From Stappia sediminis (GTDB lineage Bacteria; Pseudomonadota; Alphaproteobacteria; Rhizobiales; Stappiaceae), in assembly GCF_009826895.1 (NCBI RefSeq), contig NZ_WUMV01000003.1, positions 434,001 through 498,000 of the forward strand: a DNA stretch of 64,000 bases. Reading direction: 5' to 3'. The notes under the pieces were generated by a model, which was not told the DNA's origin, did no database searches, and saw only the letters and a program-made list of their open reading frames with translations. Numbering within the stretch: the stretch's first letter is position 1; the number at the start of each line of letters is the position of its first letter. Both the position numbers and the translations under genes were made by a program. Positions 1 through 64,000 of this stretch are shown in pieces.

Positions 1-723
1 ATCGGTGAGGTTGGTTCCCGAAAGCCGGGTGTGCCGCAACAGTGCGCCTTCGAGATTGGCGCCGGTAAGGTCTGCGTCGGAAAGGTCGGCACTCGTCATC
101 CGCGCGCCGGAGAGGTTCGCTCCACGAAAGATTGCGCCTGTTGCCACCGCGCGGTCGAAGTCCGCATAGGGCAGACGTGCATCGGTAAAGTCGGCGCGGT
201 CCAGCTTCGCACGCTCGAAATCGGCGGCATCCATTTTTGCGTCGCGAAATATCGCTCCGCCGGCGTTCGCGCGGACAAGGTTCACCGAGCGCAGATCGGC
301 TTCGGTGAAATCGCTTCCCGAGATTTCCACTTCCGCCATGTCTGCGTTTCGCAGATCGACCTCGACCAGAATCGAGCCTGAAATATTAGCCTTTTCAAGG
401 TCGATGCCTCGCATTTGGGCGTATGTGAAGTCGCTGCCGGAAAGGTTTGCGCGCTCCAGTTCCGCCCGTCGAAGGTCCGCTTGCCTGAGATTGGAATTGG
501 TCAGCGTGGCGCCCTTCAGGTCTGCCTCTCGCATGACGGCCTTACTTAAATCGCCCTCATTTGTGTTGAGGTCGCGCAGTTCCGAAAGCTTCAGGTCGCA
601 GCCGGGGCAGGAGCCGCTTGCCCGCAATTTGTCGACCGACACCTGATCGGCGCGCGCGAACTGGGCTCCGGACGCCATCAGGGCGAACAGGGTGGCGAAT
701 GCGGCGAAGCGAGCAACGCTCAT
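1..723 (-). CDS. Pentapeptide-repeat protein, secreted (3' end cut by window)
   Basis: The minus strand is open from an ATG at 723 to the first base of the window, so 241 codons are seen and the C-terminus is missing. The protein starts with a basic, hydrophobic signal peptide of about 24 residues (MSVARF...ARA). A CPGC pair follows at about residues 38-41. From about residue 55 on it is made of pentapeptide repeats of the A(D/N)Lxx type, such as ADLKG, ADLRR, ANLSG, ADLTG and ANLEG. Such repeats fold as a right-handed quadrilateral beta-helix. The function is not known. The short ORFs on the other strand here are shadows of the repeat pattern. Confidence 0.85.
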   Translation of the reverse strand, partial: MSVARFAAFATLFALMASGAQFARADQVSVDKLRASGSCPGCDLKLSELRDLNTNEGDLSKAVMREADLKGATLTNSNLRQADLRRAELERANLSGSDFTYAQMRGIDLEKANISGSILVEVDLRNADMAEVEISGSDFTEADLRSVNLVRANAGGAIFRDAKMDAADFERAKLDRADFTDARLPYADFDRAVATGAIFRGANLSGARMTSADLSDADLTGANLEGALLRHTRLSGTNLTD

Positions 724-952
724 CGGTTCCGTTCCCGGACTGACTACCTAGCCATAGATTTAGTGTATTCGACCCGCCTGGAAAAGGAGCCGTATTGCAG
801 ATGGACGTGAATATGGCGCCGGGCGAAGGTAAACGGCGGACATTGCGCGCCGTATCGGCGAAATAATATGCTACCCTCACGTAATAATGTTGTGCGCCGG
901 ATGTGGCGCCTCACGAAATTCGGGAGCGTATCCGGTTGTGGGGGAGTAGGTC

Positions 953-1393
953 ATGCGTATCTTTCGCACCGCGGTGGCGTGCGTTTTCGTAACTGCCTTT
1001 CTCGCGGCATCTCCAATCGTACCTGCCGAGGCGGCAAGCATCGTCGCGCGAATAGATCTCTCCGAGCAACGAATGCGGGTCTACATAAATGGCTTTCCGC
1101 GCCACAGCTGGCCTGTTTCCACCGCGAGGCGCGGCTACAGGACGCCAATCGGCCAATTCCGTCCCGGCCGTATGCACAGACGTTATTTCTCCAGGAAATA
1201 CGATGGCGCGCCAATGCCATGGTCGGTGTTCTTCTATCACGGTTATGCAATTCACGGCACGGATCAGGTCAAGTATCTGGGCCGCCCGGTGTCGCACGGC
1301 TGCATTCGCCTCCATCCGGCAAATGCGCGGCGGCTGTTCACGCTTATCGAGCAGAATGGAAAGAGGAATGCGCGAATCGTCGTAACGCGCTAA
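953..1393 (+). CDS. Small L,D-transpeptidase (YkuD domain), exported
   Basis: This 146-residue protein has a signal peptide (about residues 1-27, ending AEA) followed almost directly by a YkuD catalytic domain. The signature is seen as HG at 101-102 and SHGCIRL at 114-120, which gives the expected His101 and Cys117. Such enzymes make 3-3 peptidoglycan cross-links or attach proteins to peptidoglycan in the periplasm. A strong ribosome binding site (GGGGGAGTAGG) lies just ahead of the ATG at 953, which fixes the start. The gene stands alone, divergent from the pentapeptide-repeat gene. It is the first of three YkuD-family genes in this window. Confidence 0.92.
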   Translation: MRIFRTAVACVFVTAFLAASPIVPAEAASIVARIDLSEQRMRVYINGFPRHSWPVSTARRGYRTPIGQFRPGRMHRRYFSRKYDGAPMPWSVFFYHGYAIHGTDQVKYLGRPVSHGCIRLHPANARRLFTLIEQNGKRNARIVVTR

Positions 1394-1872
1394 GATTTTG
1401 TTTACGAACTGGCGCTTCCACGCCTCGCTCTCGCGCAGGTTGTAGGTTAGGGTCCGTTCAAATGGGCATTCCGCTTCCGTTTGAAGCGCCATGCCAAGAG
1501 TGGCGGAACGAAGAAGGCGGCGGGGTCGCATTGCCGTCCTTCTTCGTTCGCCAATCGCTGACGACGCACAACCTGACGATCAGCGTGCCAATGATGGAGC
1601 AAAACCCTTGCCAAATCGTTGGTGCGCTGATTGTTCTATATGAAGTGTCGGCATTGTTGGAAACCACAATATCTGACGATTGTTAAGATTTGTGTAGTTC
1701 TCTTTGCATTGCGGACTGCAATGCAGGACGCAAGTAGCGGTAAATATCGGTTAATGTCTTAATTTTCTTAAGAATTTCAGTCAATTTCCGGGGGCGGGAG
1801 CCGCGGTTTGCGGCCCAGCTCGAAAAGCGCAGTCTCGCCGAGTTCGAGGCTCGCGGATTGCGGTTTGCGGCG
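1394..1872. other. Intergenic region between convergent genes
   Basis: These 479 bases separate two converging genes and hold no convincing coding region. They contain an inverted repeat at 1502-1552, listed separately, a short inverted repeat GCATTGC...GCAATGC at 1706-1724, and an AT-rich stretch near 1740-1790. The longer ORFs that cross this region on either strand have no recognisable protein features. Confidence 0.6.
1502..1552. repeat. Imperfect 19-bp inverted repeat, possible bidirectional terminator
   Basis: The arms at 1502-1520 and 1534-1552 are complementary in 17 of 19 positions, with a 13-base loop. The hairpin lies downstream of the L,D-transpeptidase gene and downstream of the convergent patatin gene, so termination is possible. 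No T-run follows directly, so it may instead be a small dispersed palindromic repeat. Confidence 0.55.
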
Positions 1873-2907
1873 CTACCCGAATTCTTCTCTGAGATCGATG
1901 GTCGAACGCTCGCCGATCGCATCATAGTTCTCGCGCGCCCATTCTTCCGCGGTCGCACGTCCGATGTCGCGAAGTTCGCTCAAGAAGGCCCACTCGGCAT
2001 TGAGTTTCGAAGAGGACTGCAGCGGTTTAAGCTCTTCCGCGGTAATGCGGTGGACATGCACCTTCATATAGGTGTTGCGGTCAAGCTTGCCTTCCTCGAT
2101 CAGCCGCGTGACGAAGTCGATCGCGCGCATTTCCCTCAAGAGCGTCGAGTTGAACGTGATCTCGTTCAGCCGATTCAGGATTTCGCGCGCCGAGCGTGGA
2201 GTTTGACGGCGTTCCAGCGGGTTTATCTGGATGAGAACCACATCGGGCGTTTTGGTGCCGTAGAACAGCGGATAGAGCGGCGGATTGCCCATGTAACCGC
2301 CATCCCAATAGGGTTCGCCGTCGATTTCCACCGCCTGGAAGAGATGCGGCAGGCAGGCGGACGCCATGACAGCATCCAGTGTGACTTCTTTCTCCGAAAA
2401 GACGCGGATCTTGCCGGTATGGACATTCGTCGCGGCAATGAAGAGCTTGATCTGCTTGCAGTGATGAACGGCATCGAAGTCGACGGCATCTGCCACGATA
2501 TCGCGCAGCGGGTTATAGTTGAGCGGATTGAACTCATAAGGAGACGCGAACCGCGAGACGAGGTCGAACGCCAGGTAGCTTGGCGAAAAATCAAGGCTCC
2601 ATTGCCCCAGCGCATAGTCGATAGGCGTGCGCTTGATGGGGCTTAGAAAGGCGCTTCGGCTCACCTCCTGCCAGAATTCCTCCAGCGCCTCGCGCGCGCC
2701 CTGAGCGCCGCCCAATTGATAACCGGACGCGAGCACCACGGCATTCATCGCACCTGCCGACGTGCCGGTAATGGCGTCGATCGCGAAATCCTCGCTTTCA
2801 AGCAGCCAGTCGAGCACGCCCCAGGTATAGGCGCCATGCGCCCCGCCGCCCTGGAGCGCCAGGTTGATCCTTTTCGGTGCGCTCACGGACTTCGCCAAGG
2901 CATTCAT
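1873..2907 (-). CDS. Patatin-like phospholipase with DUF3734-type C-terminus
   Basis: This 344-residue protein has the full patatin signature: the glycine-rich oxyanion loop GGGAHG at 20-25, the nucleophile motif GTSAG at 48-52 (Ser50), and the catalytic Asp in DGG at 202-204. The C-terminal part, about residues 220-344, resembles the DUF3734 tail of bacterial patatin-like proteins. No signal peptide is seen, so it is probably cytoplasmic. It lies 57 bases downstream of a 3-hydroxybutyrate dehydrogenase gene on the same strand and is probably cotranscribed. That context suggests an ester hydrolase acting on polyhydroxybutyrate or a related lipid. This is inference from position only. Confidence 0.9.
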   Translation of the reverse strand: MNALAKSVSAPKRINLALQGGGAHGAYTWGVLDWLLESEDFAIDAITGTSAGAMNAVVLASGYQLGGAQGAREALEEFWQEVSRSAFLSPIKRTPIDYALGQWSLDFSPSYLAFDLVSRFASPYEFNPLNYNPLRDIVADAVDFDAVHHCKQIKLFIAATNVHTGKIRVFSEKEVTLDAVMASACLPHLFQAVEIDGEPYWDGGYMGNPPLYPLFYGTKTPDVVLIQINPLERRQTPRSAREILNRLNEITFNSTLLREMRAIDFVTRLIEEGKLDRNTYMKVHVHRITAEELKPLQSSSKLNAEWAFLSELRDIGRATAEEWARENYDAIGERSTIDLREEFG

Positions 2908-2964
2908 CTCCCATAAAGGCGATATCAGGCGCGGGCCGGCGTGCCGCCCGCGCTTTTCTCGCGC

Positions 2965-3747
2965 TTATTGCGCCGTCCAGCCGCCGTCCATCTGCAGCAT
3001 CGTGCCGGTGATCGAGCTTGCCGCGTCCGAGCACAGAAAGATTGCCATCGCGGCGACCTGGTCGACGGTCACGAACTCCTTGGTCGGCTGCGCGGCCAGC
3101 AGGACGTCGCGCTTCACCTGTTCTTCGGTCATGTTGCGCGCCTTCATGGTATCGGGAATCTGGGCTTCCACCAGCGGCGTCCAGACATAGCCCGGGCAGA
3201 TGGCGTTTACGGTGATTTTCTGCTGGGCGACCTCAAGCGCCACCGTCTTCGTCAGCCCGGCGATCCCGTGCTTTGCCGCCACATAGGCCGATTTGAAAGG
3301 CGATGCGACGAGGGCATGCGCCGAGGCCGTGTTGATGATCCGGCCCCAGCCCTTGCGCTTCATGCCAGGAAGGGCCGCGCGGATCGTGTGGAAGGAAGAA
3401 GACAGGTTGATGGCGATGATCTGATCCCACTTTTCGATCGGGAATTCATCGATCGGGGAAACGTGCTGGATGCCGGCGTTGTTGACGAGAACGTCGACCG
3501 CGCCGAATTCCTTGTCCGCATCCGCGATCATTGCCGCGATTTCGTCCGGTTTCGTCATGTCGGCGCCCGAATAGACGCATTTTACGCCGTATTCGCTCTC
3601 GATGCCGGATCTCTCCTTTTCGATCGCATTCGCGTCTCCGAAGCCATTGATGACGATATTCGCGCCTTCCCCAGCCATCGCCTTGGCGATTGCGAGTCCG
3701 ATGCCGGATGTTGAGCCGGTTACGACGGCGGTTTTATTGGCGAGCAT
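2965..3747 (-). CDS. bdhA: 3-hydroxybutyrate dehydrogenase (short-chain dehydrogenase)
   Basis: This 260-residue protein is a classical short-chain dehydrogenase. The cofactor loop GSTSGIG is at 11-17, NNAG at 89-92, and the catalytic residues Asn114, Ser142, Tyr155 and Lys159 (YVAAK) are all present. The ending (TGTMLQMDGGWTAQ) and the overall sequence match bacterial D-3-hydroxybutyrate dehydrogenases. These oxidise 3-hydroxybutyrate to acetoacetate with NAD during polyhydroxybutyrate breakdown. A ribosome binding site (GGGAGAC) precedes the start. The patatin-like gene follows on the same strand. A TTGCA-C-TGCAA palindrome lies 88 bases upstream of the start. Confidence 0.92.
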   Translation of the reverse strand: MLANKTAVVTGSTSGIGLAIAKAMAGEGANIVINGFGDANAIEKERSGIESEYGVKCVYSGADMTKPDEIAAMIADADKEFGAVDVLVNNAGIQHVSPIDEFPIEKWDQIIAINLSSSFHTIRAALPGMKRKGWGRIINTASAHALVASPFKSAYVAAKHGIAGLTKTVALEVAQQKITVNAICPGYVWTPLVEAQIPDTMKARNMTEEQVKRDVLLAAQPTKEFVTVDQVAAMAIFLCSDAASSITGTMLQMDGGWTAQ

Positions 3748-3834
3748 GCGATGTCTCCCGTGTTCGTGCGTCGCCGGCGTGCAGATGTGGCCGGCTTTCC
3801 GTGTTCATCCGCTGGCATATGAACGTAACATGCG

Positions 3835-3845
3835 TTGCACTGCAA
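3835..3845. promoter_or_regulatory. TTGCACTGCAA palindrome upstream of bdhA
   Basis: This perfect palindrome with one central base lies 88 bases upstream of the bdhA start. TGC-rich palindromes are the reported type of binding site for the PHB regulator PhaR in alphaproteobacteria. No regulator gene is present in the window, so the assignment is tentative. Confidence 0.3.
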
Positions 3846-3897
3846 TATCGGGCGAAAGGCGTACCCGAAAGAGACCTGCTTCGGGGTTCGCTCAACC

Positions 3898-4683
3898 CTA
3901 CGACCGTGCCGGATCGACTCTTTCGAGCATGATCTTGTAACCGCCCGTCAGGATGCCGATCGTCAGGGCGAGCGACAGGATCTGCAGTGCGACCAGCAGG
4001 ATGCCCGATTTCAGGACGTAGTAGACGCCGAGAAACCACTGAAAGGATACAAGGTCCAGAAGCGCGTCGAGTATTTCCTGCGCCAGCCCCATGACGATGG
4101 CGATGCCGAACATGGCGAACAGCATCGGATAGCCGAGACTTCTGCTCATGCGCCATGCATCGCGCATGCCGAGCGGCCGGTCGACCGCACCCGCCGGCAG
4201 GATCAGGGAAAGCCGCAGGACGGCGGGAACGATCAGGAAAACGGCGGCGGCTCCGGTCAGGACGGTCAGCACGAGCATCGCGTTGGCCTCCGCGCCATCG
4301 GCTATGGCGCCGAAGGAATGGACGATGAAGCTGATCGCGAACATCATTGCGAAGGCGATAACCCCGACCAGGACGGCACGCCCCAGATAGGCCCATTCGC
4401 GCGCGCCGATCTTGAGGTGGGTGGTTCCCGGCATTTCATCCATGAGCAGGCAGCGGTGCCAGCTTACGGCGATGGATGCATTCGCGACGAGGGCTATCAG
4501 GATGACGACGATCGTCGCTGCACTTGTCAATTCCGGGTCGCCCTTCGATCCGATGAAGGCCATGACGGCGCTCGCAAGGGCGATCAGGATCAAAAACCAT
4601 GCCCAGCACAGCCGCAGGAAAACGTCGAAGTTGTAATAGAGCGCCTTGAACGTTCCCTGAAGCAATCTGAATGTCGTACGCAT
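3898..4683 (-). CDS. Integral membrane protein of unknown function
   Basis: This 261-residue protein has about six hydrophobic segments, near residues 22-45, 55-75, 103-128, 138-160, 192-212 and 222-250. Short polar loops separate them. There is no signal peptide and no family motif that I recognise. It is not clearly a transporter of a known class. It lies 150 bases downstream of the bdhA start region on the same strand, and an unknown gene ends 88 bases upstream. The uninterrupted hydrophobic pattern and a normal start support a real gene. Confidence 0.75.
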   Translation of the reverse strand: MRTTFRLLQGTFKALYYNFDVFLRLCWAWFLILIALASAVMAFIGSKGDPELTSAATIVVILIALVANASIAVSWHRCLLMDEMPGTTHLKIGAREWAYLGRAVLVGVIAFAMMFAISFIVHSFGAIADGAEANAMLVLTVLTGAAAVFLIVPAVLRLSLILPAGAVDRPLGMRDAWRMSRSLGYPMLFAMFGIAIVMGLAQEILDALLDLVSFQWFLGVYYVLKSGILLVALQILSLALTIGILTGGYKIMLERVDPARS

Positions 4684-4771
4684 GGATAAGTCCTTAACAA
4701 GTCTCAGTTTTCGCGTTCTGATTGCGTACGGGCTTCATCGTTATCAAGGCGTCATCAAAATATTTCGAATC

Positions 4772-5119
4772 CTATCCGCTGTCGCGGCCAAGGCGGTTTG
4801 CCATCTCGATCGTGCGCAGGGCTTGAGCGCGTTTTACGTCATCCGCCGAAAAGCCCACCTCTTCGGCGAATCGCTCCCGGACCGATGCATAGCTTGTGGC
4901 ATGCGGGCTGGCGAATATCCATGTGACGATCACTCTCATGCCTGTTGGAAAAAGGGCGGAGCGAAATTGGGAGGCAAATCCGCCGTCCGGGGCAAGCGCC
5001 ATGTTTATGGCGGGATTTACGGCGACAAGAACCAGTATATACCCCCAGCCGGCGGCGAGGAGCACGCCCAAACTGTTGTGTGCCGGATGAATGGTCCGGC
5101 TGAAGACGGCAAGGATCAT
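4772..5119 (-). CDS. Small hypothetical membrane protein
   Basis: This 115-residue reading frame has two hydrophobic stretches (about residues 17-42 and 57-70) and a charged C-terminal helix ending ERFAEEVGF...RLGRDSG. An in-frame stop lies 30 bases upstream of the ATG, so no much longer form exists. No family is recognised. A 108-residue frame on the same strand overlaps it but looks non-coding because it is rich in Arg and Pro and has no hydrophobic pattern. It is a plausible gene but less certain than its neighbours. Confidence 0.5.
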   Translation of the reverse strand: MILAVFSRTIHPAHNSLGVLLAAGWGYILVLVAVNPAINMALAPDGGFASQFRSALFPTGMRVIVTWIFASPHATSYASVRERFAEEVGFSADDVKRAQALRTIEMANRLGRDSG

Positions 5120-5265
5120 CGCGGATTTCAGCCTTGTCGGTCAGCTTCTTCGGTGACCCGCGCAATTTGCGGCATCTTTCGCCTCTTGCCTAGGGTCCTG
5201 ACGGGTATTAGGTCATGTACTCGTAAATCGGACGGCGATAGTCCGCAAATGTTTGGGCCATCCTC

Positions 5266-6546
<1,281 letters not shown>

Positions 6547-6557
6547 TCGGCACGCCG

Positions 6558-7436
6558 ATGTCGTCCCGGCAGTCTGCTTCACCCCCCGCGATCCTTGTCG
6601 TTACCTCCCAGGTCGTCAGCGGCGCCGTTGGAGGGCGCGGGGCCGTCTTCGTTCTGGAACGGCTCGGTTTTCCCGTCTGGTTCGTGCCGACGATCCTGCT
6701 GCCGTGGCATCCGGGCCATGGGCGGGGAACGCGCGTGGTGCCTGCGGACGAGAGCTTCTCGGCACTTGTCGATGATCTCGCGAAGTCTGAAAGCCTTGGC
6801 GGTATTGGCGCCGTGATTACCGGATACCTTGGCGACGCCGGGCAGGCGGCGCAGGTCGGTCGGCTTGTCGATGCGGTCAAATCGGCCAACCCGCAGGCCT
6901 GGCATGTCTGCGATCCCGTTATCGGCGATGCGGGCGGGCTCTACGTTCCCGAACCAACGGCTGCCGCGATCCGCGAGGAGCTTGTCGCCCGTGCCGACAT
7001 CGCGACGCCTAACCGTTTCGAGCTTGCGTGGCTCACGGGGTGCGAGGTCGATACCGAGGCGGATGCGATTGCCGCCGCACGCGCACTCGGGCCCGAGCGC
7101 GTGTTGGTAACGTCGTCGCCTGCGCTCAGGCGCAATTCCGCCTGCAATCTGCTGGTCGGCCCGAATGCCGTTATCGCTGCCGAGCACGGCCTCGTTCCCG
7201 ATGCGCCGCATGGGACGGGTGATGTGTTCTCGGCGCTCTTTACCGCACGCCTGCTGGAAGGGCATGGCGAAGAAGGGGCCCTGAAGCGTGCGGCCGCTTC
7301 CACATTCGAGCTTGTGGCCCGTAGCGTCAAACAAGGCTCCAGCGAGCTTTTGCTTCATTCCGAGCAGGGTTCCATCCTTGGACCCATGGCGCTTGTTTCC
7401 TCGCGGAGGGTGCTGGAGAAACCGCGTATTGCATAA
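6558..7436 (+). CDS. pdxY: Pyridoxal kinase
   Basis: This protein belongs to the PfkB/ribokinase superfamily and resembles PdxY, which phosphorylates pyridoxal in the B6 salvage pathway. It shows the early SQVVSGAVG strand, the PWHPGHG segment, the ATPNRFEL motif and the catalytic anion-hole motif HGTGD, whose Asp is the general base. The ATG at 6558 gives 292 residues. A GTG at 6543, overlapping the ispG stop codon, would add five residues and could be translationally coupled, so the start is open. The gene is probably cotranscribed with ispG. Confidence 0.88.
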   Translation: MSSRQSASPPAILVVTSQVVSGAVGGRGAVFVLERLGFPVWFVPTILLPWHPGHGRGTRVVPADESFSALVDDLAKSESLGGIGAVITGYLGDAGQAAQVGRLVDAVKSANPQAWHVCDPVIGDAGGLYVPEPTAAAIREELVARADIATPNRFELAWLTGCEVDTEADAIAAARALGPERVLVTSSPALRRNSACNLLVGPNAVIAAEHGLVPDAPHGTGDVFSALFTARLLEGHGEEGALKRAAASTFELVARSVKQGSSELLLHSEQGSILGPMALVSSRRVLEKPRIA

Positions 7437-7456
7437 TTCATAGAAGGGGTATGCAG

Positions 7457-8179
7457 ATGCCTCTGGTTATGGGTGTTGATGGTGCACGTTTCGGCTGGAT
7501 CGCCGTTATGCGCGATACGGCCGATCCTTCATTTGCCGACGTTCGCATGTTTGCGCAATTCGGCGATATTCTGACATCTGCTGTTCCGCCGTCGATCGTT
7601 GCGGTCGACATGCCGATCGGTTTGCCGGAGCGTGCAGGCGCAGGGGGGCGTGGGCCGGAACGCGCTGTGCGCCCTTTAATTCGTGAGCGTCAATCTTCGG
7701 TGTTTTCCGTGCCTTCCAGAGCAGCGGTTTATTGCGACGACTATCGCACAGCTTGCAGCATCGCGTTGGTGACATCCGATCCGCCGCGAAAGGTATCGAA
7801 GCAGGCATTCGCCCTGTTTCCCAAAATCCGGGAGATCGATTCCCTCATGACGGCCGAGCGTGAGGCGCAGATATACGAAGTGCATCCGGAAGTCGCCTTC
7901 TGGCGGCTTAACGGCGAAAGAGCAATGTCGCTGCCCAAAAAGGTAAAAAGCCGGATAAACAGTCCTGGACTGGATGAAAGAAGCGAGTTGCTGGAGCGGT
8001 ATGGGTTCGCGCGCGAATTTCTGTCTCAGAAACCGCCTCGTGGCTCGGCGCGCGACGACCTTGTAGATGCCTGCGCGAGCTGCCTGATCGCAGAACGTAT
8101 CCTTCAAGGCAAGGCGCGCCCGTTTCCCGAGGATTATGAGAGGGACGTGCGCGGCCTTCGGATGGCGATCTGGGCCTGA
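7457..8179 (+). CDS. DUF429-family protein (RNase H-like fold predicted)
   Basis: This protein of about 240 residues begins VMGVDGARFGWIAV, the first strand and acidic residue typical of DUF429. A second motif VAVDMPIGLPE follows near residue 55, then YEVHPEVAFWRLNG and the C-terminal DDLVDACASCLIAERI. The spaced acidic residues fit an RNase H-like nuclease fold, but no activity is established for the family. The ATG at 7457 has a better-spaced ribosome binding site (AAGGGG) than the ATG at 7451. It follows pdxY by 20 bases and probably shares its transcript. Confidence 0.85.
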   Translation: MPLVMGVDGARFGWIAVMRDTADPSFADVRMFAQFGDILTSAVPPSIVAVDMPIGLPERAGAGGRGPERAVRPLIRERQSSVFSVPSRAAVYCDDYRTACSIALVTSDPPRKVSKQAFALFPKIREIDSLMTAEREAQIYEVHPEVAFWRLNGERAMSLPKKVKSRINSPGLDERSELLERYGFAREFLSQKPPRGSARDDLVDACASCLIAERILQGKARPFPEDYERDVRGLRMAIWA

Positions 8180-8188
8180 GAGCGCAGC

Positions 8189-9433
8189 TTATTCAGGTTT
8201 GGCTGCAGGCGGCGGGGCTTCGCCAAGCGCCGGATCGGGTTCGCTGGTCGCCGTTTCCTCGTCGTCGCTTCCGAAACTCGGTATCCAGCGGCTGAAGAAG
8301 CCACTCTCGGCCGGTTTTTCCTGTGCGGCGAAAGCCGTCGCCGGGATCGGGGTCGCGTTGACGGTTTCCGCCACCACGCCGGCTTCGGGTTTTGCGTCCG
8401 CCGTGGCGCTTGCGATCGCGGTATCGGCCGCTTTCGCGGCGTCCGCTGCCGTGGCGGTTGCGGTCTCGCTTGCCGGGTCGGTCTCGGGCGTTTCGCTTTC
8501 GGTTGTCTGTGCGCCGCCGCCGAAGATCGAGGCTATCGCCTCTTTGCGCTTTTCAGCCCGCTCGTTGCTCGCGACGATCTGCCTGATCTTCTCCTCGTCG
8601 CGCTTTTCCTTGGCCAGGACCGCGCGCTCGACGGAATCCGGAACATCGAGCTCCGGGCACTTGCCGACGGCATTGAAAGGCACGCCTTCCACGAGCTTCG
8701 TGGCGTCGAAAATGTAATGCTTGTCGCAAACGGCGATCTGCGGCGGGCGTTTCGTGATCTCGAAATGGTCGGAGCCACGCTTCAGCATCTTCCAGAAGTC
8801 GTAGTTCTCGTTGTCGACGAAACGCGCCATGTTTTCCGCCGTCATGCGGAAGGGCAATGCCTGAACCTGGAACGAGCGCTGGCCACCGCGGAAGGAATCG
8901 CGCGCGAGCGCGTAGATGTCTTGGATCTGCGGGTCCGTCATGGCGTAGCAACCGCGCGACGAGCACGCGCCGTGCACCATCAGGTGGCTGCCGGTGCGCC
9001 CGTGCGCCCGGTCGAACTTGTTCGGGTAGCCCATGTTGAAGGCGAGGTGGTAGTTCGAATTCGGGTTCATCAGGCTTGGCGTGATCTCGTAGAAGCCTTC
9101 GGGCGCCTGACGGTCGCCTTCCTTCTTCTTTGGGCCCAATTCGCCGGACCAGCTGCAAATCTCGAATGTATCCAGCAGCTTGAACTTGCCGTCCTTGGCC
9201 TCCTTCCAGACCTCGAGCTCCGAATCTTCCTTGTAGATGCGGATCATGATAGGGGATTCGGCCGCCAGGTTCATGCGCTCCATCTTGGCTTTCAGGCCGC
9301 CGCTGACCGGGCGCAGGTGTTTCGGCCCGTATCCCAGTTCGTCGGCCTGGCAGGCGGCAAGAAAGCCGGCGACCAGCAAGACGCTTGCGGTCTTGAACCA
9401 TTTGGTCCGGAAGCGAGACGTGACAGCCTTCAT
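8189..9433 (-). CDS. YafK-type L,D-transpeptidase lipoprotein with long Ala/Thr/Glu-rich tail
   Basis: This 414-residue protein has a lipoprotein signal peptide with lipobox LAAC at 25-28. The YkuD-like catalytic domain follows, with His154 and Cys162 in the segment HGACSSRGC. This resembles E. coli YafK (LdtF/DpaA). The E. coli enzyme cuts the link between Braun lipoprotein and peptidoglycan rather than making cross-links, so this protein could be a hydrolase. After about residue 310 the chain is low-complexity and rich in Ala, Thr, Glu and Pro, and probably disordered. It converges with the DUF429 gene and shares no operon. Confidence 0.9.
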   Translation of the reverse strand: MKAVTSRFRTKWFKTASVLLVAGFLAACQADELGYGPKHLRPVSGGLKAKMERMNLAAESPIMIRIYKEDSELEVWKEAKDGKFKLLDTFEICSWSGELGPKKKEGDRQAPEGFYEITPSLMNPNSNYHLAFNMGYPNKFDRAHGRTGSHLMVHGACSSRGCYAMTDPQIQDIYALARDSFRGGQRSFQVQALPFRMTAENMARFVDNENYDFWKMLKRGSDHFEITKRPPQIAVCDKHYIFDATKLVEGVPFNAVGKCPELDVPDSVERAVLAKEKRDEEKIRQIVASNERAEKRKEAIASIFGGGAQTTESETPETDPASETATATAADAAKAADTAIASATADAKPEAGVVAETVNATPIPATAFAAQEKPAESGFFSRWIPSFGSDDEETATSEPDPALGEAPPPAAKPE

Positions 9434-9634
9434 CTTCGAAAATCCAGCCTGTTGATCCGTTTGATCTTTTGATCAGTCGCGGGTTTTACCACGCTCCATA
9501 TACGTTTGCCCCGTCTGTCGACGCTAAGCGCTTAATGTTGATCAGACGTTACCGTAATCGGGCAAAATGCGGCGCGGCAGTGCCGCGTTCGGCTGGTCTT
9601 GCGTCAGGAATCCGGCATTTTGGCGGCAAGCGTC

Positions 9635-9659
9635 ATGCGCAGGAAAAATTCCTGCGCAT
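9635..9659. terminator. Perfect hairpin downstream of accA
   Basis: Two perfect 11-base arms (9635-9645 and 9649-9659) enclose an AAA loop. The hairpin starts 27 bases beyond the accA stop codon. No T-run follows on the accA strand, so termination is likely but not typical. Confidence 0.55.
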
Positions 9660-9685
9660 CCGTTGCATTCGTGTGACGGTGCTTT

Positions 9686-10639
9686 TCAGAGATTGCGGCC
9701 GATCTTGAGGAATTTTTCCCGCCGCTGCTTTCGGATTTCCTCCGCCGGCATCTCGTCGAACCGCTTCAGCGCGGCCTCGATCGCGCCGCCGGCGCGGTCG
9801 ATGACGATCTCCTTGGCGCGGTGCGCCCCGCCAAGCGGTTCTTCCACGATCTCGTCGATAATGCCGAGCTTCATGAGGTCCTGGGCGGTGATCTTCATGT
9901 TGGTTGCTGCGTCCTGCGCCCGCGCGCTGTCGCGCCAGAGGATCGAGGCTCCGGCTTCCGGCGAGATCACGCTGTAGATCGCATGCTCCAGCATTGCGAC
10001 GTGGTTGGCGGTCGCGATCGCGATTGCGCCGCCCGAGCCGCCTTCACCGATCACGAGCGCCACATTCGGCGTGTCGAGCATGAGGCAGGCATCGGTGGAG
10101 CGCGCGATCGCCTCCGCCTGGCCGCGCTCTTCCGCACCGATGCCGGGATAGGCGCCGGCGGTATCGACCAGCGAGATGACCGGAAGGCCGAAGCGTCCGG
10201 CAAGCTCCATGATGCGCACCGCCTTGCGGTAGCCTTCGGGCCTTGCCATGCCGAAGTTGCGTTTCAGGCGCGATTGGGTGTCGTTGCCCTTTTCCTGCCC
10301 GATGACGGCGACCGAACGCCCGCGAAACCGCCCCAACCCCGCGACAACCGCGGCGTCCTCGGAAAACTTCCGGTCGCCTGCAAGTGGCGAGAAGTCCTCG
10401 ATCAGGGCCTCTATGTAGTCGATGGCATGCGGCCGGTCCGGGTGGCGTGCCACAAGCGTTTTTTGCCAGGGTGTCAGCTTCGCGTAGATGTCTTTCAGCG
10501 CCTGGTCGGCCTTGGTCTGCAGCCGCGAAATCTCCTCGTCTACATCGACCGCCTCGCCGCTTTGCGCGAGCGACTGCAACTCGTGGACCTTGCCGGCAAG
10601 ATCGGCGACCGGCTTTTCGAATTCGAGGAAGCTGTGCAT
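9686..10639 (-). CDS. accA: Acetyl-CoA carboxylase carboxyltransferase subunit alpha
   Basis: This 317-residue protein is AccA. With AccD it transfers the carboxyl group from carboxybiotin to acetyl-CoA to make malonyl-CoA, the first step of fatty acid synthesis. It opens with the usual MHSFLEFEKPVADL. It carries the crotonase-like core GRSVAVIGQEKG, the NFGMARPEGYRKA segment, DTAGAYPGIGAEERGQ and IGEGGSGGA, and ends in the helical KIGRNL tail. The length is standard. It is a single gene here, followed by a hairpin. accD is not in the window. Confidence 0.97.
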   Translation of the reverse strand: MHSFLEFEKPVADLAGKVHELQSLAQSGEAVDVDEEISRLQTKADQALKDIYAKLTPWQKTLVARHPDRPHAIDYIEALIEDFSPLAGDRKFSEDAAVVAGLGRFRGRSVAVIGQEKGNDTQSRLKRNFGMARPEGYRKAVRIMELAGRFGLPVISLVDTAGAYPGIGAEERGQAEAIARSTDACLMLDTPNVALVIGEGGSGGAIAIATANHVAMLEHAIYSVISPEAGASILWRDSARAQDAATNMKITAQDLMKLGIIDEIVEEPLGGAHRAKEIVIDRAGGAIEAALKRFDEMPAEEIRKQRREKFLKIGRNL

Positions 10640-10777
10640 GGGTTCAATATCTCGTGGATGGTGCCGGCAACGGGCCTGGGTGATGGACCCAAGGTTACCC
10701 GGTTGCGTTGCGGCGCGACACTGGCGAGAGCGGGCGCCGCTGTCAAGGCTGCAAAGCGGTGCGCCGGCGTGGCGGCA

Positions 10778-11629
10778 TCAGCGGGCCGCGGTGTCCTTGC
10801 CGCCGTAAACCTTTATTCGGTTGGCTTCCACCACCAGCGTTCCGGTCGCGGTCGCCATCTGGATGCGATAGGGCACGAAAACCCGGCTCTTGCCGAGCGG
10901 GGCGAGCCAGGCCTCCATATAACGGTTTTCGATGCCCGACGCCTTGATCCGTGACGGGCGGTGGCCGGCGACGGGGATCCAGCGCGCCTCGCACACCACC
11001 ACCGGGCCGTCGTAGCCGCGCCCTGAAACCTCGCGCATTTCCTTGTAGGAAAGCTGGATGTCGAAGCGGGTCCAGCCGTCGTAGACCGGAAGCGTGCGAT
11101 CGCAGACGGCTTCGTTCTTCGCGCCCTTGTTGGCCGGAACGGGCATGAGGATCGCGCTCAGCGGATCGACGACCTTGCGGGTATGCTGCGGCGTGACCTT
11201 GATGCGTTCCGGGCTTTTCTTGAGCTTCGGCGTGACGTCGGCGGATTTCACCCGGCCTCCGCCGAGCGCGATGTCGACATAGAAATCGCGGTCTGCCGCG
11301 CGCGAGGCCATCGTATAGCGCGACGGGCGCACATTGTCTCGTCCGAGCCAGCCGGATGCCTGTGCGCCGCCCTTGCCGGTGGAGAAGATCGTGCCGATGC
11401 CGGCCGGCTCCATACCGGCTTTCGCCGAATAGGCGTTGCCCTGCACGACAAGCGAGAGGGAACCCCGGGCGATCTTCAGGCCCGCCACCGTGACATCGTA
11501 GACGCCGCCGAGGCGCGCCGTTTGCGCCGAAGCGCCCTGAGCCACCGCTGCGAGTGAAAACGCCGAAATGGCCGCGGCGGCCACGAGGTGCGCGGCAAAA
11601 CTGCGGATCGGCTTGGTGAATTGGCTCAT
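10778..11629 (-). CDS. DUF3108-domain protein, exported
   Basis: The ATG at 11629 gives 283 residues with a signal peptide ending near AQGASAQ (about residue 36). An upstream in-frame start at 11656 would add nine residues but is less likely. The mature part is beta-rich and matches DUF3108 proteins of alphaproteobacteria. These are predicted periplasmic proteins of unknown function, often next to rpmB as here. Only one Cys pair is obvious (VCDR near 174 and VVCE near 212), which could form a disulfide. It is transcribed divergently from rpmB. Confidence 0.82.
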   Translation of the reverse strand: MSQFTKPIRSFAAHLVAAAAISAFSLAAVAQGASAQTARLGGVYDVTVAGLKIARGSLSLVVQGNAYSAKAGMEPAGIGTIFSTGKGGAQASGWLGRDNVRPSRYTMASRAADRDFYVDIALGGGRVKSADVTPKLKKSPERIKVTPQHTRKVVDPLSAILMPVPANKGAKNEAVCDRTLPVYDGWTRFDIQLSYKEMREVSGRGYDGPVVVCEARWIPVAGHRPSRIKASGIENRYMEAWLAPLGKSRVFVPYRIQMATATGTLVVEANRIKVYGGKDTAAR

Positions 11630-11822
11630 GACACTCGGCACTCTTTGTTCCTCCATGCCGGCGGCGGCTGCGGTTTTTTCTGGATTGCGCGCCTCCGTCC
11701 GGCGGGCCCCATGGCCCGTGGCGGAGTTTCGCCAAATGCGGTAACCGCATGGTTAATGTACTGCAAACGAGGCTCGCCCGCCATGCGGCAGTGTTAATTC
11801 GGTAAACGCGGCGCGACTCCGC

Positions 11823-11851
11823 TTGACCTTGCAGCCCATGATGCTTATACG
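11823..11851 (+). promoter_or_regulatory. Sigma-70 promoter of rpmB
   Basis: A -35 box TTGACC (11823-11828) and a -10 box TATACG (11846-11851) are separated by exactly 17 bases. Transcription would start near 11858, leaving a leader of about 110 bases. The leader contains a GGCCTC-TGGC-GAGGCC hairpin at 11931-11946. The wider gap 11630-11970 holds no gene. Confidence 0.75.
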
Positions 11852-11970
11852 ATCCCGACTTTCCAATCAGCGCCGGGCGCGAGATTGCCGGACCGAAAGG
11901 GCCCGCACCGCTCCGGTTTTACGTGTTTGCGGCCTCTGGCGAGGCCGTTGCGAAACAAGAAGGTGACCAA

Positions 11971-12264
11971 ATGGCCCGCCGTTGCGAACTCACCGGCAAG
12001 GACGTGATGACCGGCAACAATGTCAGTCACGCCAACAACAAGTCCCGCCGCCGTTTTCTGCCGAATCTGTGCAATGTGTCGCTGATTTCCGACACGCTTG
12101 GCGAAACCGTGAAGCTGCGCATTTCCGCGCATGCGCTTCGCACGGTGGAGCATCGCGGCGGTCTCGACGCGTTCCTGGCGAAGGCCGCCGACAGCGAACT
12201 GTCGCCGCGCGCTCGCATCCTGAAGCGCGAGATCAGGCGCCGCCAGGCTGAAGCCGCTGCGTAA
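11971..12264 (+). CDS. rpmB: 50S ribosomal protein L28
   Basis: The ATG at 11971 gives 97 residues starting [10 protein letters not shown], the normal L28 N-terminus. The longer frame from 11923 adds residues not found in the family. Motifs are [19 protein letters not shown] and the alphaproteobacterial C-terminal [10 protein letters not shown]. The ribosome binding site AAGAAGG precedes the start. A sigma-70 promoter lies upstream and a hairpin terminator follows, so the gene is probably monocistronic. Confidence 0.97.
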
Positions 12265-12292
12265 GATCGGCGTTTAAGCGCGATTGGAAGCC

Positions 12293-12316
12293 AGAGGCGC
12301 CCCGGCGCCTCTTTTC
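12293..12316 (+). terminator. Rho-independent terminator of rpmB
   Basis: An 8-bp perfect stem (AGAGGCGC / GCGCCTCT) with a four-base loop CCCG is followed by TTTT. It lies 28 bases past the rpmB stop codon. Confidence 0.8.
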
Positions 12317-12378
12317 GCGTTGGCGCGAGGCGGACTTGGCCTCTTTTTCAAAATCACCTTGCTCGGGACACTCCGAAA

Positions 12379-13032
12379 ATGACGGAATTCCGCCGGTTTT
12401 CTCCACTTTCCGCCCTTGTAGCCATGAGCGTGATGGTGGCTGTCGTCGTCGCCGCGAATATTCTCGTTCAATATCCGGTGATGGGCATGCTCGGGCCCAT
12501 AAATCTCGCGGATATCCTGACCTGGGGCGCCTTCACCTATCCGGCCGCCTTCCTCGTCAACGACCTGACGAACCGCCGTTTCGGCCCGGCCGCGGCGCGA
12601 AAGGTCGTGATCGCGGGCTTCGTTATGGCGGTGATACTTTCCATCTGGCTGGCGACGCCCAGGATCGCGATCGCCTCCGGTTCGGCCTTTCTTTTCGCCC
12701 AGCTTCTGGACATTGCGATCTTCGACAGGTTGCGCCTGCAGTCCTGGTGGAAGGCGCCGGTGATCTCGTCGCTCGTCGGCTCGTTCCTCGATACGGTTTT
12801 GTTCTTCAGCCTTGCTTTTGCTGGCGTTTTCGCGTCCGTCTTCGGTTTCGACGAACCGTTCGCGACCGAAGCGGCACCGCTTCTCGGCGCATTCGCGATC
12901 GAGGTTCCGCGCTGGGTTTCCTGGGCGCTCGGCGACTATGTGGTGAAGATCTTCGTCGCCACTGCCCTGCTTGCGCCCTACCGCGTCCTTCTGGCGGTTT
13001 TCGGCCTCAAGGCGAACCCTGCGGCGGCGTAA
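12379..13032 (+). CDS. yhhQ: Queuosine precursor transporter (VUT/DUF165 family)
   Basis: This 217-residue membrane protein belongs to the YhhQ/DUF165 family, whose members import queuosine precursors (preQ0/preQ1). It has about six membrane segments and the family landmarks ANILVQYP, FTYPAAFLVNDLTNRRFG, GSFLDTVLFF and the C-terminal GDYVVKIFVA. It follows the rpmB terminator, so it needs its own promoter. No preQ1 riboswitch was recognised in the 114-base gap. A GluQ-RS gene, which also acts on queuosine-containing tRNA, is elsewhere in the window (48059-48946). Confidence 0.88.
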   Translation: MTEFRRFSPLSALVAMSVMVAVVVAANILVQYPVMGMLGPINLADILTWGAFTYPAAFLVNDLTNRRFGPAAARKVVIAGFVMAVILSIWLATPRIAIASGSAFLFAQLLDIAIFDRLRLQSWWKAPVISSLVGSFLDTVLFFSLAFAGVFASVFGFDEPFATEAAPLLGAFAIEVPRWVSWALGDYVVKIFVATALLAPYRVLLAVFGLKANPAAA

Positions 13033-13098
13033 CCGGCCATCGGCGAGGTGAATTCCGGAAGGGTGGAATTCGCCGCCAAACGAGGCGAAAAAGGTTCT

Positions 13099-14142
13099 TC
13101 AGTTATCCGCCAGGCGAAATCTGAGGAGCAGGCTGCGCTGCAGGATCGATCTGTTGTCGTCCGACAGGAGCGTCAGGATCGTGTCGCCTGACGCGGTGGT
13201 ATGGACGGCGAGCGCCTCCATATTGTCGATCTGGTGGGCGAAGCCCGCCTCGACGATCGTCTCCCCGTCTATCACCGCCCCCGGCTTCAATTTATCCCCG
13301 TCGATACGGCGGATGCGCATGCCGATTCCGTGACGCAGGTTGAAGCGGCGCTCCAGCAAAAGCAGATCTCCGCCGGACAGGAAGGCGGCATCCGTCGCGT
13401 CGAAATCGTCATGCCGCCTGACCGTGAAGGTGCCGGGCACGGCGCCGCCGATCAAGAAGCCCTGCATATCGTCGTCGAAGGAAGCGCCGCGCTCGGCAAT
13501 CGCCACGAGTGTACCACCAAGCGGCCCGTCCGGGGATGAAGCGGCGATGGCTTCCAGCCCCTTGTTGTAGCGAAGCCGTTTTACGGCCTTCGGCAGGGAG
13601 AGGGGGACGGCCGGCTGCGAGGTGTCGAGCGGATAGCCGAAGGCGTAGACCGAATGATGGCCCTCGGCGGAAACCAGAAGGCGCGGGGTTTCGCCCGAAC
13701 GGTCGATCGTCACGGCTTCGGTATCGCCTCGCCCGGCAAGTACGAGCGGCGTTCCGTCGGGCCCCAGTATCGGCGCGACGTCGACCGGTGTAAGGCCGAG
13801 CGGGCGGCCCGCCTCGTCCTGACGGATTTCGCCCGAAACCCAGAGGCCATTGTCGGTCACCGCGATGAAGGATGCGCCGTCTTCCGAGACAACGAGCCCG
13901 GAAAGCCCGCCGACATGACGGTCGCGGGGCAACAGCTCCAGCCCGCCCAGAAATTCGAGCTTGCCGAAACGGTCCCGGTTCGCCTCGCCGATTCCGAAAT
14001 AGGGGACGGGCCTGGTATCGATGACCACCTTGCCGTCCGGCAGCTTAGGCGAGGCCGCAAGAACCGCGGGCGGGACAGGCGCCAGCCCGAGCAGCGCCCC
14101 GAGCAGCACCACGAGACCGGCAATGGCCGCGACGCGCCTCAT
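13099..14142 (-). CDS. Phytase-like / esterase-like secreted protein
   Basis: This 347-residue protein has a signal peptide (about residues 1-29) and a beta-propeller-like body. Landmarks are [41 protein letters not shown] and the late NMEALAVH. These match the 'esterase-like activity of phytase' family. The substrate is not known, and real phytase activity is doubtful for this group. Its start overlaps the cobT stop by four bases, so it is translationally coupled behind cobT. Confidence 0.85.
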
Positions 14143-16037
14143 CGGTGCGCGGCGTGCCGCCTGCGGCCGGGACGTGACGGCTGGGGCGTCGTCTCCTCGT
14201 CGAAAAGATCGGCGAGCTGGTTGGTCATCGCGCCGGCAAGCTCCTCGGCATCGACGATGGTGACGGCCCGGCGGTAATAGCGCGTGACATCATGGCCGAT
14301 GCCGATGGCAATCAGCTCGACGGGCGAGCGCGTCTCGATGTCCTCGATCACCCAGCGCAGGTGCTTTTCAAGATAATTGCCGGGATTGACCGAAAGCGTG
14401 CAATCGTCGACCGGCGCACCGTCGGAGATCATCATCAGGATCTTGCGCTGCTCGGGTCGGCCAAGCAGGCGGTGATGCGCCCAGTCGAGCGCCTCGCCGT
14501 CGATGTTTTCCTTCAAAAGACCCTCGCGCATCATCAGCCCGAGGTTGCGCCGCGAGCGGCGGTAAGGCGAATCCGCCGACTTGTAGATGATGTGGCGCAG
14601 GTCGTTGAGCCGCCCCGGAGTTGCCGGTTTGCCGCGCTGGAGCCAGGACTCGCGCGACTGCCCGCCCTTCCAGGCGCGGGTGGTGAAGCCCAGGATCTCG
14701 ACCTTGACGCCGCAACGCTCCAGCGTGCGGGCGAGGATATCGGCACAGGTGGCGGCGACCGTGATCGGCCGCCCGCGCATGGAGCCGGAATTGTCGAGAA
14801 GCAGCGTCACCACCGTGTCGCGGAAATTGATGTCCGTCTCTTCCTTGAAGGCGAGAGGCTGCATCGGGTCGGTGACGACGCGGATCAGGCGGGCCGTGTC
14901 GAGGATGCCTTCCTCGAGATCGAAGTTCCACGAGCGGTTCTGCTGGGCAAGCAGCTTGCGCTGAAGCTTGTTGGCGAGGCGGGCGACCGCACCCTGGAGG
15001 TTCGTCAACTGCTTGTCGAGATAGCCGCGCAGCCGGTCAAGCTCGGCCTGATCGCAAAGATCCTCCGCCGTGACCGTCTCGTCGAATTCGGTGGTGAAAA
15101 CCTTGTAGTCGGGCCCTGGCGGCTGGTTGGAGAACGGCTGATCGCTGCGCGGCGTTTCGCCCGGCTCCTCGGCATCCATGTCGGCGTTTTCGTCGAACTC
15201 GTCGAAATCGCCGTCAAGCGCCTCGGTTTCGCCGGCCTCCTGCTCCTCGCCGGACATTTCCATTTCCTGCGGGGCGCCTTCCTCCTCGCCGGCATCCTCT
15301 TCGCCGTCGGCGGACGTTTCGGCGCGTTCGTTGCGGCCCTCGTTTTCGTCCTCGCCTTCCTGCTCCTCGTCCTCCGCCTCGTCGCCAAGCTCGTCTTCCA
15401 TGTCGAGCGCGGTAAGGACATTGCGAAGCTGGCTGGCGAAGGCCGATTGATCTTCAAGGCGCGTAATCAGCCGGTCGAGATCGCTGCCCGCCTTCTCCTC
15501 GATCCAGTCGCGCCACAGGTCGACGAGCTTTTCGGCGGATGCCGGCGGCTTGCGGCCGGTCAGCCGCTCGCGCACGACAAGGGCGAGCGCATCCTGCAAG
15601 GGGGCTTCCGAGCGGATGGAGATCTTGTCCGCGCCCGCCTTCTGGTAGCGGTCTTCCAGCATTGCCGAAAGATTGTCGGCGACACCCGGCATGCGGTTCG
15701 CGCCGACGGCATCGCAGCGCGCACGCTCCACCGCCTCGAAAATCTCGCGCCCCGCCTGGCCCTGGGGCATCAGCTTGCGGTGCACCGTGGCATCGTGGCA
15801 AGCGAGCTTCAAAGCCATGGAATCGCCGATGCCACGGGTAATCGCCACCTGCTCGTGCGTGAGCTTGCGCGGCGGCTCGGGCACGCGGGCGGTATTGCCG
15901 ACGAGCGAAGGCCGGTCGGCGGTGAACATGACTTCCAGTTCCGGATCGCCGGCGATGGCGCGCATGGCGCCCGAAACCGCCTGTTTCAGCGGCTCCGTCG
16001 TCGGCTGCTTCGGCTTCTCGGAGGGAGGCTGACGCAT
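14139..16037 (-). CDS. cobT: Cobaltochelatase subunit CobT
   Basis: This 632-residue protein is the CobT subunit of the ATP-dependent cobalt chelatase of aerobic cobalamin synthesis. It works with CobS and CobN. A long acidic linker (about residues 214-297) separates an N-terminal helical part from a C-terminal von Willebrand A domain. The metal site DNSGS is at 415-419. The length matches rhizobial CobT. cobS lies 26 bases upstream on the same strand. cobN is not in this window. Confidence 0.96.
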
Positions 16038-16063
16038 TTAGAGGCTGGACCCCAGGCTCGTTG

Positions 16064-17050
16064 TTAGCTCATCACGACGTTGGTCGCCGATTCCGGCAGG
16101 TCCTCTCCGAAGCAGCGCTGATAGAACTCCGCGACCAGCGTGCGCTCCAGTTCGTCGCACTTGTTGAGGAAGGTGACGCGGAAGGCAAAGCCGAGGTCGC
16201 CGAAAATCTCCGCGTTTTCCGCCCAGGTGATGACCGTGCGCGGGCTCATGACGGTGGACAGGTCGCCGTTGATGAAGGCATTGCGCGTCATGTCCGCGAG
16301 GCGGACCATCTTGGAGACGATCGAGCGGCCTTCGGCACCCTGGTAGTGCTTTGCCTTGGCGAGAACGATCTCCACCTCGTTGTCATGCGGCAGGTAGTTC
16401 AGCGTGGTGACGATGGACCAGCGGTCCATCTGGCCCTGGTTGAGCTGCTGGGTGCCGTGATAGAGGCCGGACGTGTCGCCCAGGCCGACCGTATTAGCGG
16501 TCGCGAACAGGCGGAAGGCCGGATGCGGGCGGATGACGCGGTTCTGGTCGAGAAGCGTCAGGCGGCCCGAAACCTCAAGCACGCGCTGGATCACGAACAT
16601 GACGTCCGGACGGCCGGCGTCGTATTCGTCGAACACCAGGGCGACGTTGTTCTGAAGCGCCCAGGGCAGGATACCGTCCCGGAACTCCGTGATCTGCTGG
16701 CCGTCGCGAATGACGATCGCGTCCTTGCCGACGAGGTCGATACGGGAAATGTGGCTGTCGAGATTGACGCGCACGCAAGGCCAGTTGAGGCGGGCCGCGA
16801 CCTGCTCGATATGCGTCGATTTGCCCGTGCCGTGATAGCCCGTGACCATCACGCGGCGGTTCTTCGCGAAACCGGCGAGGATCGCGAGCGTCGTCGCGCG
16901 ATCGAACAGATAGTCGGGGTCAAGCTCGGGAACGTGCTCGTTTGCCTCGCTGTAGGCGGGAACTTCAAGGTCGGTGTCAAAACCGAAGAGTTCGCTCGCC
17001 TTCACCTTGGTATCGGGCAGGCCTTCGGCCGTCGTCATTGTCTCGGTCAT
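16064..17050 (-). CDS. cobS: Cobaltochelatase subunit CobS
   Basis: The ATG at 17050, with ribosome binding site GGAGGA seven bases before it, gives 328 residues, the usual CobS size. The longer frame from 17107 is unlikely. It is an AAA+ ATPase with Walker [10 protein letters not shown] at 71-79 and Walker [12 protein letters not shown]. It powers cobalt insertion into hydrogenobyrinic acid diamide together with CobT and CobN. The gene leads the cobS-cobT-phytase-like run on the minus strand, with the J-domain gene 221 bases upstream. Confidence 0.96.
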
Positions 17051-17270
17051 CGGTCCTCCGCAGGCCCGCGTTTCTTCGCGGGCTGGCGCTGATTTCCATA
17101 AATTCATACACGCGGGAAAGCGCGCATACGAGGGAAGAGTTCGATCGCCCTAAATTGCATCTTCGAAGCCCCAAGGCAATCTGGCAGCCCGAAAATGCGT
17201 GCGATCCAATCGACTTAGCCCGTTCGCGGCTTACCATATGCGTGAACGGCCAAACCTTTTCGGGAACGGT

Positions 17271-17870
17271 CTAGCAGAAACCGGCCTTTTTCAGAAGAGT
17301 ATAGGCCTGAATGATCTGGCGAAGCCGCTCTTCCGACGAGCGATCGCCGCCGTTCGCATCGGGATGGTGGCGCTTCACAAGTTCTTTATAGCGCGCCTTG
17401 ATCTCGTTTCCGCGCTTGGCGTGATCGAGCCCGAGCGTTTCGAAGGCGCCCGCCTCCAGGGGTTTCAGCTTGGGCCGGCGCGGCGCTTCGGCATGCCGCC
17501 GCCAGGCGTTGTGGTAAGACCGGTATCCGGTGTGCGACTGCGTGCCCGAGGACGCGCCGTTCGCCCCGGCGGCCTTGGAGTTGACGCCCATCTTCCAGGT
17601 TGGCCGATGGCCGGTGGTCGCGGCCTTTTGCCACTGGCGCACGCGGTCGTCGTCCATGCCGGCGAAATAATTGTAGGACTTGTTGTATTCGCGGACATGG
17701 TCGATGCAGAAGTTCAGGTACTCGCCCTCGCGATCGCGCCCCTTGGGCGCGCGATGGGTGCCGGCGCGGGTGCAGCCGTCCCATTGGCACTCCTGGTGCC
17801 GATCCTCCGCAACCCGTTCCTGGTCGGGCTTGACGCGGATGCGATCGAATATCTTCGAGTCGAGCTTCAT
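17271..17870 (-). CDS. J-domain (DnaJ-like) protein
   Basis: The ATG at 17870 (MKLDSKIFDRIRVKPD) gives 199 residues. Longer starts add an unrelated tail. Unlike classical DnaJ, the J domain is at the C-terminus (about residues 138-199), with the HPD motif in KRHHPDANGGD. The N-terminal part contains CQWDGCTRAGTHRAP and FCIDHVREYN, so Cys and His residues there may bind metal. J domains stimulate Hsp70 ATPase activity. The client is unknown. Position next to cobS and divergent from bolA is typical for Hyphomicrobiales. Confidence 0.9.
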   Translation of the reverse strand: MKLDSKIFDRIRVKPDQERVAEDRHQECQWDGCTRAGTHRAPKGRDREGEYLNFCIDHVREYNKSYNYFAGMDDDRVRQWQKAATTGHRPTWKMGVNSKAAGANGASSGTQSHTGYRSYHNAWRRHAEAPRRPKLKPLEAGAFETLGLDHAKRGNEIKARYKELVKRHHPDANGGDRSSEERLRQIIQAYTLLKKAGFC

Positions 17871-18010
17871 GGACCGATTATGTGAATGTGAGGCATTGCC
17901 TACAAGCCGGGAAGACGCCACCCGGCGAAAGCGAAGCGATTAGATATGAGATTGTCGCCCTGCTTCGCAAGGTCTTGACGACATTTCCCGGGCGGGCGAA
18001 AACGCGAATC

Positions 18011-18310
18011 ATGAGCATGCGCGAAACCATGGAAGCCAGGCTGCGGGAGACGTTTTCTCCGCAACAGCTGGAAGTGATTGACGAATCCGAACGCCACCGG
18101 GGTCATTCCGGCTGGCGCGAGGGCGGCGAGACACATTTTCGCGTGAGGATCGTTGCAGAAGCCTTTACGGGCATGAACCGCCTTGCGCGCCACCGCGCCG
18201 TAAACGCCTGCCTCGACGCCGAGCTGAAGGGTGGCGTGCATGCGCTCGCCATCGAAGCGCGCTCGCCGGACGAGACCGACCCCAGGACCGTGAAGGTTTC
18301 GGGCCCCTGA
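18011..18310 (+). CDS. BolA-family protein
   Basis: The ATG at 18011 (MSMRETMEARL) gives 99 residues, a normal BolA length. A longer frame from 17882 is not conserved-looking. The BolA fold is seen in FSPQQLEVIDES, HSGWREGGETHFRVRIVAEAF and RHRAVNACL, with the conserved His residues. BolA proteins partner monothiol glutaredoxins in iron-sulfur and iron homeostasis. No glutaredoxin gene is in the window. It is divergent from the J-domain gene with a 140-base gap. Confidence 0.92.
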   Translation: MSMRETMEARLRETFSPQQLEVIDESERHRGHSGWREGGETHFRVRIVAEAFTGMNRLARHRAVNACLDAELKGGVHALAIEARSPDETDPRTVKVSGP

Positions 18311-18384
18311 GAAAAGGTTTTGGCGTTCATCCGGTTTGAAGGTGAGCGTAATGACTTCCCAGGCGGCCATCGCCCGGCGGCCCG

Positions 18385-19080
18385 TCAATCGCCCGCGTGG
18401 CGAAGGGCTGCTGCGGCCGCGACGGGACCGATGACGGCGGAAATCAGCGTCAGCGCGCACAAGAAAAGGAACGGCGTCAGGAAGGGCGTCGGCTCCGTGA
18501 CCGCAGCATCGGCTGCACTCACGCCGAAGATCAGGACGGGGATTGCGATCGGCACGACGAGGACGGCAAGCAGCAGCCCGCCGCGCCGAAGCGACACCGT
18601 GAGTGCCGCGCCGATGGCCCCGATCAGCGTGAGCGCGGGCGTGCCGACGAGAAGGGTCAGTGTCACCGCGCCCATGGCGACGGGTTCGAGGTTCAGGAAT
18701 ATCGCCAGCACGGGCGCTGCGACGACGAGCGGCAGGCCCGTGCCCGCCCAGTGCGACAGGCATTTCAGAAGCACCACGAGTTCCAGCGGGCGGCCCGACA
18801 TGAGAATGAGATCGAGCGAGCCGTCGTCGCGATCGGCCTGAAACAGGCGGTCGAGGCCTAAAAGCGTCGCCAGCAGCGCGCCGATCCACAAGATGGCAGG
18901 GCCGATGCGCGCCAGAAGGTTCAGGTCCGGCCCGACGCCGAAGGGAATGACGGTGACGACGGCGAGGAAGAACAGCACGCCGATCAGCGCGCCCCCGCCG
19001 ACGCGCACCGAAAGCCGCAGTTCCCTCGCGAAAAGTGCCGCGATCCATCCTTGCGTCGCGCCGCTCGTCCGCTCACTCAT
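18385..19080 (-). CDS. ccmB: Heme exporter membrane protein CcmB
   Basis: The ATG at 19080 (MSERTSG) gives 231 residues. It has about six membrane segments typical of CcmB. Landmarks are ARELRLSVRVGGG, LLGLDRLFQADRDDGSLDLILMSGRP and LSHWAGTGLPL. With CcmA and CcmC it forms the ABC-type complex of cytochrome c maturation system I, which releases holo-CcmE. It overlaps ccmA by four bases. The partner genes ccmC, ccmD and ccmG are about 11 kb away, which is unusual. Confidence 0.94.
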   Translation of the reverse strand: MSERTSGATQGWIAALFARELRLSVRVGGGALIGVLFFLAVVTVIPFGVGPDLNLLARIGPAILWIGALLATLLGLDRLFQADRDDGSLDLILMSGRPLELVVLLKCLSHWAGTGLPLVVAAPVLAIFLNLEPVAMGAVTLTLLVGTPALTLIGAIGAALTVSLRRGGLLLAVLVVPIAIPVLIFGVSAADAAVTEPTPFLTPFLFLCALTLISAVIGPVAAAAALRHAGD

Positions 19081-19706
19081 AGGGCAGCCTCCATCCGCAA
19101 GGACCGCATGGCTGCAAGGCCGAGGTTCTGATGCGTCGCGGCGACGATCAGCCCGCCGGAATCGAGATGCGCGGTCATGAGAGCGACGAGTTTTTCCTCC
19201 GACGCCGCATCGAGCGCCGAAGTCGGCTCGTCGAGCAGCCACACCGGGCGCGGCACCGTCAAAAGCCTTGCAAGCGAAAGCCGCCGCCGCTGGCCGGCGG
19301 AAAGATAGGCCGCCGGCAGATGCGCCGTGTGGCCGATGCCGAGCGCATCGAGCGCTTCCATCGCCGCCATCGCCTCATGCGCGCCGTCGAGGCCGGGAGC
19401 GGGTGCTGAGAAGGATCGCCAGAAATCGAGATTTTCGAGAACGCTCAGTGCGGGTTTCAGCGCATCCTGGTGGCCGAAATAGTGGCAGTGCTCGGCAACC
19501 GTGAACTCCGCCTCGCCGCCGTCCACGCGGATTTCGCCTTCGCAATGCCGCACGAGGCCGGCCAGGACACGCAGCAGGCTCGACTTGCCGACGCCGTTCG
19601 GCCCGGTCACCGCCAGCGCCTCTCCTCGCCCAAGCGAAAAGGAGACGCCTTCGAAGACCCTGCGCCCGCCGCGGTCGCAGGCAAGCTTTTCGGCGGTGAG
19701 CTGCAT
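19077..19706 (-). CDS. ccmA: Heme exporter ATP-binding protein CcmA
   Basis: The ATG at 19706 (MQLTAEKL) gives 209 residues. A start at 19736 would add ten. It is a small ABC ATPase with Walker A GPNGVGKSS, signature LSAGQRRRLSLARL, Walker B VWLLDEPTSALD and the switch His in ATHQ. CcmA supplies the energy for release of heme-loaded CcmE in cytochrome c maturation. It is divergent from acnA, across a 398-base gap. That arrangement is common in Rhizobiales, but there ccmC, ccmD and ccmG usually follow directly. Confidence 0.94.
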   Translation of the reverse strand: MQLTAEKLACDRGGRRVFEGVSFSLGRGEALAVTGPNGVGKSSLLRVLAGLVRHCEGEIRVDGGEAEFTVAEHCHYFGHQDALKPALSVLENLDFWRSFSAPAPGLDGAHEAMAAMEALDALGIGHTAHLPAAYLSAGQRRRLSLARLLTVPRPVWLLDEPTSALDAASEEKLVALMTAHLDSGGLIVAATHQNLGLAAMRSLRMEAAL

Positions 19707-20104
19707 GGACGTGAACTTGTGCCCCCAAGGAAACATCGCCTGACGCTTGTGCCCGAGCGTGGATGCGCAATCAAGTGCGGACCGCACGCATGGCTTGCCC
19801 GGCAGGCCCGCATCAATCGCCCATGCGCTCTTCCGGCTCCTTGAGCAAGATCAAGCATGACCTATCCTATATGCCGAGGAAAATGGCGCCTCTGGGCGCT
19901 GGCACGCGGGCTTAAAATTCGCTATAGGAGCGCCAACCCGCGCAAGGCGGGGCACACGGCAGCCGATTACGCCAGCCTTCGCCCCCGCCCGCGTATTCCG
20001 TGACCGATCCGCCGCCGGACCTCCCAAGCCCGACCGGGGATGCAAATTTGAAGGTGCGTTCGGCCTCCCGCCCCGCGCCGCTGACAAAAAGGGGATCGCC
20101 AGCC
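19707..20104. promoter_or_regulatory. Divergent intergenic region ccmA / acnA
   Basis: This 398-base gap must hold promoters for both genes. A possible acnA promoter is TTGAGC (19841-19846) with TATCCT (19863-19868), 16 bases apart. The match is moderate. An in-frame GTG at 20000 could extend AcnA but lacks a good ribosome binding site. No other gene is seen. Confidence 0.4.
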
Positions 20105-22849
<2,745 letters not shown>

Positions 22850-22875
22850 GCCTGAACAGGCTGACCGATACGAGA

Positions 22876-22905
22876 AAGGGCCGGTCCGGGACCGGCCCTT
22901 TTTTA
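22876..22905 (+). terminator. Rho-independent terminator of acnA
   Basis: Complementary 12-base arms (22876-22887 and 22889-22900) form a long GC-rich stem ending in a run of T residues to 22904. It lies 27 bases beyond the acnA stop. Confidence 0.92.
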
Positions 22906-22942
22906 TTGGATGTTTCGAGGTCTGCGGATGGAATGCCGCCAA

Positions 22943-23611
22943 TCACCCCTCGTCGCCGACGAGCGAGAAATCGCCCGTTTCCGGGGCCATCACGCGCAAT
23001 TCGCCAAGGCCGATGTCGAACCACGCGCCGTGCAGCGTAAGCCGCCCCTTGTCCTCCAGGATCTTGATGCAGGGAAATGTCCTCAGGTTCTCGATGGACT
23101 GGCGGATGCCGGCGTATTCCATGGCAAGCTGGCGGTCGTCCTCGTCGCGGATTTCGAGGCAGGCGAAGGTTTCGGCGGCGGGCTCCAGAAGCGTCATCCA
23201 CTTGCCGATGAAGTCGCCCGGCGACAGCGGCTCGAAATCCTTCTTCAGGAATGCGGTTACGCCGCCGCAGCGCCCGTGGCCCATGACGACGATGTTCTTC
23301 ACCTTGAGCGCCTGAACGGCAAACTCAAGCGCCGCGCTCGTGCCGTGATAGTCGTTGTCCGGCTGATAGGGCGGCACGAGGTTCGCGACATTGCGCACCA
23401 CGAAAAGCTCGCCCGGTCCGGCACCGAAAATGCCCTCCGGCGTGACGCGGCTGTCGCAACAGGAAATCACCATGGTTTCCGGCGTCTGGCCGTAGACCGC
23501 AAGCCGTTCGTACTCCTCGCGGTAGCGAACGAACCCCTTTTCGCGATAACGCCCGTATCCTTCGAGGAGGGCATCGGGGAAAGCCGGGGCGGCAGGCTGC
23601 ACAGTCGTCAT
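22943..23611 (-). CDS. Beta-class carbonic anhydrase
   Basis: This 222-residue protein is a beta-carbonic anhydrase, which interconverts CO2 and bicarbonate. The zinc ligands and catalytic pair are seen as CDSR (Cys52, Asp53, Arg55) and GHGRCGG (His112, Cys115). The core segment FVVRNVANLVPPY is intact. No signal peptide is present, so it acts in the cytoplasm, where it could feed bicarbonate to carboxylases such as acetyl-CoA carboxylase. It converges with acnA and is divergent from the MaoC-type gene. Confidence 0.94.
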   Translation of the reverse strand: MTTVQPAAPAFPDALLEGYGRYREKGFVRYREEYERLAVYGQTPETMVISCCDSRVTPEGIFGAGPGELFVVRNVANLVPPYQPDNDYHGTSAALEFAVQALKVKNIVVMGHGRCGGVTAFLKKDFEPLSPGDFIGKWMTLLEPAAETFACLEIRDEDDRQLAMEYAGIRQSIENLRTFPCIKILEDKGRLTLHGAWFDIGLGELRVMAPETGDFSLVGDEG

Positions 23612-23819
23612 TGTCGTTCTGCCCTTTCGTAACTTTTTCTCCGCAACGAATTACCGGCAAATGGCGCCCGCGCTCAAGCCCTTCAACTCCGCCGAATGGC
23701 GGAGGGTCGGCGAGCGGGACCATCTCCATTGGTATGTGTTGCGGTGCACGGCAGGATTTTGTCTTAATCTTGCACTGCCAACGCGCACGGCGTTGCGAAG
23801 CCTCGAAGGAGCGAAGACA

Positions 23820-24872
23820 GTGACCAAAACCAATCAGGGCAACTTTTTCGAGGACTTTTCGATAGGCCAGGTCATTCGCCACGCTACGCCGCGCACGGTA
23901 ACCGCAGGCGATGTCGCGCTCTACACCTCGCTTTACGGGTCCCGTTTCGCGGTCCAGTCGTCGGATGCCTTCGCCTATGCGGCCGGCTATTCGAAGGCGC
24001 CTGTCGACGATCTGCTCGTCTTCCACATCGTCTTCGGCAAGACGGTGCCCGATATTTCGCTCAACGCCGTCGCCAACCTCGGCTACGCGGGCGGGCGTTT
24101 TCTTTCCCCCGTCTATCCGGGCGACACGCTGTCCGCCGTATCCGAGGTGATCGGCCTGAAAGAGAACTCCAACGGAAAAACCGGCGTCGTCTATGTGCGA
24201 TCCACCGGCTATCGGTCGGACGGCACGGAGGTTCTGGATTACGTGCGCTGGGTGATGGTGAGAAAGCGCGACGAGGCCTCGCCCGCGCCCGATCCGATCG
24301 TTCCCGTGCTGCCCGATGCTATCGAGGCGGATGCTCTGGGCGATGCCTGCCCGATCCTCGACAACGGCGAATGGGACTACGATCTTTCCGGCTCGCCCTG
24401 GCGCTTTTCCGATTACGAGGTGGGCGAGCGGATCGACCATGTCGATGGAATGACGGTGGAGGAAGCCGAACACCAGATCGCGACGCGGCTTTACCAGAAC
24501 ACCGCCAAGGTGCATTTCAACCAGCATTCGGAAGGCCAGGGCCGTTTCGGCAGGCGGCTCATCTACGGCGGGCACGTGATTTCGCTCGCCCGCGCGCTTT
24601 CCTTCAACGGACTTTCCAACGCGTTCCATATCGCGGCGATCAACGGCGGGCGGCATGTGGCGCCGCTGTTCGCGGGCGACACGGTCTATGCGTGGTCGGG
24701 CGTGCGCGAAAAAGCGGAGATCGAGGGCCGCACGGATGTCGGCGCGCTGCGCCTTCGCACCATCGCCACCAAGAACCGGCCCTGCGCCGACCATCCGCTG
24801 ACCGATTACGACGGCAAATACGAGCCCGAAGTGATCCTCGACTTCGATTACTGGGTTCTCTTGCCGCGCTGA
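23820..24872 (+). CDS. mch: MaoC-type dehydratase, probable mesaconyl-CoA hydratase
   Basis: The GTG at 23820 follows AAGGAG and gives 350 residues (VTKTNQGNFFEDF). It has two hot-dog folds: the first around residues 10-150 (RHATPRTVTAGDVALYTSLYGSRFAVQSSDAFA), the second in the C-terminal half (FNQHSEGQGRFGRRLIYGGHV). The sequence resembles mesaconyl-CoA hydratases of the ethylmalonyl-CoA pathway, which interconvert mesaconyl-CoA and methylmalyl-CoA. That pathway lets isocitrate-lyase-free alphaproteobacteria grow on C2 compounds and PHB. No other pathway gene is nearby, so the substrate rests on recalled similarity. Confidence 0.8.
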   Translation: MTKTNQGNFFEDFSIGQVIRHATPRTVTAGDVALYTSLYGSRFAVQSSDAFAYAAGYSKAPVDDLLVFHIVFGKTVPDISLNAVANLGYAGGRFLSPVYPGDTLSAVSEVIGLKENSNGKTGVVYVRSTGYRSDGTEVLDYVRWVMVRKRDEASPAPDPIVPVLPDAIEADALGDACPILDNGEWDYDLSGSPWRFSDYEVGERIDHVDGMTVEEAEHQIATRLYQNTAKVHFNQHSEGQGRFGRRLIYGGHVISLARALSFNGLSNAFHIAAINGGRHVAPLFAGDTVYAWSGVREKAEIEGRTDVGALRLRTIATKNRPCADHPLTDYDGKYEPEVILDFDYWVLLPR

Positions 24873-24991
24873 AGACCTCACTCGAAGGAATTCCTGGCCG
24901 AAGCTTGCTGCTTGCGGAAATTTGAATGCCGATACATGAAAATTAAAGGAGCGGTAAGGCGGCGGCTCTTAATCTTCCGGCAAACGGTGTA

Positions 24992-26044
24992 ATGCTTTTT
25001 CCCAAGAGGCTTGCAGTGCAACCATCGCCGCCCGAAAACATCCAGACCGCCTTGCTGTATCAGGCCTGCAAGCCTGCCGACCCGGATGAGTTTATCAAGC
25101 ATATCAACAAGGTCATCGATTTCACCGGCCTGGAATTCGAGAGCACGATACACGGCCACGGGCGGAACTTCTTTATCGTGGGCGGCGGGCTCTACATCCA
25201 GGTCGAGCAAAGCCTGAACCCGCTGGCCGCGGGCGGTTTTCACCAGACGCTGTCTTCTCCCTTCACGCGTATATCGTTTCCCGAAGCGGGCGAAGCCGTG
25301 CGCTCCCACACCTCGCATGTGCTGATAAACATCGGCAAGGGCATACCCATGCCCGCGATCACCGGCATCGATCTGCCGGACGCGGCACTTTCGAAAGGGG
25401 AGTTTTCGATCGCGCTGACGCTCGCGCAGGTGGCGACGAACTTCTTCTTCCACCGGGCAGAGCCGATGGCGGTCCATTGGGGCCAGTCCAACATTCTCCT
25501 GAGCGGGAAAGCCTATGGCGCACTCGCGCAGCAGCCGGACCCGATGCCGCTCTACATCCACCCCTCGCTCTTCTCCAGCCGCGCCGTGGTCAGGGGCCGG
25601 CAGGTGATCGGCTTCAGGACCTTTGGCGCGGCGCATTTCCTCGGCAAGGAAATCGTATTCAACGAGGCGCCGGTGCCGCTCGACTGGATGTTGTCGCGCG
25701 TGTACAGCTTCGTGGGAACGATGCGCGAAAGGGGCGAGCTTCCCCCGGCGGGGGACAGTTTCGGCCTGAGCGCGGATGAGGTCATCCGCATCTCCTACAA
25801 TACGCCGTCGCCGGAGGATCCGGAGGAGTTCATCGGCCTCTCGCTCGAGCGATGCCCGGAATTCGGCATCGGCGATGTGGAGCCAAACCCTTCGCCGGTG
25901 CCGCAGTCCGCACCGCCCGCACCCCCGCAAGCCGCGCCGCAACCTCGCACAGATCCGCCCTCGGGTATGCGCCCCTCGCCGCCGGCGAGGCCCGAGCGCC
26001 GGCCCTACGGCTCGCGCACGGTGTTCGGCAAGCGAAGAGTGTGA
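24992..26044 (+). CDS. Conserved hypothetical protein, DUF4261-like, Pro-rich tail
   Basis: This 350-residue protein has no signal peptide or membrane segment. The middle (about residues 100-270) contains SHVLINIGKG, AMAVHWGQSNILLSG and ARAVVRGRQVIGFRTFGAAHFLGKEIVFNEAP-type segments. These recall DUF4261 proteins, though I am not sure of the match. The last 55 residues are rich in Pro and Arg and probably disordered. It converges with xerD, seven bases apart. Function unknown. Confidence 0.7.
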   Translation: MLFPKRLAVQPSPPENIQTALLYQACKPADPDEFIKHINKVIDFTGLEFESTIHGHGRNFFIVGGGLYIQVEQSLNPLAAGGFHQTLSSPFTRISFPEAGEAVRSHTSHVLINIGKGIPMPAITGIDLPDAALSKGEFSIALTLAQVATNFFFHRAEPMAVHWGQSNILLSGKAYGALAQQPDPMPLYIHPSLFSSRAVVRGRQVIGFRTFGAAHFLGKEIVFNEAPVPLDWMLSRVYSFVGTMRERGELPPAGDSFGLSADEVIRISYNTPSPEDPEEFIGLSLERCPEFGIGDVEPNPSPVPQSAPPAPPQAAPQPRTDPPSGMRPSPPARPERRPYGSRTVFGKRRV

Positions 26045-26050
26045 CCGGGA

Positions 26051-26974
26051 TCAGGATTTCGCCAGCGGATGGTGGCTTTCGACGAGCGCGCGCAGCCGCT
26101 CGTCGAGCACATGCGTGTAGATTTGCGTGGTGGAAATATCCGCATGCCCGAGAAGCTGCTGGACGACGCGCAGGTCCGCCCCGTTCTGCAATAGATGCGA
26201 AGCGAAGGCATGACGCAGAACATGCGGGCTGACGCTTGCCGCCTTCAGGCCGACGCTCGCGGCGAGCGCCTTTAGGTCGCGTGCGAAGGCTTGCCGGGTG
26301 AAATGGCCGCTTTCGCCATGCGAAGGGAAAAGCCAGGGGCTTTGCGAATAGGCCCCTTCCGCGCGGCGCAGCGCCACATAGGCGCGCATGGCGTCCCGCG
26401 CCCTTTGCGAAAGCGGTACCGCGCGTTCCTTCCCGCCCTTGCCGCGCACGAGGATCAGCCTCTCGTCGCGCAGGGCCGCGCTTATCGGCAGGGCGACCAG
26501 CTCCGATACGCGAAGGCCGGTCGCGTAAAGCACTTCCAGCAGAGTGTGGAGGCGGCTTGCGCGAAGGGCCGCTCCGCGCGTGCCGTGCTCAAGCTCGGCG
26601 TTGAAGCGCGCGGCCTCGATCAGCCGGTCGACCTCTTCCACGGACAGGACCGAGGGAAGGGAGGCCCGCTTCTTCGGCGCCTTCACCTTGCGCGTCGGAT
26701 CGTCGCCGCGCAGGCCTTCCGAATAGAGGAACTTGTAGAACTGGCGAAGCGCGGAAAGCCTGCGCGCCTGCGAGCTTTCGGCAAAGCCGCGATGGGCAAG
26801 GTCACGCAAATAGGCGGCGATATCCTCGCTCGACGCATCGAGCACGCCGCTTGCATGGAAGCTTGCGAAATCCTCAAGGTCGCGGGCGTAGCTCTCCAGC
26901 GTGTTGAGCGCGGCACCGCGCTCGGCGGCGAGCATTTCCAGAAAGCTTTCGATATGGACGGCGTCGCTTGCCAT
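26051..26974 (-). CDS. xerD: Tyrosine recombinase XerD
   Basis: This 307-residue site-specific recombinase has all catalytic residues: Arg155 (TGLRVSEL), Lys near 179 (RGKGGKER), HxxR at 251-254, His277 ([11 protein letters not shown]) and Tyr286 (IYTH). The N-terminal SAM-like DNA-binding domain covers about residues 1-95. The length and full conservation fit chromosomal XerD, which resolves chromosome dimers at dif with XerC, rather than a mobile-element integrase. The place next to aroK-aroB is the usual one in Hyphomicrobiales. Confidence 0.94.
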
Positions 26975-27040
26975 GGGCCGGGACGGGCCTCCGATTCGTC
27001 AGCGGATTCTACTTGAACCCCGCGCGACGAACCATCGCCT

Positions 27041-27184
27041 TCAGCGCCCGAAGCCTTCCTTGTGGATGCGCACGGTGATTTCGCGCGGGGAGGGCTCATA
27101 TAACGTGCCGAGCGCGAAAACCGCGCCATAGCCGATGCCGGCGATGATCGAAAGCGTCAGGATGAGGCGAAAAAGGGTGGGCAT
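27041..27184 (-). CDS. Small single-span membrane protein
   Basis: The ATG at 27184 gives 47 residues: a hydrophobic helix (about 5-26, LFRLILTLSIIAGIGYGAV) followed by LYEPSPREITVRIHKEGFGR. Short proteins of this pattern sit between xerD and aroK in related rhizobia, which supports it as a real gene. A longer start at 27247 would add 21 charged residues and is less likely. Function unknown. Confidence 0.75.
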   Translation of the reverse strand: MPTLFRLILTLSIIAGIGYGAVFALGTLYEPSPREITVRIHKEGFGR

Positions 27185-27374
27185 CGGCCATCGGTCGGGT
27201 GGAAGCTCTAGCTTCCCCCTTTTGGTCGATCCGCCACGCGCATGCAAGAAAAAGCCTGTCGTGGTTCGAACTCACCGTGCTTATGCTTGACAGAACGCGG
27301 GCGAGACGGGCAAAGCCCCCTTTCGGGAGATACATGTCCGTAAAAGGATGTAACGCGCGAAGGGAGTAGCGCCT

Positions 27375-27992
27375 TTGACACCGGCCCCGGCCCTGCCGCT
27401 TGCCACGAGCGAGCGCATCGCCCGCCTGAGAGCGGCGATCGGCGAACGCGCCATCGTGCTCGTCGGCATCATGGGCTGCGGCAAGTCGAGCGTCGGGCGC
27501 AGGCTGGCCAATGCGCTGGGCGTTCCTTTCGTCGATGCCGACCACGAGATCGAGACGGCGGCGAACATGACGATCCCGGAAATCTTCGCCGAACATGGCG
27601 AGGCCTATTTCCGCGCCGGCGAGCAGCGCGTCATCGCCCGTCTCCTGAACGAGGGAACGGGCGTGCTGGCCACCGGCGGCGGCGCCTATATGAACCCCGA
27701 GACACGGGAGGCGATCGCGCGATCGGGGATCAGCGTCTGGCTGAAGGCCGAATTCGACGTGGTCATGATGCGCGTGCGCCGGCGCTCCAACCGCCCGCTC
27801 CTGCAGCAGCCCGATCCCGAAGGCGTCATGCGCCGGCTGATCGACGAGCGCTACCCCGTCTATGCGCTAGCGGACATCACCGTGAAATCGCGCGACGTGC
27901 CGCATGAAACCGTCGTCCTGGAAATCCTGGACGCCCTGGAAAACCACCTCGGCATCGCCGCTCCGGCGGACCGGGAGGAAAGCCGCCAATGA
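27375..27992 (+). CDS. aroK: Shikimate kinase
   Basis: This protein phosphorylates shikimate in aromatic amino acid synthesis. The predicted start is a TTG at 27375, nine bases after AGGGAG, giving 205 residues with a short N-terminal extension. The P-loop GIMGCGKSS is at 31-39. The shikimate-binding DADHEIE and GGGAYMNPE and the lid arginines RRRSNRPLL are present. The stop overlaps the aroB start by four bases (ATGA), so the two are coupled. Confidence 0.95.
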   Translation: MTPAPALPLATSERIARLRAAIGERAIVLVGIMGCGKSSVGRRLANALGVPFVDADHEIETAANMTIPEIFAEHGEAYFRAGEQRVIARLLNEGTGVLATGGGAYMNPETREAIARSGISVWLKAEFDVVMMRVRRRSNRPLLQQPDPEGVMRRLIDERYPVYALADITVKSRDVPHETVVLEILDALENHLGIAAPADREESRQ

Positions 27993-29122
27993 CCGCACAA
28001 GTCACCGAAACTGAAGCACCCGACACCGTCCGTGTCGACCTGGGAGAGCGCTCCTACGATATCCTCATCGGCCGCGGCCTTCTTGCGGAGGCCGGCGAAC
28101 GGTTGAAGGCGCTGCTTCCGGGTTCCCGCGCGGCGATCATCACGGATGAGAACCTTGCGAAAACGCACCTCGAAGCGCTTCAGGCCTCGCTTGACGAAGC
28201 CGGCGTGAAGCATGTGACCTTCAAGGTTCCCGCGGGCGAATCCACCAAGCGCTTCTCGATGTTCGAGCGCCTTTGCGACGACGTTCTCGCCGCGAAGCTG
28301 GAGCGCGGCGACGCGGTGGTCGCGCTCGGCGGCGGCGTCGTCGGCGATCTTGCCGGCTTCGTGGCGGCATCGGTACGCCGGGGCATGAATTTCATCCAGG
28401 TGCCGACGAGCCTGCTAGCCCAGGTCGACAGCTCGGTCGGCGGCAAGACGGGCATCAACTCGCGCCATGGCAAGAACCTGATCGGCGCCTTCCACCAGCC
28501 GCGCCTCGTCCTTGCCGATACCGCGCTTCTCGACACGCTGTCGCCACGCGAGTTCCGCGCCGGCTATGCCGAAGTTGCGAAATACGGGTTGATCGACGAC
28601 GCGGACTTCTTCGCCTGGCTTGAGGAAAACCACGAGGGCATCTTCTCCGGCGGGGCGGAGCGCGAACATGCCGTCGCAACATCCTGCCGGGCGAAGGCGC
28701 GTATCGTTGCCGAAGACGAGTTCGAGACGGGCGCACGCGCGCTTTTGAACCTCGGCCACACCTTCGGCCACGCGCTGGAAGCGGCGGTAGACTACAACGG
28801 CGAACGTCTCGTCCACGGCGAGGGTGTCGCGATCGGCATGCGCCTTGCGCATGATTTTTCCGTTTCGCTCGGCCTTTGCGCCGAAGATGACGCGCGCCGC
28901 GTGGAGGCGCACCTTCAAAAAGTGGGCCTGCCCACCCATATGAGCGATATTCCCGGTCAGTTACCGCCCACCGAGACCCTTCTGGACATCATCGCCCAGG
29001 ACAAGAAGGTGACGAAAGGCGCGCTTACCTTCATTCTGACGCGCGGCATCGGCCGATCCTTCGTGGAGCGCAACGTGGAGCGCGAAAGCGTGCTGGCGTT
29101 CCTCGAAAAGGAAATGAACTGA
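27989..29122 (+). CDS. aroB: 3-dehydroquinate synthase
   Basis: This 377-residue protein is AroB, the second enzyme of the shikimate pathway. It cyclises DAHP to 3-dehydroquinate using NAD and a divalent metal. Recognisable parts are GGGVVGDLAGFVAA, VPTSLLAQVDSSVGGKTGIN, the metal-binding LGHTFGHALEA and HGEGVAIGM. It is translated from an ATG overlapping aroK. The hlyC/corC-type gene follows 27 bases later, so the three probably form one operon. Confidence 0.96.
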   Translation: MTAQVTETEAPDTVRVDLGERSYDILIGRGLLAEAGERLKALLPGSRAAIITDENLAKTHLEALQASLDEAGVKHVTFKVPAGESTKRFSMFERLCDDVLAAKLERGDAVVALGGGVVGDLAGFVAASVRRGMNFIQVPTSLLAQVDSSVGGKTGINSRHGKNLIGAFHQPRLVLADTALLDTLSPREFRAGYAEVAKYGLIDDADFFAWLEENHEGIFSGGAEREHAVATSCRAKARIVAEDEFETGARALLNLGHTFGHALEAAVDYNGERLVHGEGVAIGMRLAHDFSVSLGLCAEDDARRVEAHLQKVGLPTHMSDIPGQLPPTETLLDIIAQDKKVTKGALTFILTRGIGRSFVERNVERESVLAFLEKEMN

Positions 29123-29149
29123 CCCGAACCGAGACCCACAGGGCCTGAC

Positions 29150-30481
29150 ATGAGCGATACCCAACTCTGGATTTCAACGCTGGCGATCCTGGTGCTGCTC
29201 GTGCTTTCCGGCTTTTTCTCGGGCTCGGAAACGGCGCTTACGGCGGCATCGCGCGCGCGCATGCACCAGCTTGAGAAATCGGGCGACAAGCGCGCCGGGG
29301 TTGTGGCGAGGCTGATTGCCGCCCGCGAACGGCTGATCGGCGCGCTGCTTCTGGGCAACAACCTGGTCAACATCCTCGCCTCCGCGCTTGCCACGAACGT
29401 GCTTCTGTCGCTCTTCGGCGATGCCGGCGTCGTCTACGCCACGCTGGTGATGACCTTCCTCGTGCTGATCTTCTCCGAAGTCCTGCCGAAGACCTGGGCG
29501 ATTTCCCGCCCCGACCGTTTCGCGCTTGCCGTCTCGCCCATCGTAAGTCCGGTCGTCAGCACCTTCGGCCCCATCGTCGCGGGCGTGGAGAAGATCGTGC
29601 GTTTCATCCTGCGCCTCTTCGGCGTCAATGTGGAGGAAGGCCAGGCGGTGCTTTCCGCGCATGAGGAACTGCGCGGCACGGTCGACCTGCAGCACAAGGA
29701 AGGCGGGCTCGTGAAGGACGAGCGCGACCGGATCGGCGGGCTTCTCGACCTCGCCGAGCTGGAGGTTTCCGACATCATGGTCCACCGCACCAACGTCATG
29801 GCGCTCAACGCCGACGACGCACCGGACAAGATCGTCGAGGAGGCGCTGAAAAGCCCCTATACGCGCCTGCCGCTCTGGCGCGGGGAAAGCGACAATTTCA
29901 TCGGCATCCTGCACGCGAAGGACCTTTTGCGCGCGCTGGCGCGGGCGAACGGCAACGCGGACGACCTGAAAATCGAGGACATCGCCAGCCCGCCCTGGTT
30001 CGTGCCCGACACGACGAGCCTTCAGGACCAGCTCAACGCCTTCTTGAAGCGCAAGGCGCATTTCGCCCTCGTCATCGACGAATACGGCGAGGTGATGGGC
30101 CTCGTGACGCTTGAGGACATTCTGGAGGAGATCGTCGGCGAGATTTCGGACGAGCACGACGTGGAGCTTCCGGGCGTGCGCCCCCAGCCCGACGGCTCGG
30201 TCATCGTCGACGGGTCGGTGGCGATCCGCGACCTCAACCGCGCGACCGACTGGGACCTGCCGGACGAGGAGGCGACGACGATCGCCGGGCTCGTCATCCA
30301 CGAAGCGCGCATGATCCCGGACGAGCGGCAGGTCTTCACCTTCTACGGCTTCCGCATCACGGTGCTTCGGCGCGAAAAGAACCGCATCACCCGCCTCAGG
30401 ATCATGCCGCTTGCCGAAAACGACCGCGTCTTCGGCGTCAAGAGCGCCGTCATCCCGTCCGCCAATGCGGGGCGGGGGTGA
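29150..30481 (+). CDS. HlyC/CorC-family membrane protein (DUF21-CBS-CorC)
   Basis: This 443-residue protein has an N-terminal DUF21 membrane domain (about residues 1-180; segments near 5-28, 62-85, 92-118, 130-155). A CBS pair follows (about 205-330, with IMVHRTNVMAL and LVIDEYGEVMGLVTLEDILEEIVGEI). A CorC-type C-terminal domain comes last (about 345-430, DGSVIVDGSVAIRDLNR). Relatives are linked to magnesium or cobalt efflux, and older names call them hemolysins. The exact ion is not known. It follows aroKB as in many alphaproteobacteria. Confidence 0.92.
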   Translation: MSDTQLWISTLAILVLLVLSGFFSGSETALTAASRARMHQLEKSGDKRAGVVARLIAARERLIGALLLGNNLVNILASALATNVLLSLFGDAGVVYATLVMTFLVLIFSEVLPKTWAISRPDRFALAVSPIVSPVVSTFGPIVAGVEKIVRFILRLFGVNVEEGQAVLSAHEELRGTVDLQHKEGGLVKDERDRIGGLLDLAELEVSDIMVHRTNVMALNADDAPDKIVEEALKSPYTRLPLWRGESDNFIGILHAKDLLRALARANGNADDLKIEDIASPPWFVPDTTSLQDQLNAFLKRKAHFALVIDEYGEVMGLVTLEDILEEIVGEISDEHDVELPGVRPQPDGSVIVDGSVAIRDLNRATDWDLPDEEATTIAGLVIHEARMIPDERQVFTFYGFRITVLRREKNRITRLRIMPLAENDRVFGVKSAVIPSANAGRG

Positions 30482-30607
30482 GCGTTTCAAGCCCTCCGGG
30501 TTGAATGAGGGAGTGAAAGCGGCCATATCCGATCTTGACGCCAATCAAGGCGATTGGTCGCGGAACGTTGCATTGAAAGCGCGACGGACGCGGATTAGAA
30601 CGGTTCC

Positions 30608-31366
30608 ATGGCTCTTATCGATCTCGCCAACCCCACACGGTTCATGACGCTCGCAGGCCGCATCCTGCCGTGGCTGGTAGCGCTCACCATCGCGTGTTTC
30701 GCGGTTGGCCTGTACATGGCCTTTTTCGTCGCGCCCGACGACTACCAGCAGGGCGCGACGGTGAAGATCATGTTCATCCACGTTCCCGCCGCGTGGCTTG
30801 CCATGTTTGCTTACGCCACCATGACGCTCTCGGCGCTCGGCACGCTGGTGTGGAAGCATCCGCTGGCCGACGTCTCCGCCAAGGCGGCGGCGCCCATCGG
30901 TGCCGCGTTCACCTTCATCGCGTTGCTGACGGGCTCGCTCTGGGGCAAGCCGATGTGGGGCACCTACTGGGTGTGGGACGCGCGGCTGACCTCGGTGCTG
31001 GTACTTTTCATCATGTACCTCGGCCTGATCGCGCTGTGGCGGACGATCGAGGACCCGATCCGCGCGGGAAAAGCGGCGGCGATCCTGACGCTGGTGGGTG
31101 CGGTGAACCTGCCGATCATCAAGTTTTCCGTCGACTGGTGGAACACGCTTCACCAGCCGGCAAGCGTCATCCGCCTCGACGGGCCGACGATCCACCCCAC
31201 GATCCTCTGGCCGCTTCTGGTCATGGCGCTTGCCTTTACGCTGTTCTTCCTGGTGGTGCACATCATGGCGATGCGCAACGAGATCCTGCGCCGGCGCGTG
31301 CGCACCCTGCAAATGCGCGCAGCGCAGGTCCAGCCGGCGGCGGCCACCGCGCAAGCTGCGGAGTGA
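30608..31366 (+). CDS. ccmC: Heme ABC transporter permease CcmC
   Basis: This 252-residue protein has six membrane segments and the tryptophan-rich heme-handling motif WGKPMWGTYWVWDARLTS between them. It also carries the flanking histidines typical of CcmC (FIHVPAAW, TLHQPAS). CcmC loads heme on CcmE during cytochrome c maturation. It leads the ccmC-ccmD-ccmG operon. ccmA and ccmB, usually directly upstream, are about 11 kb away on the other strand. Confidence 0.95.
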   Translation: MALIDLANPTRFMTLAGRILPWLVALTIACFAVGLYMAFFVAPDDYQQGATVKIMFIHVPAAWLAMFAYATMTLSALGTLVWKHPLADVSAKAAAPIGAAFTFIALLTGSLWGKPMWGTYWVWDARLTSVLVLFIMYLGLIALWRTIEDPIRAGKAAAILTLVGAVNLPIIKFSVDWWNTLHQPASVIRLDGPTIHPTILWPLLVMALAFTLFFLVVHIMAMRNEILRRRVRTLQMRAAQVQPAAATAQAAE

Positions 31367-31374
31367 GACGAACG

Positions 31375-31563
31375 ATGCTGCTGGATCTCGGACCTCACAG
31401 CACCTTCATCGTCGCGTCCTATGCGATCACGGTCCTTGTCGCACTCGCGCTGATCGTGTGGATCCGCATCGATTTCACGCGGCAGAAGCGCGCGCTCGGC
31501 GAACTTGAAAGGCGCGGCGTTTCGCGCCGCTCCGCCGAAGACGGAGTGAAGAGTCGAAAATGA
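31375..31563 (+). CDS. ccmD: Heme exporter protein CcmD
   Basis: This 62-residue protein has one membrane helix (HSTFIVASYAITVLVALALIVWI, about residues 8-30) and a basic C-terminal tail, as in CcmD. CcmD is the small membrane subunit that helps CcmABC release heme-loaded CcmE. It starts eight bases after ccmC. Its stop codon overlaps the ccmG start (ATGA). It is easy to miss because a longer out-of-context frame covers it. Confidence 0.88.
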   Translation: MLLDLGPHSTFIVASYAITVLVALALIVWIRIDFTRQKRALGELERRGVSRRSAEDGVKSRK

Positions 31564-32183
31564 GCGCTGACAACACAACCGGCGAAAGCGCGCGCAAGCG
31601 CCGCCTGCCCGTCGTGGCTCTCCTGCCGCTTGTCGTTTTCGCGGCGCTGGCAGGCCTCTTCCTCGTCCAGCTTCTGGACGGCGGCGACACGAGCGAGGTG
31701 CCTTCCGCGCTGATCGGCAAGCCAGCGCCGGAGTTCTCGCTCGCGCCCGTTCCGGAGCTGGAACGCGCCGGCGAACAGGTGGCAGGCCTTTCGCGCGCGG
31801 ACCTGCTCGGGCACGTCAGCGTGGTGAATGTCTTCGCCTCATGGTGCGTGCCGTGCCGGCAGGAACATCCGCTGCTGGAGCGGCTGTCGCAGGATGATCG
31901 GGTGCAGGTGGTCGGCATCAACTACAAGGACAAGCCGGAGAACGCGCGCCGCTTCCTCGGCAGCCTCGGCAACCCCTATGCCCTCATCGGCGCCGACGAG
32001 GCCGGGCGCGCCACGATCGACTGGGGCGTCTACGGCGTGCCGGAGACCTTTATCGTCGATGCGGGCGGTACCATCCGCTTCAAGTTCATCGGCCCGCTCT
32101 CGGAAGAAACCTACGCGAGCACCTTTCTGCCGGAACTCGAAAAAGTGATCGCCTCGCCCGCGGGCACGTCAGCCGGTTCCTGA
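31560..32183 (+). CDS. ccmG: Cytochrome c biogenesis thiol:disulfide oxidoreductase CcmG/DsbE
   Basis: This 207-residue protein has an N-terminal membrane anchor (about residues 16-39) and a periplasmic thioredoxin fold with active site WCVPC (Cys96, Cys99). The conserved GVPETFIVD (cis-Pro) follows. It reduces apocytochrome c thiols before heme attachment. It is coupled to ccmD by a four-base overlap and ends the ccmCDG operon. Confidence 0.95.
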   Translation: MSADNTTGESARKRRLPVVALLPLVVFAALAGLFLVQLLDGGDTSEVPSALIGKPAPEFSLAPVPELERAGEQVAGLSRADLLGHVSVVNVFASWCVPCRQEHPLLERLSQDDRVQVVGINYKDKPENARRFLGSLGNPYALIGADEAGRATIDWGVYGVPETFIVDAGGTIRFKFIGPLSEETYASTFLPELEKVIASPAGTSAGS

Positions 32184-32353
32184 TTGCCCGAAACCTCAGG
32201 AAAACCGTTGTTTTAATGTTGCCTTGAGCGACAGCCGGCGGGATTCGCGGTAAACTGCCGTCATCGTCTCACCGGCTCGTGACTCGTCTCGGCTGCCCTG
32301 CTTGCATATCCTTTATTCAACCGAGCGAACCAAGATCGTAAGCAGGACTTTCG

Positions 32354-33082
32354 ATGGGAATATTCAACGCTTCCGCCCGGTTAGGGGCGGCAATATTGAG
32401 TTTGGCAATGATTTTCAGCGTACCGGCAAGCGCCGGCGAAACGGCAGTGCTTGAGTTGTTCACAAGTCAAGGGTGTTCATCTTGCCCGCCGGCGGACAAG
32501 CTCCTTGAGAAGGTTGCCGATCAACCGGGAATCGTGGCGCTTTCCTTCCCGGTGGATTACTGGGACTACCTGGGGTGGCGGGACACACTGGCCTCCCCCG
32601 CCTACAGCGCACGCCAGCGCGGCTATGCGGAGCGGCGTGGCGACCGTTCGGTCTATACACCGCAGATCGTCGTGAACGGCGGCCCGCATATGGTCGGCTC
32701 CGACGCGCGGGCCATCGCGGCCCATCTTCGCGCCGCTTCCGCCATGCCTTGCGACGTGGATGTAAAGGCCGCGGGCGAACTGATCGAGATCGAGATCGAC
32801 GGCGACCTGCCGGAGGGCACCAAATCCGCGACCGTCTTCTTCCTCTTCGTCGACAGCAGCGAGACCGTGCAGATCGGCAGGGGCGAGAACACGGGCCGAA
32901 CCATCACCTATACGAATATCGTGCGGGACATGCGCGCCGTCGGTATGTGGAAAGGCGGAAAGGCGAGTTTCAGCCTGCCGGCCAGCGAACTCGAGCGCAT
33001 GAAGACGGACCGGTTCGCGGCCCTTGTCCAGATCGAGGAGCGGGGCAGGCCGGGCCCGATTCTGGGTGCCGCGATCCACTGA
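32354..33082 (+). CDS. DUF1223 thioredoxin-like exported protein
   Basis: This 242-residue protein has a signal peptide ending VPASAG (about residue 28). A thioredoxin-like domain follows, with ELFTSQGCSSCPPAD and the pair Cys41/Cys44. Further DUF1223 landmarks are YWDYLGWRD and VYTPQIVVNG. The CxxC pair suggests a redox role in the periplasm, but no reaction is known. In many Rhizobiales this family sits near acnA or ccm genes. Here it follows ccmG by 170 bases and ends at a clear terminator. Confidence 0.88.
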   Translation: MGIFNASARLGAAILSLAMIFSVPASAGETAVLELFTSQGCSSCPPADKLLEKVADQPGIVALSFPVDYWDYLGWRDTLASPAYSARQRGYAERRGDRSVYTPQIVVNGGPHMVGSDARAIAAHLRAASAMPCDVDVKAAGELIEIEIDGDLPEGTKSATVFFLFVDSSETVQIGRGENTGRTITYTNIVRDMRAVGMWKGGKASFSLPASELERMKTDRFAALVQIEERGRPGPILGAAIH

Positions 33083-33129
33083 GGCTGCCGCAAGGCAACG
33101 TGATCCGGACCTTGAAGCGCCGCAATCAG

Positions 33130-33162
33130 ACCGGCGGAATCAGACGGTTCCGCCGGTTTTTC
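33130..33162 (+). terminator. Rho-independent terminator after DUF1223 gene
   Basis: A perfect 10-bp stem (33130-33139 with 33148-33157) and an eight-base loop are followed by TTTT. It lies 47 bases past the stop codon. Confidence 0.85.
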
Positions 33163-33302
33163 CATGGATTGCCGCCCGATTGAGCACATCCCTACCTTGC
33201 GTGAGCGGAAAAAGATGATAGGCCATTGCCAGTTTTCACTGGCGATGCGCCGAATTTCCGTTTCGCGGAGCTCGGCCCTGCCCGGCAAAGAGTGTGGCGT
33301 CG

Positions 33303-34190
33303 ATGGAAGTTCGTCTGCGCATCGCCTTCGGCAGCGTCGTCGTCGGCATCGTCGTTCTGGCGCTGAAATATGTGGCCTATCATTTGACGGGCTCGGTGGC
33401 GCTTTATTCCGACGCGCTTGAATCGGTCGTCAACGTCGCCTCCGCCATCGCAGCACTGGGCGCCGTCTGGTACGCATCGAAACCCGCAGACAGCAACCAC
33501 CCATATGGCCACCACAAGGTGGAATATTTCGCCGCCGTCTTCGTCGGCGTGATGATCGTGCTTGCCGCCCTTTCGATCGCCCGCGAGGCATGGTTCGCCT
33601 TCAACGCGCAAAAGCCGGTCGATTTCACCATCGAAGCGCTCGCCGTCAACGGCGGGGCGAGCCTGATCAACGCGGCCTGGGCCTATGTGCTGATCCGCCA
33701 TGGCCGAAAGGCGCGCTCGCTGGCGCTGGTGGCGGACGGCAAGCACCTCGTCACCGACGTGGTGTCATCCCTTGGCGTCCTTGCAGGCGTGGCGCTGGTG
33801 TTCCTGACGGGGTGGCTCACGCTCGATCCGCTGCTAGGTGCGCTCGTGGCGCTCAACATCCTCTGGTCGGGGTGGCAGCTCGTAAAGGAATCGATCGGCG
33901 GGCTGATGGACGAAGCGGCCTCGCAGGAGGTTCAGGACAAGATCCGCGATATCATTTCCGCGGCGGGCGAAGGCGCGCTGGAAGCGCATGACCTCAGGAC
34001 GAGGCCCGCGGGGCGGGTGACCTTCATCGACTTTCACCTCGTGGTGCCGGCGGAGATGACGGTCGTCGATGCGCATGACATCTGCGACCGGATCGAGGCG
34101 GCGATCGGCGAGGAAGTGGCCGGTGCGAAAACGACGATCCATGTGGAGCCGGAACAGAAGGCCAAGCACTCCGGCATCGTTGTTCTCTAG
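33303..34190 (+). CDS. Cation diffusion facilitator family transporter
   Basis: The ATG at 33303 gives 295 residues. A GTG at 33294 would add three. It has six membrane segments and the CDF metal motifs ALYSDALESVVN (segment 2) and LVADGKHLVTDVVS (segment 5), plus HPYGHHKVE on the cytoplasmic loop. A cytoplasmic C-terminal domain (about 205-295) includes HDLRTRPAGRVTFIDFHLVV. Such proteins export zinc, iron, manganese or related metals by proton exchange. The metal cannot be read here with certainty. Confidence 0.92.
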   Translation: MEVRLRIAFGSVVVGIVVLALKYVAYHLTGSVALYSDALESVVNVASAIAALGAVWYASKPADSNHPYGHHKVEYFAAVFVGVMIVLAALSIAREAWFAFNAQKPVDFTIEALAVNGGASLINAAWAYVLIRHGRKARSLALVADGKHLVTDVVSSLGVLAGVALVFLTGWLTLDPLLGALVALNILWSGWQLVKESIGGLMDEAASQEVQDKIRDIISAAGEGALEAHDLRTRPAGRVTFIDFHLVVPAEMTVVDAHDICDRIEAAIGEEVAGAKTTIHVEPEQKAKHSGIVVL

Positions 34191-34208
34191 CGGTTGCCCA
34201 AAAGAAAA

Positions 34209-34258
34209 GGCCCGGGACGGATTCGTTCCGGGCCAAGTTCGAGGGCGGCTGCACCCTC
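34209..34258. terminator. Two hairpins between convergent CDF and amt genes
   Basis: A GGCCCGG...CCGGGCC hairpin (34209-34234) and a GAGGG...CCCTC hairpin (34241-34258) fill the 90-base gap between the two converging genes. They could end transcription from both sides. Confidence 0.65.
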
Positions 34259-34280
34259 AGGGAGAACATTTAAAGCCGCT

Positions 34281-35495
34281 TCAGCGACCGATATCATGCT
34301 CGGGCGAGGCGCCGATCTTGTGGATGGAAAGGTCCGCGCCGCGCCGCTCTTCTTCGGGCGACAGGCGTATGCCCTGGATTGCCTTCAGCACGCCGTAGAC
34401 GAGATATCCGGCGGCGAAGGCGAAGACGACGCCGGCGAACGTGCCGATGACCTGCGAGGCGAAGCTGACGCCGCCGATGCCGCCCATCGTCTCCAGCCCG
34501 AAGACGCCGGCCGCGATGCCGCCCCAGGCGCCGCAGATGCCATGCAGCGGCCAGACGCCGAGCACATCGTCCACTTTCAGCTTGAGTTGGCACCACTCGA
34601 AGCCCTTGACGAAGATCGCGCCCGCGACGCCGCCGACGAGAAGGCTGCCGAGCGGGTGCATGACGTCCGAGCCCGCGCAAACCGCGACAAGCCCGGCGAG
34701 CGCGCCGTTGTGGACGAAGCCGGGATCGTTGCGCCCGACGACAAGCGCGACCAGAATGCCGCCGACCATGGCCATGAGCGAATTGAGCGCGACGAGGCCG
34801 GAGATGGCCTCCAGCGAGCCGGCCGTCATCACGTTGAAGCCGAACCAGCCGACGCACAGGAGCCAGGAGCCGAGCGCAAGCCAGGGCAGCGAGGACGGAG
34901 GGATGCCGATAGCCCTGCCATCCGCCGTGTAGCGGCCGAGGCGCGCGCCCAGATGAAGCACCGCGCCAAGGGCAATCCAGCCGCCGACCGCATGGACGAC
35001 GACGGAGCCCGCGAAGTCATGGAACGGTGCGCCGAAAGCGGCCTCCAGCCAGCCCTGGAAGCCGAAATTGCCGTTCCAGACGATGCCTTCGAAGAAGGGA
35101 TAGGCAAGGCCTACGAGAGCGAGTGTCGCCAGGCACTGGGGCACGAACTTCATGCGTTCCGCAATACCACCCGAGACGATTGCCGGAATCGCGGCGGCGA
35201 AGGTGGTGAGAAAAAAGAACTTCACGAGCGTCAGGCCCTGAAGCTCGAAACCGCCGCCGTTCTCACCCGAAAGCGTGGCCGCGCTTGCAAGGAAGGTCGT
35301 GCCATAGGCGATCGTGTAGCCGATGATGAAATAGGCGAGCGTGGACAGCGCGAAATCGACGAGGATCTTTACGAGCGCGTTCACCTGATTCTTGTGCCTG
35401 ACCGAGCCAACCTCCAGAAACGCGAAGCCGCCGTGCATGGCAAAGACCAGTATCGCGCCCAAAAGCACGAAAAAGACGTTTGCACCCTCGTTCAT
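34281..35495 (-). CDS. amt: Ammonium transporter (second Amt paralogue)
   Basis: The ATG at 35495 follows AGGGGG and gives 404 residues with 11 predicted membrane segments and no cleaved signal peptide. Amt landmarks are GGFAFLEVG, DFAGSVVVHAVGG, GWFGFNVMTAG, HNGALAGLVAVCAG and HGICGAWGGIAAG, which include the twin-His pore positions. It differs clearly from the neighbouring AmtB. A sigma-54-like promoter at 35550-35565 suggests nitrogen control independent of glnK-amtB. It may have a different affinity or a sensing role. Confidence 0.93.
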   Translation of the reverse strand: MNEGANVFFVLLGAILVFAMHGGFAFLEVGSVRHKNQVNALVKILVDFALSTLAYFIIGYTIAYGTTFLASAATLSGENGGGFELQGLTLVKFFFLTTFAAAIPAIVSGGIAERMKFVPQCLATLALVGLAYPFFEGIVWNGNFGFQGWLEAAFGAPFHDFAGSVVVHAVGGWIALGAVLHLGARLGRYTADGRAIGIPPSSLPWLALGSWLLCVGWFGFNVMTAGSLEAISGLVALNSLMAMVGGILVALVVGRNDPGFVHNGALAGLVAVCAGSDVMHPLGSLLVGGVAGAIFVKGFEWCQLKLKVDDVLGVWPLHGICGAWGGIAAGVFGLETMGGIGGVSFASQVIGTFAGVVFAFAAGYLVYGVLKAIQGIRLSPEEERRGADLSIHKIGASPEHDIGR

Positions 35496-35549
35496 AAAAC
35501 AATGCCCCCTGCCGTTTCGCCGTTTGCCGGCATTTCGGGCAGATACGAA

Positions 35550-35565
35550 TTCAAGAGGCATGCCA
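35550..35565 (-). promoter_or_regulatory. Sigma-54-like promoter of amt
   Basis: Read on the minus strand the element is TGGCATG-N4-TTGAA, close to the -24/-12 consensus TGGCACG-N4-TTGCA, with the -24 GG intact. It lies 55 bases upstream of the amt start. Confidence 0.55.
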
Positions 35566-35693
35566 TTTGGGCAAGGTGCCGTTTCCGTCGGCAAACGCAG
35601 CGTCAGTTCGTATCGATTTGCGGCGAAGGATCGCATTTGCCAAAAAACGAGGCACATTCGCTAGGCAAACTGGCGAATACGCAGGCAAACGTG

Positions 35694-35752
35694 AAAAAGG
35701 CCCCGGCGCATGGCCGGGGCCGAAGGTAGCGCTTTCCGGATCGGGAAAGCGC
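35694..35752 (-). terminator. Rho-independent terminator of glnK-amtB
   Basis: On the minus strand a 9-bp GC stem (arms 35713-35721 and 35699-35707) is followed by TTTTT (35698-35694). A second hairpin, with arms 35729-35737 and 35744-35752, lies between it and the amtB stop. Confidence 0.88.
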
Positions 35753-35774
35753 GACGGGTAGAGATGTTGCGGTG

Positions 35775-37121
35775 TCAGACGCGCTGGCTGCCGACGCCGA
35801 ACTCCGGATAGGCTTCCACGCCGATTTCCGCCTTGTCGAGGCCGAGCGCCTCTTCCTCTACGGAAACGCGGATGCCGATGGTGGCCTTGAGGATGAGCCA
35901 GATCACCAGGCTCGCGACAAAGGCGAAGACGCCGTAGGAGACGATGCCGACGATCTGCGTGCCGAAGCTGGTGCCGTCGTTGGTGAGCGGCACGGCCAGC
36001 GTGCCCCAGATGCCGGCGACAAGGTGGACCGGAATGGCGCCGACCACATCGTCGATCTTCAGCTTGTCGAGCAGCGGCACGACGATGACGACGATGATGC
36101 CGCCGATGCCGCCGATGACGACCGCCATGAAGATGCTGGGCATCAGCGGCTCCGCCGTGATGGACACGAGGCCGGCCAGAGCGCCGTTGAGCGCCATGGT
36201 GATGTCGACCTTCTTGTACATGATCTGCGTCGCGACGATGGCGACCACAACGCCGGCTGCTGCGGCAGCGTTCGTGTTCACGAAGATGCGGGCGACTGAC
36301 GAAGCGTCCGCCATGGTGCCCATGGCAAGCTGCGAGCCGCCGTTGAAGCCGAACCAGCCGAGCCACAGGACGAAGGTGCCGAGCGTGGCGAGCGGCATCG
36401 ACGAGCCTGGAAGGGCATGGACCTGACCGTCCGCACCGAACTTGCCTTTACGCGCGCCAAGCACGAGGACGCCGGCGAGAGCGGCCCAGCCGCCGACCGA
36501 GTGCACGAGCGTGGAGCCCGCGAAATCGGAAAAGCCCATCTCGGAGAGCCAGCCCGCGCCCCACTGCCAGGAACCGGCGATCGGATAGATGAAGCCGGTG
36601 AGAATGACCGTGAAGATCAGGAACGGCCAAAGCTTGATGCGCTCGGCCAAGGTGCCCGAGACGATGGATGCCGTGGTCGCGCAGAAGACGAGCTGGAAGA
36701 AGAAGTCGGAAGCCGCCGCATAGTCGCCCGGATCGGCGTCGGGAGCGGGGATCGCCTTCGGCGTGAACGAGCCGATGAAGCCGCCGTCGACACCGTCGTA
36801 CATGAGGTTGTAGCCGAAGATCCAGAACATCAGCGAGGCGATGGAATAAAGGGCGATGTTCTTCAGGCACTGCATCGACACGTTCTTGGAGCGGACAAGG
36901 CCGGCCTCGAGCATGGCGAAGCCCGCCGCCATGAACATGACGAGGAAGCCGCCGATCAAAAACAGGAGCGTGTTGAAGATATAGGCCGTGTCGGCGGCCG
37001 CTGCGAATTCGACCGCAGCGGTTTCGGCAGCGGCAGCGGTGGTGTCCTGGGCGAGCGCCGGGTCGAGGCCGACGAGCACGCCACCGACCGCTGCGGCTGT
37101 AAGGAGGGTGAGGTTCTTCAT
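35775..37121 (-). CDS. amtB: Ammonium transporter AmtB
   Basis: The ATG at 37121 gives 448 residues with a cleavable signal peptide ending ALAQ (about residue 25) and 11 membrane segments, the standard AmtB plan. Motifs include GFAMLEAGLVR, DFAGSTLVHSVGGWAAL (first pore His), GWFGFNGGS and the second pore His in IPVHLVAGIWG. It starts 27 bases after the glnK stop, so glnK-amtB is an operon. GlnK blocks the channel when nitrogen is plentiful. The upstream start at 37151 is not needed. Confidence 0.96.
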   Translation of the reverse strand: MKNLTLLTAAAVGGVLVGLDPALAQDTTAAAAETAAVEFAAAADTAYIFNTLLFLIGGFLVMFMAAGFAMLEAGLVRSKNVSMQCLKNIALYSIASLMFWIFGYNLMYDGVDGGFIGSFTPKAIPAPDADPGDYAAASDFFFQLVFCATTASIVSGTLAERIKLWPFLIFTVILTGFIYPIAGSWQWGAGWLSEMGFSDFAGSTLVHSVGGWAALAGVLVLGARKGKFGADGQVHALPGSSMPLATLGTFVLWLGWFGFNGGSQLAMGTMADASSVARIFVNTNAAAAAGVVVAIVATQIMYKKVDITMALNGALAGLVSITAEPLMPSIFMAVVIGGIGGIIVVIVVPLLDKLKIDDVVGAIPVHLVAGIWGTLAVPLTNDGTSFGTQIVGIVSYGVFAFVASLVIWLILKATIGIRVSVEEEALGLDKAEIGVEAYPEFGVGSQRV

Positions 37122-37147
37122 GGGAGTTTCCTTCGGTAGTCGTGCGG

Positions 37148-37507
<360 letters not shown>

Positions 37508-37596
37508 TTAACTTTCTCCGCCGGCGCCTCTTGCGGACCGGCTTTGTTCAACCCGGCCGCCGGAAGCGGCGGGAAAGGCCGATGCCCATGCGTTAT

Positions 37597-37612
37597 TTCA
37601 AGGACCGTGCCA
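37597..37612 (-). promoter_or_regulatory. Sigma-54-like promoter of glnK-amtB
   Basis: On the minus strand the element reads TGGCACG-N4-TTGAA, matching the -24 box exactly and the -12 box except for GA in place of GC. It lies 111 bases upstream of glnK. I did not find a convincing NtrC site in the gap 37487-37888. Confidence 0.65.
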
Positions 37613-37806
37613 ACTCGGCAAATGTGGGCGAAATCAGAGGCGTTACGGGATTTCTCAGCGCGATTCGGCGTGGATTCTCAAGGCGCTATACTGCAGCGCA
37701 ATATTCCCGGCGGGGGGAGTATGGCTGGGAGGCTTCGACTTGCTTGATTGCCTAAATTTTGAGCAAATTAAAATTGCAGATATGATTAAACAATATGCAA
37801 ATCATA

Positions 37807-37826
37807 CGTAAATGCATGTTTACGTA
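37807..37826. promoter_or_regulatory. ACGTAAA-N6-TTTACGT palindrome upstream of AEC gene
   Basis: A perfect 7-base inverted repeat with a six-base spacer lies in an AT-rich stretch 63 bases upstream of the AEC transporter start. Its size and place fit an operator for a dimeric regulator. The regulator is unknown. Confidence 0.35.
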
Positions 37827-37888
37827 GCGGCCAATCTCGGGAAGATCGGCAGAGAGCCATTCAAGCGGGAAAATGCCGGGAGACACGG

Positions 37889-38890
37889 ATGCAGGAACTT
37901 CTCGGCCATCTTTTCAACGTGATCGGTCCGGTGTTCCTTTGCGCGGCATGCGGCTTTGCCCTTGTGAAGGCGAAGATGCCTTTCGACACCTCGAGCGCTT
38001 TCCACGAAAGCGAAGGCGCTTTCGTGATAAGAAATCGCTCCAGGATCAATATGTTGGAGCATATTCTCGTCGTCAAAACAGCTATGTTTTGACGGAATAT
38101 GCTCTAGGTGGTCACATCCGTGGTCACGACGATTGCGGTTCCGGCGCTGCTGATATCGCATTTGTCCGAGCAGCATGTTTCCTTCGAAAAGCTCGCGGCA
38201 TTCACCGGCCTTGCCGCGCTGGCGATCGGCACGGTCGGGGTTCTGGCTGCGATCGTGCTTCGCCTTATGGGCTTGTCCGTGCGCACCTATACCGGCGCAA
38301 TGATGCTTGCCAATGTCGGAAATGTCGGCCTGCCGGTCTGCTCGCTCGCCTTCGGCGAAGAAGGGCTCTCCTATGCCATGGGCTTTTACATCGTCGTGGT
38401 CATCGGTGTTTTCACGGTAGGCGAATGGATACCCCAGGGCACGATGAGCCTTTCCCGCCTCGCCAGCTCGCCGATGTTCTATTCGGTCGTCATCGGGGTC
38501 GGCCTGATGGCGTTCGACCTGAAGCTGCCCGCAATCCTGAGCGACACCTTGTCGATCCTGGGAGGAGCGGCGATCCCGCTGATGCTGATCACGCTCGGCG
38601 TCACCATCGCCTCGCTGACGCTTGAAAACGTGCGGCGCGGAGCGGTTCTTTCGCTCCTGCATCTGGCACTTGCCGGCGGCGTCGCGGCAACGGTTGTCGC
38701 GCTTGCGGGCCTGACCGGCACGGCGCGGGCGATCTTCATCCTGCAAAGCCTGATGCCGTGCTCCGTCTTTTCCTACCTCATGGCGATGAAGCACATGCCG
38801 GAAAACGGGCCGGACGTGGCGAGCCTCGTGCTTGTCTCCACGTTGCTCACGATCGTCGTGCTGCCGCTCGCCCTGACCTACTGGATATGA
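37889..38890 (+). pseudogene. AEC-family transporter gene interrupted by a palindromic repeat
   Basis: The first 36 codons (MQELLGHLFNVIGP...MPFDTSS) and the part from 38108 on (VVTSVVTTIAVPALLISHL...) are the two pieces of one AEC (auxin efflux carrier) membrane transporter. Between them lies a 111-bp insert, 37997-38107. The insert is 37 codons long, so the frame is kept, but it adds stop codons TGA (38090) and TAG (38105). Removing it restores one open frame of 296 codons. The downstream part could still be translated from a GTG at 38108, but would lack the first membrane helix. An intact paralogue lies at 47098-48051. Confidence 0.82.
37997..38107. repeat. RIME-like double-palindrome element, 111 bp
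   Basis: The element has two palindromes. The first pairs CACGAAAGC with GCTTTCGTG, at about 38003-38026. The second pairs GAGCATATTC with GAATATGCTC and inside it GTCAAAA with TTTTGAC, at about 38057-38104. Size and two-palindrome plan resemble the rhizobial intergenic mosaic elements of the RIME1 type (about 106 bp). Here it lies inside a coding region. No target-site duplication is obvious. Confidence 0.75.
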
Positions 38891-38903
38891 CCTGCAACCC
38901 CGG

Positions 38904-39455
38904 TTAGCCGGAGAAACCGCCGTCCGCGAGATAGGCGGCCTCGGCCTCGGTCGTCTTGCGGCCAAGAACCTCGTTGCGGTGAGGGAAGCGGCCGAAGCGG
39001 CGGATTACGTCAAGGTGGATGAGCGCGTAGAGCTGTTCGTTTTCCCTGCCGTTGCGGCGGAAAAGATCGACCGAACGCTCTTGCGCGGCAATATCCTCCG
39101 TATGCTCGAACGGCAGGTAGAAGAAGGTGCGGGCTTCCTTGGGAAATGCCAGGTCGAAGCCTTCGTCCACGGCGCGCGTCGCAACCTCCAGCGCTTTCGC
39201 ATCGCCCGAAAAGGCGCGCGGCGAGCCGCGGAAGATGTTGCGCGGGAACTGGTCGAGCAGGATGATGAGCGCCAGAGCCGAATGCGGCGCATTCGCCCAA
39301 TCGTCGAGATCGCCGTTCAGGCCGGCCTCAACCGCACTGGAAAAACGCGTCCGGATCTCCTTGTCGAAAGCGTCGTTCCTTGCGAACCATTTGGACGGAC
39401 CGGCCCGCCACCAGAAATCCAGAACTTCGAAAGGCGAGGGAAGGCTCATGCTCAT
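38904..39455 (-). CDS. DUF924-family protein
   Basis: This 183-residue protein matches DUF924. It has the early VLDFWWRAGPSKWFARNDAFD, the core ALIILLDQFPRNIFRGSPRAFS, and the late FYLPFEHTEDIAAQERSVDLF and RRFGRFPHRNEVLGR. It is all-helical and soluble with no signal peptide. The function of the family is not established. It converges with the broken AEC gene, 13 bases apart, and is divergent from tusA. Confidence 0.92.
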   Translation of the reverse strand: MSMSLPSPFEVLDFWWRAGPSKWFARNDAFDKEIRTRFSSAVEAGLNGDLDDWANAPHSALALIILLDQFPRNIFRGSPRAFSGDAKALEVATRAVDEGFDLAFPKEARTFFYLPFEHTEDIAAQERSVDLFRRNGRENEQLYALIHLDVIRRFGRFPHRNEVLGRKTTEAEAAYLADGGFSG

Positions 39456-39538
39456 CGGGCCGACTCTGATCTTATTAAGGTCTTTTCGAATATGGCGATT
39501 CCGAACTATATAGCAGCATACTTTCCGCCATGGGGCCG

Positions 39539-39772
39539 ATGTTGAGCGAAAACGATCTTCACCTCGATTTGAAAGGGCTGAAATGCCCGCTGCCGGTGCT
39601 CAAGGCACGCAAGGCCATGTCGCGGCTCTCAACCGGGGCTCGGGTCTCGATCGAGGCGACCGACCCGCTGGCGACCATCGACATTCCCCACTTCTGCAAG
39701 GAGGCAGGCCACCGGCTTCTCTCCCAGGAAGTGGACGGCGAATTGTCGCGCTTCGTGATCGAAAAAGGCTGA
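39539..39772 (+). CDS. tusA: TusA-family sulfurtransferase
   Basis: The ATG at 39539 gives 77 residues. An ATG at 39530 would add three. The TusA fold is marked by LKCPLPVLKARKAM, whose Cys carries the persulfide, and by DPLATIDIPHFCKEAGH. TusA-like proteins pass sulfur to tRNA thiolation, molybdenum cofactor or dissimilatory sulfur pathways. Which of these applies is not shown by the neighbours. It converges with phhB, eight bases apart. Confidence 0.88.
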   Translation: MLSENDLHLDLKGLKCPLPVLKARKAMSRLSTGARVSIEATDPLATIDIPHFCKEAGHRLLSQEVDGELSRFVIEKG

Positions 39773-39780
39773 TCGGTCAG

Positions 39781-40074
39781 CTATTCGCCCGCGAGCCTGT
39801 CGATGGCCCTTGCGAGTTTCACATCGAGTTCCGTAAGTCCGCCTGCGTCGTGGGTCGAAAGCGTGACGACGACCGTCCTGTAGACATTCGACCATTCGGG
39901 ATGGTGGTTCATCTTTTCGGCCCTCAAGGCGACCTTCGTCATGAAGCCGAAAGCCTCGACGAAGTTCTTGAATTCGAAGGTCCTTGTGATGGCGTCCCGC
40001 CCCTCGACGGGCGACCAGCCCTTGAGGGTATCGAGCGCTTCGGCGCGGGTATTCCGGTCCAGCAATTCGGCCAT
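39781..40074 (-). CDS. phhB: 4a-hydroxytetrahydrobiopterin dehydratase
   Basis: This 97-residue protein is a pterin-4a-carbinolamine dehydratase with the active-site segment [12 protein letters not shown] and the C-terminal LAR.ID helix. It recycles the pterin cofactor of phenylalanine hydroxylase. No hydroxylase gene is nearby, as is common in rhizobia, where the protein may have another role. It is convergent with tusA. Confidence 0.92.
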
Positions 40075-40169
40075 TCGCTTTCTCCCGTTGCGTCGTTACG
40101 CCCCTTTCCCCACATGAGCTTGATTGGATATCCTACTCCAACAGCGGGCAAGAGAAGGTCGATCATCCA

Positions 40170-40634
40170 ATGTACTCCGTCCTGTTCGTCTGCCTTGGCA
40201 ACATCTGCCGCTCGCCGCTGGCGGAAGGAATTTTCCGCCACGAGGCGCAAGCAGCCGGACTGGAGCGCGATGTCGCGGCCGATTCCGCCGGTACGGGCGC
40301 GTGGCACATCGGCAAGGCGCCCGACCCGCGCTCGATCGGTATCGCGCACCGGCACGGGATCGATATTACGGGACTGAGGGCACGGCAGGTAAGCGCCGAG
40401 GATTTCTCCCGTTTCGATCTTATCCTCGCGATGGACGGCTCCAACCTTGCCGCGCTCGAACGCCTGCGGCCCGCAAACGGGAGCGCCGAGCTTCGCCGGT
40501 TTCTCGCGGTGGACGTGCCCGACCCCTATTATGGCGGGGATGACGGTTTCACGGATGTCTACCGGATGGTCCGGGGCGGCTCGCTTGCGCTGATCGATGA
40601 AATTCGCGCACGAAACGGAACCGTGGCGGGGTAG
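40170..40634 (+). CDS. Low-molecular-weight protein-tyrosine phosphatase
   Basis: This 154-residue protein has the P-loop CLGNICRS at 8-15 (nucleophile Cys8, Arg14) and the general-acid segment DVPDPYYGG in the C-terminal third. Those are the hallmarks of the family. It probably removes phosphate from tyrosine or arginine residues in the cytoplasm. No tyrosine kinase or exopolysaccharide operon is adjacent, so its target is unknown. The host-attachment-type gene follows 47 bases later. Confidence 0.93.
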   Translation: MYSVLFVCLGNICRSPLAEGIFRHEAQAAGLERDVAADSAGTGAWHIGKAPDPRSIGIAHRHGIDITGLRARQVSAEDFSRFDLILAMDGSNLAALERLRPANGSAELRRFLAVDVPDPYYGGDDGFTDVYRMVRGGSLALIDEIRARNGTVAG

Positions 40635-40681
40635 AAACTGTTGGGCTTTGAGCCTGGCACCGAAAACAAGGAGGACATGAC

Positions 40682-41137
40682 ATGAGCGGAGTGCGTATCG
40701 ACCACGACGCGTGGGTGCTCGTCGGCGACGGCGAGAAGGCGCTTGTCTTCCGCAACGAGGGCGATGCCGACTACCCGAACCTGCAGGTGGTGCAGATCCT
40801 CGAACATGAAAACCCCGCGACGCGCGAACAGGGGACGGATGCGCCGGGGCGCCTGAGCGACGGGCCGACGAGCCAACACAAGAGTGCCGTCGAGGTCACC
40901 GACTGGCACAAGCTTGAAAAGCACCGCTTCGCCAAGGAAATCGCCGATGCGCTCTACAAGGCGGCGCACAAGGGGCGGTATTCCAAGCTGGTGGTGGCGG
41001 CTCCGCCCATGACGCTGGGCGATCTGCGCAAATCGTTCCACAAGGAGGTATTGAGCCGCATCGTAGCTGAAGTGGACAAGACGCTGACCGGCCATCCGCC
41101 GTCGAAGATCGAGCAGATACTCTCGACGAAGGATTGA
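40682..41137 (+). CDS. Host-attachment family protein
   Basis: This 151-residue protein begins DHDAWVLVGDGEKALVFRNEGD and continues with HKLEKHRFAKEIADALYKAAHKGRYSKLVVAAPPMTLGDLRKSFHKEV. This matches the 'host attachment protein' family of rhizobia and other proteobacteria. The name comes from Agrobacterium. The fold resembles archaeal release factor eRF1 / RNase E-like domains, and true attachment activity is not certain. A ribosome binding site (AGGAGG) lies just ahead of the start. Confidence 0.88.
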   Translation: MSGVRIDHDAWVLVGDGEKALVFRNEGDADYPNLQVVQILEHENPATREQGTDAPGRLSDGPTSQHKSAVEVTDWHKLEKHRFAKEIADALYKAAHKGRYSKLVVAAPPMTLGDLRKSFHKEVLSRIVAEVDKTLTGHPPSKIEQILSTKD

Positions 41138-41231
41138 CGGCGGAAATCGTTCCGGGAGATGGAGACCGGAGCTGCGCCATGGCCCTTCATGCCGCGGCGC
41201 GTCCGGCATGGCGGACATCGACGGCCGGAGC

Positions 41232-42074
41232 TTATTCTTTTCCGAACTTCCCCGCCCACCTTGCGAACCCGGAGCGAATGCGAGACGCCGTTTTTGCGAT
41301 GCCGCGCCTGAGCGCCTGTCCCGCGCGCGAGAACCCGCGTTCCAGGGCAGCTTCGGTGAGGAATTCAGGCGGGTGCGCATAGAAGATCCGATAGGCGATC
41401 AGCAGGATCAGGAAGGTGATCCCCCAGGAAATCAGCGTATCGGAGAGGAAATGCCCGCCGAAGGCGACGCGGTTCAGCGAAAGGGCGGCGGCTAGCACTA
41501 GAACGGCAGCGGCGACGGGCGCCCGCCAGGGTTTCGGCGCGAGAAACGCCAGCGACAGGAGCCAGATGCTGGAAGATGCCTCGCCGGACACGAACGAGCA
41601 GTTCGCGTCGCAATAGTCCGTCACATGCCAGACGGGAACGTAAGGCATGTCGCCGCCGAAAATATCGACATTGCGCGGGCGCGGCCTGCCCCAGTTGTCC
41701 TTCAGAATCGCGTTGACGACGATGCCGGGCGCGAGGATGAGCGTTGAAAGAAGAAAAAGCGGCGCGCGCAAGGGGGCGACGGACTTGCGGTCCGGGAAGG
41801 CGAGCTTCAGGAGAAGGACCGCGACGCTGGCGACCGCAACCAGCTTGACGAGGAACAGACCCAGGCGGCGCAAATCGTTCAGGAAGGGAGACCGGGTGGC
41901 CCAAAAGCCGGCGTTGCCGTCGTAGAATATCGCCGAAACCGCACGGTCCACGCCCGGAAAGACGAGGAAAAAGGCGGAGACGAGCACGATATAGACAAGC
42001 GTTGCGAACACGGGATGGCGCGCCGCGATCCCGACCGTCTTCTTCCATGGGCCTTTGGCGGAGGTGTGCTGCAT
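41232..42074 (-). CDS. PAP2-family membrane phosphatase
   Basis: The ATG at 42074 gives 280 residues. A TTG at 42104 would add ten. It has about six membrane segments and the three PAP2 motifs: KDNWGRPRPRN, the CSFVSGEAS variant of PSGH, and SLNRVAFGGHFLSD. Enzymes of this kind remove phosphate from lipids such as undecaprenyl pyrophosphate, phosphatidylglycerophosphate or lipid A. The second motif has SGEAS, as in the lipid A phosphatase-like LpxE/LpxF group, so a lipid A phosphatase is possible but not shown. Confidence 0.88.
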   Translation of the reverse strand: MQHTSAKGPWKKTVGIAARHPVFATLVYIVLVSAFFLVFPGVDRAVSAIFYDGNAGFWATRSPFLNDLRRLGLFLVKLVAVASVAVLLLKLAFPDRKSVAPLRAPLFLLSTLILAPGIVVNAILKDNWGRPRPRNVDIFGGDMPYVPVWHVTDYCDANCSFVSGEASSSIWLLSLAFLAPKPWRAPVAAAVLVLAAALSLNRVAFGGHFLSDTLISWGITFLILLIAYRIFYAHPPEFLTEAALERGFSRAGQALRRGIAKTASRIRSGFARWAGKFGKE

Positions 42075-42195
42075 TTCGTGCCGTGGAATCCTGCTTTTAC
42101 CCAAATTGCCTTCAAAGCTTCACTAACCCAATTGACGTAACCGTCCAATGGCCGATTTGACGCCCTTGCCGACGGATCGATCAACGAGAGTGCCC

Positions 42196-42804
42196 ATGAC
42201 GAAGCCCGCAATCTCCTTCTGGTTCGAATTCGCGTCGACCTACAGCTACCTGAGCGCAATGCGCATCGAGACGCTTGCACGCGAGCGAGGCGTCGATATC
42301 GACTGGCGGCCATTCCTGCTCGGTCCGATATTCGCGGAGCTTGGCTGGTCGACATCGCCTTTCAACCTGCAGCCCGCCAAGGGCGCCTATATGTGGCGCG
42401 ACATGGAACGCCAGTGCGAGCGCTTCTCCCTGCCGTTCACGCACCCCGTGCCGTTCCCCCAAAACGGCATTAAGGCGGCGCGCATCGCCTGGTGCCTGCG
42501 GAAAAGCGAATGGATCGGCAGCTTCGTGCGGGCCGTCTATGCGGCGGAGTTCGGACAGGGGCAGGATATTTCGGATGCCGCGTTCCTCGCTTGCGTTCTC
42601 GTCGACATAGGCGCGCCGGCGAAGAACGTCATGCAACGTATCGAAACGGGTGAGGTGAAGGACGCCCTGCGAGCGGAGGTGGAGGAGGCGAAGCGTCTCG
42701 GCATATTCGGCGCGCCGAGTTTCGTCACGCCCGACGGCGAACTTTTCTGGGGTAACGACCGGCTGGACGAAGCTCTGGACTGGGCGCTTCGCCACCCAGG
42801 ATAA
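42196..42804 (+). CDS. 2-hydroxychromene-2-carboxylate isomerase-like protein (DsbA fold)
   Basis: The ATG at 42196 gives 202 residues starting MTKPAISFWFEFASTYSYLSA. This is the thioredoxin-fold start of the HCCA isomerase / kappa glutathione transferase family, with Ser in place of the DsbA CxxC. The late motif LGIFGAPSFVTPDGELFWGNDRLDEAL is also typical. Members use glutathione. No naphthalene-degradation genes are nearby, so the real substrate is unknown. It is cytoplasmic. Confidence 0.9.
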   Translation: MTKPAISFWFEFASTYSYLSAMRIETLARERGVDIDWRPFLLGPIFAELGWSTSPFNLQPAKGAYMWRDMERQCERFSLPFTHPVPFPQNGIKAARIAWCLRKSEWIGSFVRAVYAAEFGQGQDISDAAFLACVLVDIGAPAKNVMQRIETGEVKDALRAEVEEAKRLGIFGAPSFVTPDGELFWGNDRLDEALDWALRHPG

Positions 42805-42866
42805 ATTCGTGGCCCTTGAAGAGGCGAAAGAGTAGATTCCACCCGCAATTCAGACCGGGTCCAACC

Positions 42867-43508
42867 ATGAATTTCGTGCCTGATACACCTGTCCTGTTCG
42901 CTTTCTCGATAGCCTGCATCGTGCTGGCGGTAACGCCTGGTCCGGACATGACGCTTTTCGTGAGCCGCGCGCTGTCGCAAGGACGAAGCGCAGGCTTCAT
43001 GTCCATGGCGGGCGCACTCACAGGCAGCGTCGTGCATACGATGATGGTCGCTTTCGGCCTTTCCGCGCTGATCGCCGCATCTGCTTCGGCCTTCTTCGCG
43101 GTCAAGATCGTCGGCGCGCTCTACCTCGTCTGGCTTGCCGTCGATACGATCCGGCACGGCTCGGCGCTGACCGTTTCTCGGGAGAAGACGGAACGAAAAT
43201 CCATGTCGCGCGTTTTCATGACAGGCCTGCTCGTCAATCTGCTCAACCCGAAGATCGCGCTCTTCTTCCTGACCTTCCTGCCGCAGTTCGTCGAGGCGAG
43301 CGACCCGGATGCGGCCGGCAAGCTGATATTTCTCGGCCTGTTTTTCGTGGCTCTCTCGATCCCGATTTGCGCGGCGATGGTGGTTGGCGCGGATGCGTTT
43401 TCGAGCACCCTGCGACGCTCGCCGAAGGTCATGCGCGTGTTCGACTGGCTGTTCGCCACCGTGATCGGCGGATTCGCCGTCAAGCTCGTTCTGGCAAGCC
43501 GAAGCTGA
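42867..43508 (+). CDS. LysE-family amino acid exporter
   Basis: The ATG at 42867 gives 213 residues with about six membrane segments. LysE/RhtB landmarks are AVTPGPDMTLFVSRALSQGRSAGF, VKIVGALYLVWLA and the central FMTGLLVNLLNPKIALFFLTFLPQF. Such proteins export amino acids or homoserine lactones. The substrate cannot be told from sequence. It stands 62 bases after the HCCA-isomerase-like gene and could share its transcript. Confidence 0.9.
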   Translation: MNFVPDTPVLFAFSIACIVLAVTPGPDMTLFVSRALSQGRSAGFMSMAGALTGSVVHTMMVAFGLSALIAASASAFFAVKIVGALYLVWLAVDTIRHGSALTVSREKTERKSMSRVFMTGLLVNLLNPKIALFFLTFLPQFVEASDPDAAGKLIFLGLFFVALSIPICAAMVVGADAFSSTLRRSPKVMRVFDWLFATVIGGFAVKLVLASRS

Positions 43509-43741
43509 CCTGGCTGTCGGGCGCCCTGGCGTCAACGCTGCCTTAAGGCAACAGGGCGTAAAAAACGTAAAACCGCTGCTTTACCTTACTGGCGAGGGAT
43601 TCGATTCGCCCCAGATTTACAATAAGGTGAGTGAATCTGCGGGTGATTCTACCCGAATGCGAGCCGGCTCGGGGGCAAACGTGCGGGCGGCCAACATGCG
43701 GGCAGGCGGATCCAATTCGACCGGGCAACCAAGGACCGAAG

Positions 43742-45700
43742 ATGTCTTCGATCAGGAAATTTTCCGTTTCAGCGATTGCGTGCGCGGCCGCCGCGGGCGC
43801 GATGCTGGTTTCTTCGGCGCCGGCGGAGGCGCAAGGCTTTCTGGACCGTCTGTTCAACCCGAAACATTACGACAACGGACAGCGCCGCGCCCAGGAACCG
43901 GTGCGCCGCGAAATCCCGAAAGTGCGCGTCAGCGGCCCGCGCTACTACACCTATGAACCCGACAGGCTCAAAACGGCCGATCTTGCAAGTCTCGGCCATG
44001 AGCTCGACGCATATGCGCAAGCGCTGGAAACGCGCCTGGAGGACGAGGCGCGGCTGAAAGACAGGCGCATCCCGCATAAAGGCACGGCTGATGCGCCGGT
44101 GATCAGGGCATCGCTGGAAGTGCGGAGTCCGGCTGGAAATTTCATCGCGGACCCGGCGTTCCTCGATGCACGCGGCGTATTGAAGCGGACGCAGGTGAGG
44201 GCGCTGCCCGAGGTGATCGAGGCGATCGAGGCCTATTATGCGACGCATCCGGCGTTCGTCTGGATCATGAACGGCATGATCACCGAAAAGGCGGTTTCCG
44301 CCGTCAATACGATGAGCGAGGCGGCGCAGGTCGGCCTCGATCCGGCCGACTATCGCGTGGCATTCCCTTCCCTTGACGGCGTTGTGGACAAGGCCGCGCG
44401 GCAGGCCGAACTCATGCGCTTCGAGATGGAGCTTTCGGCGGCCGCGCTCACCTATTCGCTCGATGCCGCGCGCGGGCGCATCGATCCCAACCGCATCTCT
44501 GGCTATCACGACCTGCCGCGCAAGGAGGTGGACCTCAAGCTCGTGATGGGCAGCATCGCGGCGACGGATGACGTCTACGCCTATCTGCAGGGGCGCAGCC
44601 CGTCGAACCCGCAGTTCGTGCGGTTGATACGGGCGCTGGCGAAACTGAAGGAGGCCGATGAGGGCGAGCGGGTGGAAATCGCCGAGGACACCTTCCTGCG
44701 GCCCGGCGGAAAGAGCATCGAACTCAAGAACGTTATCGCCGCGATTGGCCTGAAAGGGTCCGACGATCTCAAGACGGCGCATGCCGATACGCTTGGCGCC
44801 TATGACGGGGGAGAGGACTATACTCCCGAACTCGTGGCGGTCCTCAAGGATTTCCAGGCGGAAAACGGCCTGACCGCCGATGGCATCATCGGCAAGAACA
44901 CGATCCGCGCGCTCGAAGGGATTTCGAACGCGGACAAGATCGAGAAGGTGAAGCTCGCGATGGAGCGGCTGCGCTGGTTGCCGCGCGATTTCGGGCCGCG
45001 CTACGTTTTCATCAATCAGCCCGCGTTTACGGCGACCTATATGAGCGAGGAGCGAGACCCGCTTTCCATGCGCGTCGTCGTCGGCCAGAAATCGAACCAG
45101 ACGTATTTCTTCTCCGACAAGATCGAAACGGTGGAATACAACCCCTATTGGGGCGTGCCCTACTCCATCATCGTCAACGAGATGCTGCCGAAGCTCGCGC
45201 AGGACCCTTCCTACCTCGACAGGATCGGCTATGAGGTTTCGACCGTCTCGGGCCGTCAGGTCTCCTCGGCCTCCGTCGACTGGTATGCGGTTGCCCAGAA
45301 GCGGCAACCGATCAACGTGCGCCAGCGTCCGGGCAGCGACAATGCGCTGGGCGAACTGAAGATCCTCTTCCCCAACAAGCACGCGATCTACATGCACGAC
45401 ACGCCGGCCAAGCGGCTTTTCAAGAAGGATGCCCGCGCCTTCAGCCACGGCTGCGTACGCCTCGAAGACCCGCGCGCCATGGCCGCCGCCGTGCTTGGCA
45501 AGCCGCTCGACTATATCGGCTCGCGCATCGCCCAGGGCCGGAACGACAGCGATCCGGTCACGCGTGACATCCCCGTCCACGTCGCCTATTTCACCGCCTG
45601 GCCGGAGCCCGACGGCAGCATGGGTTATTACGCGGACGTCTATGAGCGCGACGAGTATCTGAAGAAGGCGATCGAGGCGACGCAAGCCGCGCGAAGCTGA
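43742..45700 (+). CDS. Large L,D-transpeptidase (YcbB/LdtD type)
   Basis: The ATG at 43742 gives 652 residues with a signal peptide ending APAEAQ (about residue 31). A long scaffold domain follows. A peptidoglycan-binding motif is near residue 365 (LVAVLKDFQAENGLTADGIIG), and the YkuD domain near 430-600 has catalytic SHGC at 568-571 (Cys571). The order matches E. coli LdtD, which makes 3-3 cross-links in peptidoglycan. An in-frame ATG at 43631 would add 37 residues with no signal peptide and is unlikely. Confidence 0.92.
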   Translation: MSSIRKFSVSAIACAAAAGAMLVSSAPAEAQGFLDRLFNPKHYDNGQRRAQEPVRREIPKVRVSGPRYYTYEPDRLKTADLASLGHELDAYAQALETRLEDEARLKDRRIPHKGTADAPVIRASLEVRSPAGNFIADPAFLDARGVLKRTQVRALPEVIEAIEAYYATHPAFVWIMNGMITEKAVSAVNTMSEAAQVGLDPADYRVAFPSLDGVVDKAARQAELMRFEMELSAAALTYSLDAARGRIDPNRISGYHDLPRKEVDLKLVMGSIAATDDVYAYLQGRSPSNPQFVRLIRALAKLKEADEGERVEIAEDTFLRPGGKSIELKNVIAAIGLKGSDDLKTAHADTLGAYDGGEDYTPELVAVLKDFQAENGLTADGIIGKNTIRALEGISNADKIEKVKLAMERLRWLPRDFGPRYVFINQPAFTATYMSEERDPLSMRVVVGQKSNQTYFFSDKIETVEYNPYWGVPYSIIVNEMLPKLAQDPSYLDRIGYEVSTVSGRQVSSASVDWYAVAQKRQPINVRQRPGSDNALGELKILFPNKHAIYMHDTPAKRLFKKDARAFSHGCVRLEDPRAMAAAVLGKPLDYIGSRIAQGRNDSDPVTRDIPVHVAYFTAWPEPDGSMGYYADVYERDEYLKKAIEATQAARS

Positions 45701-45723
45701 ATGAGCACGGCCGAAATGCGCTC

Positions 45724-46899
45724 TCAGCCGCCGGGCTTGACGCCCGAATAGACCGTCTCGAGCGTCCTGTGGAGTGCCGCGGGATCCACGGGCTTTTCGA
45801 TCACGGCACTGAAGCCGCGGGCGGAAAGCGCATTGCGGTCCGCATTGGAGGCCGCGGTAACGGCGATCGCGGGCAGGGATCTGCCCCCCTCCTCATCGCG
45901 CAGCGCCTCAAGGGTCTGAAAACCGTCCATTCCCGGCATGGTGAGATCGATTAGCGCAACGTCGAAACGCTGATCGTCTCGCGCGGCCTCGAAGCGGGCG
46001 AGCGCTTCCTCGCCGCTTGCGGCAATCGCGACATCGACGCCGAAAGCCTTGAGCACGGTGGCGAGAAGGCGCCGATGCGTCTCATTATCGTCGACGACAA
46101 GCACGCGCCTGGGCAGGACGCCGCCTTCCGGCACCGGCATTTCCCGCTGTTGCGAGCCGCCCGGGCTTGAACCTTCTTTTTCCCTGTAGATCGGGAACGT
46201 GAGTTGGAAACGACTGCCCGAGGCCGAAGTACTTGCGAGTTCGAGGCGCCCGCCGGCGCCAGCCGCAAGATGGCGGGCATTCCAGAGGCCAAGACCCATC
46301 CCGCTCTGCCTGCCTGCGGCGTCTTCGCCCCGGCGGTAGGGTTTGAAGAGACCGCTGCGGTCATCCTCCGAAATCCCGCCGCCGCTGTCCTCAACGTCCA
46401 ATATCAGGACGGGGGACTGCGTGTCCGCCACCGCCTTCGCTTCGAGGACGACCGATCCGGCATCCGTATATTTGACCGCATTGTCGGCAAGAACGGAGGC
46501 GATCCGGCGTAGCGCGGCGGTATCGGCGACCTGGTAGCCGGCCAGCGCGCCGTCTATCCGCAAGTGAAAATCCAGGCCCTTTTCCCTTGCCGCTGCACCG
46601 AACAGCCTGCCGACCCCGCTCAGAAGCGCGTGGACGTTCGGCGTTCCGGCGTCGGCCCGCTCAAGGGCATTGGCCCGCGCGCTATCGAGAAGGTTCGTCG
46701 TCATCGCAAGCAGGGCGTCGATCGCTTCCAGAACGGTGCCGAGCGCCTGGGACTGCGTATCGCTCATCGGCTCGCGCATGGCGATTTCGGTCGCCGTGCG
46801 CATGGCCGAAAGCGGCGTACGCAGGTCGTGAACGAGGGCGGCCTGCCGGTCGCGGTCGTCTTCGTGCGGGCGTATGTCCGTCGGTTTCTTGTCGCTCAC
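45724..46899 (-). CDS. Hybrid histidine kinase without sensor domain
   Basis: This 391-residue protein begins with a dimerisation/phosphoacceptor domain (His24 in LVHDLRTPLSAMR). A HATPase domain follows (N-box Asn140, DSGGG at 171-175, GMGLGL at 200-205) and then a receiver domain (about 264-385, phosphoacceptor Asp318 in DLTMPGMDG). There is no membrane segment, PAS or GAF domain, so the input must come from a partner protein. No separate response regulator is beside it. It is divergent from the intact AEC transporter. Confidence 0.92.
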   Translation of the reverse strand: MSDKKPTDIRPHEDDRDRQAALVHDLRTPLSAMRTATEIAMREPMSDTQSQALGTVLEAIDALLAMTTNLLDSARANALERADAGTPNVHALLSGVGRLFGAAAREKGLDFHLRIDGALAGYQVADTAALRRIASVLADNAVKYTDAGSVVLEAKAVADTQSPVLILDVEDSGGGISEDDRSGLFKPYRRGEDAAGRQSGMGLGLWNARHLAAGAGGRLELASTSASGSRFQLTFPIYREKEGSSPGGSQQREMPVPEGGVLPRRVLVVDDNETHRRLLATVLKAFGVDVAIAASGEEALARFEAARDDQRFDVALIDLTMPGMDGFQTLEALRDEEGGRSLPAIAVTAASNADRNALSARGFSAVIEKPVDPAALHRTLETVYSGVKPGG

Positions 46900-47097
46900 C
46901 GGCCCCGCCTGCGTTCCGGAGCGCTTTCCCGGGCCGGGAAGACCGCTCCAGATACAATATGCTCAGCGCCTGGATTCGTGCGGCGCCTGCACGGTCAATC
47001 TAGCTATCGGTGAGGCGGGCGCCAGAATCAAGCTCCGCGTACCGTTCCGGCGCGGCAATCACTTGCGCAACACCTGGCGACATGCCATTCAACGCCA

Positions 47098-48051
47098 ATG
47101 ATCACACAAATTCTGATGGTTGTGCTGCCGGTCTTCGCACTGATCGGGATCGGCTACGGCTCCGCGCGGATCGGGCTTCTGGATGCCAGGATCGGCGACG
47201 CGCTCGGCCAATTCGTCTTCGTGATCGCGATCCCCGTCCTGATCTTCAAGACGCTGGCGACCAGCTCGCTCGGCGGCGTATCGCCCTGGGGCTTCTGGTT
47301 CGCCTATTTCACCGGCGTCGCCGTGGTCTGGACGCTTGGCACGCTGATCATCCGAAAACTCTATGGCCGTGAGGCGCGCGCCGGCGTGATCGCCGGCATC
47401 AGCGCGGCCTTCGCCAACACGGTCATGGTCGGCATTCCGCTGATCACCGCCGTTTTCGGCGAACCGGGACTGGTGCCGCTCTTCGTGCTGATCTCCATTC
47501 ATCTGCCGCTCCTGACGATCGTCTGCGCGATCGTGATGGAGCGCGCGGCGGTCGTCGACGGGACGGAGAAGGGCCGCCCGATCGGGGAAATCCTCAAGAC
47601 GGTGCTGAACAACCTGATCACCAACCCGATCGTCGTCGGCATTCTCGCCGGCGCCTTCTGGCAGATCGTCGGCCTGCCGGTCGACGGGCTTTTCAAGGTG
47701 ATCCTCGACCAGATCGGCGGTGCGGCGCTGCCCGTGGCGCTCTTTTCGCTCGGCATGAGCATGGTGCGCTACGGCATACGCGGAAACGTGGGGCCGGCGA
47801 TCATTCTAAGTACGCTGAAGGCCTTCGTGATGCCGGCGGTCGTCTATGTCATGGCGCGCTACGCCGTCGGCCTTCCGCCGCTCTGGGTGTCCGTTGCCAC
47901 GCTCACCGCCTGCTGTCCGACGGGCATCAACGCCTTTCTTTTCGCAAGCCGCTACGGAACGGGGCATGCGATGTCGGCAAACTCCATCACCTTCACAACG
48001 GCGGGGGCCGTCGTCACGACAGGTCTGTGGATGGCCTTCCTCGGCCTTTGA
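47098..48051 (+). CDS. AEC-family transporter (intact)
   Basis: This 317-residue membrane protein has about ten hydrophobic segments in two inverted halves, as in the auxin efflux carrier family. Landmarks are LPVFALIGIGYGSARIGLL, FANTVMVGIPLI, the pseudo-symmetric NNLITNPIVVGILAG and the late ACCPTGINAFLFASRYG. Family members carry small carboxylates such as malate or malonate. It is intact, unlike the paralogue at 37889-38890, and could cover for its loss. The stop is followed after seven bases by the convergent gluQ end. Confidence 0.9.
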   Translation: MITQILMVVLPVFALIGIGYGSARIGLLDARIGDALGQFVFVIAIPVLIFKTLATSSLGGVSPWGFWFAYFTGVAVVWTLGTLIIRKLYGREARAGVIAGISAAFANTVMVGIPLITAVFGEPGLVPLFVLISIHLPLLTIVCAIVMERAAVVDGTEKGRPIGEILKTVLNNLITNPIVVGILAGAFWQIVGLPVDGLFKVILDQIGGAALPVALFSLGMSMVRYGIRGNVGPAIILSTLKAFVMPAVVYVMARYAVGLPPLWVSVATLTACCPTGINAFLFASRYGTGHAMSANSITFTTAGAVVTTGLWMAFLGL

Positions 48052-48058
48052 GCGACAA

Positions 48059-48946
48059 CTACCGAAGTGCGATCATCGCGCGAATGTCCGCGGGCGTGTG
48101 GCCGGCGGCGCGAAGCTCGCGCAGGGACGTGTCGCGCGAGGATTTGGAAAGCTTGCGCCCATCCGGCCCGAGGATGAGCCGGTGATGGTGGTAGACCGGT
48201 TCGGGCAGATCCAAGAGTGCCTGCAGGAGCCGATGGACGGCGGTGGCGAAGAAAAGATCCTGCCCCCGCATGACGTGGGTGACGCCCTGCAGAGCATCGT
48301 CGACCACGACGGAAAGGTGATAGCTCGTGGGCGTGTCCTTTCGCGCGAGCACCACATCGCCCCAACTTGCGGGATCCGCGACCAACAGCCCGTGCTCGCC
48401 GTTTGGTCCGCTACCCGCTTCACGCCATGTCAGGGGCTTGCCGATCCGCGCGAGCGCCTTTTCCATGTCGAGCCGCAGGGCGAAAGGCGCATTGGATGAC
48501 TTGCGTCGTTTAATCTCCTCCGCGCTTAGCACGGCTTCGTCTCCGGGATAAATCGGCGCTCCGTCGGGGTCGCGCGGGTAGTCCCTGGCGCCCGCCTCAT
48601 GGGCGGCGACATGTGCCTTGATCTCGCTTCGTGTGAGATAGCCGCGATAGATGAGCCCCATTTCGTCGAGCCGGGCGAGGGCCGCGCGATAATCGTTGAA
48701 ATCGTCGGACTGGCGGCGGACGGGCTCCTCCCACGAAAGTCCGAGCCAGGCAAGATCCTCCAGCATTTCGCGGGTGAGTTCCGGCGTGCAGCGGATGATG
48801 TCGATATCCTCTATCCGCAGCAGGAAACGCCCGCCGGCCTCCCGCGCCGCTTCGTAGTTGAGCAGGCCCGAAAGCGCATGGCCGAGGTGCAGATGCCCGT
48901 TCGGGGAGGGCGCGAAGCGGTAAACAGGGCGAGAGGAAGTGGGCAT
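48059..48946 (-). CDS. gluQ: Glutamyl-Q tRNA(Asp) synthetase (GluQ-RS)
   Basis: The ATG at 48946 gives 295 residues, the length of a glutamyl-tRNA synthetase catalytic domain without the anticodon-binding half. Motifs are YRFAPSPNGHLHLGHA (HIGH class) and LSKSSRD (KMSKS class). GluQ-RS attaches Glu to queuosine-34 of tRNA-Asp. The four-ligand zinc site of E. coli YadB is missing, since the region IYRGYLTRSEI has no Cys. That variation is also seen in rhizobial members as I recall them. A longer start at 49081 is unlikely. Confidence 0.92.
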   Translation of the reverse strand: MPTSSRPVYRFAPSPNGHLHLGHALSGLLNYEAAREAGGRFLLRIEDIDIIRCTPELTREMLEDLAWLGLSWEEPVRRQSDDFNDYRAALARLDEMGLIYRGYLTRSEIKAHVAAHEAGARDYPRDPDGAPIYPGDEAVLSAEEIKRRKSSNAPFALRLDMEKALARIGKPLTWREAGSGPNGEHGLLVADPASWGDVVLARKDTPTSYHLSVVVDDALQGVTHVMRGQDLFFATAVHRLLQALLDLPEPVYHHHRLILGPDGRKLSKSSRDTSLRELRAAGHTPADIRAMIALR

Positions 48947-49033
48947 GGGGCTTGAAGCGCGGTGAGGGATGGTGAAGGTTCTTTCTTCCGTCAATCTTCT
49001 ATCAATGCTGCGAATGAACGGAAAGGACGCCCT

Positions 49034-49675
49034 TTGAAGCCGATCGATTCGCTTGACGTCATTCTGGAGGGGATCGAGCATCTGAAGCGGGCCGATCCGC
49101 GTCTTCTGCCTGTCGTGGAAATGGCGGGCGAAGTGCCGCTCAGGAGGCGCGCGCCGGATTTCGCCGGGCTGGTGAATATCGTCGTCTCCCAGCAGGTCTC
49201 GGTTGCAAGCGGGAATGCGATTTATTCGCGCGTGGAGGAACTCGTCAGCCCGTTCGAAGCGGTGACGCTTGCCGGCATCACTGACGAGGAGCTGGGAAAG
49301 GCCGGCCTCTCGCGGCCCAAGATACGCACAATGCGGGCGATAGCGGGCGCCATAAATGGCGGCCTCGACCTCGCGGCGCTCGCGTCATGTCCGCCAGAGG
49401 AAGCGCATGCCAGGCTTTGCGAGATCAAGGGCGTGGGCCGCTGGACGGCCGATATCTACCTGCTTTTTTGCGCGGGCCATCCGGACATCTTCCCGAGCGG
49501 CGATGTCGCGCTTCAAAACGCGGTGCGGGATGCCTTCGGCCTGGAAGATCGCCCGACGCCCGACGCGCTTGACGAGATCGCCGTGCTGTGGGCGCCCTGG
49601 CGCGGCGTCGCCGCCCGCCTGTTCTGGGCTTATTATCGGACGCTACGTCAAGGTCGGGAAACCCTGCCCGTATAA
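49034..49675 (+). CDS. DNA-3-methyladenine glycosylase (HhH-GPD family)
   Basis: The body matches AlkA-like base-excision glycosylases. It has LVNIVVSQQVSVASGNAIYSR, the helix-hairpin-helix CEIKGVGRWTADIYLL and the catalytic Asp in FPSGDVALQNAV. The start is uncertain. A TTG at 49034 gives 213 residues and follows GAAAGGA. A GTG at 48962 would give 237 residues but a poor N-terminus. It removes alkylated bases from DNA. It is divergent from gluQ with a short gap. Confidence 0.88.
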   Translation: MKPIDSLDVILEGIEHLKRADPRLLPVVEMAGEVPLRRRAPDFAGLVNIVVSQQVSVASGNAIYSRVEELVSPFEAVTLAGITDEELGKAGLSRPKIRTMRAIAGAINGGLDLAALASCPPEEAHARLCEIKGVGRWTADIYLLFCAGHPDIFPSGDVALQNAVRDAFGLEDRPTPDALDEIAVLWAPWRGVAARLFWAYYRTLRQGRETLPV

Positions 49676-49714
49676 TCATGCATAATGGTTCCAGGACAAC
49701 CCGGAGCCTTGCGT

Positions 49715-51004
49715 ATGACGGAAAACTGGCTGGAATCGCTTCTCACCGAAGTCCGCTTCTATTTTACGCGGTTGAACGAGCGGCTCTGGGTCAGGCCGTT
49801 GACGTATTGCCTTTCGGCGGTCGCCTGCGTGCTGCTTGCCCGTTTCGCCGATCTCAAGGGCGCGGATTGGCCGACGCCTTCCGTCGAACCGGAAATGGTC
49901 GAAAAGCTCCTGACCATCCTGTCCACCTCCATGCTGGCGGTGGCGACCTTCGCCGTTTCCTCCATGGTCGCCGCCTATGCCTCGGCAAGCACTTCGGCCA
50001 CGCCGCGCGCCTTCTCCGTGGTCGTGGCGGATGACGTATCCAAGACGGCGCTTTCAAGCTTCATCGGCGCATTCATCTTCTCTGTCGTCGGCGTGATCGC
50101 CGTGAAGACGGGTTACTTCGGGCGTTCCGGTCTGTTCGTGCTTTTCCTCATGACGCTCAGCCTGTTCGCCTGGGTGGTGCTTACCTTCATTCGCTGGGTG
50201 GACAGGATCGCGCGCCTTGGCCGCATGGGTCACACGATCCGGAAGGTCGAGGGAGCGACAAGTGCCGCGCTCAACTTCTGGGGCGACAATCCGAACCTTG
50301 GCGGCGTGCCGGCACAAGATCGTGCCTACCCCGGCGAGCCCGTGACGATCGGGCGGATCGGCTTTGTCCAGATGGTCGACATGCCCGCCCTGCAGGAATT
50401 CGCGGAAACGCATGACGCCACAATCACCGTCGCAAGCCTGCCTGGAACCTTCATGACGCGAGAGCGCCCGGCTGCTTTCGTCCGCTTCAACAAGGAGATG
50501 GAAGAAACGCCCGGCACGGATGAAATCGGAGAAGCGTTCATCACCGGGGATGAACGAACCTTTACGGCCGATCCGCGTTTCGGGTTCGTGGTGCTTTCGG
50601 AGATTTCGAGCCGTGCGATGTCGCCGGCTGTGAACGACCCCGGAACGGCAATCGAGGTGATCGGCAGTATCACGCGCCTTTTGAGCGACTGGGCCGGACG
50701 CAGGCGCGAGGAAAGGCCGAAACCGCAGTTCGACAGGGTGTTTGCGCCAAATGTTTCGGTGTCCGCGCTCTTCGACGATGCCTTCATGGCGATTTCGCGC
50801 GACGGTGCGGGCTTCATCGAAGTGGGCCTCAAGCTCCAGCGCGCATTTGCGGCACTCGATGCGACGGACGACGAAGCCGTGCGGCGCGAAGTGCGCCTGC
50901 ACGCAGCGGAGGCTGCCAAACGAGCGGAAAAGGCTCTTGCCTACGAGAGCGACCGGGTACGCCTGAAGGCAGCCATGATGGCCGGCCCTTCGCCCGATCA
51001 ATAA
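49715..51004 (+). CDS. DUF2254 membrane protein
   Basis: The ATG at 49715 gives 429 residues. Four membrane segments lie in the first half (about residues 28-48, 68-95, 115-138 and 145-168). The cytoplasmic or periplasmic second half has the conserved DPRFGFVVLSEISSRAMSPAVNDPGTA typical of DUF2254. Function unknown; a channel-like role is only a guess. Its last bases overlap the 3' end of the convergent VOC gene by seven bases. Confidence 0.9.
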   Translation: MTENWLESLLTEVRFYFTRLNERLWVRPLTYCLSAVACVLLARFADLKGADWPTPSVEPEMVEKLLTILSTSMLAVATFAVSSMVAAYASASTSATPRAFSVVVADDVSKTALSSFIGAFIFSVVGVIAVKTGYFGRSGLFVLFLMTLSLFAWVVLTFIRWVDRIARLGRMGHTIRKVEGATSAALNFWGDNPNLGGVPAQDRAYPGEPVTIGRIGFVQMVDMPALQEFAETHDATITVASLPGTFMTRERPAAFVRFNKEMEETPGTDEIGEAFITGDERTFTADPRFGFVVLSEISSRAMSPAVNDPGTAIEVIGSITRLLSDWAGRRREERPKPQFDRVFAPNVSVSALFDDAFMAISRDGAGFIEVGLKLQRAFAALDATDDEAVRREVRLHAAEAAKRAEKALAYESDRVRLKAAMMAGPSPDQ

Positions 51005-51579
51005 GGCTGTTTCGGGCCCCGGTCGTCCGACAGAGACTCCTGCGAGCGCTTGACGAGGTCCTCGATCGCATCGGCCAGATGCACATCCGATATCGCCATA
51101 TCGCCGCGCGCCACGCGGATGCGATGGGCCTCCAGAAGGACCTGGGCGTGCGTGAAGCCCACCGGCGGCTCGAACTTGTAGGAGGCAAGTTCGAGAAGAT
51201 GGCCGAGCGGATCGCGGAAATAGATCGAATCCATGAAGCCCCGGTCCTTGTGGCCGGAATTCGGGATGCCGCGCTCCTCAAGCCGCCTTTCCACCTGGGT
51301 GAAGGTGGCGCGCGATACGGAAAAGGCGATGTGGTGTACCGTGCCCGGCGCATTCGGATTGGGTGAGGAGTCCTTCTTGCGCGCTTCGTCGGTGAAGATC
51401 GTAATGAGGCGTCCGTCGCCCGGATCGAAATAGAGGTGGTTTACGTCGTGATCGTCGAGGTTCGGCTGCTCGAAGACGAAGGGCATGCCGAGCACGCCCT
51501 CCCAGAAGTCGATCGATGTTTGCCGGTCCGCCCCGTTCAGCGTGATGTGGTGCACGCCTTGTGTCTGGATCTTCTGCAT
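50998..51579 (-). CDS. VOC-family (glyoxalase/dioxygenase fold) protein
   Basis: The ATG at 51579 (MQKIQTQGVHHITL) gives 193 residues. Two betaalphabetabetabeta modules carry the metal ligands: the early His in GVHHITLNG, the second His in GTVHHIAFSV and the Glu in DPLGHLLELASY. The segment with WEGVLGMPF and NLDDHDVNHLYFDPGDG suggests a ring-cleavage dioxygenase-like or glyoxalase-like enzyme. The substrate is unknown. Confidence 0.88.
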   Translation of the reverse strand: MQKIQTQGVHHITLNGADRQTSIDFWEGVLGMPFVFEQPNLDDHDVNHLYFDPGDGRLITIFTDEARKKDSSPNPNAPGTVHHIAFSVSRATFTQVERRLEERGIPNSGHKDRGFMDSIYFRDPLGHLLELASYKFEPPVGFTHAQVLLEAHRIRVARGDMAISDVHLADAIEDLVKRSQESLSDDRGPKQPY

Positions 51580-51719
51580 GGTCATGCCCTTGCCGCATTT
51601 CAATCGGGAGCCATGTTAGGACGGGTTCGGATCGGGGTCGAGTGTCGGTTCAAAGGACGCTACAAAGGTGGTTTCCGGTTTCTGGCTTACTTCGATAACC
51701 GGGCCGAAATGGAGACCAC

Positions 51720-52364
51720 ATGCTGGACGGACCGCGCTTATCTCCGCTCTCCGGCGAGCCTGCGAAACGGCTCGTCGTCATCCTGCATGGCTACGGCGCG
51801 GACGGCGCCGACCTGATCGAACTGGGCCGCGCCTGGGCCGAAGCGCTTCCCGACGCGGCGTTCGTCGCGCCGAATGCGCCCGATGTCTGCGATATCTGGG
51901 CGGCGGGACGGCAGTGGTTTCCGTTGACCATGCGCGATCCGTCCGAATACTGGCGCGGCGTGGTGGCGGCGAGGCCCGTTCTCGACGAATTCATCGATGC
52001 CGAGCTTGCCCGCCACGGCCTGAGCGAGGCCGAGACCGCGCTCGTCGGCTTCTCCCAGGGCGCGATGATGGCCCTTCACGCCGGGCTTCGTCGCAAGAAG
52101 TGCCTGGCCGGGATCGCAGCCTATTCGGGGTTGCTGGCGGGGCCTGAGTTCGTGGCGGAAGAGGCCGCCAGCCGGCCGCCGATCCTGCTGGTGCACGGCG
52201 AGAAGGACGATGTCGTTCCTCCCTTTCACCGTGGCAATGCGCAGGCGGCGCTTGAAGATGCCGGTTTCGAGGTCGCAAGCCACGGCATCGAAGGGCTGGG
52301 CCACGGCATCGATCCGACGGGCACGCAACTGGGCGCGGCCTTCCTGCGGCGGGTGCTTGCCTGA
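51720..52364 (+). CDS. Alpha/beta hydrolase, carboxylesterase/phospholipase type
   Basis: This 214-residue protein resembles the small bacterial carboxylesterases and lysophospholipase-like proteins. It has the oxyanion segment VILHGYGADGADL, the nucleophile GFSQGA, the Asp in HGEKDDVVPP and the His in GLGHGID. There is no signal peptide, so it is cytoplasmic. The natural ester is not known. It ends three bases before the convergent endonuclease-like gene. Confidence 0.92.
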   Translation: MLDGPRLSPLSGEPAKRLVVILHGYGADGADLIELGRAWAEALPDAAFVAPNAPDVCDIWAAGRQWFPLTMRDPSEYWRGVVAARPVLDEFIDAELARHGLSEAETALVGFSQGAMMALHAGLRRKKCLAGIAAYSGLLAGPEFVAEEAASRPPILLVHGEKDDVVPPFHRGNAQAALEDAGFEVASHGIEGLGHGIDPTGTQLGAAFLRRVLA

Positions 52365-52367
52365 GCG

Positions 52368-53345
52368 CTATGAGCCTCCGGAATTGAGATCGAACTCGGC
52401 AACGACCGGGGCATGGTAGGAGCCGACCGTGCTTTCGCTGTCCGCTTCATCCTCAAGCCGCGCGTTGAGCACGCGGACCGTGCCGGCGGTTTCCGCAAGC
52501 CTGGGGCTTGCGAGAATATGATCGAGCATCCGCCCGCGCCCGTGATGGAGCACGCTGTGGCGCAGGCGCTTGTCGATATCGCGGTCCAGGAGGCGCATGT
52601 GGCGATGCCGAAGCGCCGGATTTCCGGTTTCCTCCGGATCGGCCGCGATGATCCTGAGCGCCGGCTCGACCCCGCCTGCGTTGAAGTCTCCGGCGGCAAA
52701 GATCAGCGGGTCGTCCTCGGCATCGAAAACCGCATCTATCGCAAGCCGGAGTTCCAGGGCCTGGGCGATACGCTTCATCGAGGCGAGGAACAGGCCCTCC
52801 GCCCAGGCGGGGGCGGTGTTCCAGGCATGGGCGCTTGCCTTGCCGCCGGGAATCGGTGCTGCGATGGGCGCGCGCATGTGAACGCTGAAGAGATGCAGCT
52901 TCCGCCCGTCCGGCAGGCGTGCCGCCGTTTGCAGGATCGGCCGGTCGAAGGAAAACGGTTCGCGCCCGGGCAAAGCGGGGGTGGCCTGGACGGGGCGCCA
53001 GAGCGGGGGGTCGACCCTTTGCCACCAGAGCGATTGCGCGGCTTCCAGAGGATGGCGCGAGACTATTACGATGCTGTGCCGGTCCGCCGGGCCCTTGCCG
53101 TCGGCGCGCAGGCTCCAGACCCTGTGGAAGGTCTCGTAGCGCGTGCCCTTCAGCAGTGCGTCGAGCGCGGTGAAGGCGCGAATGTCCTGCCCGTCCACAT
53201 GCTGGGCGTTCACTTCCTGAAGGCAGAGGATGTCGGCCTCAAGCGCCTCCAGCTGCGGACGAAGGGCCGCGATGCGTGGGGCAAGCTCTTCCGGTTCCAG
53301 CTTTTCGGAGCCGAAGGATTCCAGGTTGAAAGTGGCTGCCCGCAT
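52368..53345 (-). CDS. Endonuclease/exonuclease/phosphatase-family protein
   Basis: The ATG at 53345 (MRAATFNLESFG) gives 325 residues. Longer frames start in low-quality sequence. The fold is marked by ILCLQEVNAQ (metal Glu), SIVIVSRHPL, FSVHMRAP, AAGDFNAGG and the C-terminal YHAPVVAEFDL with the catalytic His. Members cut phosphodiesters in nucleic acids or inositol phosphates. The substrate is not known. It is divergent from the YchJ-like gene. Confidence 0.9.
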   Translation of the reverse strand: MRAATFNLESFGSEKLEPEELAPRIAALRPQLEALEADILCLQEVNAQHVDGQDIRAFTALDALLKGTRYETFHRVWSLRADGKGPADRHSIVIVSRHPLEAAQSLWWQRVDPPLWRPVQATPALPGREPFSFDRPILQTAARLPDGRKLHLFSVHMRAPIAAPIPGGKASAHAWNTAPAWAEGLFLASMKRIAQALELRLAIDAVFDAEDDPLIFAAGDFNAGGVEPALRIIAADPEETGNPALRHRHMRLLDRDIDKRLRHSVLHHGRGRMLDHILASPRLAETAGTVRVLNARLEDEADSESTVGSYHAPVVAEFDLNSGGS

Positions 53346-53419
53346 CTTGCCCCGCACGCCCGCGAACCGATAAATCAAACGTAGCTTAAAGCCATGATAG
53401 CAAATCGGAAGCATTCGGC

Positions 53420-53818
53420 ATGCCTGATCCCTGCCCCTGCGGCTCGAAACGCGATTACGACGCCTGCTGCGGGCGCTTTCATTCAGGCGAAGGCGTGCCC
53501 GAAACGGCGGAAGAGCTGATGCGCTCGCGATATTCTGCCTATGTGCGCCGGGAGATGGACTATCTGGAAGAAACGCTGTGGCCCGCGAAGCGGCGGCATT
53601 TCGACAAGCAGGCGGCCGAGCGCTGGGCAACCGAGAGCGCATGGGTGGGGCTTTCGGTCCTGAAATCGGAGGCCGGGGGTAAGGACGACGCAAGGGGTAC
53701 GGTGCTTTTCATCGCCCGCTTTTTTGCCGGCGGCGACATGCACGAACACCGAGAACTCAGCCTTTTCCGAAAGAAAAGCGGGCGCTGGTACTACGTCGAG
53801 GGCCTGCCGGAAAGCTGA
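53420..53818 (+). CDS. YchJ-family protein with SEC-C-like N-terminus
   Basis: This 132-residue protein starts with the metal-binding motif PCPCGSKRDYDACCGRFH (SEC-C-like). An NTF2-like domain follows with AEELMRSRYSAYVRREMDYLEETL and a C-terminal GRWYYVEG, as in YchJ. The four Cys residues probably bind zinc. Function unknown. It converges with the Lrp-type regulator. Confidence 0.92.
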   Translation: MPDPCPCGSKRDYDACCGRFHSGEGVPETAEELMRSRYSAYVRREMDYLEETLWPAKRRHFDKQAAERWATESAWVGLSVLKSEAGGKDDARGTVLFIARFFAGGDMHEHRELSLFRKKSGRWYYVEGLPES

Positions 53819-53837
53819 CTGAGACAGGACGGTGTGT

Positions 53838-54299
53838 TCAATCGATCGGGAAGGGACGCTGTTCCTCTATCGCTTCCATGGCGAAATAGGATGTAACGGA
53901 ATCAAGTTCCACGCCCGAGATCAGGCGCCGGTAGACCGCGTCGTAGCCTGCCATATCCTCCGCCACGACCTTCAGCAGATAGTCGTAGTCGCCGCCGATC
54001 CGGTAGAAGTCGATCACTTCCGGGATCGATGACACGTGCCGGCGGAATTCCGTCAGCCACTCGATGGAGTGGTGGCGCGTCCTCACCATGACGAAGACGA
54101 CGAGACCGAGACCGAGCTTGTCCCGGTCAAGGCGCGTGGTCTGGCCGAGGATGATGCCGTCGCGCTTCAGCGCTTGGATGCGGTTCCAGCAGGCGTTGGC
54201 GGAAAGGTTCACCTTCTCGGCGATTTCGCGCTGCGTGAGCGATCCGTCCCGCTGCAGCAGGCGCAGGATCGCCTTGTTGAATTGATCGAACAAATCCAT
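53838..54299 (-). CDS. Lrp/AsnC-family transcriptional regulator
   Basis: This 153-residue protein has an N-terminal winged helix (about 1-60, REIAEKVNLSANACWNRIQALKRDGII) and a C-terminal AsnC/RAM ligand-binding domain (VIDFYRIGGDYDYLLKVVAEDM). Such regulators form octamers and sense amino acids. It is divergent from the class-V aminotransferase gene, with a 113-base AT-rich gap, so it probably controls that gene and itself. Confidence 0.94.
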   Translation of the reverse strand: MDLFDQFNKAILRLLQRDGSLTQREIAEKVNLSANACWNRIQALKRDGIILGQTTRLDRDKLGLGLVVFVMVRTRHHSIEWLTEFRRHVSSIPEVIDFYRIGGDYDYLLKVVAEDMAGYDAVYRRLISGVELDSVTSYFAMEAIEEQRPFPID

Positions 54300-54412
54300 A
54301 TTCCGTCGAATAGATTCACATGTTTCAGCGTAATTGATCTAAAAATGTAAAATCAATCCCACGCTGTTTCGCATAGCCTGATCCTGGCAATTCGATGACA
54401 GGACGGTCGAAA

Positions 54413-55858
54413 ATGGATCTGGCAGGCTTTCGCTCTTCACTTGATGCAGATGACGTCGTCGCAAGGCTGCGACGCGGCCTTATCGGCGAAGGCGTGCCCG
54501 TGCCCGGCCCCTTCGGCGAACATCCCCTCGTATATGCGGATTATACGGCGTCGGGCCGCGCTCTTCGGCCGGTGGAGGATTTCATCGCCGAACATGTGCT
54601 GCCATATTATGCCAACAGCCATACGGAAGCCTCCTTCTGCGGCGCGAGGATGACGGCGCTGAGAGACGAGGCGCGCAGCATTATCGCCAAGGCCGTCAAT
54701 GCCGGACCGGGCGAAACGGTGATCTTCACCGGTGCAGGTGCGACGAGTGCGGTCAACCGCCTGGTCTCTTTGCTGGCGTTCGACGGCTCACGGGCGATCC
54801 GCCCGCTGGTACTGATCGGGCCCTACGAGCACCATTCGAATATCCTGCCATGGCGGGAATCCCGTGCCGAGGTCGTCGAAATTCCGGAAGCGGACGGCGG
54901 CGGCCCCGATCTGGTCGAGCTGGAACTCATGCTCGTGCGCCAACCGGCCGAGCGCCTCGTGATCGGCGCGTTTTCGGCTGCTTCCAACGTGACGGGCATC
55001 AAGGCCGACGTGGACGCCGTCACCGCGCTCCTGAAGCGCTATGGCGCCCTTGCCGTCTGGGACTACGCAGGCGGCGGGCCGTATCTGCCGATCGACATGA
55101 ACCCCGGTGAGGGGCTTGAAAAGGATGCGGTATTTCTTTCGCCGCACAAGTTTCCGGGTGGACCGGGCGCCTCCGGAGTGCTGATCGTACGAAACACCGC
55201 AGTCAGCCGGTCGCGCCCGACATGGCCGGGCGGCGGCACCGTCTCGTTCGTTTCGCCATGGGGGCATGACTACGCAGGCTCGCTTGCTGCGCGCGAGGAA
55301 GCGGGCACACCCAATGTCATCGGCGATATCCGCGCCGCGCTCGCCTTCATTGTGAAGGATGCCGTCGGCGAGGATTTCATCGCCCGGCGTGACAGCGAAC
55401 TGGCCGAACGCGCGTTCGCCGCGTGGAAAGGCCACCCTTGCATCGAGATACTGGCCTCGGACCGGCGCGACCGTCTGCCGATCTTTTCGCTCCGTCTGTT
55501 TGAGGAAAACGGCCAGCCGATCCATCAGCAGCTTGCGACGCGCATGCTGAGCGACCTGTTCGGCATCCAGGCGCGTGGCGGCTGCGCCTGCGCGGGGCCC
55601 TACGCTCATCGCCTGCTCGGCATCGGCCGCGAGGCGTCGGATGTGATGCGGGAGGCCATCCTTTCAGGTCGCGAGATCGAGAAGCCGGGCTGGTGCCGGC
55701 TTAATTTCGGCTATCTGATCGACGATGAAACCGTCGATTTCATTCTGCGCTCTGTCACCGAATTGACCAGAGTGGCAGGAGAATACTGGCCGTATTATCG
55801 CTGTGACGAGGCCACTGCCCGCTTTCGGCACGAGAACGAAGCCGAGGCGATTGCCTAG
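54413..55858 (+). CDS. Aminotransferase class V-fold PLP enzyme
   Basis: The ATG at 54413 (MDLAGF) gives 481 residues. The ATG at 54395 would add six. The PLP Lys246 sits in SPHKFPGGPGASG. WDYAGGGPYLP carries the Asp that contacts the pyridine nitrogen, and HHSNILPWRE the stacking His. A Cys-rich loop RGGCACAGPYAHRLLGI resembles the substrate loop of cysteine desulfurases, but the family is broad. The Lrp-type neighbour suggests an amino acid substrate. The last four bases overlap the convergent helicase gene. Confidence 0.9.
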   Translation: MDLAGFRSSLDADDVVARLRRGLIGEGVPVPGPFGEHPLVYADYTASGRALRPVEDFIAEHVLPYYANSHTEASFCGARMTALRDEARSIIAKAVNAGPGETVIFTGAGATSAVNRLVSLLAFDGSRAIRPLVLIGPYEHHSNILPWRESRAEVVEIPEADGGGPDLVELELMLVRQPAERLVIGAFSAASNVTGIKADVDAVTALLKRYGALAVWDYAGGGPYLPIDMNPGEGLEKDAVFLSPHKFPGGPGASGVLIVRNTAVSRSRPTWPGGGTVSFVSPWGHDYAGSLAAREEAGTPNVIGDIRAALAFIVKDAVGEDFIARRDSELAERAFAAWKGHPCIEILASDRRDRLPIFSLRLFEENGQPIHQQLATRMLSDLFGIQARGGCACAGPYAHRLLGIGREASDVMREAILSGREIEKPGWCRLNFGYLIDDETVDFILRSVTELTRVAGEYWPYYRCDEATARFRHENEAEAIA

Positions 55859-57654
55859 TCGTTCGCGGGCTTCTTCCGGCGGGGTTTGGCCTTGAATTTC
55901 CTGGCGGAAGGTTTTCCGGATGTTCTCTCCTGCCCGGCTGGCTTGCGACCCTTCGGCTTCCCGTGTCCGGCGCGGCCACGGGAAGGTGTGTGCTCGCCCT
56001 CGTCGGAAAGGGTGATCTTCACGTTCTTCTCGCCCGTGCCGTTCACGACGATGGTCTGCCAGAACCGGTCTGCCGCCTCGGGCGATATCTCCACACGCGT
56101 ATCCGCCTCGTTGATGCGGATCGTGCCTACGTCTCGCTTGGTAACGTGTCCGGCACGGCAGATCATCGGCAACAGCCAGCGCGGATCGGCGCGGTGCTTG
56201 CGGCCGAGCGATACACGAAACCACACGCCGCCCTCGAAATTGGGCTGGCGCTGTGCGCCATCCCCCTTGGATCCCTGTCCAGCGGCCCTGTCCGGCCGGT
56301 CCTTGCCGCGCCGGCGCTCGCCTTCCTCCCGCCTGGCGGGAACGGCCTCGATAAGATCCTCCGGCGTCGGGTAGCGCGCTTGAAGAAGACGCAGGTAGGC
56401 GCTGGCGATTTTCTCCGCGCCATGCTTTTCCAAAAGCTCGGCGGCGAGAGAGGCGTCCTCTTCGCCGGTTTCTCCGATCAGCGAAGGATCGTCCAGGATA
56501 CGAGCCCTGTCGCGGACGCGAATATCGTCCGCCGTCGGGGTCTGTGTCCAGTTCACTTCCACGCCTGCGCCGCCAAACAGCCGCTCCGCGCCGCGCCGCC
56601 GGGTATAGGGCACGATGACCGCGCTGACGCCCTTGCGGCCCGCACGCCCGGTTCGTCCGCTCCTGTGAAGGAGTGCCGCGCGCCCTGTCGGCAAATCGGC
56701 GTGGATCACCAGATCGAGGTTCGGCAGGTCCAGACCCCGGGCGGCGACATCGGTCGCGACGCAAACGCGGGCCCGCCGGTCGCGCATCGCCTGAAGGGCA
56801 TGGGTACGCTCGCTCTGGCTCAGTTCTCCCGACAGCGAGACGACGGAAAAACCGCGATTGGCGAGCCGCGCGGAAAGATGCTTCACCGCCTCGCGCGTTG
56901 CGCAGAAAATGATGGTGCTTTCCGCTTCATGGAAGCGCAGCACGTTGACGATGGCGTTTTCGCGATCCACCGGCGCGACCGGATAGGCCCGATAGTCGAT
57001 ATCGCCATGCGGAGCTTGCTCCTCGATCGTCGACAGCCTCAGCGCATCCTTCTGGAAACGCTTGGCGAGCTGCACGATCGGGCGCGGGACGGTCGCGGAA
57101 AACAGCAGTGTCCTGCGGTTGTCGGGCGCTGCGTCGAGAATGAATTCGAGGTCTTCGCGAAATCCGAGGTCGAGCATCTCGTCGGCCTCGTCCAGGACGA
57201 CGACGCGAAGGGCGGAAAGATCCAGATAGCCGCGCTCGACATGATCGCGCAGGCGCCCGGGTGTGCCGACGACGATATGCGCGCCTTGCGCCAACGCGCG
57301 CCGCTCCTTGCGCATGTCCATGCCGCCAACGCAGGTGGATATCCTGGCGCCCGTCCCGGCGTAAAGCCATTCGAACTCGCGCGCGACCTGAAGTGCCAGT
57401 TCGCGGGTCGGCGCAATCGCCAGGGCCAGCGGCTCCCCGGCGCCGGAAAAGCTTTCTTCCCGCCCGAGCAGGGTAGGAGCGATCGCAAGCCCGAAGGCCA
57501 CCGTCTTGCCCGAGCCGGTTTGCGCGGAGACGAGCAGATCGGCGTCCGGCGTCTCTATCTCGAGGACCGCGGCCTGGATGGACGTAAGTTCGGTATAACC
57601 GCGCTTTTCAAGCGCTCTTGCGAGCGCCGGGTGAGCACCTTCGATGAGGGGCAT
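55855..57654 (-). CDS. DEAD-box ATP-dependent RNA helicase
   Basis: This 599-residue protein has helicase motifs in order: Q motif near residue 26, AQTGSGKT at 44-51, PTRELA, TPGR, DEADE, FSATV and the C-terminal HRSGRTGRAG. A DbpA-like RNA-binding domain follows (about 485-560, DVGTIRINEADTRVEISPEAADRFW), and then a Lys/Arg-rich tail. This plan resembles DeaD/CsdA or DbpA, which act in ribosome assembly or RNA decay, often in the cold. Which one it is cannot be told here. Confidence 0.93.
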   Translation of the reverse strand: MPLIEGAHPALARALEKRGYTELTSIQAAVLEIETPDADLLVSAQTGSGKTVAFGLAIAPTLLGREESFSGAGEPLALAIAPTRELALQVAREFEWLYAGTGARISTCVGGMDMRKERRALAQGAHIVVGTPGRLRDHVERGYLDLSALRVVVLDEADEMLDLGFREDLEFILDAAPDNRRTLLFSATVPRPIVQLAKRFQKDALRLSTIEEQAPHGDIDYRAYPVAPVDRENAIVNVLRFHEAESTIIFCATREAVKHLSARLANRGFSVVSLSGELSQSERTHALQAMRDRRARVCVATDVAARGLDLPNLDLVIHADLPTGRAALLHRSGRTGRAGRKGVSAVIVPYTRRRGAERLFGGAGVEVNWTQTPTADDIRVRDRARILDDPSLIGETGEEDASLAAELLEKHGAEKIASAYLRLLQARYPTPEDLIEAVPARREEGERRRGKDRPDRAAGQGSKGDGAQRQPNFEGGVWFRVSLGRKHRADPRWLLPMICRAGHVTKRDVGTIRINEADTRVEISPEAADRFWQTIVVNGTGEKNVKITLSDEGEHTPSRGRAGHGKPKGRKPAGQERTSGKPSARKFKAKPRRKKPAND

Positions 57655-57879
57655 CGTCTTTCGCTTTCAGGAAACGTTATGCGTGCAAGGTTTGCATCGG
57701 CGCAGATGATATTCGAGTGGCTCATCGCTCCAATGTGGAGCGCCGCCCGGAAGACCGCTTTGCCAGCCCGGATATTCCGGCATGATGCCTTGGCTTCTAT
57801 CGGTTGTGGGCGGAAGCGTCAATGACGCGTCGGCGCCGGGGACCGGGCAACCGCCGGGAGGTTTTCAGCGTTTGGCAAG

Positions 57880-59361
57880 TTACGCGCCCGATGTGACGCG
57901 CGGTCGGAAGGCGACGGCCGTGAGATCGTCGAGGCGTGGCTCATTGCGCGCATAGTCGTTGAGCCGCTCTTCCAGGGCGTTCAGGATTTCCTCAAGGCTC
58001 TGCGTGGCGTGCGTTTCGATCAGCCTCATCGCCTGCCGATAACCGAAAGCGATGCGCTTTTTCCCGCCGATCTGGTCGGTCATGCCGTCGCTCATCAGAA
58101 AGAGGGTGGAGTTCGCGTCGACAGGGAATGTCCTTTCGGTGAAGCGGGGCGATTTCGGCGTGTCGGGATAGCCGAGGCTGATCTTGTCGCCCTTGATCCG
58201 CTCGACCTTTCCCTCCTTTAGAACAAGAAGGGAAAGCCGCGCGCCGGCGAAGGTCGCCTTTCCGGTGCCGGAATCGATCTGGCAGATCGCGGCGTCCATT
58301 CCGTCGTTCGATGAGGCTTCCTCGGTATCCTGGTTGAGGAGACCCCGTGTAAGGTCGCTCAGCATGGTCAGGATCGCGCCTGGGGTCAGGCTCTCGTTTT
58401 CGGTGAAGATGCGTTCGATCGTGGCGATGGCGAGCATCGTCATGAACCCGCCCGGAACGCCGTGGCCCGTGCAATCCAGGAGCGCCACGGTAGTGCGTTC
58501 CCCGCTGGAAAAGACCCAGTAGATGTCGCCGCCGACGAGGTCGCGCGGCTGCCAGAGCACGGCGGCCTCGCTGAAGGCCTCCGAAACCTGTTCCTGCGTG
58601 GGCAAGAGGCCCTGCTGGATGCGCGTGGCATAGGTCACGCTGTCCAATATGGCCTTGTGTGCTTCGCGGATTTCGCTCACCCGCTCGACCTCGCGGTCGA
58701 GCATCATGTTGTAGCTCGCGACCACCTTGCCGATTTCGTCTTCGGCGCGATAGTCGACCTTTTGCGGGTCGCCGAAGCGCTCGAACTTCTCGATTGCCCC
58801 CAGCATGAGCGAAAGCGGGCGATTGATGAACCAGAGGAAGGCGGCCACGCCCGCGAACGTCAGCGCAAGCCCGCCCGCGACACCGAGCGCCACCAGAACG
58901 AGGAATTCGTAGAGCAGATCCATCGCCAGCTTGTCGGGATCGATCCTGACGTGCATCCGCGCGTCCTTGCCGACGATGGGAAGGGGAACATCGAGCGTTC
59001 TGCCAAGCTTTTTGATGCGGGAGCAACCGACGACGGGCCATGATGCCGCCGGCGTGTCGGTGTTCGCGGTATAAAGATCGGCGCAGATGACATAGTAGAA
59101 AGCGGCGAAGACCGACAGCAATTCGCGCGCGTCCGCCGCCTCGCCCCTTTGCGCAAGCGCGGCGGCGGGACCTGCGACGCGGTTCGAAATCGTGGCGATT
59201 TCGGCCGCCACCTCGCCGGTCTGTTCCGCCTGCCGCTGCTGATAGTAGAAGGCGAGGATCAGCGTGTTCATCGCAACGCCAATCAGGATCGTCGCCAGGA
59301 TATACTTGAAGAATATCCGTCGGCGAACGAGCCCGGTGATACCGCCCCCCAGCGTCTTCAC
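57880..59361 (-). CDS. siaA: SiaA-like membrane PP2C/SpoIIE phosphatase with HAMP domain
   Basis: This 493-residue protein has membrane helices at about 18-40 and 151-178 enclosing a periplasmic domain of about 110 residues with Cys93 and Cys113. A HAMP domain follows (about 179-232), then a SpoIIE-type PP2C domain (about 250-485). Metal-binding acids are seen in DLVGGDIYWV, LLDCTGHGVPGG and SDGMTDQ. The domain order and its neighbours (SiaB- and SiaC-like proteins) match SiaA of Pseudomonas, which dephosphorylates SiaC. It follows a small secreted protein by six bases. Confidence 0.88.
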   Translation of the reverse strand: MKTLGGGITGLVRRRIFFKYILATILIGVAMNTLILAFYYQQRQAEQTGEVAAEIATISNRVAGPAAALAQRGEAADARELLSVFAAFYYVICADLYTANTDTPAASWPVVGCSRIKKLGRTLDVPLPIVGKDARMHVRIDPDKLAMDLLYEFLVLVALGVAGGLALTFAGVAAFLWFINRPLSLMLGAIEKFERFGDPQKVDYRAEDEIGKVVASYNMMLDREVERVSEIREAHKAILDSVTYATRIQQGLLPTQEQVSEAFSEAAVLWQPRDLVGGDIYWVFSSGERTTVALLDCTGHGVPGGFMTMLAIATIERIFTENESLTPGAILTMLSDLTRGLLNQDTEEASSNDGMDAAICQIDSGTGKATFAGARLSLLVLKEGKVERIKGDKISLGYPDTPKSPRFTERTFPVDANSTLFLMSDGMTDQIGGKKRIAFGYRQAMRLIETHATQSLEEILNALEERLNDYARNEPRLDDLTAVAFRPRVTSGA

Positions 59362-59367
59362 GAGACG

Positions 59368-59745
59368 CTACTTGCCGAGCTTGGAGATCGCGCCCTGGAC
59401 GGCCTGCCGATTGTCCAGGATCAGCTGGACGACCCTGTACTGGTCATCGATACGGCGCACGAGGAAATCGGCGTTGATCGTGTTGCCGGCGTCGTCGATC
59501 ATTTCCGAGCAGACGAAATAGTCGTCTCCCATCGTGACGATGAACGGGTGAACGTTTGCCGGAAAAACGGTCTTCAGTGCGCCTTCCTTTGTGTCGACGT
59601 AGCTGTATCCACCGTCAAGGAGGATTGATTCCGTAAATTGCAGCATGGCTGTCTGCAACTTAACCTGAAGTTCTGTGTTGAGTTCTTCTGATTTAGCAGG
59701 GGAAATCGCCAGCCAAGCGAAGACGAGAAGTGCGAGTATTTTCAT
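59368..59745 (-). CDS. Small secreted protein of the SiaABC-like locus
   Basis: This 125-residue protein has a signal peptide (about 1-19, MKILALLVFAWLAISPAKS). The mature part contains AMLQFTESILLDGGYSYVDTKEG, HPFIVTMGDDYFVCSEMIDDAG and YRVVQLILDNR. No family is recognised. It is the first gene of the unit that continues, six bases later, with the SiaA-like phosphatase, so a role as periplasmic ligand-binding partner of SiaA is plausible. That role is inference. It is divergent from siaB. Confidence 0.8.
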   Translation of the reverse strand: MKILALLVFAWLAISPAKSEELNTELQVKLQTAMLQFTESILLDGGYSYVDTKEGALKTVFPANVHPFIVTMGDDYFVCSEMIDDAGNTINADFLVRRIDDQYRVVQLILDNRQAVQGAISKLGK

Positions 59746-59874
59746 TTCTACGACCCTCGCGTCTTAGACTGTTTTTTATGCTATCATTTTCTTGCGAAGA
59801 CGGCGAGCCTGGATTTGACTGGCAAAGTGGATCCCAGTCCGTTCCTGCGCGAATGGCCGGCCCGGAGAAGGTGG
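59746..59874. promoter_or_regulatory. Divergent promoter region of the SiaABC-like locus
   Basis: This gap of about 130 bases, or 70 if siaB starts at the TTG at 59815, separates the secreted-protein/siaA unit from siaBC-cyclase. It contains the AT-rich stretch GTTTTTTATGCTATCATTTT at 59771-59790. Both units are probably started here. No clear -35/-10 pair can be fixed. Confidence 0.4.
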
Positions 59875-60441
59875 ATGCTTGCAAATGAACTTTACGGGCT
59901 GAAAAAGGATCTCCGCGAGCGCGGGATAGTCTTCGCCTATAGCGGCTATGTTACTGAAAACGTTCTGAGCGGCGTGGGCGACGCGCTGAAGAAGAAGCTT
60001 GCGATAGAGGATGCGGACACCAAGACGATCCGCAGCGTTTTCGCCGTTTTCGTCGAGCAGATGCAGAATATCATCCGCTACTCGGTGGAGCAGCTTCCCT
60101 CGCCCGACCTGCCGCCGTCGGCCGACCACCCGGCGGAGTTGCGCTACGGTATCCTGACGATCGGGCAGGAGGGGGCGGATTACGTCGTCCACGCCGGCAA
60201 TCTGGTGATGAAGTCCGACGTGCCGCGCATGCGCGAGCGGCTTTCAGCCATCCAGGCGATGAACCGCGAGCAGCTGAAATTCGCCTACAAGGAGCAACTT
60301 CGAAGCGGACCGGACGAACACAGCAAGGGTGCGGGCATCGGCTTTATCGAAATCGCGCGCCGGGCGTCGAGCCCGATCGAGTTCGATTTCATGGATATCG
60401 ACGGCAAGCTCGCTTTCTTCGCGTTGAAAGCCACGATCTGA
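59875..60441 (+). CDS. siaB: SiaB-family protein kinase (GHKL-like)
   Basis: The ATG at 59875, preceded by GGAGAAGG, gives 188 residues. A TTG at 59815 would give 208. The sequence matches SiaB: LYGLKKDLRERGIVFAYSGYVTENVLSGVGDALKKKL, the N-box-like VFVEQMQNIIRYS, and the glycine-rich KGAGIGFIEIARRAS before DFMDIDGKLAFFALKA. In Pseudomonas SiaB phosphorylates SiaC on a threonine. It is followed by the siaC-like gene within a few bases, in one operon. Confidence 0.88.
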   Translation: MLANELYGLKKDLRERGIVFAYSGYVTENVLSGVGDALKKKLAIEDADTKTIRSVFAVFVEQMQNIIRYSVEQLPSPDLPPSADHPAELRYGILTIGQEGADYVVHAGNLVMKSDVPRMRERLSAIQAMNREQLKFAYKEQLRSGPDEHSKGAGIGFIEIARRASSPIEFDFMDIDGKLAFFALKATI

Positions 60442-60452
60442 GCGGGGTGGAT

Positions 60453-60839
60453 ATGGAAAATCTCGAGATTCCCGCCACGACGCGCACGCCGGCTGTCGAA
60501 TTCGACTTTCGCAACAACCACCTGAGGATCAGCGGCGAATCCTATCCGGAGGACGTGACGAGTTTCTACAGCTCGCTCCTGGAAGCGCTCGACCGTTATC
60601 TCGACGGGCGCACCTCCGGGGCTTGCCGCTTCGATTTCGAACTTATCTATTTCAACAGCAGCAGCGCCAAGGCGATCATGATGCTGATGGAAAAGCTCGA
60701 CGAAGCGGCCGGTGCCGGCATGAGCGTCGACGTTCACTGGTTCTACGATCCGCAGGACGAGACGATGCACGAACTTGGAGAGGAGTTCGGCGAAGATCTG
60801 CAACACGCGGTTTTCCACCTCGAGAACATTTCACGCTGA
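60453..60839 (+). CDS. siaC: SiaC-like DUF1987 partner protein
   Basis: The ATG at 60453 gives 128 residues. A GTG at 60447 would add two. DUF1987 landmarks are TPAVEFDF, GESYPEDVTSFYSSLLEALDRYL and FELIYFNSSSAKAIMMLMEKLDEAA. In Pseudomonas SiaC the phosphorylated residue is Thr68, in a YxNTSS-type segment as I recall it. Here the equivalent segment reads YFNSSSAK, so Ser69 would be the acceptor. The unphosphorylated protein binds and activates a cyclase in the known system. It overlaps the cyclase start by one base (TGATG). Confidence 0.88.
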   Translation: MENLEIPATTRTPAVEFDFRNNHLRISGESYPEDVTSFYSSLLEALDRYLDGRTSGACRFDFELIYFNSSSAKAIMMLMEKLDEAAGAGMSVDVHWFYDPQDETMHELGEEFGEDLQHAVFHLENISR

Positions 60840-61888
60840 TGGCGACCACCGATCTGTTTGCCAGGGAGGAGAAGGTTATCGCGGCGGCGGAAAGGCTGCT
60901 GGCGGAAACCGCGCCTGCCGATGCAGAAGCCCGCGCGGCTTTCGAAAAGCTGCTTTCCGAATACCGCAAGCTTTTCAAGACGACCCGGCGCATGATGCGG
61001 CTGAGCGACCGCAACGAACTCGAGCTTAACGCCCTTGCGGAACAGCGCCAGAAAGCGGCTGACGAGATTTCACGCAAGAATCAGGAGCTGGAGGCGCTTT
61101 CGGCCAAGCTTTCCAAGTATCTTTCGCCGCAGGTCTATGGATCGATCTTCTCCGGACGGCAGGAGGTGAAGCTTGCGAGCCGGCGCGAAAAGCTGACGGT
61201 GCTTTTTTCCGACATCGCCGGCTTCACGGAGCTGACCGACAAAATGGAGTCGGAGGACCTCACCCTCCTTCTCAACCAGTATCTGACCGAGATGTCGCGG
61301 GTCGCGCTCGAATTCGGGGCGACGATCGACAAATATATCGGCGATGCGATCATGATCTTCTTCGGAGATCCGGAAACGCGCGGCGTGCGCGAGGATGCGC
61401 TTGCCTGCGTGAAAATGGCGATCGCCATGCAGGCGCGCCTGCAGGACCTGCAAGGCGAGTGGCACGACCAGGGCATACGCGAAGCGCTCGCCTGCCGGAT
61501 CGGCATCAACACCGGATATTGCACGGTCGGCAATTTCGGCAGCGAAGACCGGATGGACTATACGATCATCGGTGGGGCGGTGAACGTCGCCTCGCGCCTC
61601 GAGCACGAGGCAGGTGCAGGCGAGATCTATATTTCCTACGAAACCTACGCGCATATCCGCGACGAGGTTGAATGCGAGGAGGTCGGTTCGCTCCGCGTCA
61701 AGGGCGTGGCCTATCCCGTCGCCGTCTACAGAGTGATAGGCCTTGCGGGCGAGGCAGAACGATCCCGCCGGATCGTTGCCGACAGCCCCCATTTCCGCAT
61801 GCATCTGGAGCCTGAAAGAATGGGCCCGGACGAACGGGAGGAAAGTGCCGCACTCCTGCGCAGGGCGCTCGACGCGCTGGGCGGGTAA
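60839..61888 (+). CDS. Class III adenylate cyclase with N-terminal coiled coil
   Basis: The ATG at 60839, overlapping the siaC stop, gives 349 residues. An N-terminal helical, coiled-coil part (about 31-95) contains LLSEYRKLFKTTRRMMRLSDRNE, similar to the segment found before the GGDEF domain in SiaD-type proteins. The cyclase domain (about 115-300) has metal Asp125 and Asp169, adenine-selecting Lys165 and Thr242, and transition-state Asn249 and Arg253. All catalytic residues are present, so cAMP synthesis is expected. No membrane segment is seen. The tail after about 305 is charged and probably helical. Confidence 0.92.
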   Translation: MATTDLFAREEKVIAAAERLLAETAPADAEARAAFEKLLSEYRKLFKTTRRMMRLSDRNELELNALAEQRQKAADEISRKNQELEALSAKLSKYLSPQVYGSIFSGRQEVKLASRREKLTVLFSDIAGFTELTDKMESEDLTLLLNQYLTEMSRVALEFGATIDKYIGDAIMIFFGDPETRGVREDALACVKMAIAMQARLQDLQGEWHDQGIREALACRIGINTGYCTVGNFGSEDRMDYTIIGGAVNVASRLEHEAGAGEIYISYETYAHIRDEVECEEVGSLRVKGVAYPVAVYRVIGLAGEAERSRRIVADSPHFRMHLEPERMGPDEREESAALLRRALDALGG

Positions 61889-61953
61889 GAACAGGCGATA
61901 CTTGAACGATTGCTCCGTAACGTAAACCATCGCAAGCTGTCGGACTTCGGATG

Positions 61954-62122
61954 CTAGTGGAGCGAATTTGACATTTGAGTCCCGGTTGCAGCGATGCTCT
62001 CGCTCAAATGTCGAATTCAAAAGCTCCACTAGAAACAAATAGTTACATAGTGGTTTTAGAGCTTCCATCATTTGCAACCGAGATTGCGGCAGGGGGATGC
62101 AAGTGATGGAAGCAAACCACTA
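61954..62122. repeat. Palindromic mosaic element, 169 bp, two large hairpins
   Basis: Palindrome one has arms CTAGTGGAGC (61954-61963) and GCTCCACTAG (62023-62032). Inside it are the 16-base arms 61964-61979 and 62003-62018, with one mismatch. Palindrome two pairs TAGTGGTTT (62048-62056) with AAACCACTA (62114-62122), and GCTTCCATCA (62061-62070) with TGATGGAAGC (62104-62113). The sequence is AT-richer than its surroundings. It is of the rhizobial intergenic mosaic type and unlike the element at 37997. Confidence 0.8.
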
Positions 62123-62146
62123 GGAACGACATGCGGGGTGGTGGAG

Positions 62147-63730
62147 ATGGCGGAGCTTTCCTTCTTCGGTGCGGCGGGAACGGTGACGGGATCCTGCTCG
62201 CAGGTTCAGACCGGGAATTGCCGGTTCCTGATCGACTGCGGCATGTTCCAGGGCAACCGCTCGGTGCGTGAACTCAATGCAAAGCCTTTTCCCTTCGAGG
62301 CGGCCTCGCTCGATTTCGTCATTCTGACGCATGCCCATATCGACCACACCGGGCTGGTGCCGAAGCTCATCCACCATGGCTTTCGCGGGCCTATCTATGC
62401 AACGGCCGCGACCCGCGACCTGCTGGAGTTCATGTTGCCGGATTCCGCCTCCATCGTGGAATCGGAGGCCGAGCGCATCTCCCGGCGCAAGCAGCGGCGC
62501 AACGCATCGCCGATCCAGCCGATCTACCGCATGGAGGACGCCGAACAGGCGCTGAAGCAGATCGAGCCGTGCGATTTCGAAGCATGGTTCGAGCCGGCGC
62601 CCGGCGTTTCTGCCCGCTTCTGGAACGCGGGTCATATCCTGGGGTCCGCTTCCGTCGAACTGAAGATCCTGGAAGACGGGGACGAGCACACTCTGCGCCT
62701 TTTGTTTTCCGGCGACATCGGCCCGGACGAAAAGGCTTTCTACCCCGAACCTGAAGCCGGCGAAGGCTTCGACTACGTGATCTGCGAAAGCACCTATGGC
62801 GACCGCGACCGGGAGGACTATACGCTTGAAAAGCGCCGCGAGGCCCTGAGAAAGGAACTGGTGGAGGGGCTGGAGCGGGGCGGCAATGTCGTGATCCCCT
62901 CTTTTGCCGTGGAACGCAGCCAGGAGCTGCTGCACGACATCGGCGTGCTTCTAAAGCAAAAGGAAATTCCCCCGACAGCCGTTTTCCTGGACTCTCCGCT
63001 CGCCAACAAGGTGACGGAGGTCTTCATTCGCTATGCCCACACCTTCGACGATATCGATATCGACGAGGCGGAGCTTTTCCGCGATCCGCGCTTCCGGCTC
63101 GTCAAAAGCGTGGAGGAAAGCAAGGCGATCAACCGCGTGACGGGCGGCGCGATCATCATTTCGGCCAGCGGCATGTGCGAGGCCGGGCGCATCAAGCACC
63201 ACCTGAAGAACAATATCTGGCGCAAGGAGGCGACGATTCTCTTCGTCGGCTATCAGGCGCCGGGAACGCTCGGGCAGATCATCCTGTCGGGCCGCAAGGA
63301 TGTTCGCATCCATGGCCGGGAGTACAAGGTGCGCGCGACCATCCGCCAGATTGGCAATTACTCAGCCCATGCCGACCGCAGCGAGCTTGTCGACTGGATA
63401 ATGGAGCGCAGCCCCATCGTCGGTGGGCTTTTCCTCAATCACGGCGAACAGGAAGCGCGCATGAACCTGCGCCTGTTGCTTGGCGAAAAGGGGCTGGAGC
63501 TTGAAAAGATCCTGCTGCCGATGTTCGACGAGACCTTCGAGCTTGTGGCCGGCACCGCCCAGTCCAAGGGCCGCGCGGCGCAGCGTATCGACGACGCAGC
63601 ACTTGCCCACGACTGGCACAACCAGTACGCGGAATTCAGCCTTGCGCTGTCGAACCGTCTTGAGGGCATGGAAGATCCGCACGAGCGGGAAGCGCTGTTG
63701 AAAGAGTTGCAGGAGGCCTTGGGAGGTTGA
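62147..63730 (+). CDS. MBL-fold beta-CASP RNA-processing-type protein
   Basis: The ATG at 62147 (MAELSFFGAAGTVTG) gives 527 residues. A longer frame from 62072 would start inside the palindromic repeat and is unlikely. The metallo-beta-lactamase domain has THAHIDHTG (His62, His64, Asp66, His67) and FSGDIG. The beta-CASP and RMMBL parts have IISASGMCEAGRIKHHL, VGYQAPGTLG and GNYSAHADRSEL. This is the CPSF73/YSH1-like group of predicted RNA nucleases. Bacterial members are poorly studied. No link to the cyclase genes upstream is shown. Confidence 0.93.
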   Translation: MAELSFFGAAGTVTGSCSQVQTGNCRFLIDCGMFQGNRSVRELNAKPFPFEAASLDFVILTHAHIDHTGLVPKLIHHGFRGPIYATAATRDLLEFMLPDSASIVESEAERISRRKQRRNASPIQPIYRMEDAEQALKQIEPCDFEAWFEPAPGVSARFWNAGHILGSASVELKILEDGDEHTLRLLFSGDIGPDEKAFYPEPEAGEGFDYVICESTYGDRDREDYTLEKRREALRKELVEGLERGGNVVIPSFAVERSQELLHDIGVLLKQKEIPPTAVFLDSPLANKVTEVFIRYAHTFDDIDIDEAELFRDPRFRLVKSVEESKAINRVTGGAIIISASGMCEAGRIKHHLKNNIWRKEATILFVGYQAPGTLGQIILSGRKDVRIHGREYKVRATIRQIGNYSAHADRSELVDWIMERSPIVGGLFLNHGEQEARMNLRLLLGEKGLELEKILLPMFDETFELVAGTAQSKGRAAQRIDDAALAHDWHNQYAEFSLALSNRLEGMEDPHEREALLKELQEALGG

Positions 63731-63842
63731 GCCGATGTTGAGTGAGCCCGAGCGGTCTCACCATGGCGAGTTTTGTAGTTGGGGGCGGAATCAATTATAG
63801 ACCTCTGAGATTACAGAAATATCGAATTTTCGGAGGTTTAAG

Positions 63843-64000
63843 ATGACGCGTTGGGCTGTAGTTTTCGAGGATACTCCGGGAATGCTCGTTCATCGCCGTA
63901 AATTCGGCGGTGAACATATCGCCTATCTGGAGAAGAACTCGGATAAGATACTTGTTGGTGGCGGACTTCGACCGGTTCCGGATGCGCCATTTGTTGGTGG
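63843..64000 (+). CDS. YCII-related-domain protein (3' end cut by window)
   Basis: An ATG at 63843, preceded by the ribosome binding site GGAGG, opens a frame that runs to the window end. The 52 residues seen (MTRWAVVFEDTPGMLVHRRKFGGEHIAYLEKNSDKILVGGGLRP-type start) match the YciI/YCII fold, with the conserved His of HIAYL and the GGGLRP turn. Such small ferredoxin-like-fold proteins are of unknown or muconolactone-like function. Confidence 0.75.
   Translation, partial: MTRWAVVFEDTPGMLVHRRKFGGEHIAYLEKNSDKILVGGGLRPVPDAPFVG

Follow-up and report, generated by a model that had tools for sequence, protein, structure and literature searches.

Does the SiaABC partner switch, for which the literature that we searched describes no role beyond c-di-GMP regulation in Pseudomonas, control an adenylate cyclase in Stappia sediminis? 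The question is raised by a locus in the window which we analysed, a stretch of 64,000 nucleotides from the genome of this species. In P. aeruginosa, unphosphorylated SiaC activates the diguanylate cyclase SiaD by binding SiaD's contact helix (PMC8457831). We consider it likely that the locus described here is a SiaABC module in which a class III adenylate cyclase (AC) has replaced SiaD as the output enzyme and is activated by SiaC through a docking module (the dock).

Genes of the locus

Four genes were found at positions 57880–61888, all where the initial annotation had placed them: those for a SiaA-like phosphatase, a SiaB-family kinase, SiaC and a class III AC. Its claim that these form two divergent units also held, except that it missed a fifth gene (59368–59745, minus strand). 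The features of the locus are:

57880–59361, minus strand: gene for the SiaA-like phosphatase (Pfam SpoIIE 3.4e-23; HAMP 0.0026, below the cut-off)
59368–59745, minus strand: gene for a small protein whose N-terminus resembles a signal peptide, separated from siaA downstream by 6 nt, without a Pfam or NCBIfam family
59746–59874, no strand: divergent intergenic region with a putative transcription unit on either side (sequence and gene layout)
59875–60441, plus strand: gene for the SiaB-family kinase (NF038262 SiaB_fam_kinase)
60447–60839, plus strand: siaC, encoding a STAS-like phosphoprotein (PF09345, 1.9e-39)
60837–60841, plus strand: TGATG, overlap of the siaC stop and the cyclase start (sequence)
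60839–61888, plus strand: gene for the class III AC, 349 aa, the output protein of the switch (Guanylate_cyc 1.7e-27)
60851–61120, plus strand: SiaC-docking module of the cyclase, residues 5–94 (HMM built from GGDEF proteins only; AF2 helices)
60980–61018, plus strand: SiaC-contact motif TTRRMMRLSDRNE, residues 48–60, equivalent to SiaD 74–86 (contact positions from PMC8457831)
61178–61741, plus strand: class III cyclase catalytic domain, residues 114–301, with metal, adenine-specifying and transition-state residues (Pfam Guanylate_cyc, CyaB 3r5g match and residue positions)

The cyclase ATG at 60839 corrects an earlier start, and the TGATG overlap probably couples translation of siaC and the cyclase gene. 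For siaB the ATG at 59875 is the likely start rather than the in-frame TTG at 59815 (+20 aa), because the ortholog from the same genus (L037) is 20 aa shorter.

The SiaA-like protein has two putative membrane helices, a periplasmic segment, a HAMP domain and a PP2C/SpoIIE domain. The metal-site residues of SiaA are D457, D474, G477, D600, G601 and D653 (PMC7647112), and the PP2C metal-site motifs VGGDIYW, LDCTGHG, SDGMTD and DDLTAV are present here. The match to the SiaA model NF038263 (1.1e-59, 202.7 bits, equivalog cut-off of 700 unmet) covers only the C-terminal half (residues 229–486); the sensor part differs. The small secreted-looking protein encoded upstream had 15 matches in this survey, all within AC-type loci; they share a single invariant Cys as well as a motif resembling YPANxHP. 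It is possible that it is a periplasmic partner of the SiaA sensor.

SiaB met the subfamily cut-off of NF038262 (188.2 bits, cut-off 85), contains DUF6272 (1.6e-42) and matched SiaB of structure 6kko (E = 2.3e-21). The genome encodes a single SiaC, which met the curated cut-off of PF09345 (134.4 bits, cut-off 24.5) and matched SiaC of 6kko/6kkp/7e6g (E = 2e-21), with a score under the cut-off of the P. aeruginosa SiaC equivalog NF038265 (96.9 bits, cut-off 150). Its Ser71 (codon 60657–60659, in Y-F-N-S-S-S at the start of helix 2) aligns with P. aeruginosa Thr68, and this position is S or T across all paired loci. Ser71 is a putative phospho-acceptor, its phosphorylation being inferred without biochemical data.

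The catalytic domain of the cyclase

The cyclase belongs to Guanylate_cyc (PF00211) and not to GGDEF. The claim that all six catalytic residues are present held: D125, K165, D169, T242, N249 and R253 were found at those numbers and are invariant across 26 aligned relatives. The sequence criteria for a class III cyclase are satisfied, with two metal Asp, a Lys/Thr substrate pair and an Asn/Arg transition-state pair. The closest solved relative is P. aeruginosa CyaB (3r5g, E = 2.2e-70 over residues 112–301); the match is limited to the shared catalytic domain, while the N-terminus here is a SiaC dock. There are no biochemical data and cAMP as the product is inferred; the genome encodes 12 cNMP-binding domains.

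The N-terminal helix of the cyclase as a probable SiaC dock

The initial annotation had pointed to a resemblance of the cyclase N-terminus to SiaD, and this held far beyond chance. Using an HMM built from the N-termini of SiaD-type GGDEF proteins alone, we recovered the cyclase N-terminus at E = 1.3e-19, compared to 0.49 for the best unrelated ORF (4210 ORFs); the same HMM also found other SiaC-linked cyclases, histidine kinases and HD-GYP proteins. In the AF2 model (pLDDT 83) a short helix (8–23) is followed by a continuous helix (29–94) leading to the catalytic domain.

The cyclase motif RLSDRNE corresponds to RISDRYQ, through which P. aeruginosa SiaD binds SiaC. The crystallographic SiaC-contact positions of SiaD are R80, S82, D83, R84 and Q86 (PMC8457831); at these positions ACs mostly have R, S, D, R and E, and the equivalent of D83 is Asp in 100% of sequences of every output class. 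Our cyclase keeps R54, S56, D57 and R58, with Glu60 replacing Gln86; 82% of the ACs have Glu at this position. SiaD Gln86 hydrogen-bonds the acceptor Thr68, so with Glu60 in the cyclase the local contact must differ somewhat.

It should be noted that a phmmer search of the PDB with only the N-terminus of the cyclase missed SiaD, and that the dock profile alone found SiaD only at E = 0.024, after designed coiled coils. As the direct pairwise match failed, homology of the dock to the SiaD stalks was established via intermediate sequences.

The helix could instead be an ordinary dimerising signalling helix, with SiaC encoded next door without binding it. Class III cyclases are commonly preceded by coiled coils, which may score by composition, and designed coiled coils were among the PDB matches of the dock profile. 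This explanation is nevertheless very unlikely: the dock was present in only 1 of the 38 class III cyclase (PF00211) hits of the genome, the one adjacent to siaC, dock and SiaC occur together across genomes and are encoded side by side, and unrelated output domains beside siaC have the same dock with the invariant D83 equivalent.

Equally improbable is that the cyclase is no more than an incidental neighbour and that SiaABC has its target in a separate diguanylate cyclase encoded at another site in the genome. In Pseudomonas the known target is SiaD, but a dock profile search of the whole genome gave one strong match, the cyclase (E = 3.6e-28), and no second dock at E < 0.05 (next 0.087), beside the single SiaC. 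The gene order SiaB-SiaC-AC is also kept over many genera and distant classes.

Distribution of the dock and of its outputs

Among the sampled genomes the dock is essentially restricted to those with SiaC. In the family sample it was found in 11/11 genomes with SiaC, compared to 1 weak match in 76 without (Fisher 4e-13, weak match counted), and in the class sample in 14/14 compared to 4 weak matches in 373. When we searched for docks without SiaC, the sole convincing orphan was a histidine kinase in genome G135 (L261).

A survey of siaC neighbours found the dock N-terminal to four SiaC-linked outputs: GGDEF, AC, histidine kinase (HK) and GAF-HD-GYP. The proposed swap of outputs behind a common SiaC-docking coiled coil was therefore supported and is wider than claimed, the dock also preceding histidine kinases and HD-GYP proteins; binding, cAMP and the sign of control remain inferred. 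AC outputs were found in Alphaproteobacteria, Gammaproteobacteria, Magnetococcales and beyond, have at least 3 kinds of catalytic domain, and recur on the SiaB+SiaC tree with at least 8 well-supported label changes. Output domains have been repeatedly exchanged behind the homologous dock, and in three loci (L183, L210 and L182) one SiaC is accompanied by two docked outputs.

Linkers between the dock and the catalytic domain vary by whole heptads within output families. Spacings from the invariant dock Asp were 20/27/34/48 for GGDEF domains (42/42 congruent mod 7), 54/61/68 for AC domains (36/39 congruent mod 7), 22/36/43 for one HK group and 48/55 for the HD-GYP type, the exceptions being three ACs (L102, L127 and L130) and one large HK group. 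The common docking helix is confirmed by the cyclase-free HMM, the single dock among 38 cyclase hits, the co-occurrence of dock and SiaC, the conserved contact positions and these heptad-quantised linkers.

A bolder reading, which we also think likely, treats the SiaC-docking helix as an input module that is portable between proteins. Through it one Ser/Thr partner switch would drive four or more kinds of output: synthesis of c-di-GMP, GAF-HD-GYP proteins (which would degrade c-di-GMP), cAMP synthesis and histidine-kinase phosphorelay. On this reading the dock is joined to every catalytic domain in a fixed coiled-coil phase, outputs have been swapped many times and some loci have two docked outputs.

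Proposed mechanism

Our conclusion is that the cyclase binds SiaC in the way that SiaD does, direct contact being inferred, and that one output domain was swapped for another. In the proposed mechanism SiaB would phosphorylate SiaC at Ser71, and phospho-SiaC would be unable to bind the cyclase. Once SiaA is activated, the small secreted protein probably being part of its sensor, its PP2C domain would dephosphorylate SiaC. Helices 2 and 3 of free SiaC would then dock on the RLSDRNE region of the cyclase N-terminal helix and stabilise a parallel coiled-coil dimer, which would join two catalytic domains to form the active sites, and cAMP would rise. SiaD has two contact motifs (S50/Q54 and S82/Q86; PMC8457831), whereas the cyclase has only one RLSDRNE motif per chain, and a complex of 2 SiaC : 2 cyclase is therefore predicted.

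Evidence for the contact itself is limited. Coevolution between SiaC and the dock (130 pairs) ranked SiaC E110 with the SiaD Q86 position first, and 8 of the 20 highest-ranking pairs lay within the expected helices (0.0017 by a naive binomial test, although the pairs are not independent). The published crystal contact pairs as a set were not enriched (mean rank 0.38; slid controls 0.31–0.57), and we regard the coevolution as suggestive only. An AF2 model of a related SiaC and dock (L162, neighbour pair read through the stop) had pLDDT 87.8 and pTM 0.66, with a SiaC part of TM 0.94 to 7e6g SiaC; its interface was not inspected and it is not counted as contact evidence.

Activation rather than inhibition is likewise inferred, without biochemical data. 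SiaC might dock on the cyclase and inhibit it by holding the dimer in an unproductive phase, with phosphorylation by SiaB lifting the brake. Sequence alone does not reveal the sign of control, either sign would suit the dock and its conserved register, and the change of Gln86 to Glu is AC-enriched. Inhibition seems unlikely, however, as the same motif in SiaD mediates activation by SiaC, and class III cyclases, like diguanylate cyclases, require catalytic-domain dimers.

Comparison with known systems

The nearest known system is P. aeruginosa SiaABCD (6kko, 6kkp, 7e6g; PMC8457831, PMC7647112, PMC7278518), which shares the PP2C phosphatase, SiaB-family kinase, SiaC with an S/T acceptor position, output enzyme with SiaC-contact helix and gene order siaB-siaC-output. 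The output there is GGDEF rather than a class III AC, its complex is 4:2 with two docking motifs instead of one, and the acceptor is Thr and the contact residue Gln86, where Ser and Glu are found here. In the Stappia locus siaA is divergent, with the small secreted-looking protein, and all three Sia proteins fall under the P. aeruginosa equivalog cut-offs.

The initial annotation knew of no described case, and in the literature searched neither a SiaC-linked adenylate cyclase nor the other docked outputs were described (an earlier mention in the original EMBO J paper or in subscription journals is not excluded). The authors of the SiaC structure left two questions open: what role SiaC-family (DUF1987) proteins play in other bacteria, and for what reason a diguanylate cyclase should require a separate protein to bind it. 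The dock shared by four kinds of output bears on both points: SiaC looks like a detachable, pluggable regulatory subunit, and it appears that several signalling outputs can be driven by one switch, in many related bacteria too. The dock predicts which of the dozens of cyclases in an alphaproteobacterial genome are under partner-switch control, its motif allows targets to be assigned for hundreds of SiaC loci, and docked outputs are natural chimeras with which to test how a single coiled-coil input activates unrelated catalytic domains. In HsbA-HsbD (P. aeruginosa) and BgrV-BgrR (Sinorhizobium meliloti) a phospho-switch STAS-type protein likewise controls a nucleotide cyclase (cited in PMC8457831), but the outputs of both are diguanylate cyclases, unlike the adenylate cyclase here.

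Gene content of the locus

The window locus probably represents a new SiaABC-type partner switch whose predicted output is cAMP, a reading inferred from sequence alone. The initial annotation had reported a phosphatase, a SiaB, a SiaC and a class III cyclase with its catalytic residues, and this observation held. The genes form two divergent units, siaB-siaC-cyclase on the plus strand and the phosphatase with a small protein on the minus strand:

57880-59361, minus strand, PP2C phosphatase, SiaA-like (SpoIIE 3.4e-23, HAMP sub-threshold)
59368-59745, minus strand, small secreted-looking protein, 6 nt upstream of the phosphatase gene
59875-60441, plus strand, SiaB-family kinase (DUF6272 1.6e-42; SiaB_fam_kinase over cut-off)
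60447-60839, plus strand, SiaC (PF09345 1.9e-39)
60839-61888, plus strand, class III cyclase (Guanylate_cyc 1.7e-27)

SiaC, the only one in this genome, and SiaB both matched the solved structures of their P. aeruginosa counterparts (~2e-21). The cyclase domain matched CyaB (3r5g) at 2.2e-70, with D125, K165, D169, T242, N249 and R253 all kept. The stop codon of siaC and the ATG of the cyclase gene overlap in the sequence TGATG. The small protein has one invariant Cys and a YPANxHP motif; its matches in our survey all lay within adenylate cyclase (AC) loci, including the distant pair L046/L051, and it might partner SiaA in the periplasm. A ~170 bp repeat with two hairpins (~61953-62124) follows the cyclase gene; eight places in the genome match it, with identities of 71-100%, and it resembles a small miniature transposable or REP-like element. 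It should also be noted that cyclic nucleotides are heavily used in this 4.8 Mb genome (38 PF00211 hits and 12 cNMP-binding domains).

A docking helix shared between outputs

In P. aeruginosa, Thr68 of SiaC is phosphorylated by SiaB and the phosphate is removed by SiaA; in its unphosphorylated form, SiaC docks on the stalk helix of SiaD, a diguanylate cyclase, which is thereby activated (PMC8457831, PMC7278518). SiaD makes contact through R74, K77, V78, R80, I81, S82, D83, R84, Y85, Q86, M88, R90 and D91, with a second contact motif at ~S50/Q54 (PMC8457831, PMC7278518).

The N-terminal SiaC-docking helix (dock) is genuine and common to SiaD-type GGDEF proteins and the window cyclase. We gathered SiaC loci from the window's family, class and phylum, and searched 4210 ORFs with an HMM trained only on the N-termini of siaC-adjoining GGDEF proteins. 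This matched the window cyclase at 1.3e-19, the remaining SiaC-linked cyclases, histidine kinases and GAF-HD-GYP proteins; the best unrelated ORF scored 0.49. Across all outputs, the SiaD D83 position was D in 100%, S82 was S in 92% and R84 was R in 92%, with R-x-S-D-R-N-E the predominant motif in docked ACs. SiaC Y65 and N67 were invariant, and the acceptor was S or T in every SiaC-output pair.

The earlier interpretation, that the SiaC switch is coupled to the cyclase via a common dock, is well supported at sequence level. An AF2 fusion of a related SiaC (L162) with its own dock gave a pTM of 0.66 (interface not inspected), and SiaC-dock coevolution was suggestive only. Our statements on the sign of control, acceptor residue and product are predictions by analogy with P. 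aeruginosa SiaABCD and from knowledge of class III cyclases. At the position of SiaD Gln86 the window cyclase carries Glu, and it has a single docking motif against two in SiaD; differences in details such as stoichiometry are therefore to be expected. We found no description of a SiaC-cyclase pairing in the open-access literature searched, which did not cover the original EMBO J paper.

A dock profile was run over the whole window genome, which has 38 PF00211 hits, and the window cyclase was the one strong match (3.6e-28; runner-up 0.087). The dock was present in 11/11 genomes with SiaC in the family (87 genomes) and in 0/76 without, bar one weak match (3e-4). At class level (387 genomes) it was found in 14/14 with SiaC, with four weak matches among the rest. 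Counting weak matches against the association, Fisher p values were 4e-13 (family) and 2e-22 (class). Among the four class-level weak matches, the one in G135 seems to be a genuine orphan, a docked kinase without SiaC: this histidine kinase (L261) has the dock-like N-terminus KIAKISDGLQ and no SiaC was detected in its genome, although SiaC may instead have been lost or be absent from the assembly.

Distribution of output types

The window locus is probably a single case of a broader exchangeable docking module. Within 84 SiaC loci sampled without query bias, docked outputs comprised 41 GGDEF, 10 AC, 6 histidine kinase, ~14 HD-GYP-like and 1 unclassified; in 13 loci no dock was found within ~5 kb.

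Another scan was seeded with SiaC proteins of AC loci. Its closest matches (L138-L157) were all SiaC-AC loci, from Ruegeria, Microvirga, Azospirillum, Granulosicoccus, Methyloceanibacter (dock frameshifted in this record), Geminicoccaceae and gammaproteobacterial genomes, with Magnetococcales and Pseudodesulfovibrio ranked lower. The locus nearest to the window's was L138, from H. zoysiae (Hongsoonwoonella).

Four loci had two docked outputs with one SiaC: AC and an HD-GYP-sized protein (L183), histidine kinase and AC (L210, L182), and histidine kinase and GGDEF (L038). A docked histidine kinase replaces SiaD in Magnetospirillum and relatives (L160, L167, L176, L186, L193, L215 and similar). 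The dock also occurs on GAF-HD_5 (HD-GYP) type proteins (L086, L092, L111, L125, L171), so c-di-GMP breakdown may come under the same switch in Magnetococcales and elsewhere.

Spacing and exchange of output domains

A continuous coiled coil that keeps its phase can change length only in whole heptads. We counted residues from the invariant dock Asp to the catalytic domain. GGDEF spacings were 20, 27, 34 or 48, congruent modulo 7 in 42/42, and AC spacings were 54, 61 or 68 in 36/39, the other three (65) belonging to another catalytic group. HD-GYP-type proteins gave 48 or 55, one kinase group 22, 36 or 43, and a second, larger kinase group 52 throughout. In the docked kinases of Magnetospirillum and relatives, a fixed 52 residues separate dock and H-box. 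In the AF2 model, residues 29-94 of the window cyclase form an uninterrupted helix that ends at a short element preceding the catalytic domain. Given this helix and the whole-heptad spacing, we infer that the coiled coil likely relays SiaC binding to the catalytic dimer.

On a tree of SiaB and SiaC (129 rows), the AC label required 11 changes, at least 8 of which were forced by well-supported branches, and all output labels together required 18; the trees were quick and branches long, so these counts are approximate. GGDEF loci from another genus of the window's family (L028-L036) fell on a separate SiaB and SiaC branch, and the Hongsoonwoonella AC version is thus not a simple local swap from family relatives. 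The catalytic domains of docked ACs represent three or more class III groups. In one of these (L143, L146 and L155, from Granulosicoccus and Acidiferrobacterales) the catalytic domain pairs as sister with an undocked cyclase encoded in the window genome, yet SiaB, SiaC and gene layout group with the window's clade, an arrangement that suggests a swapped catalytic domain with the dock retained.
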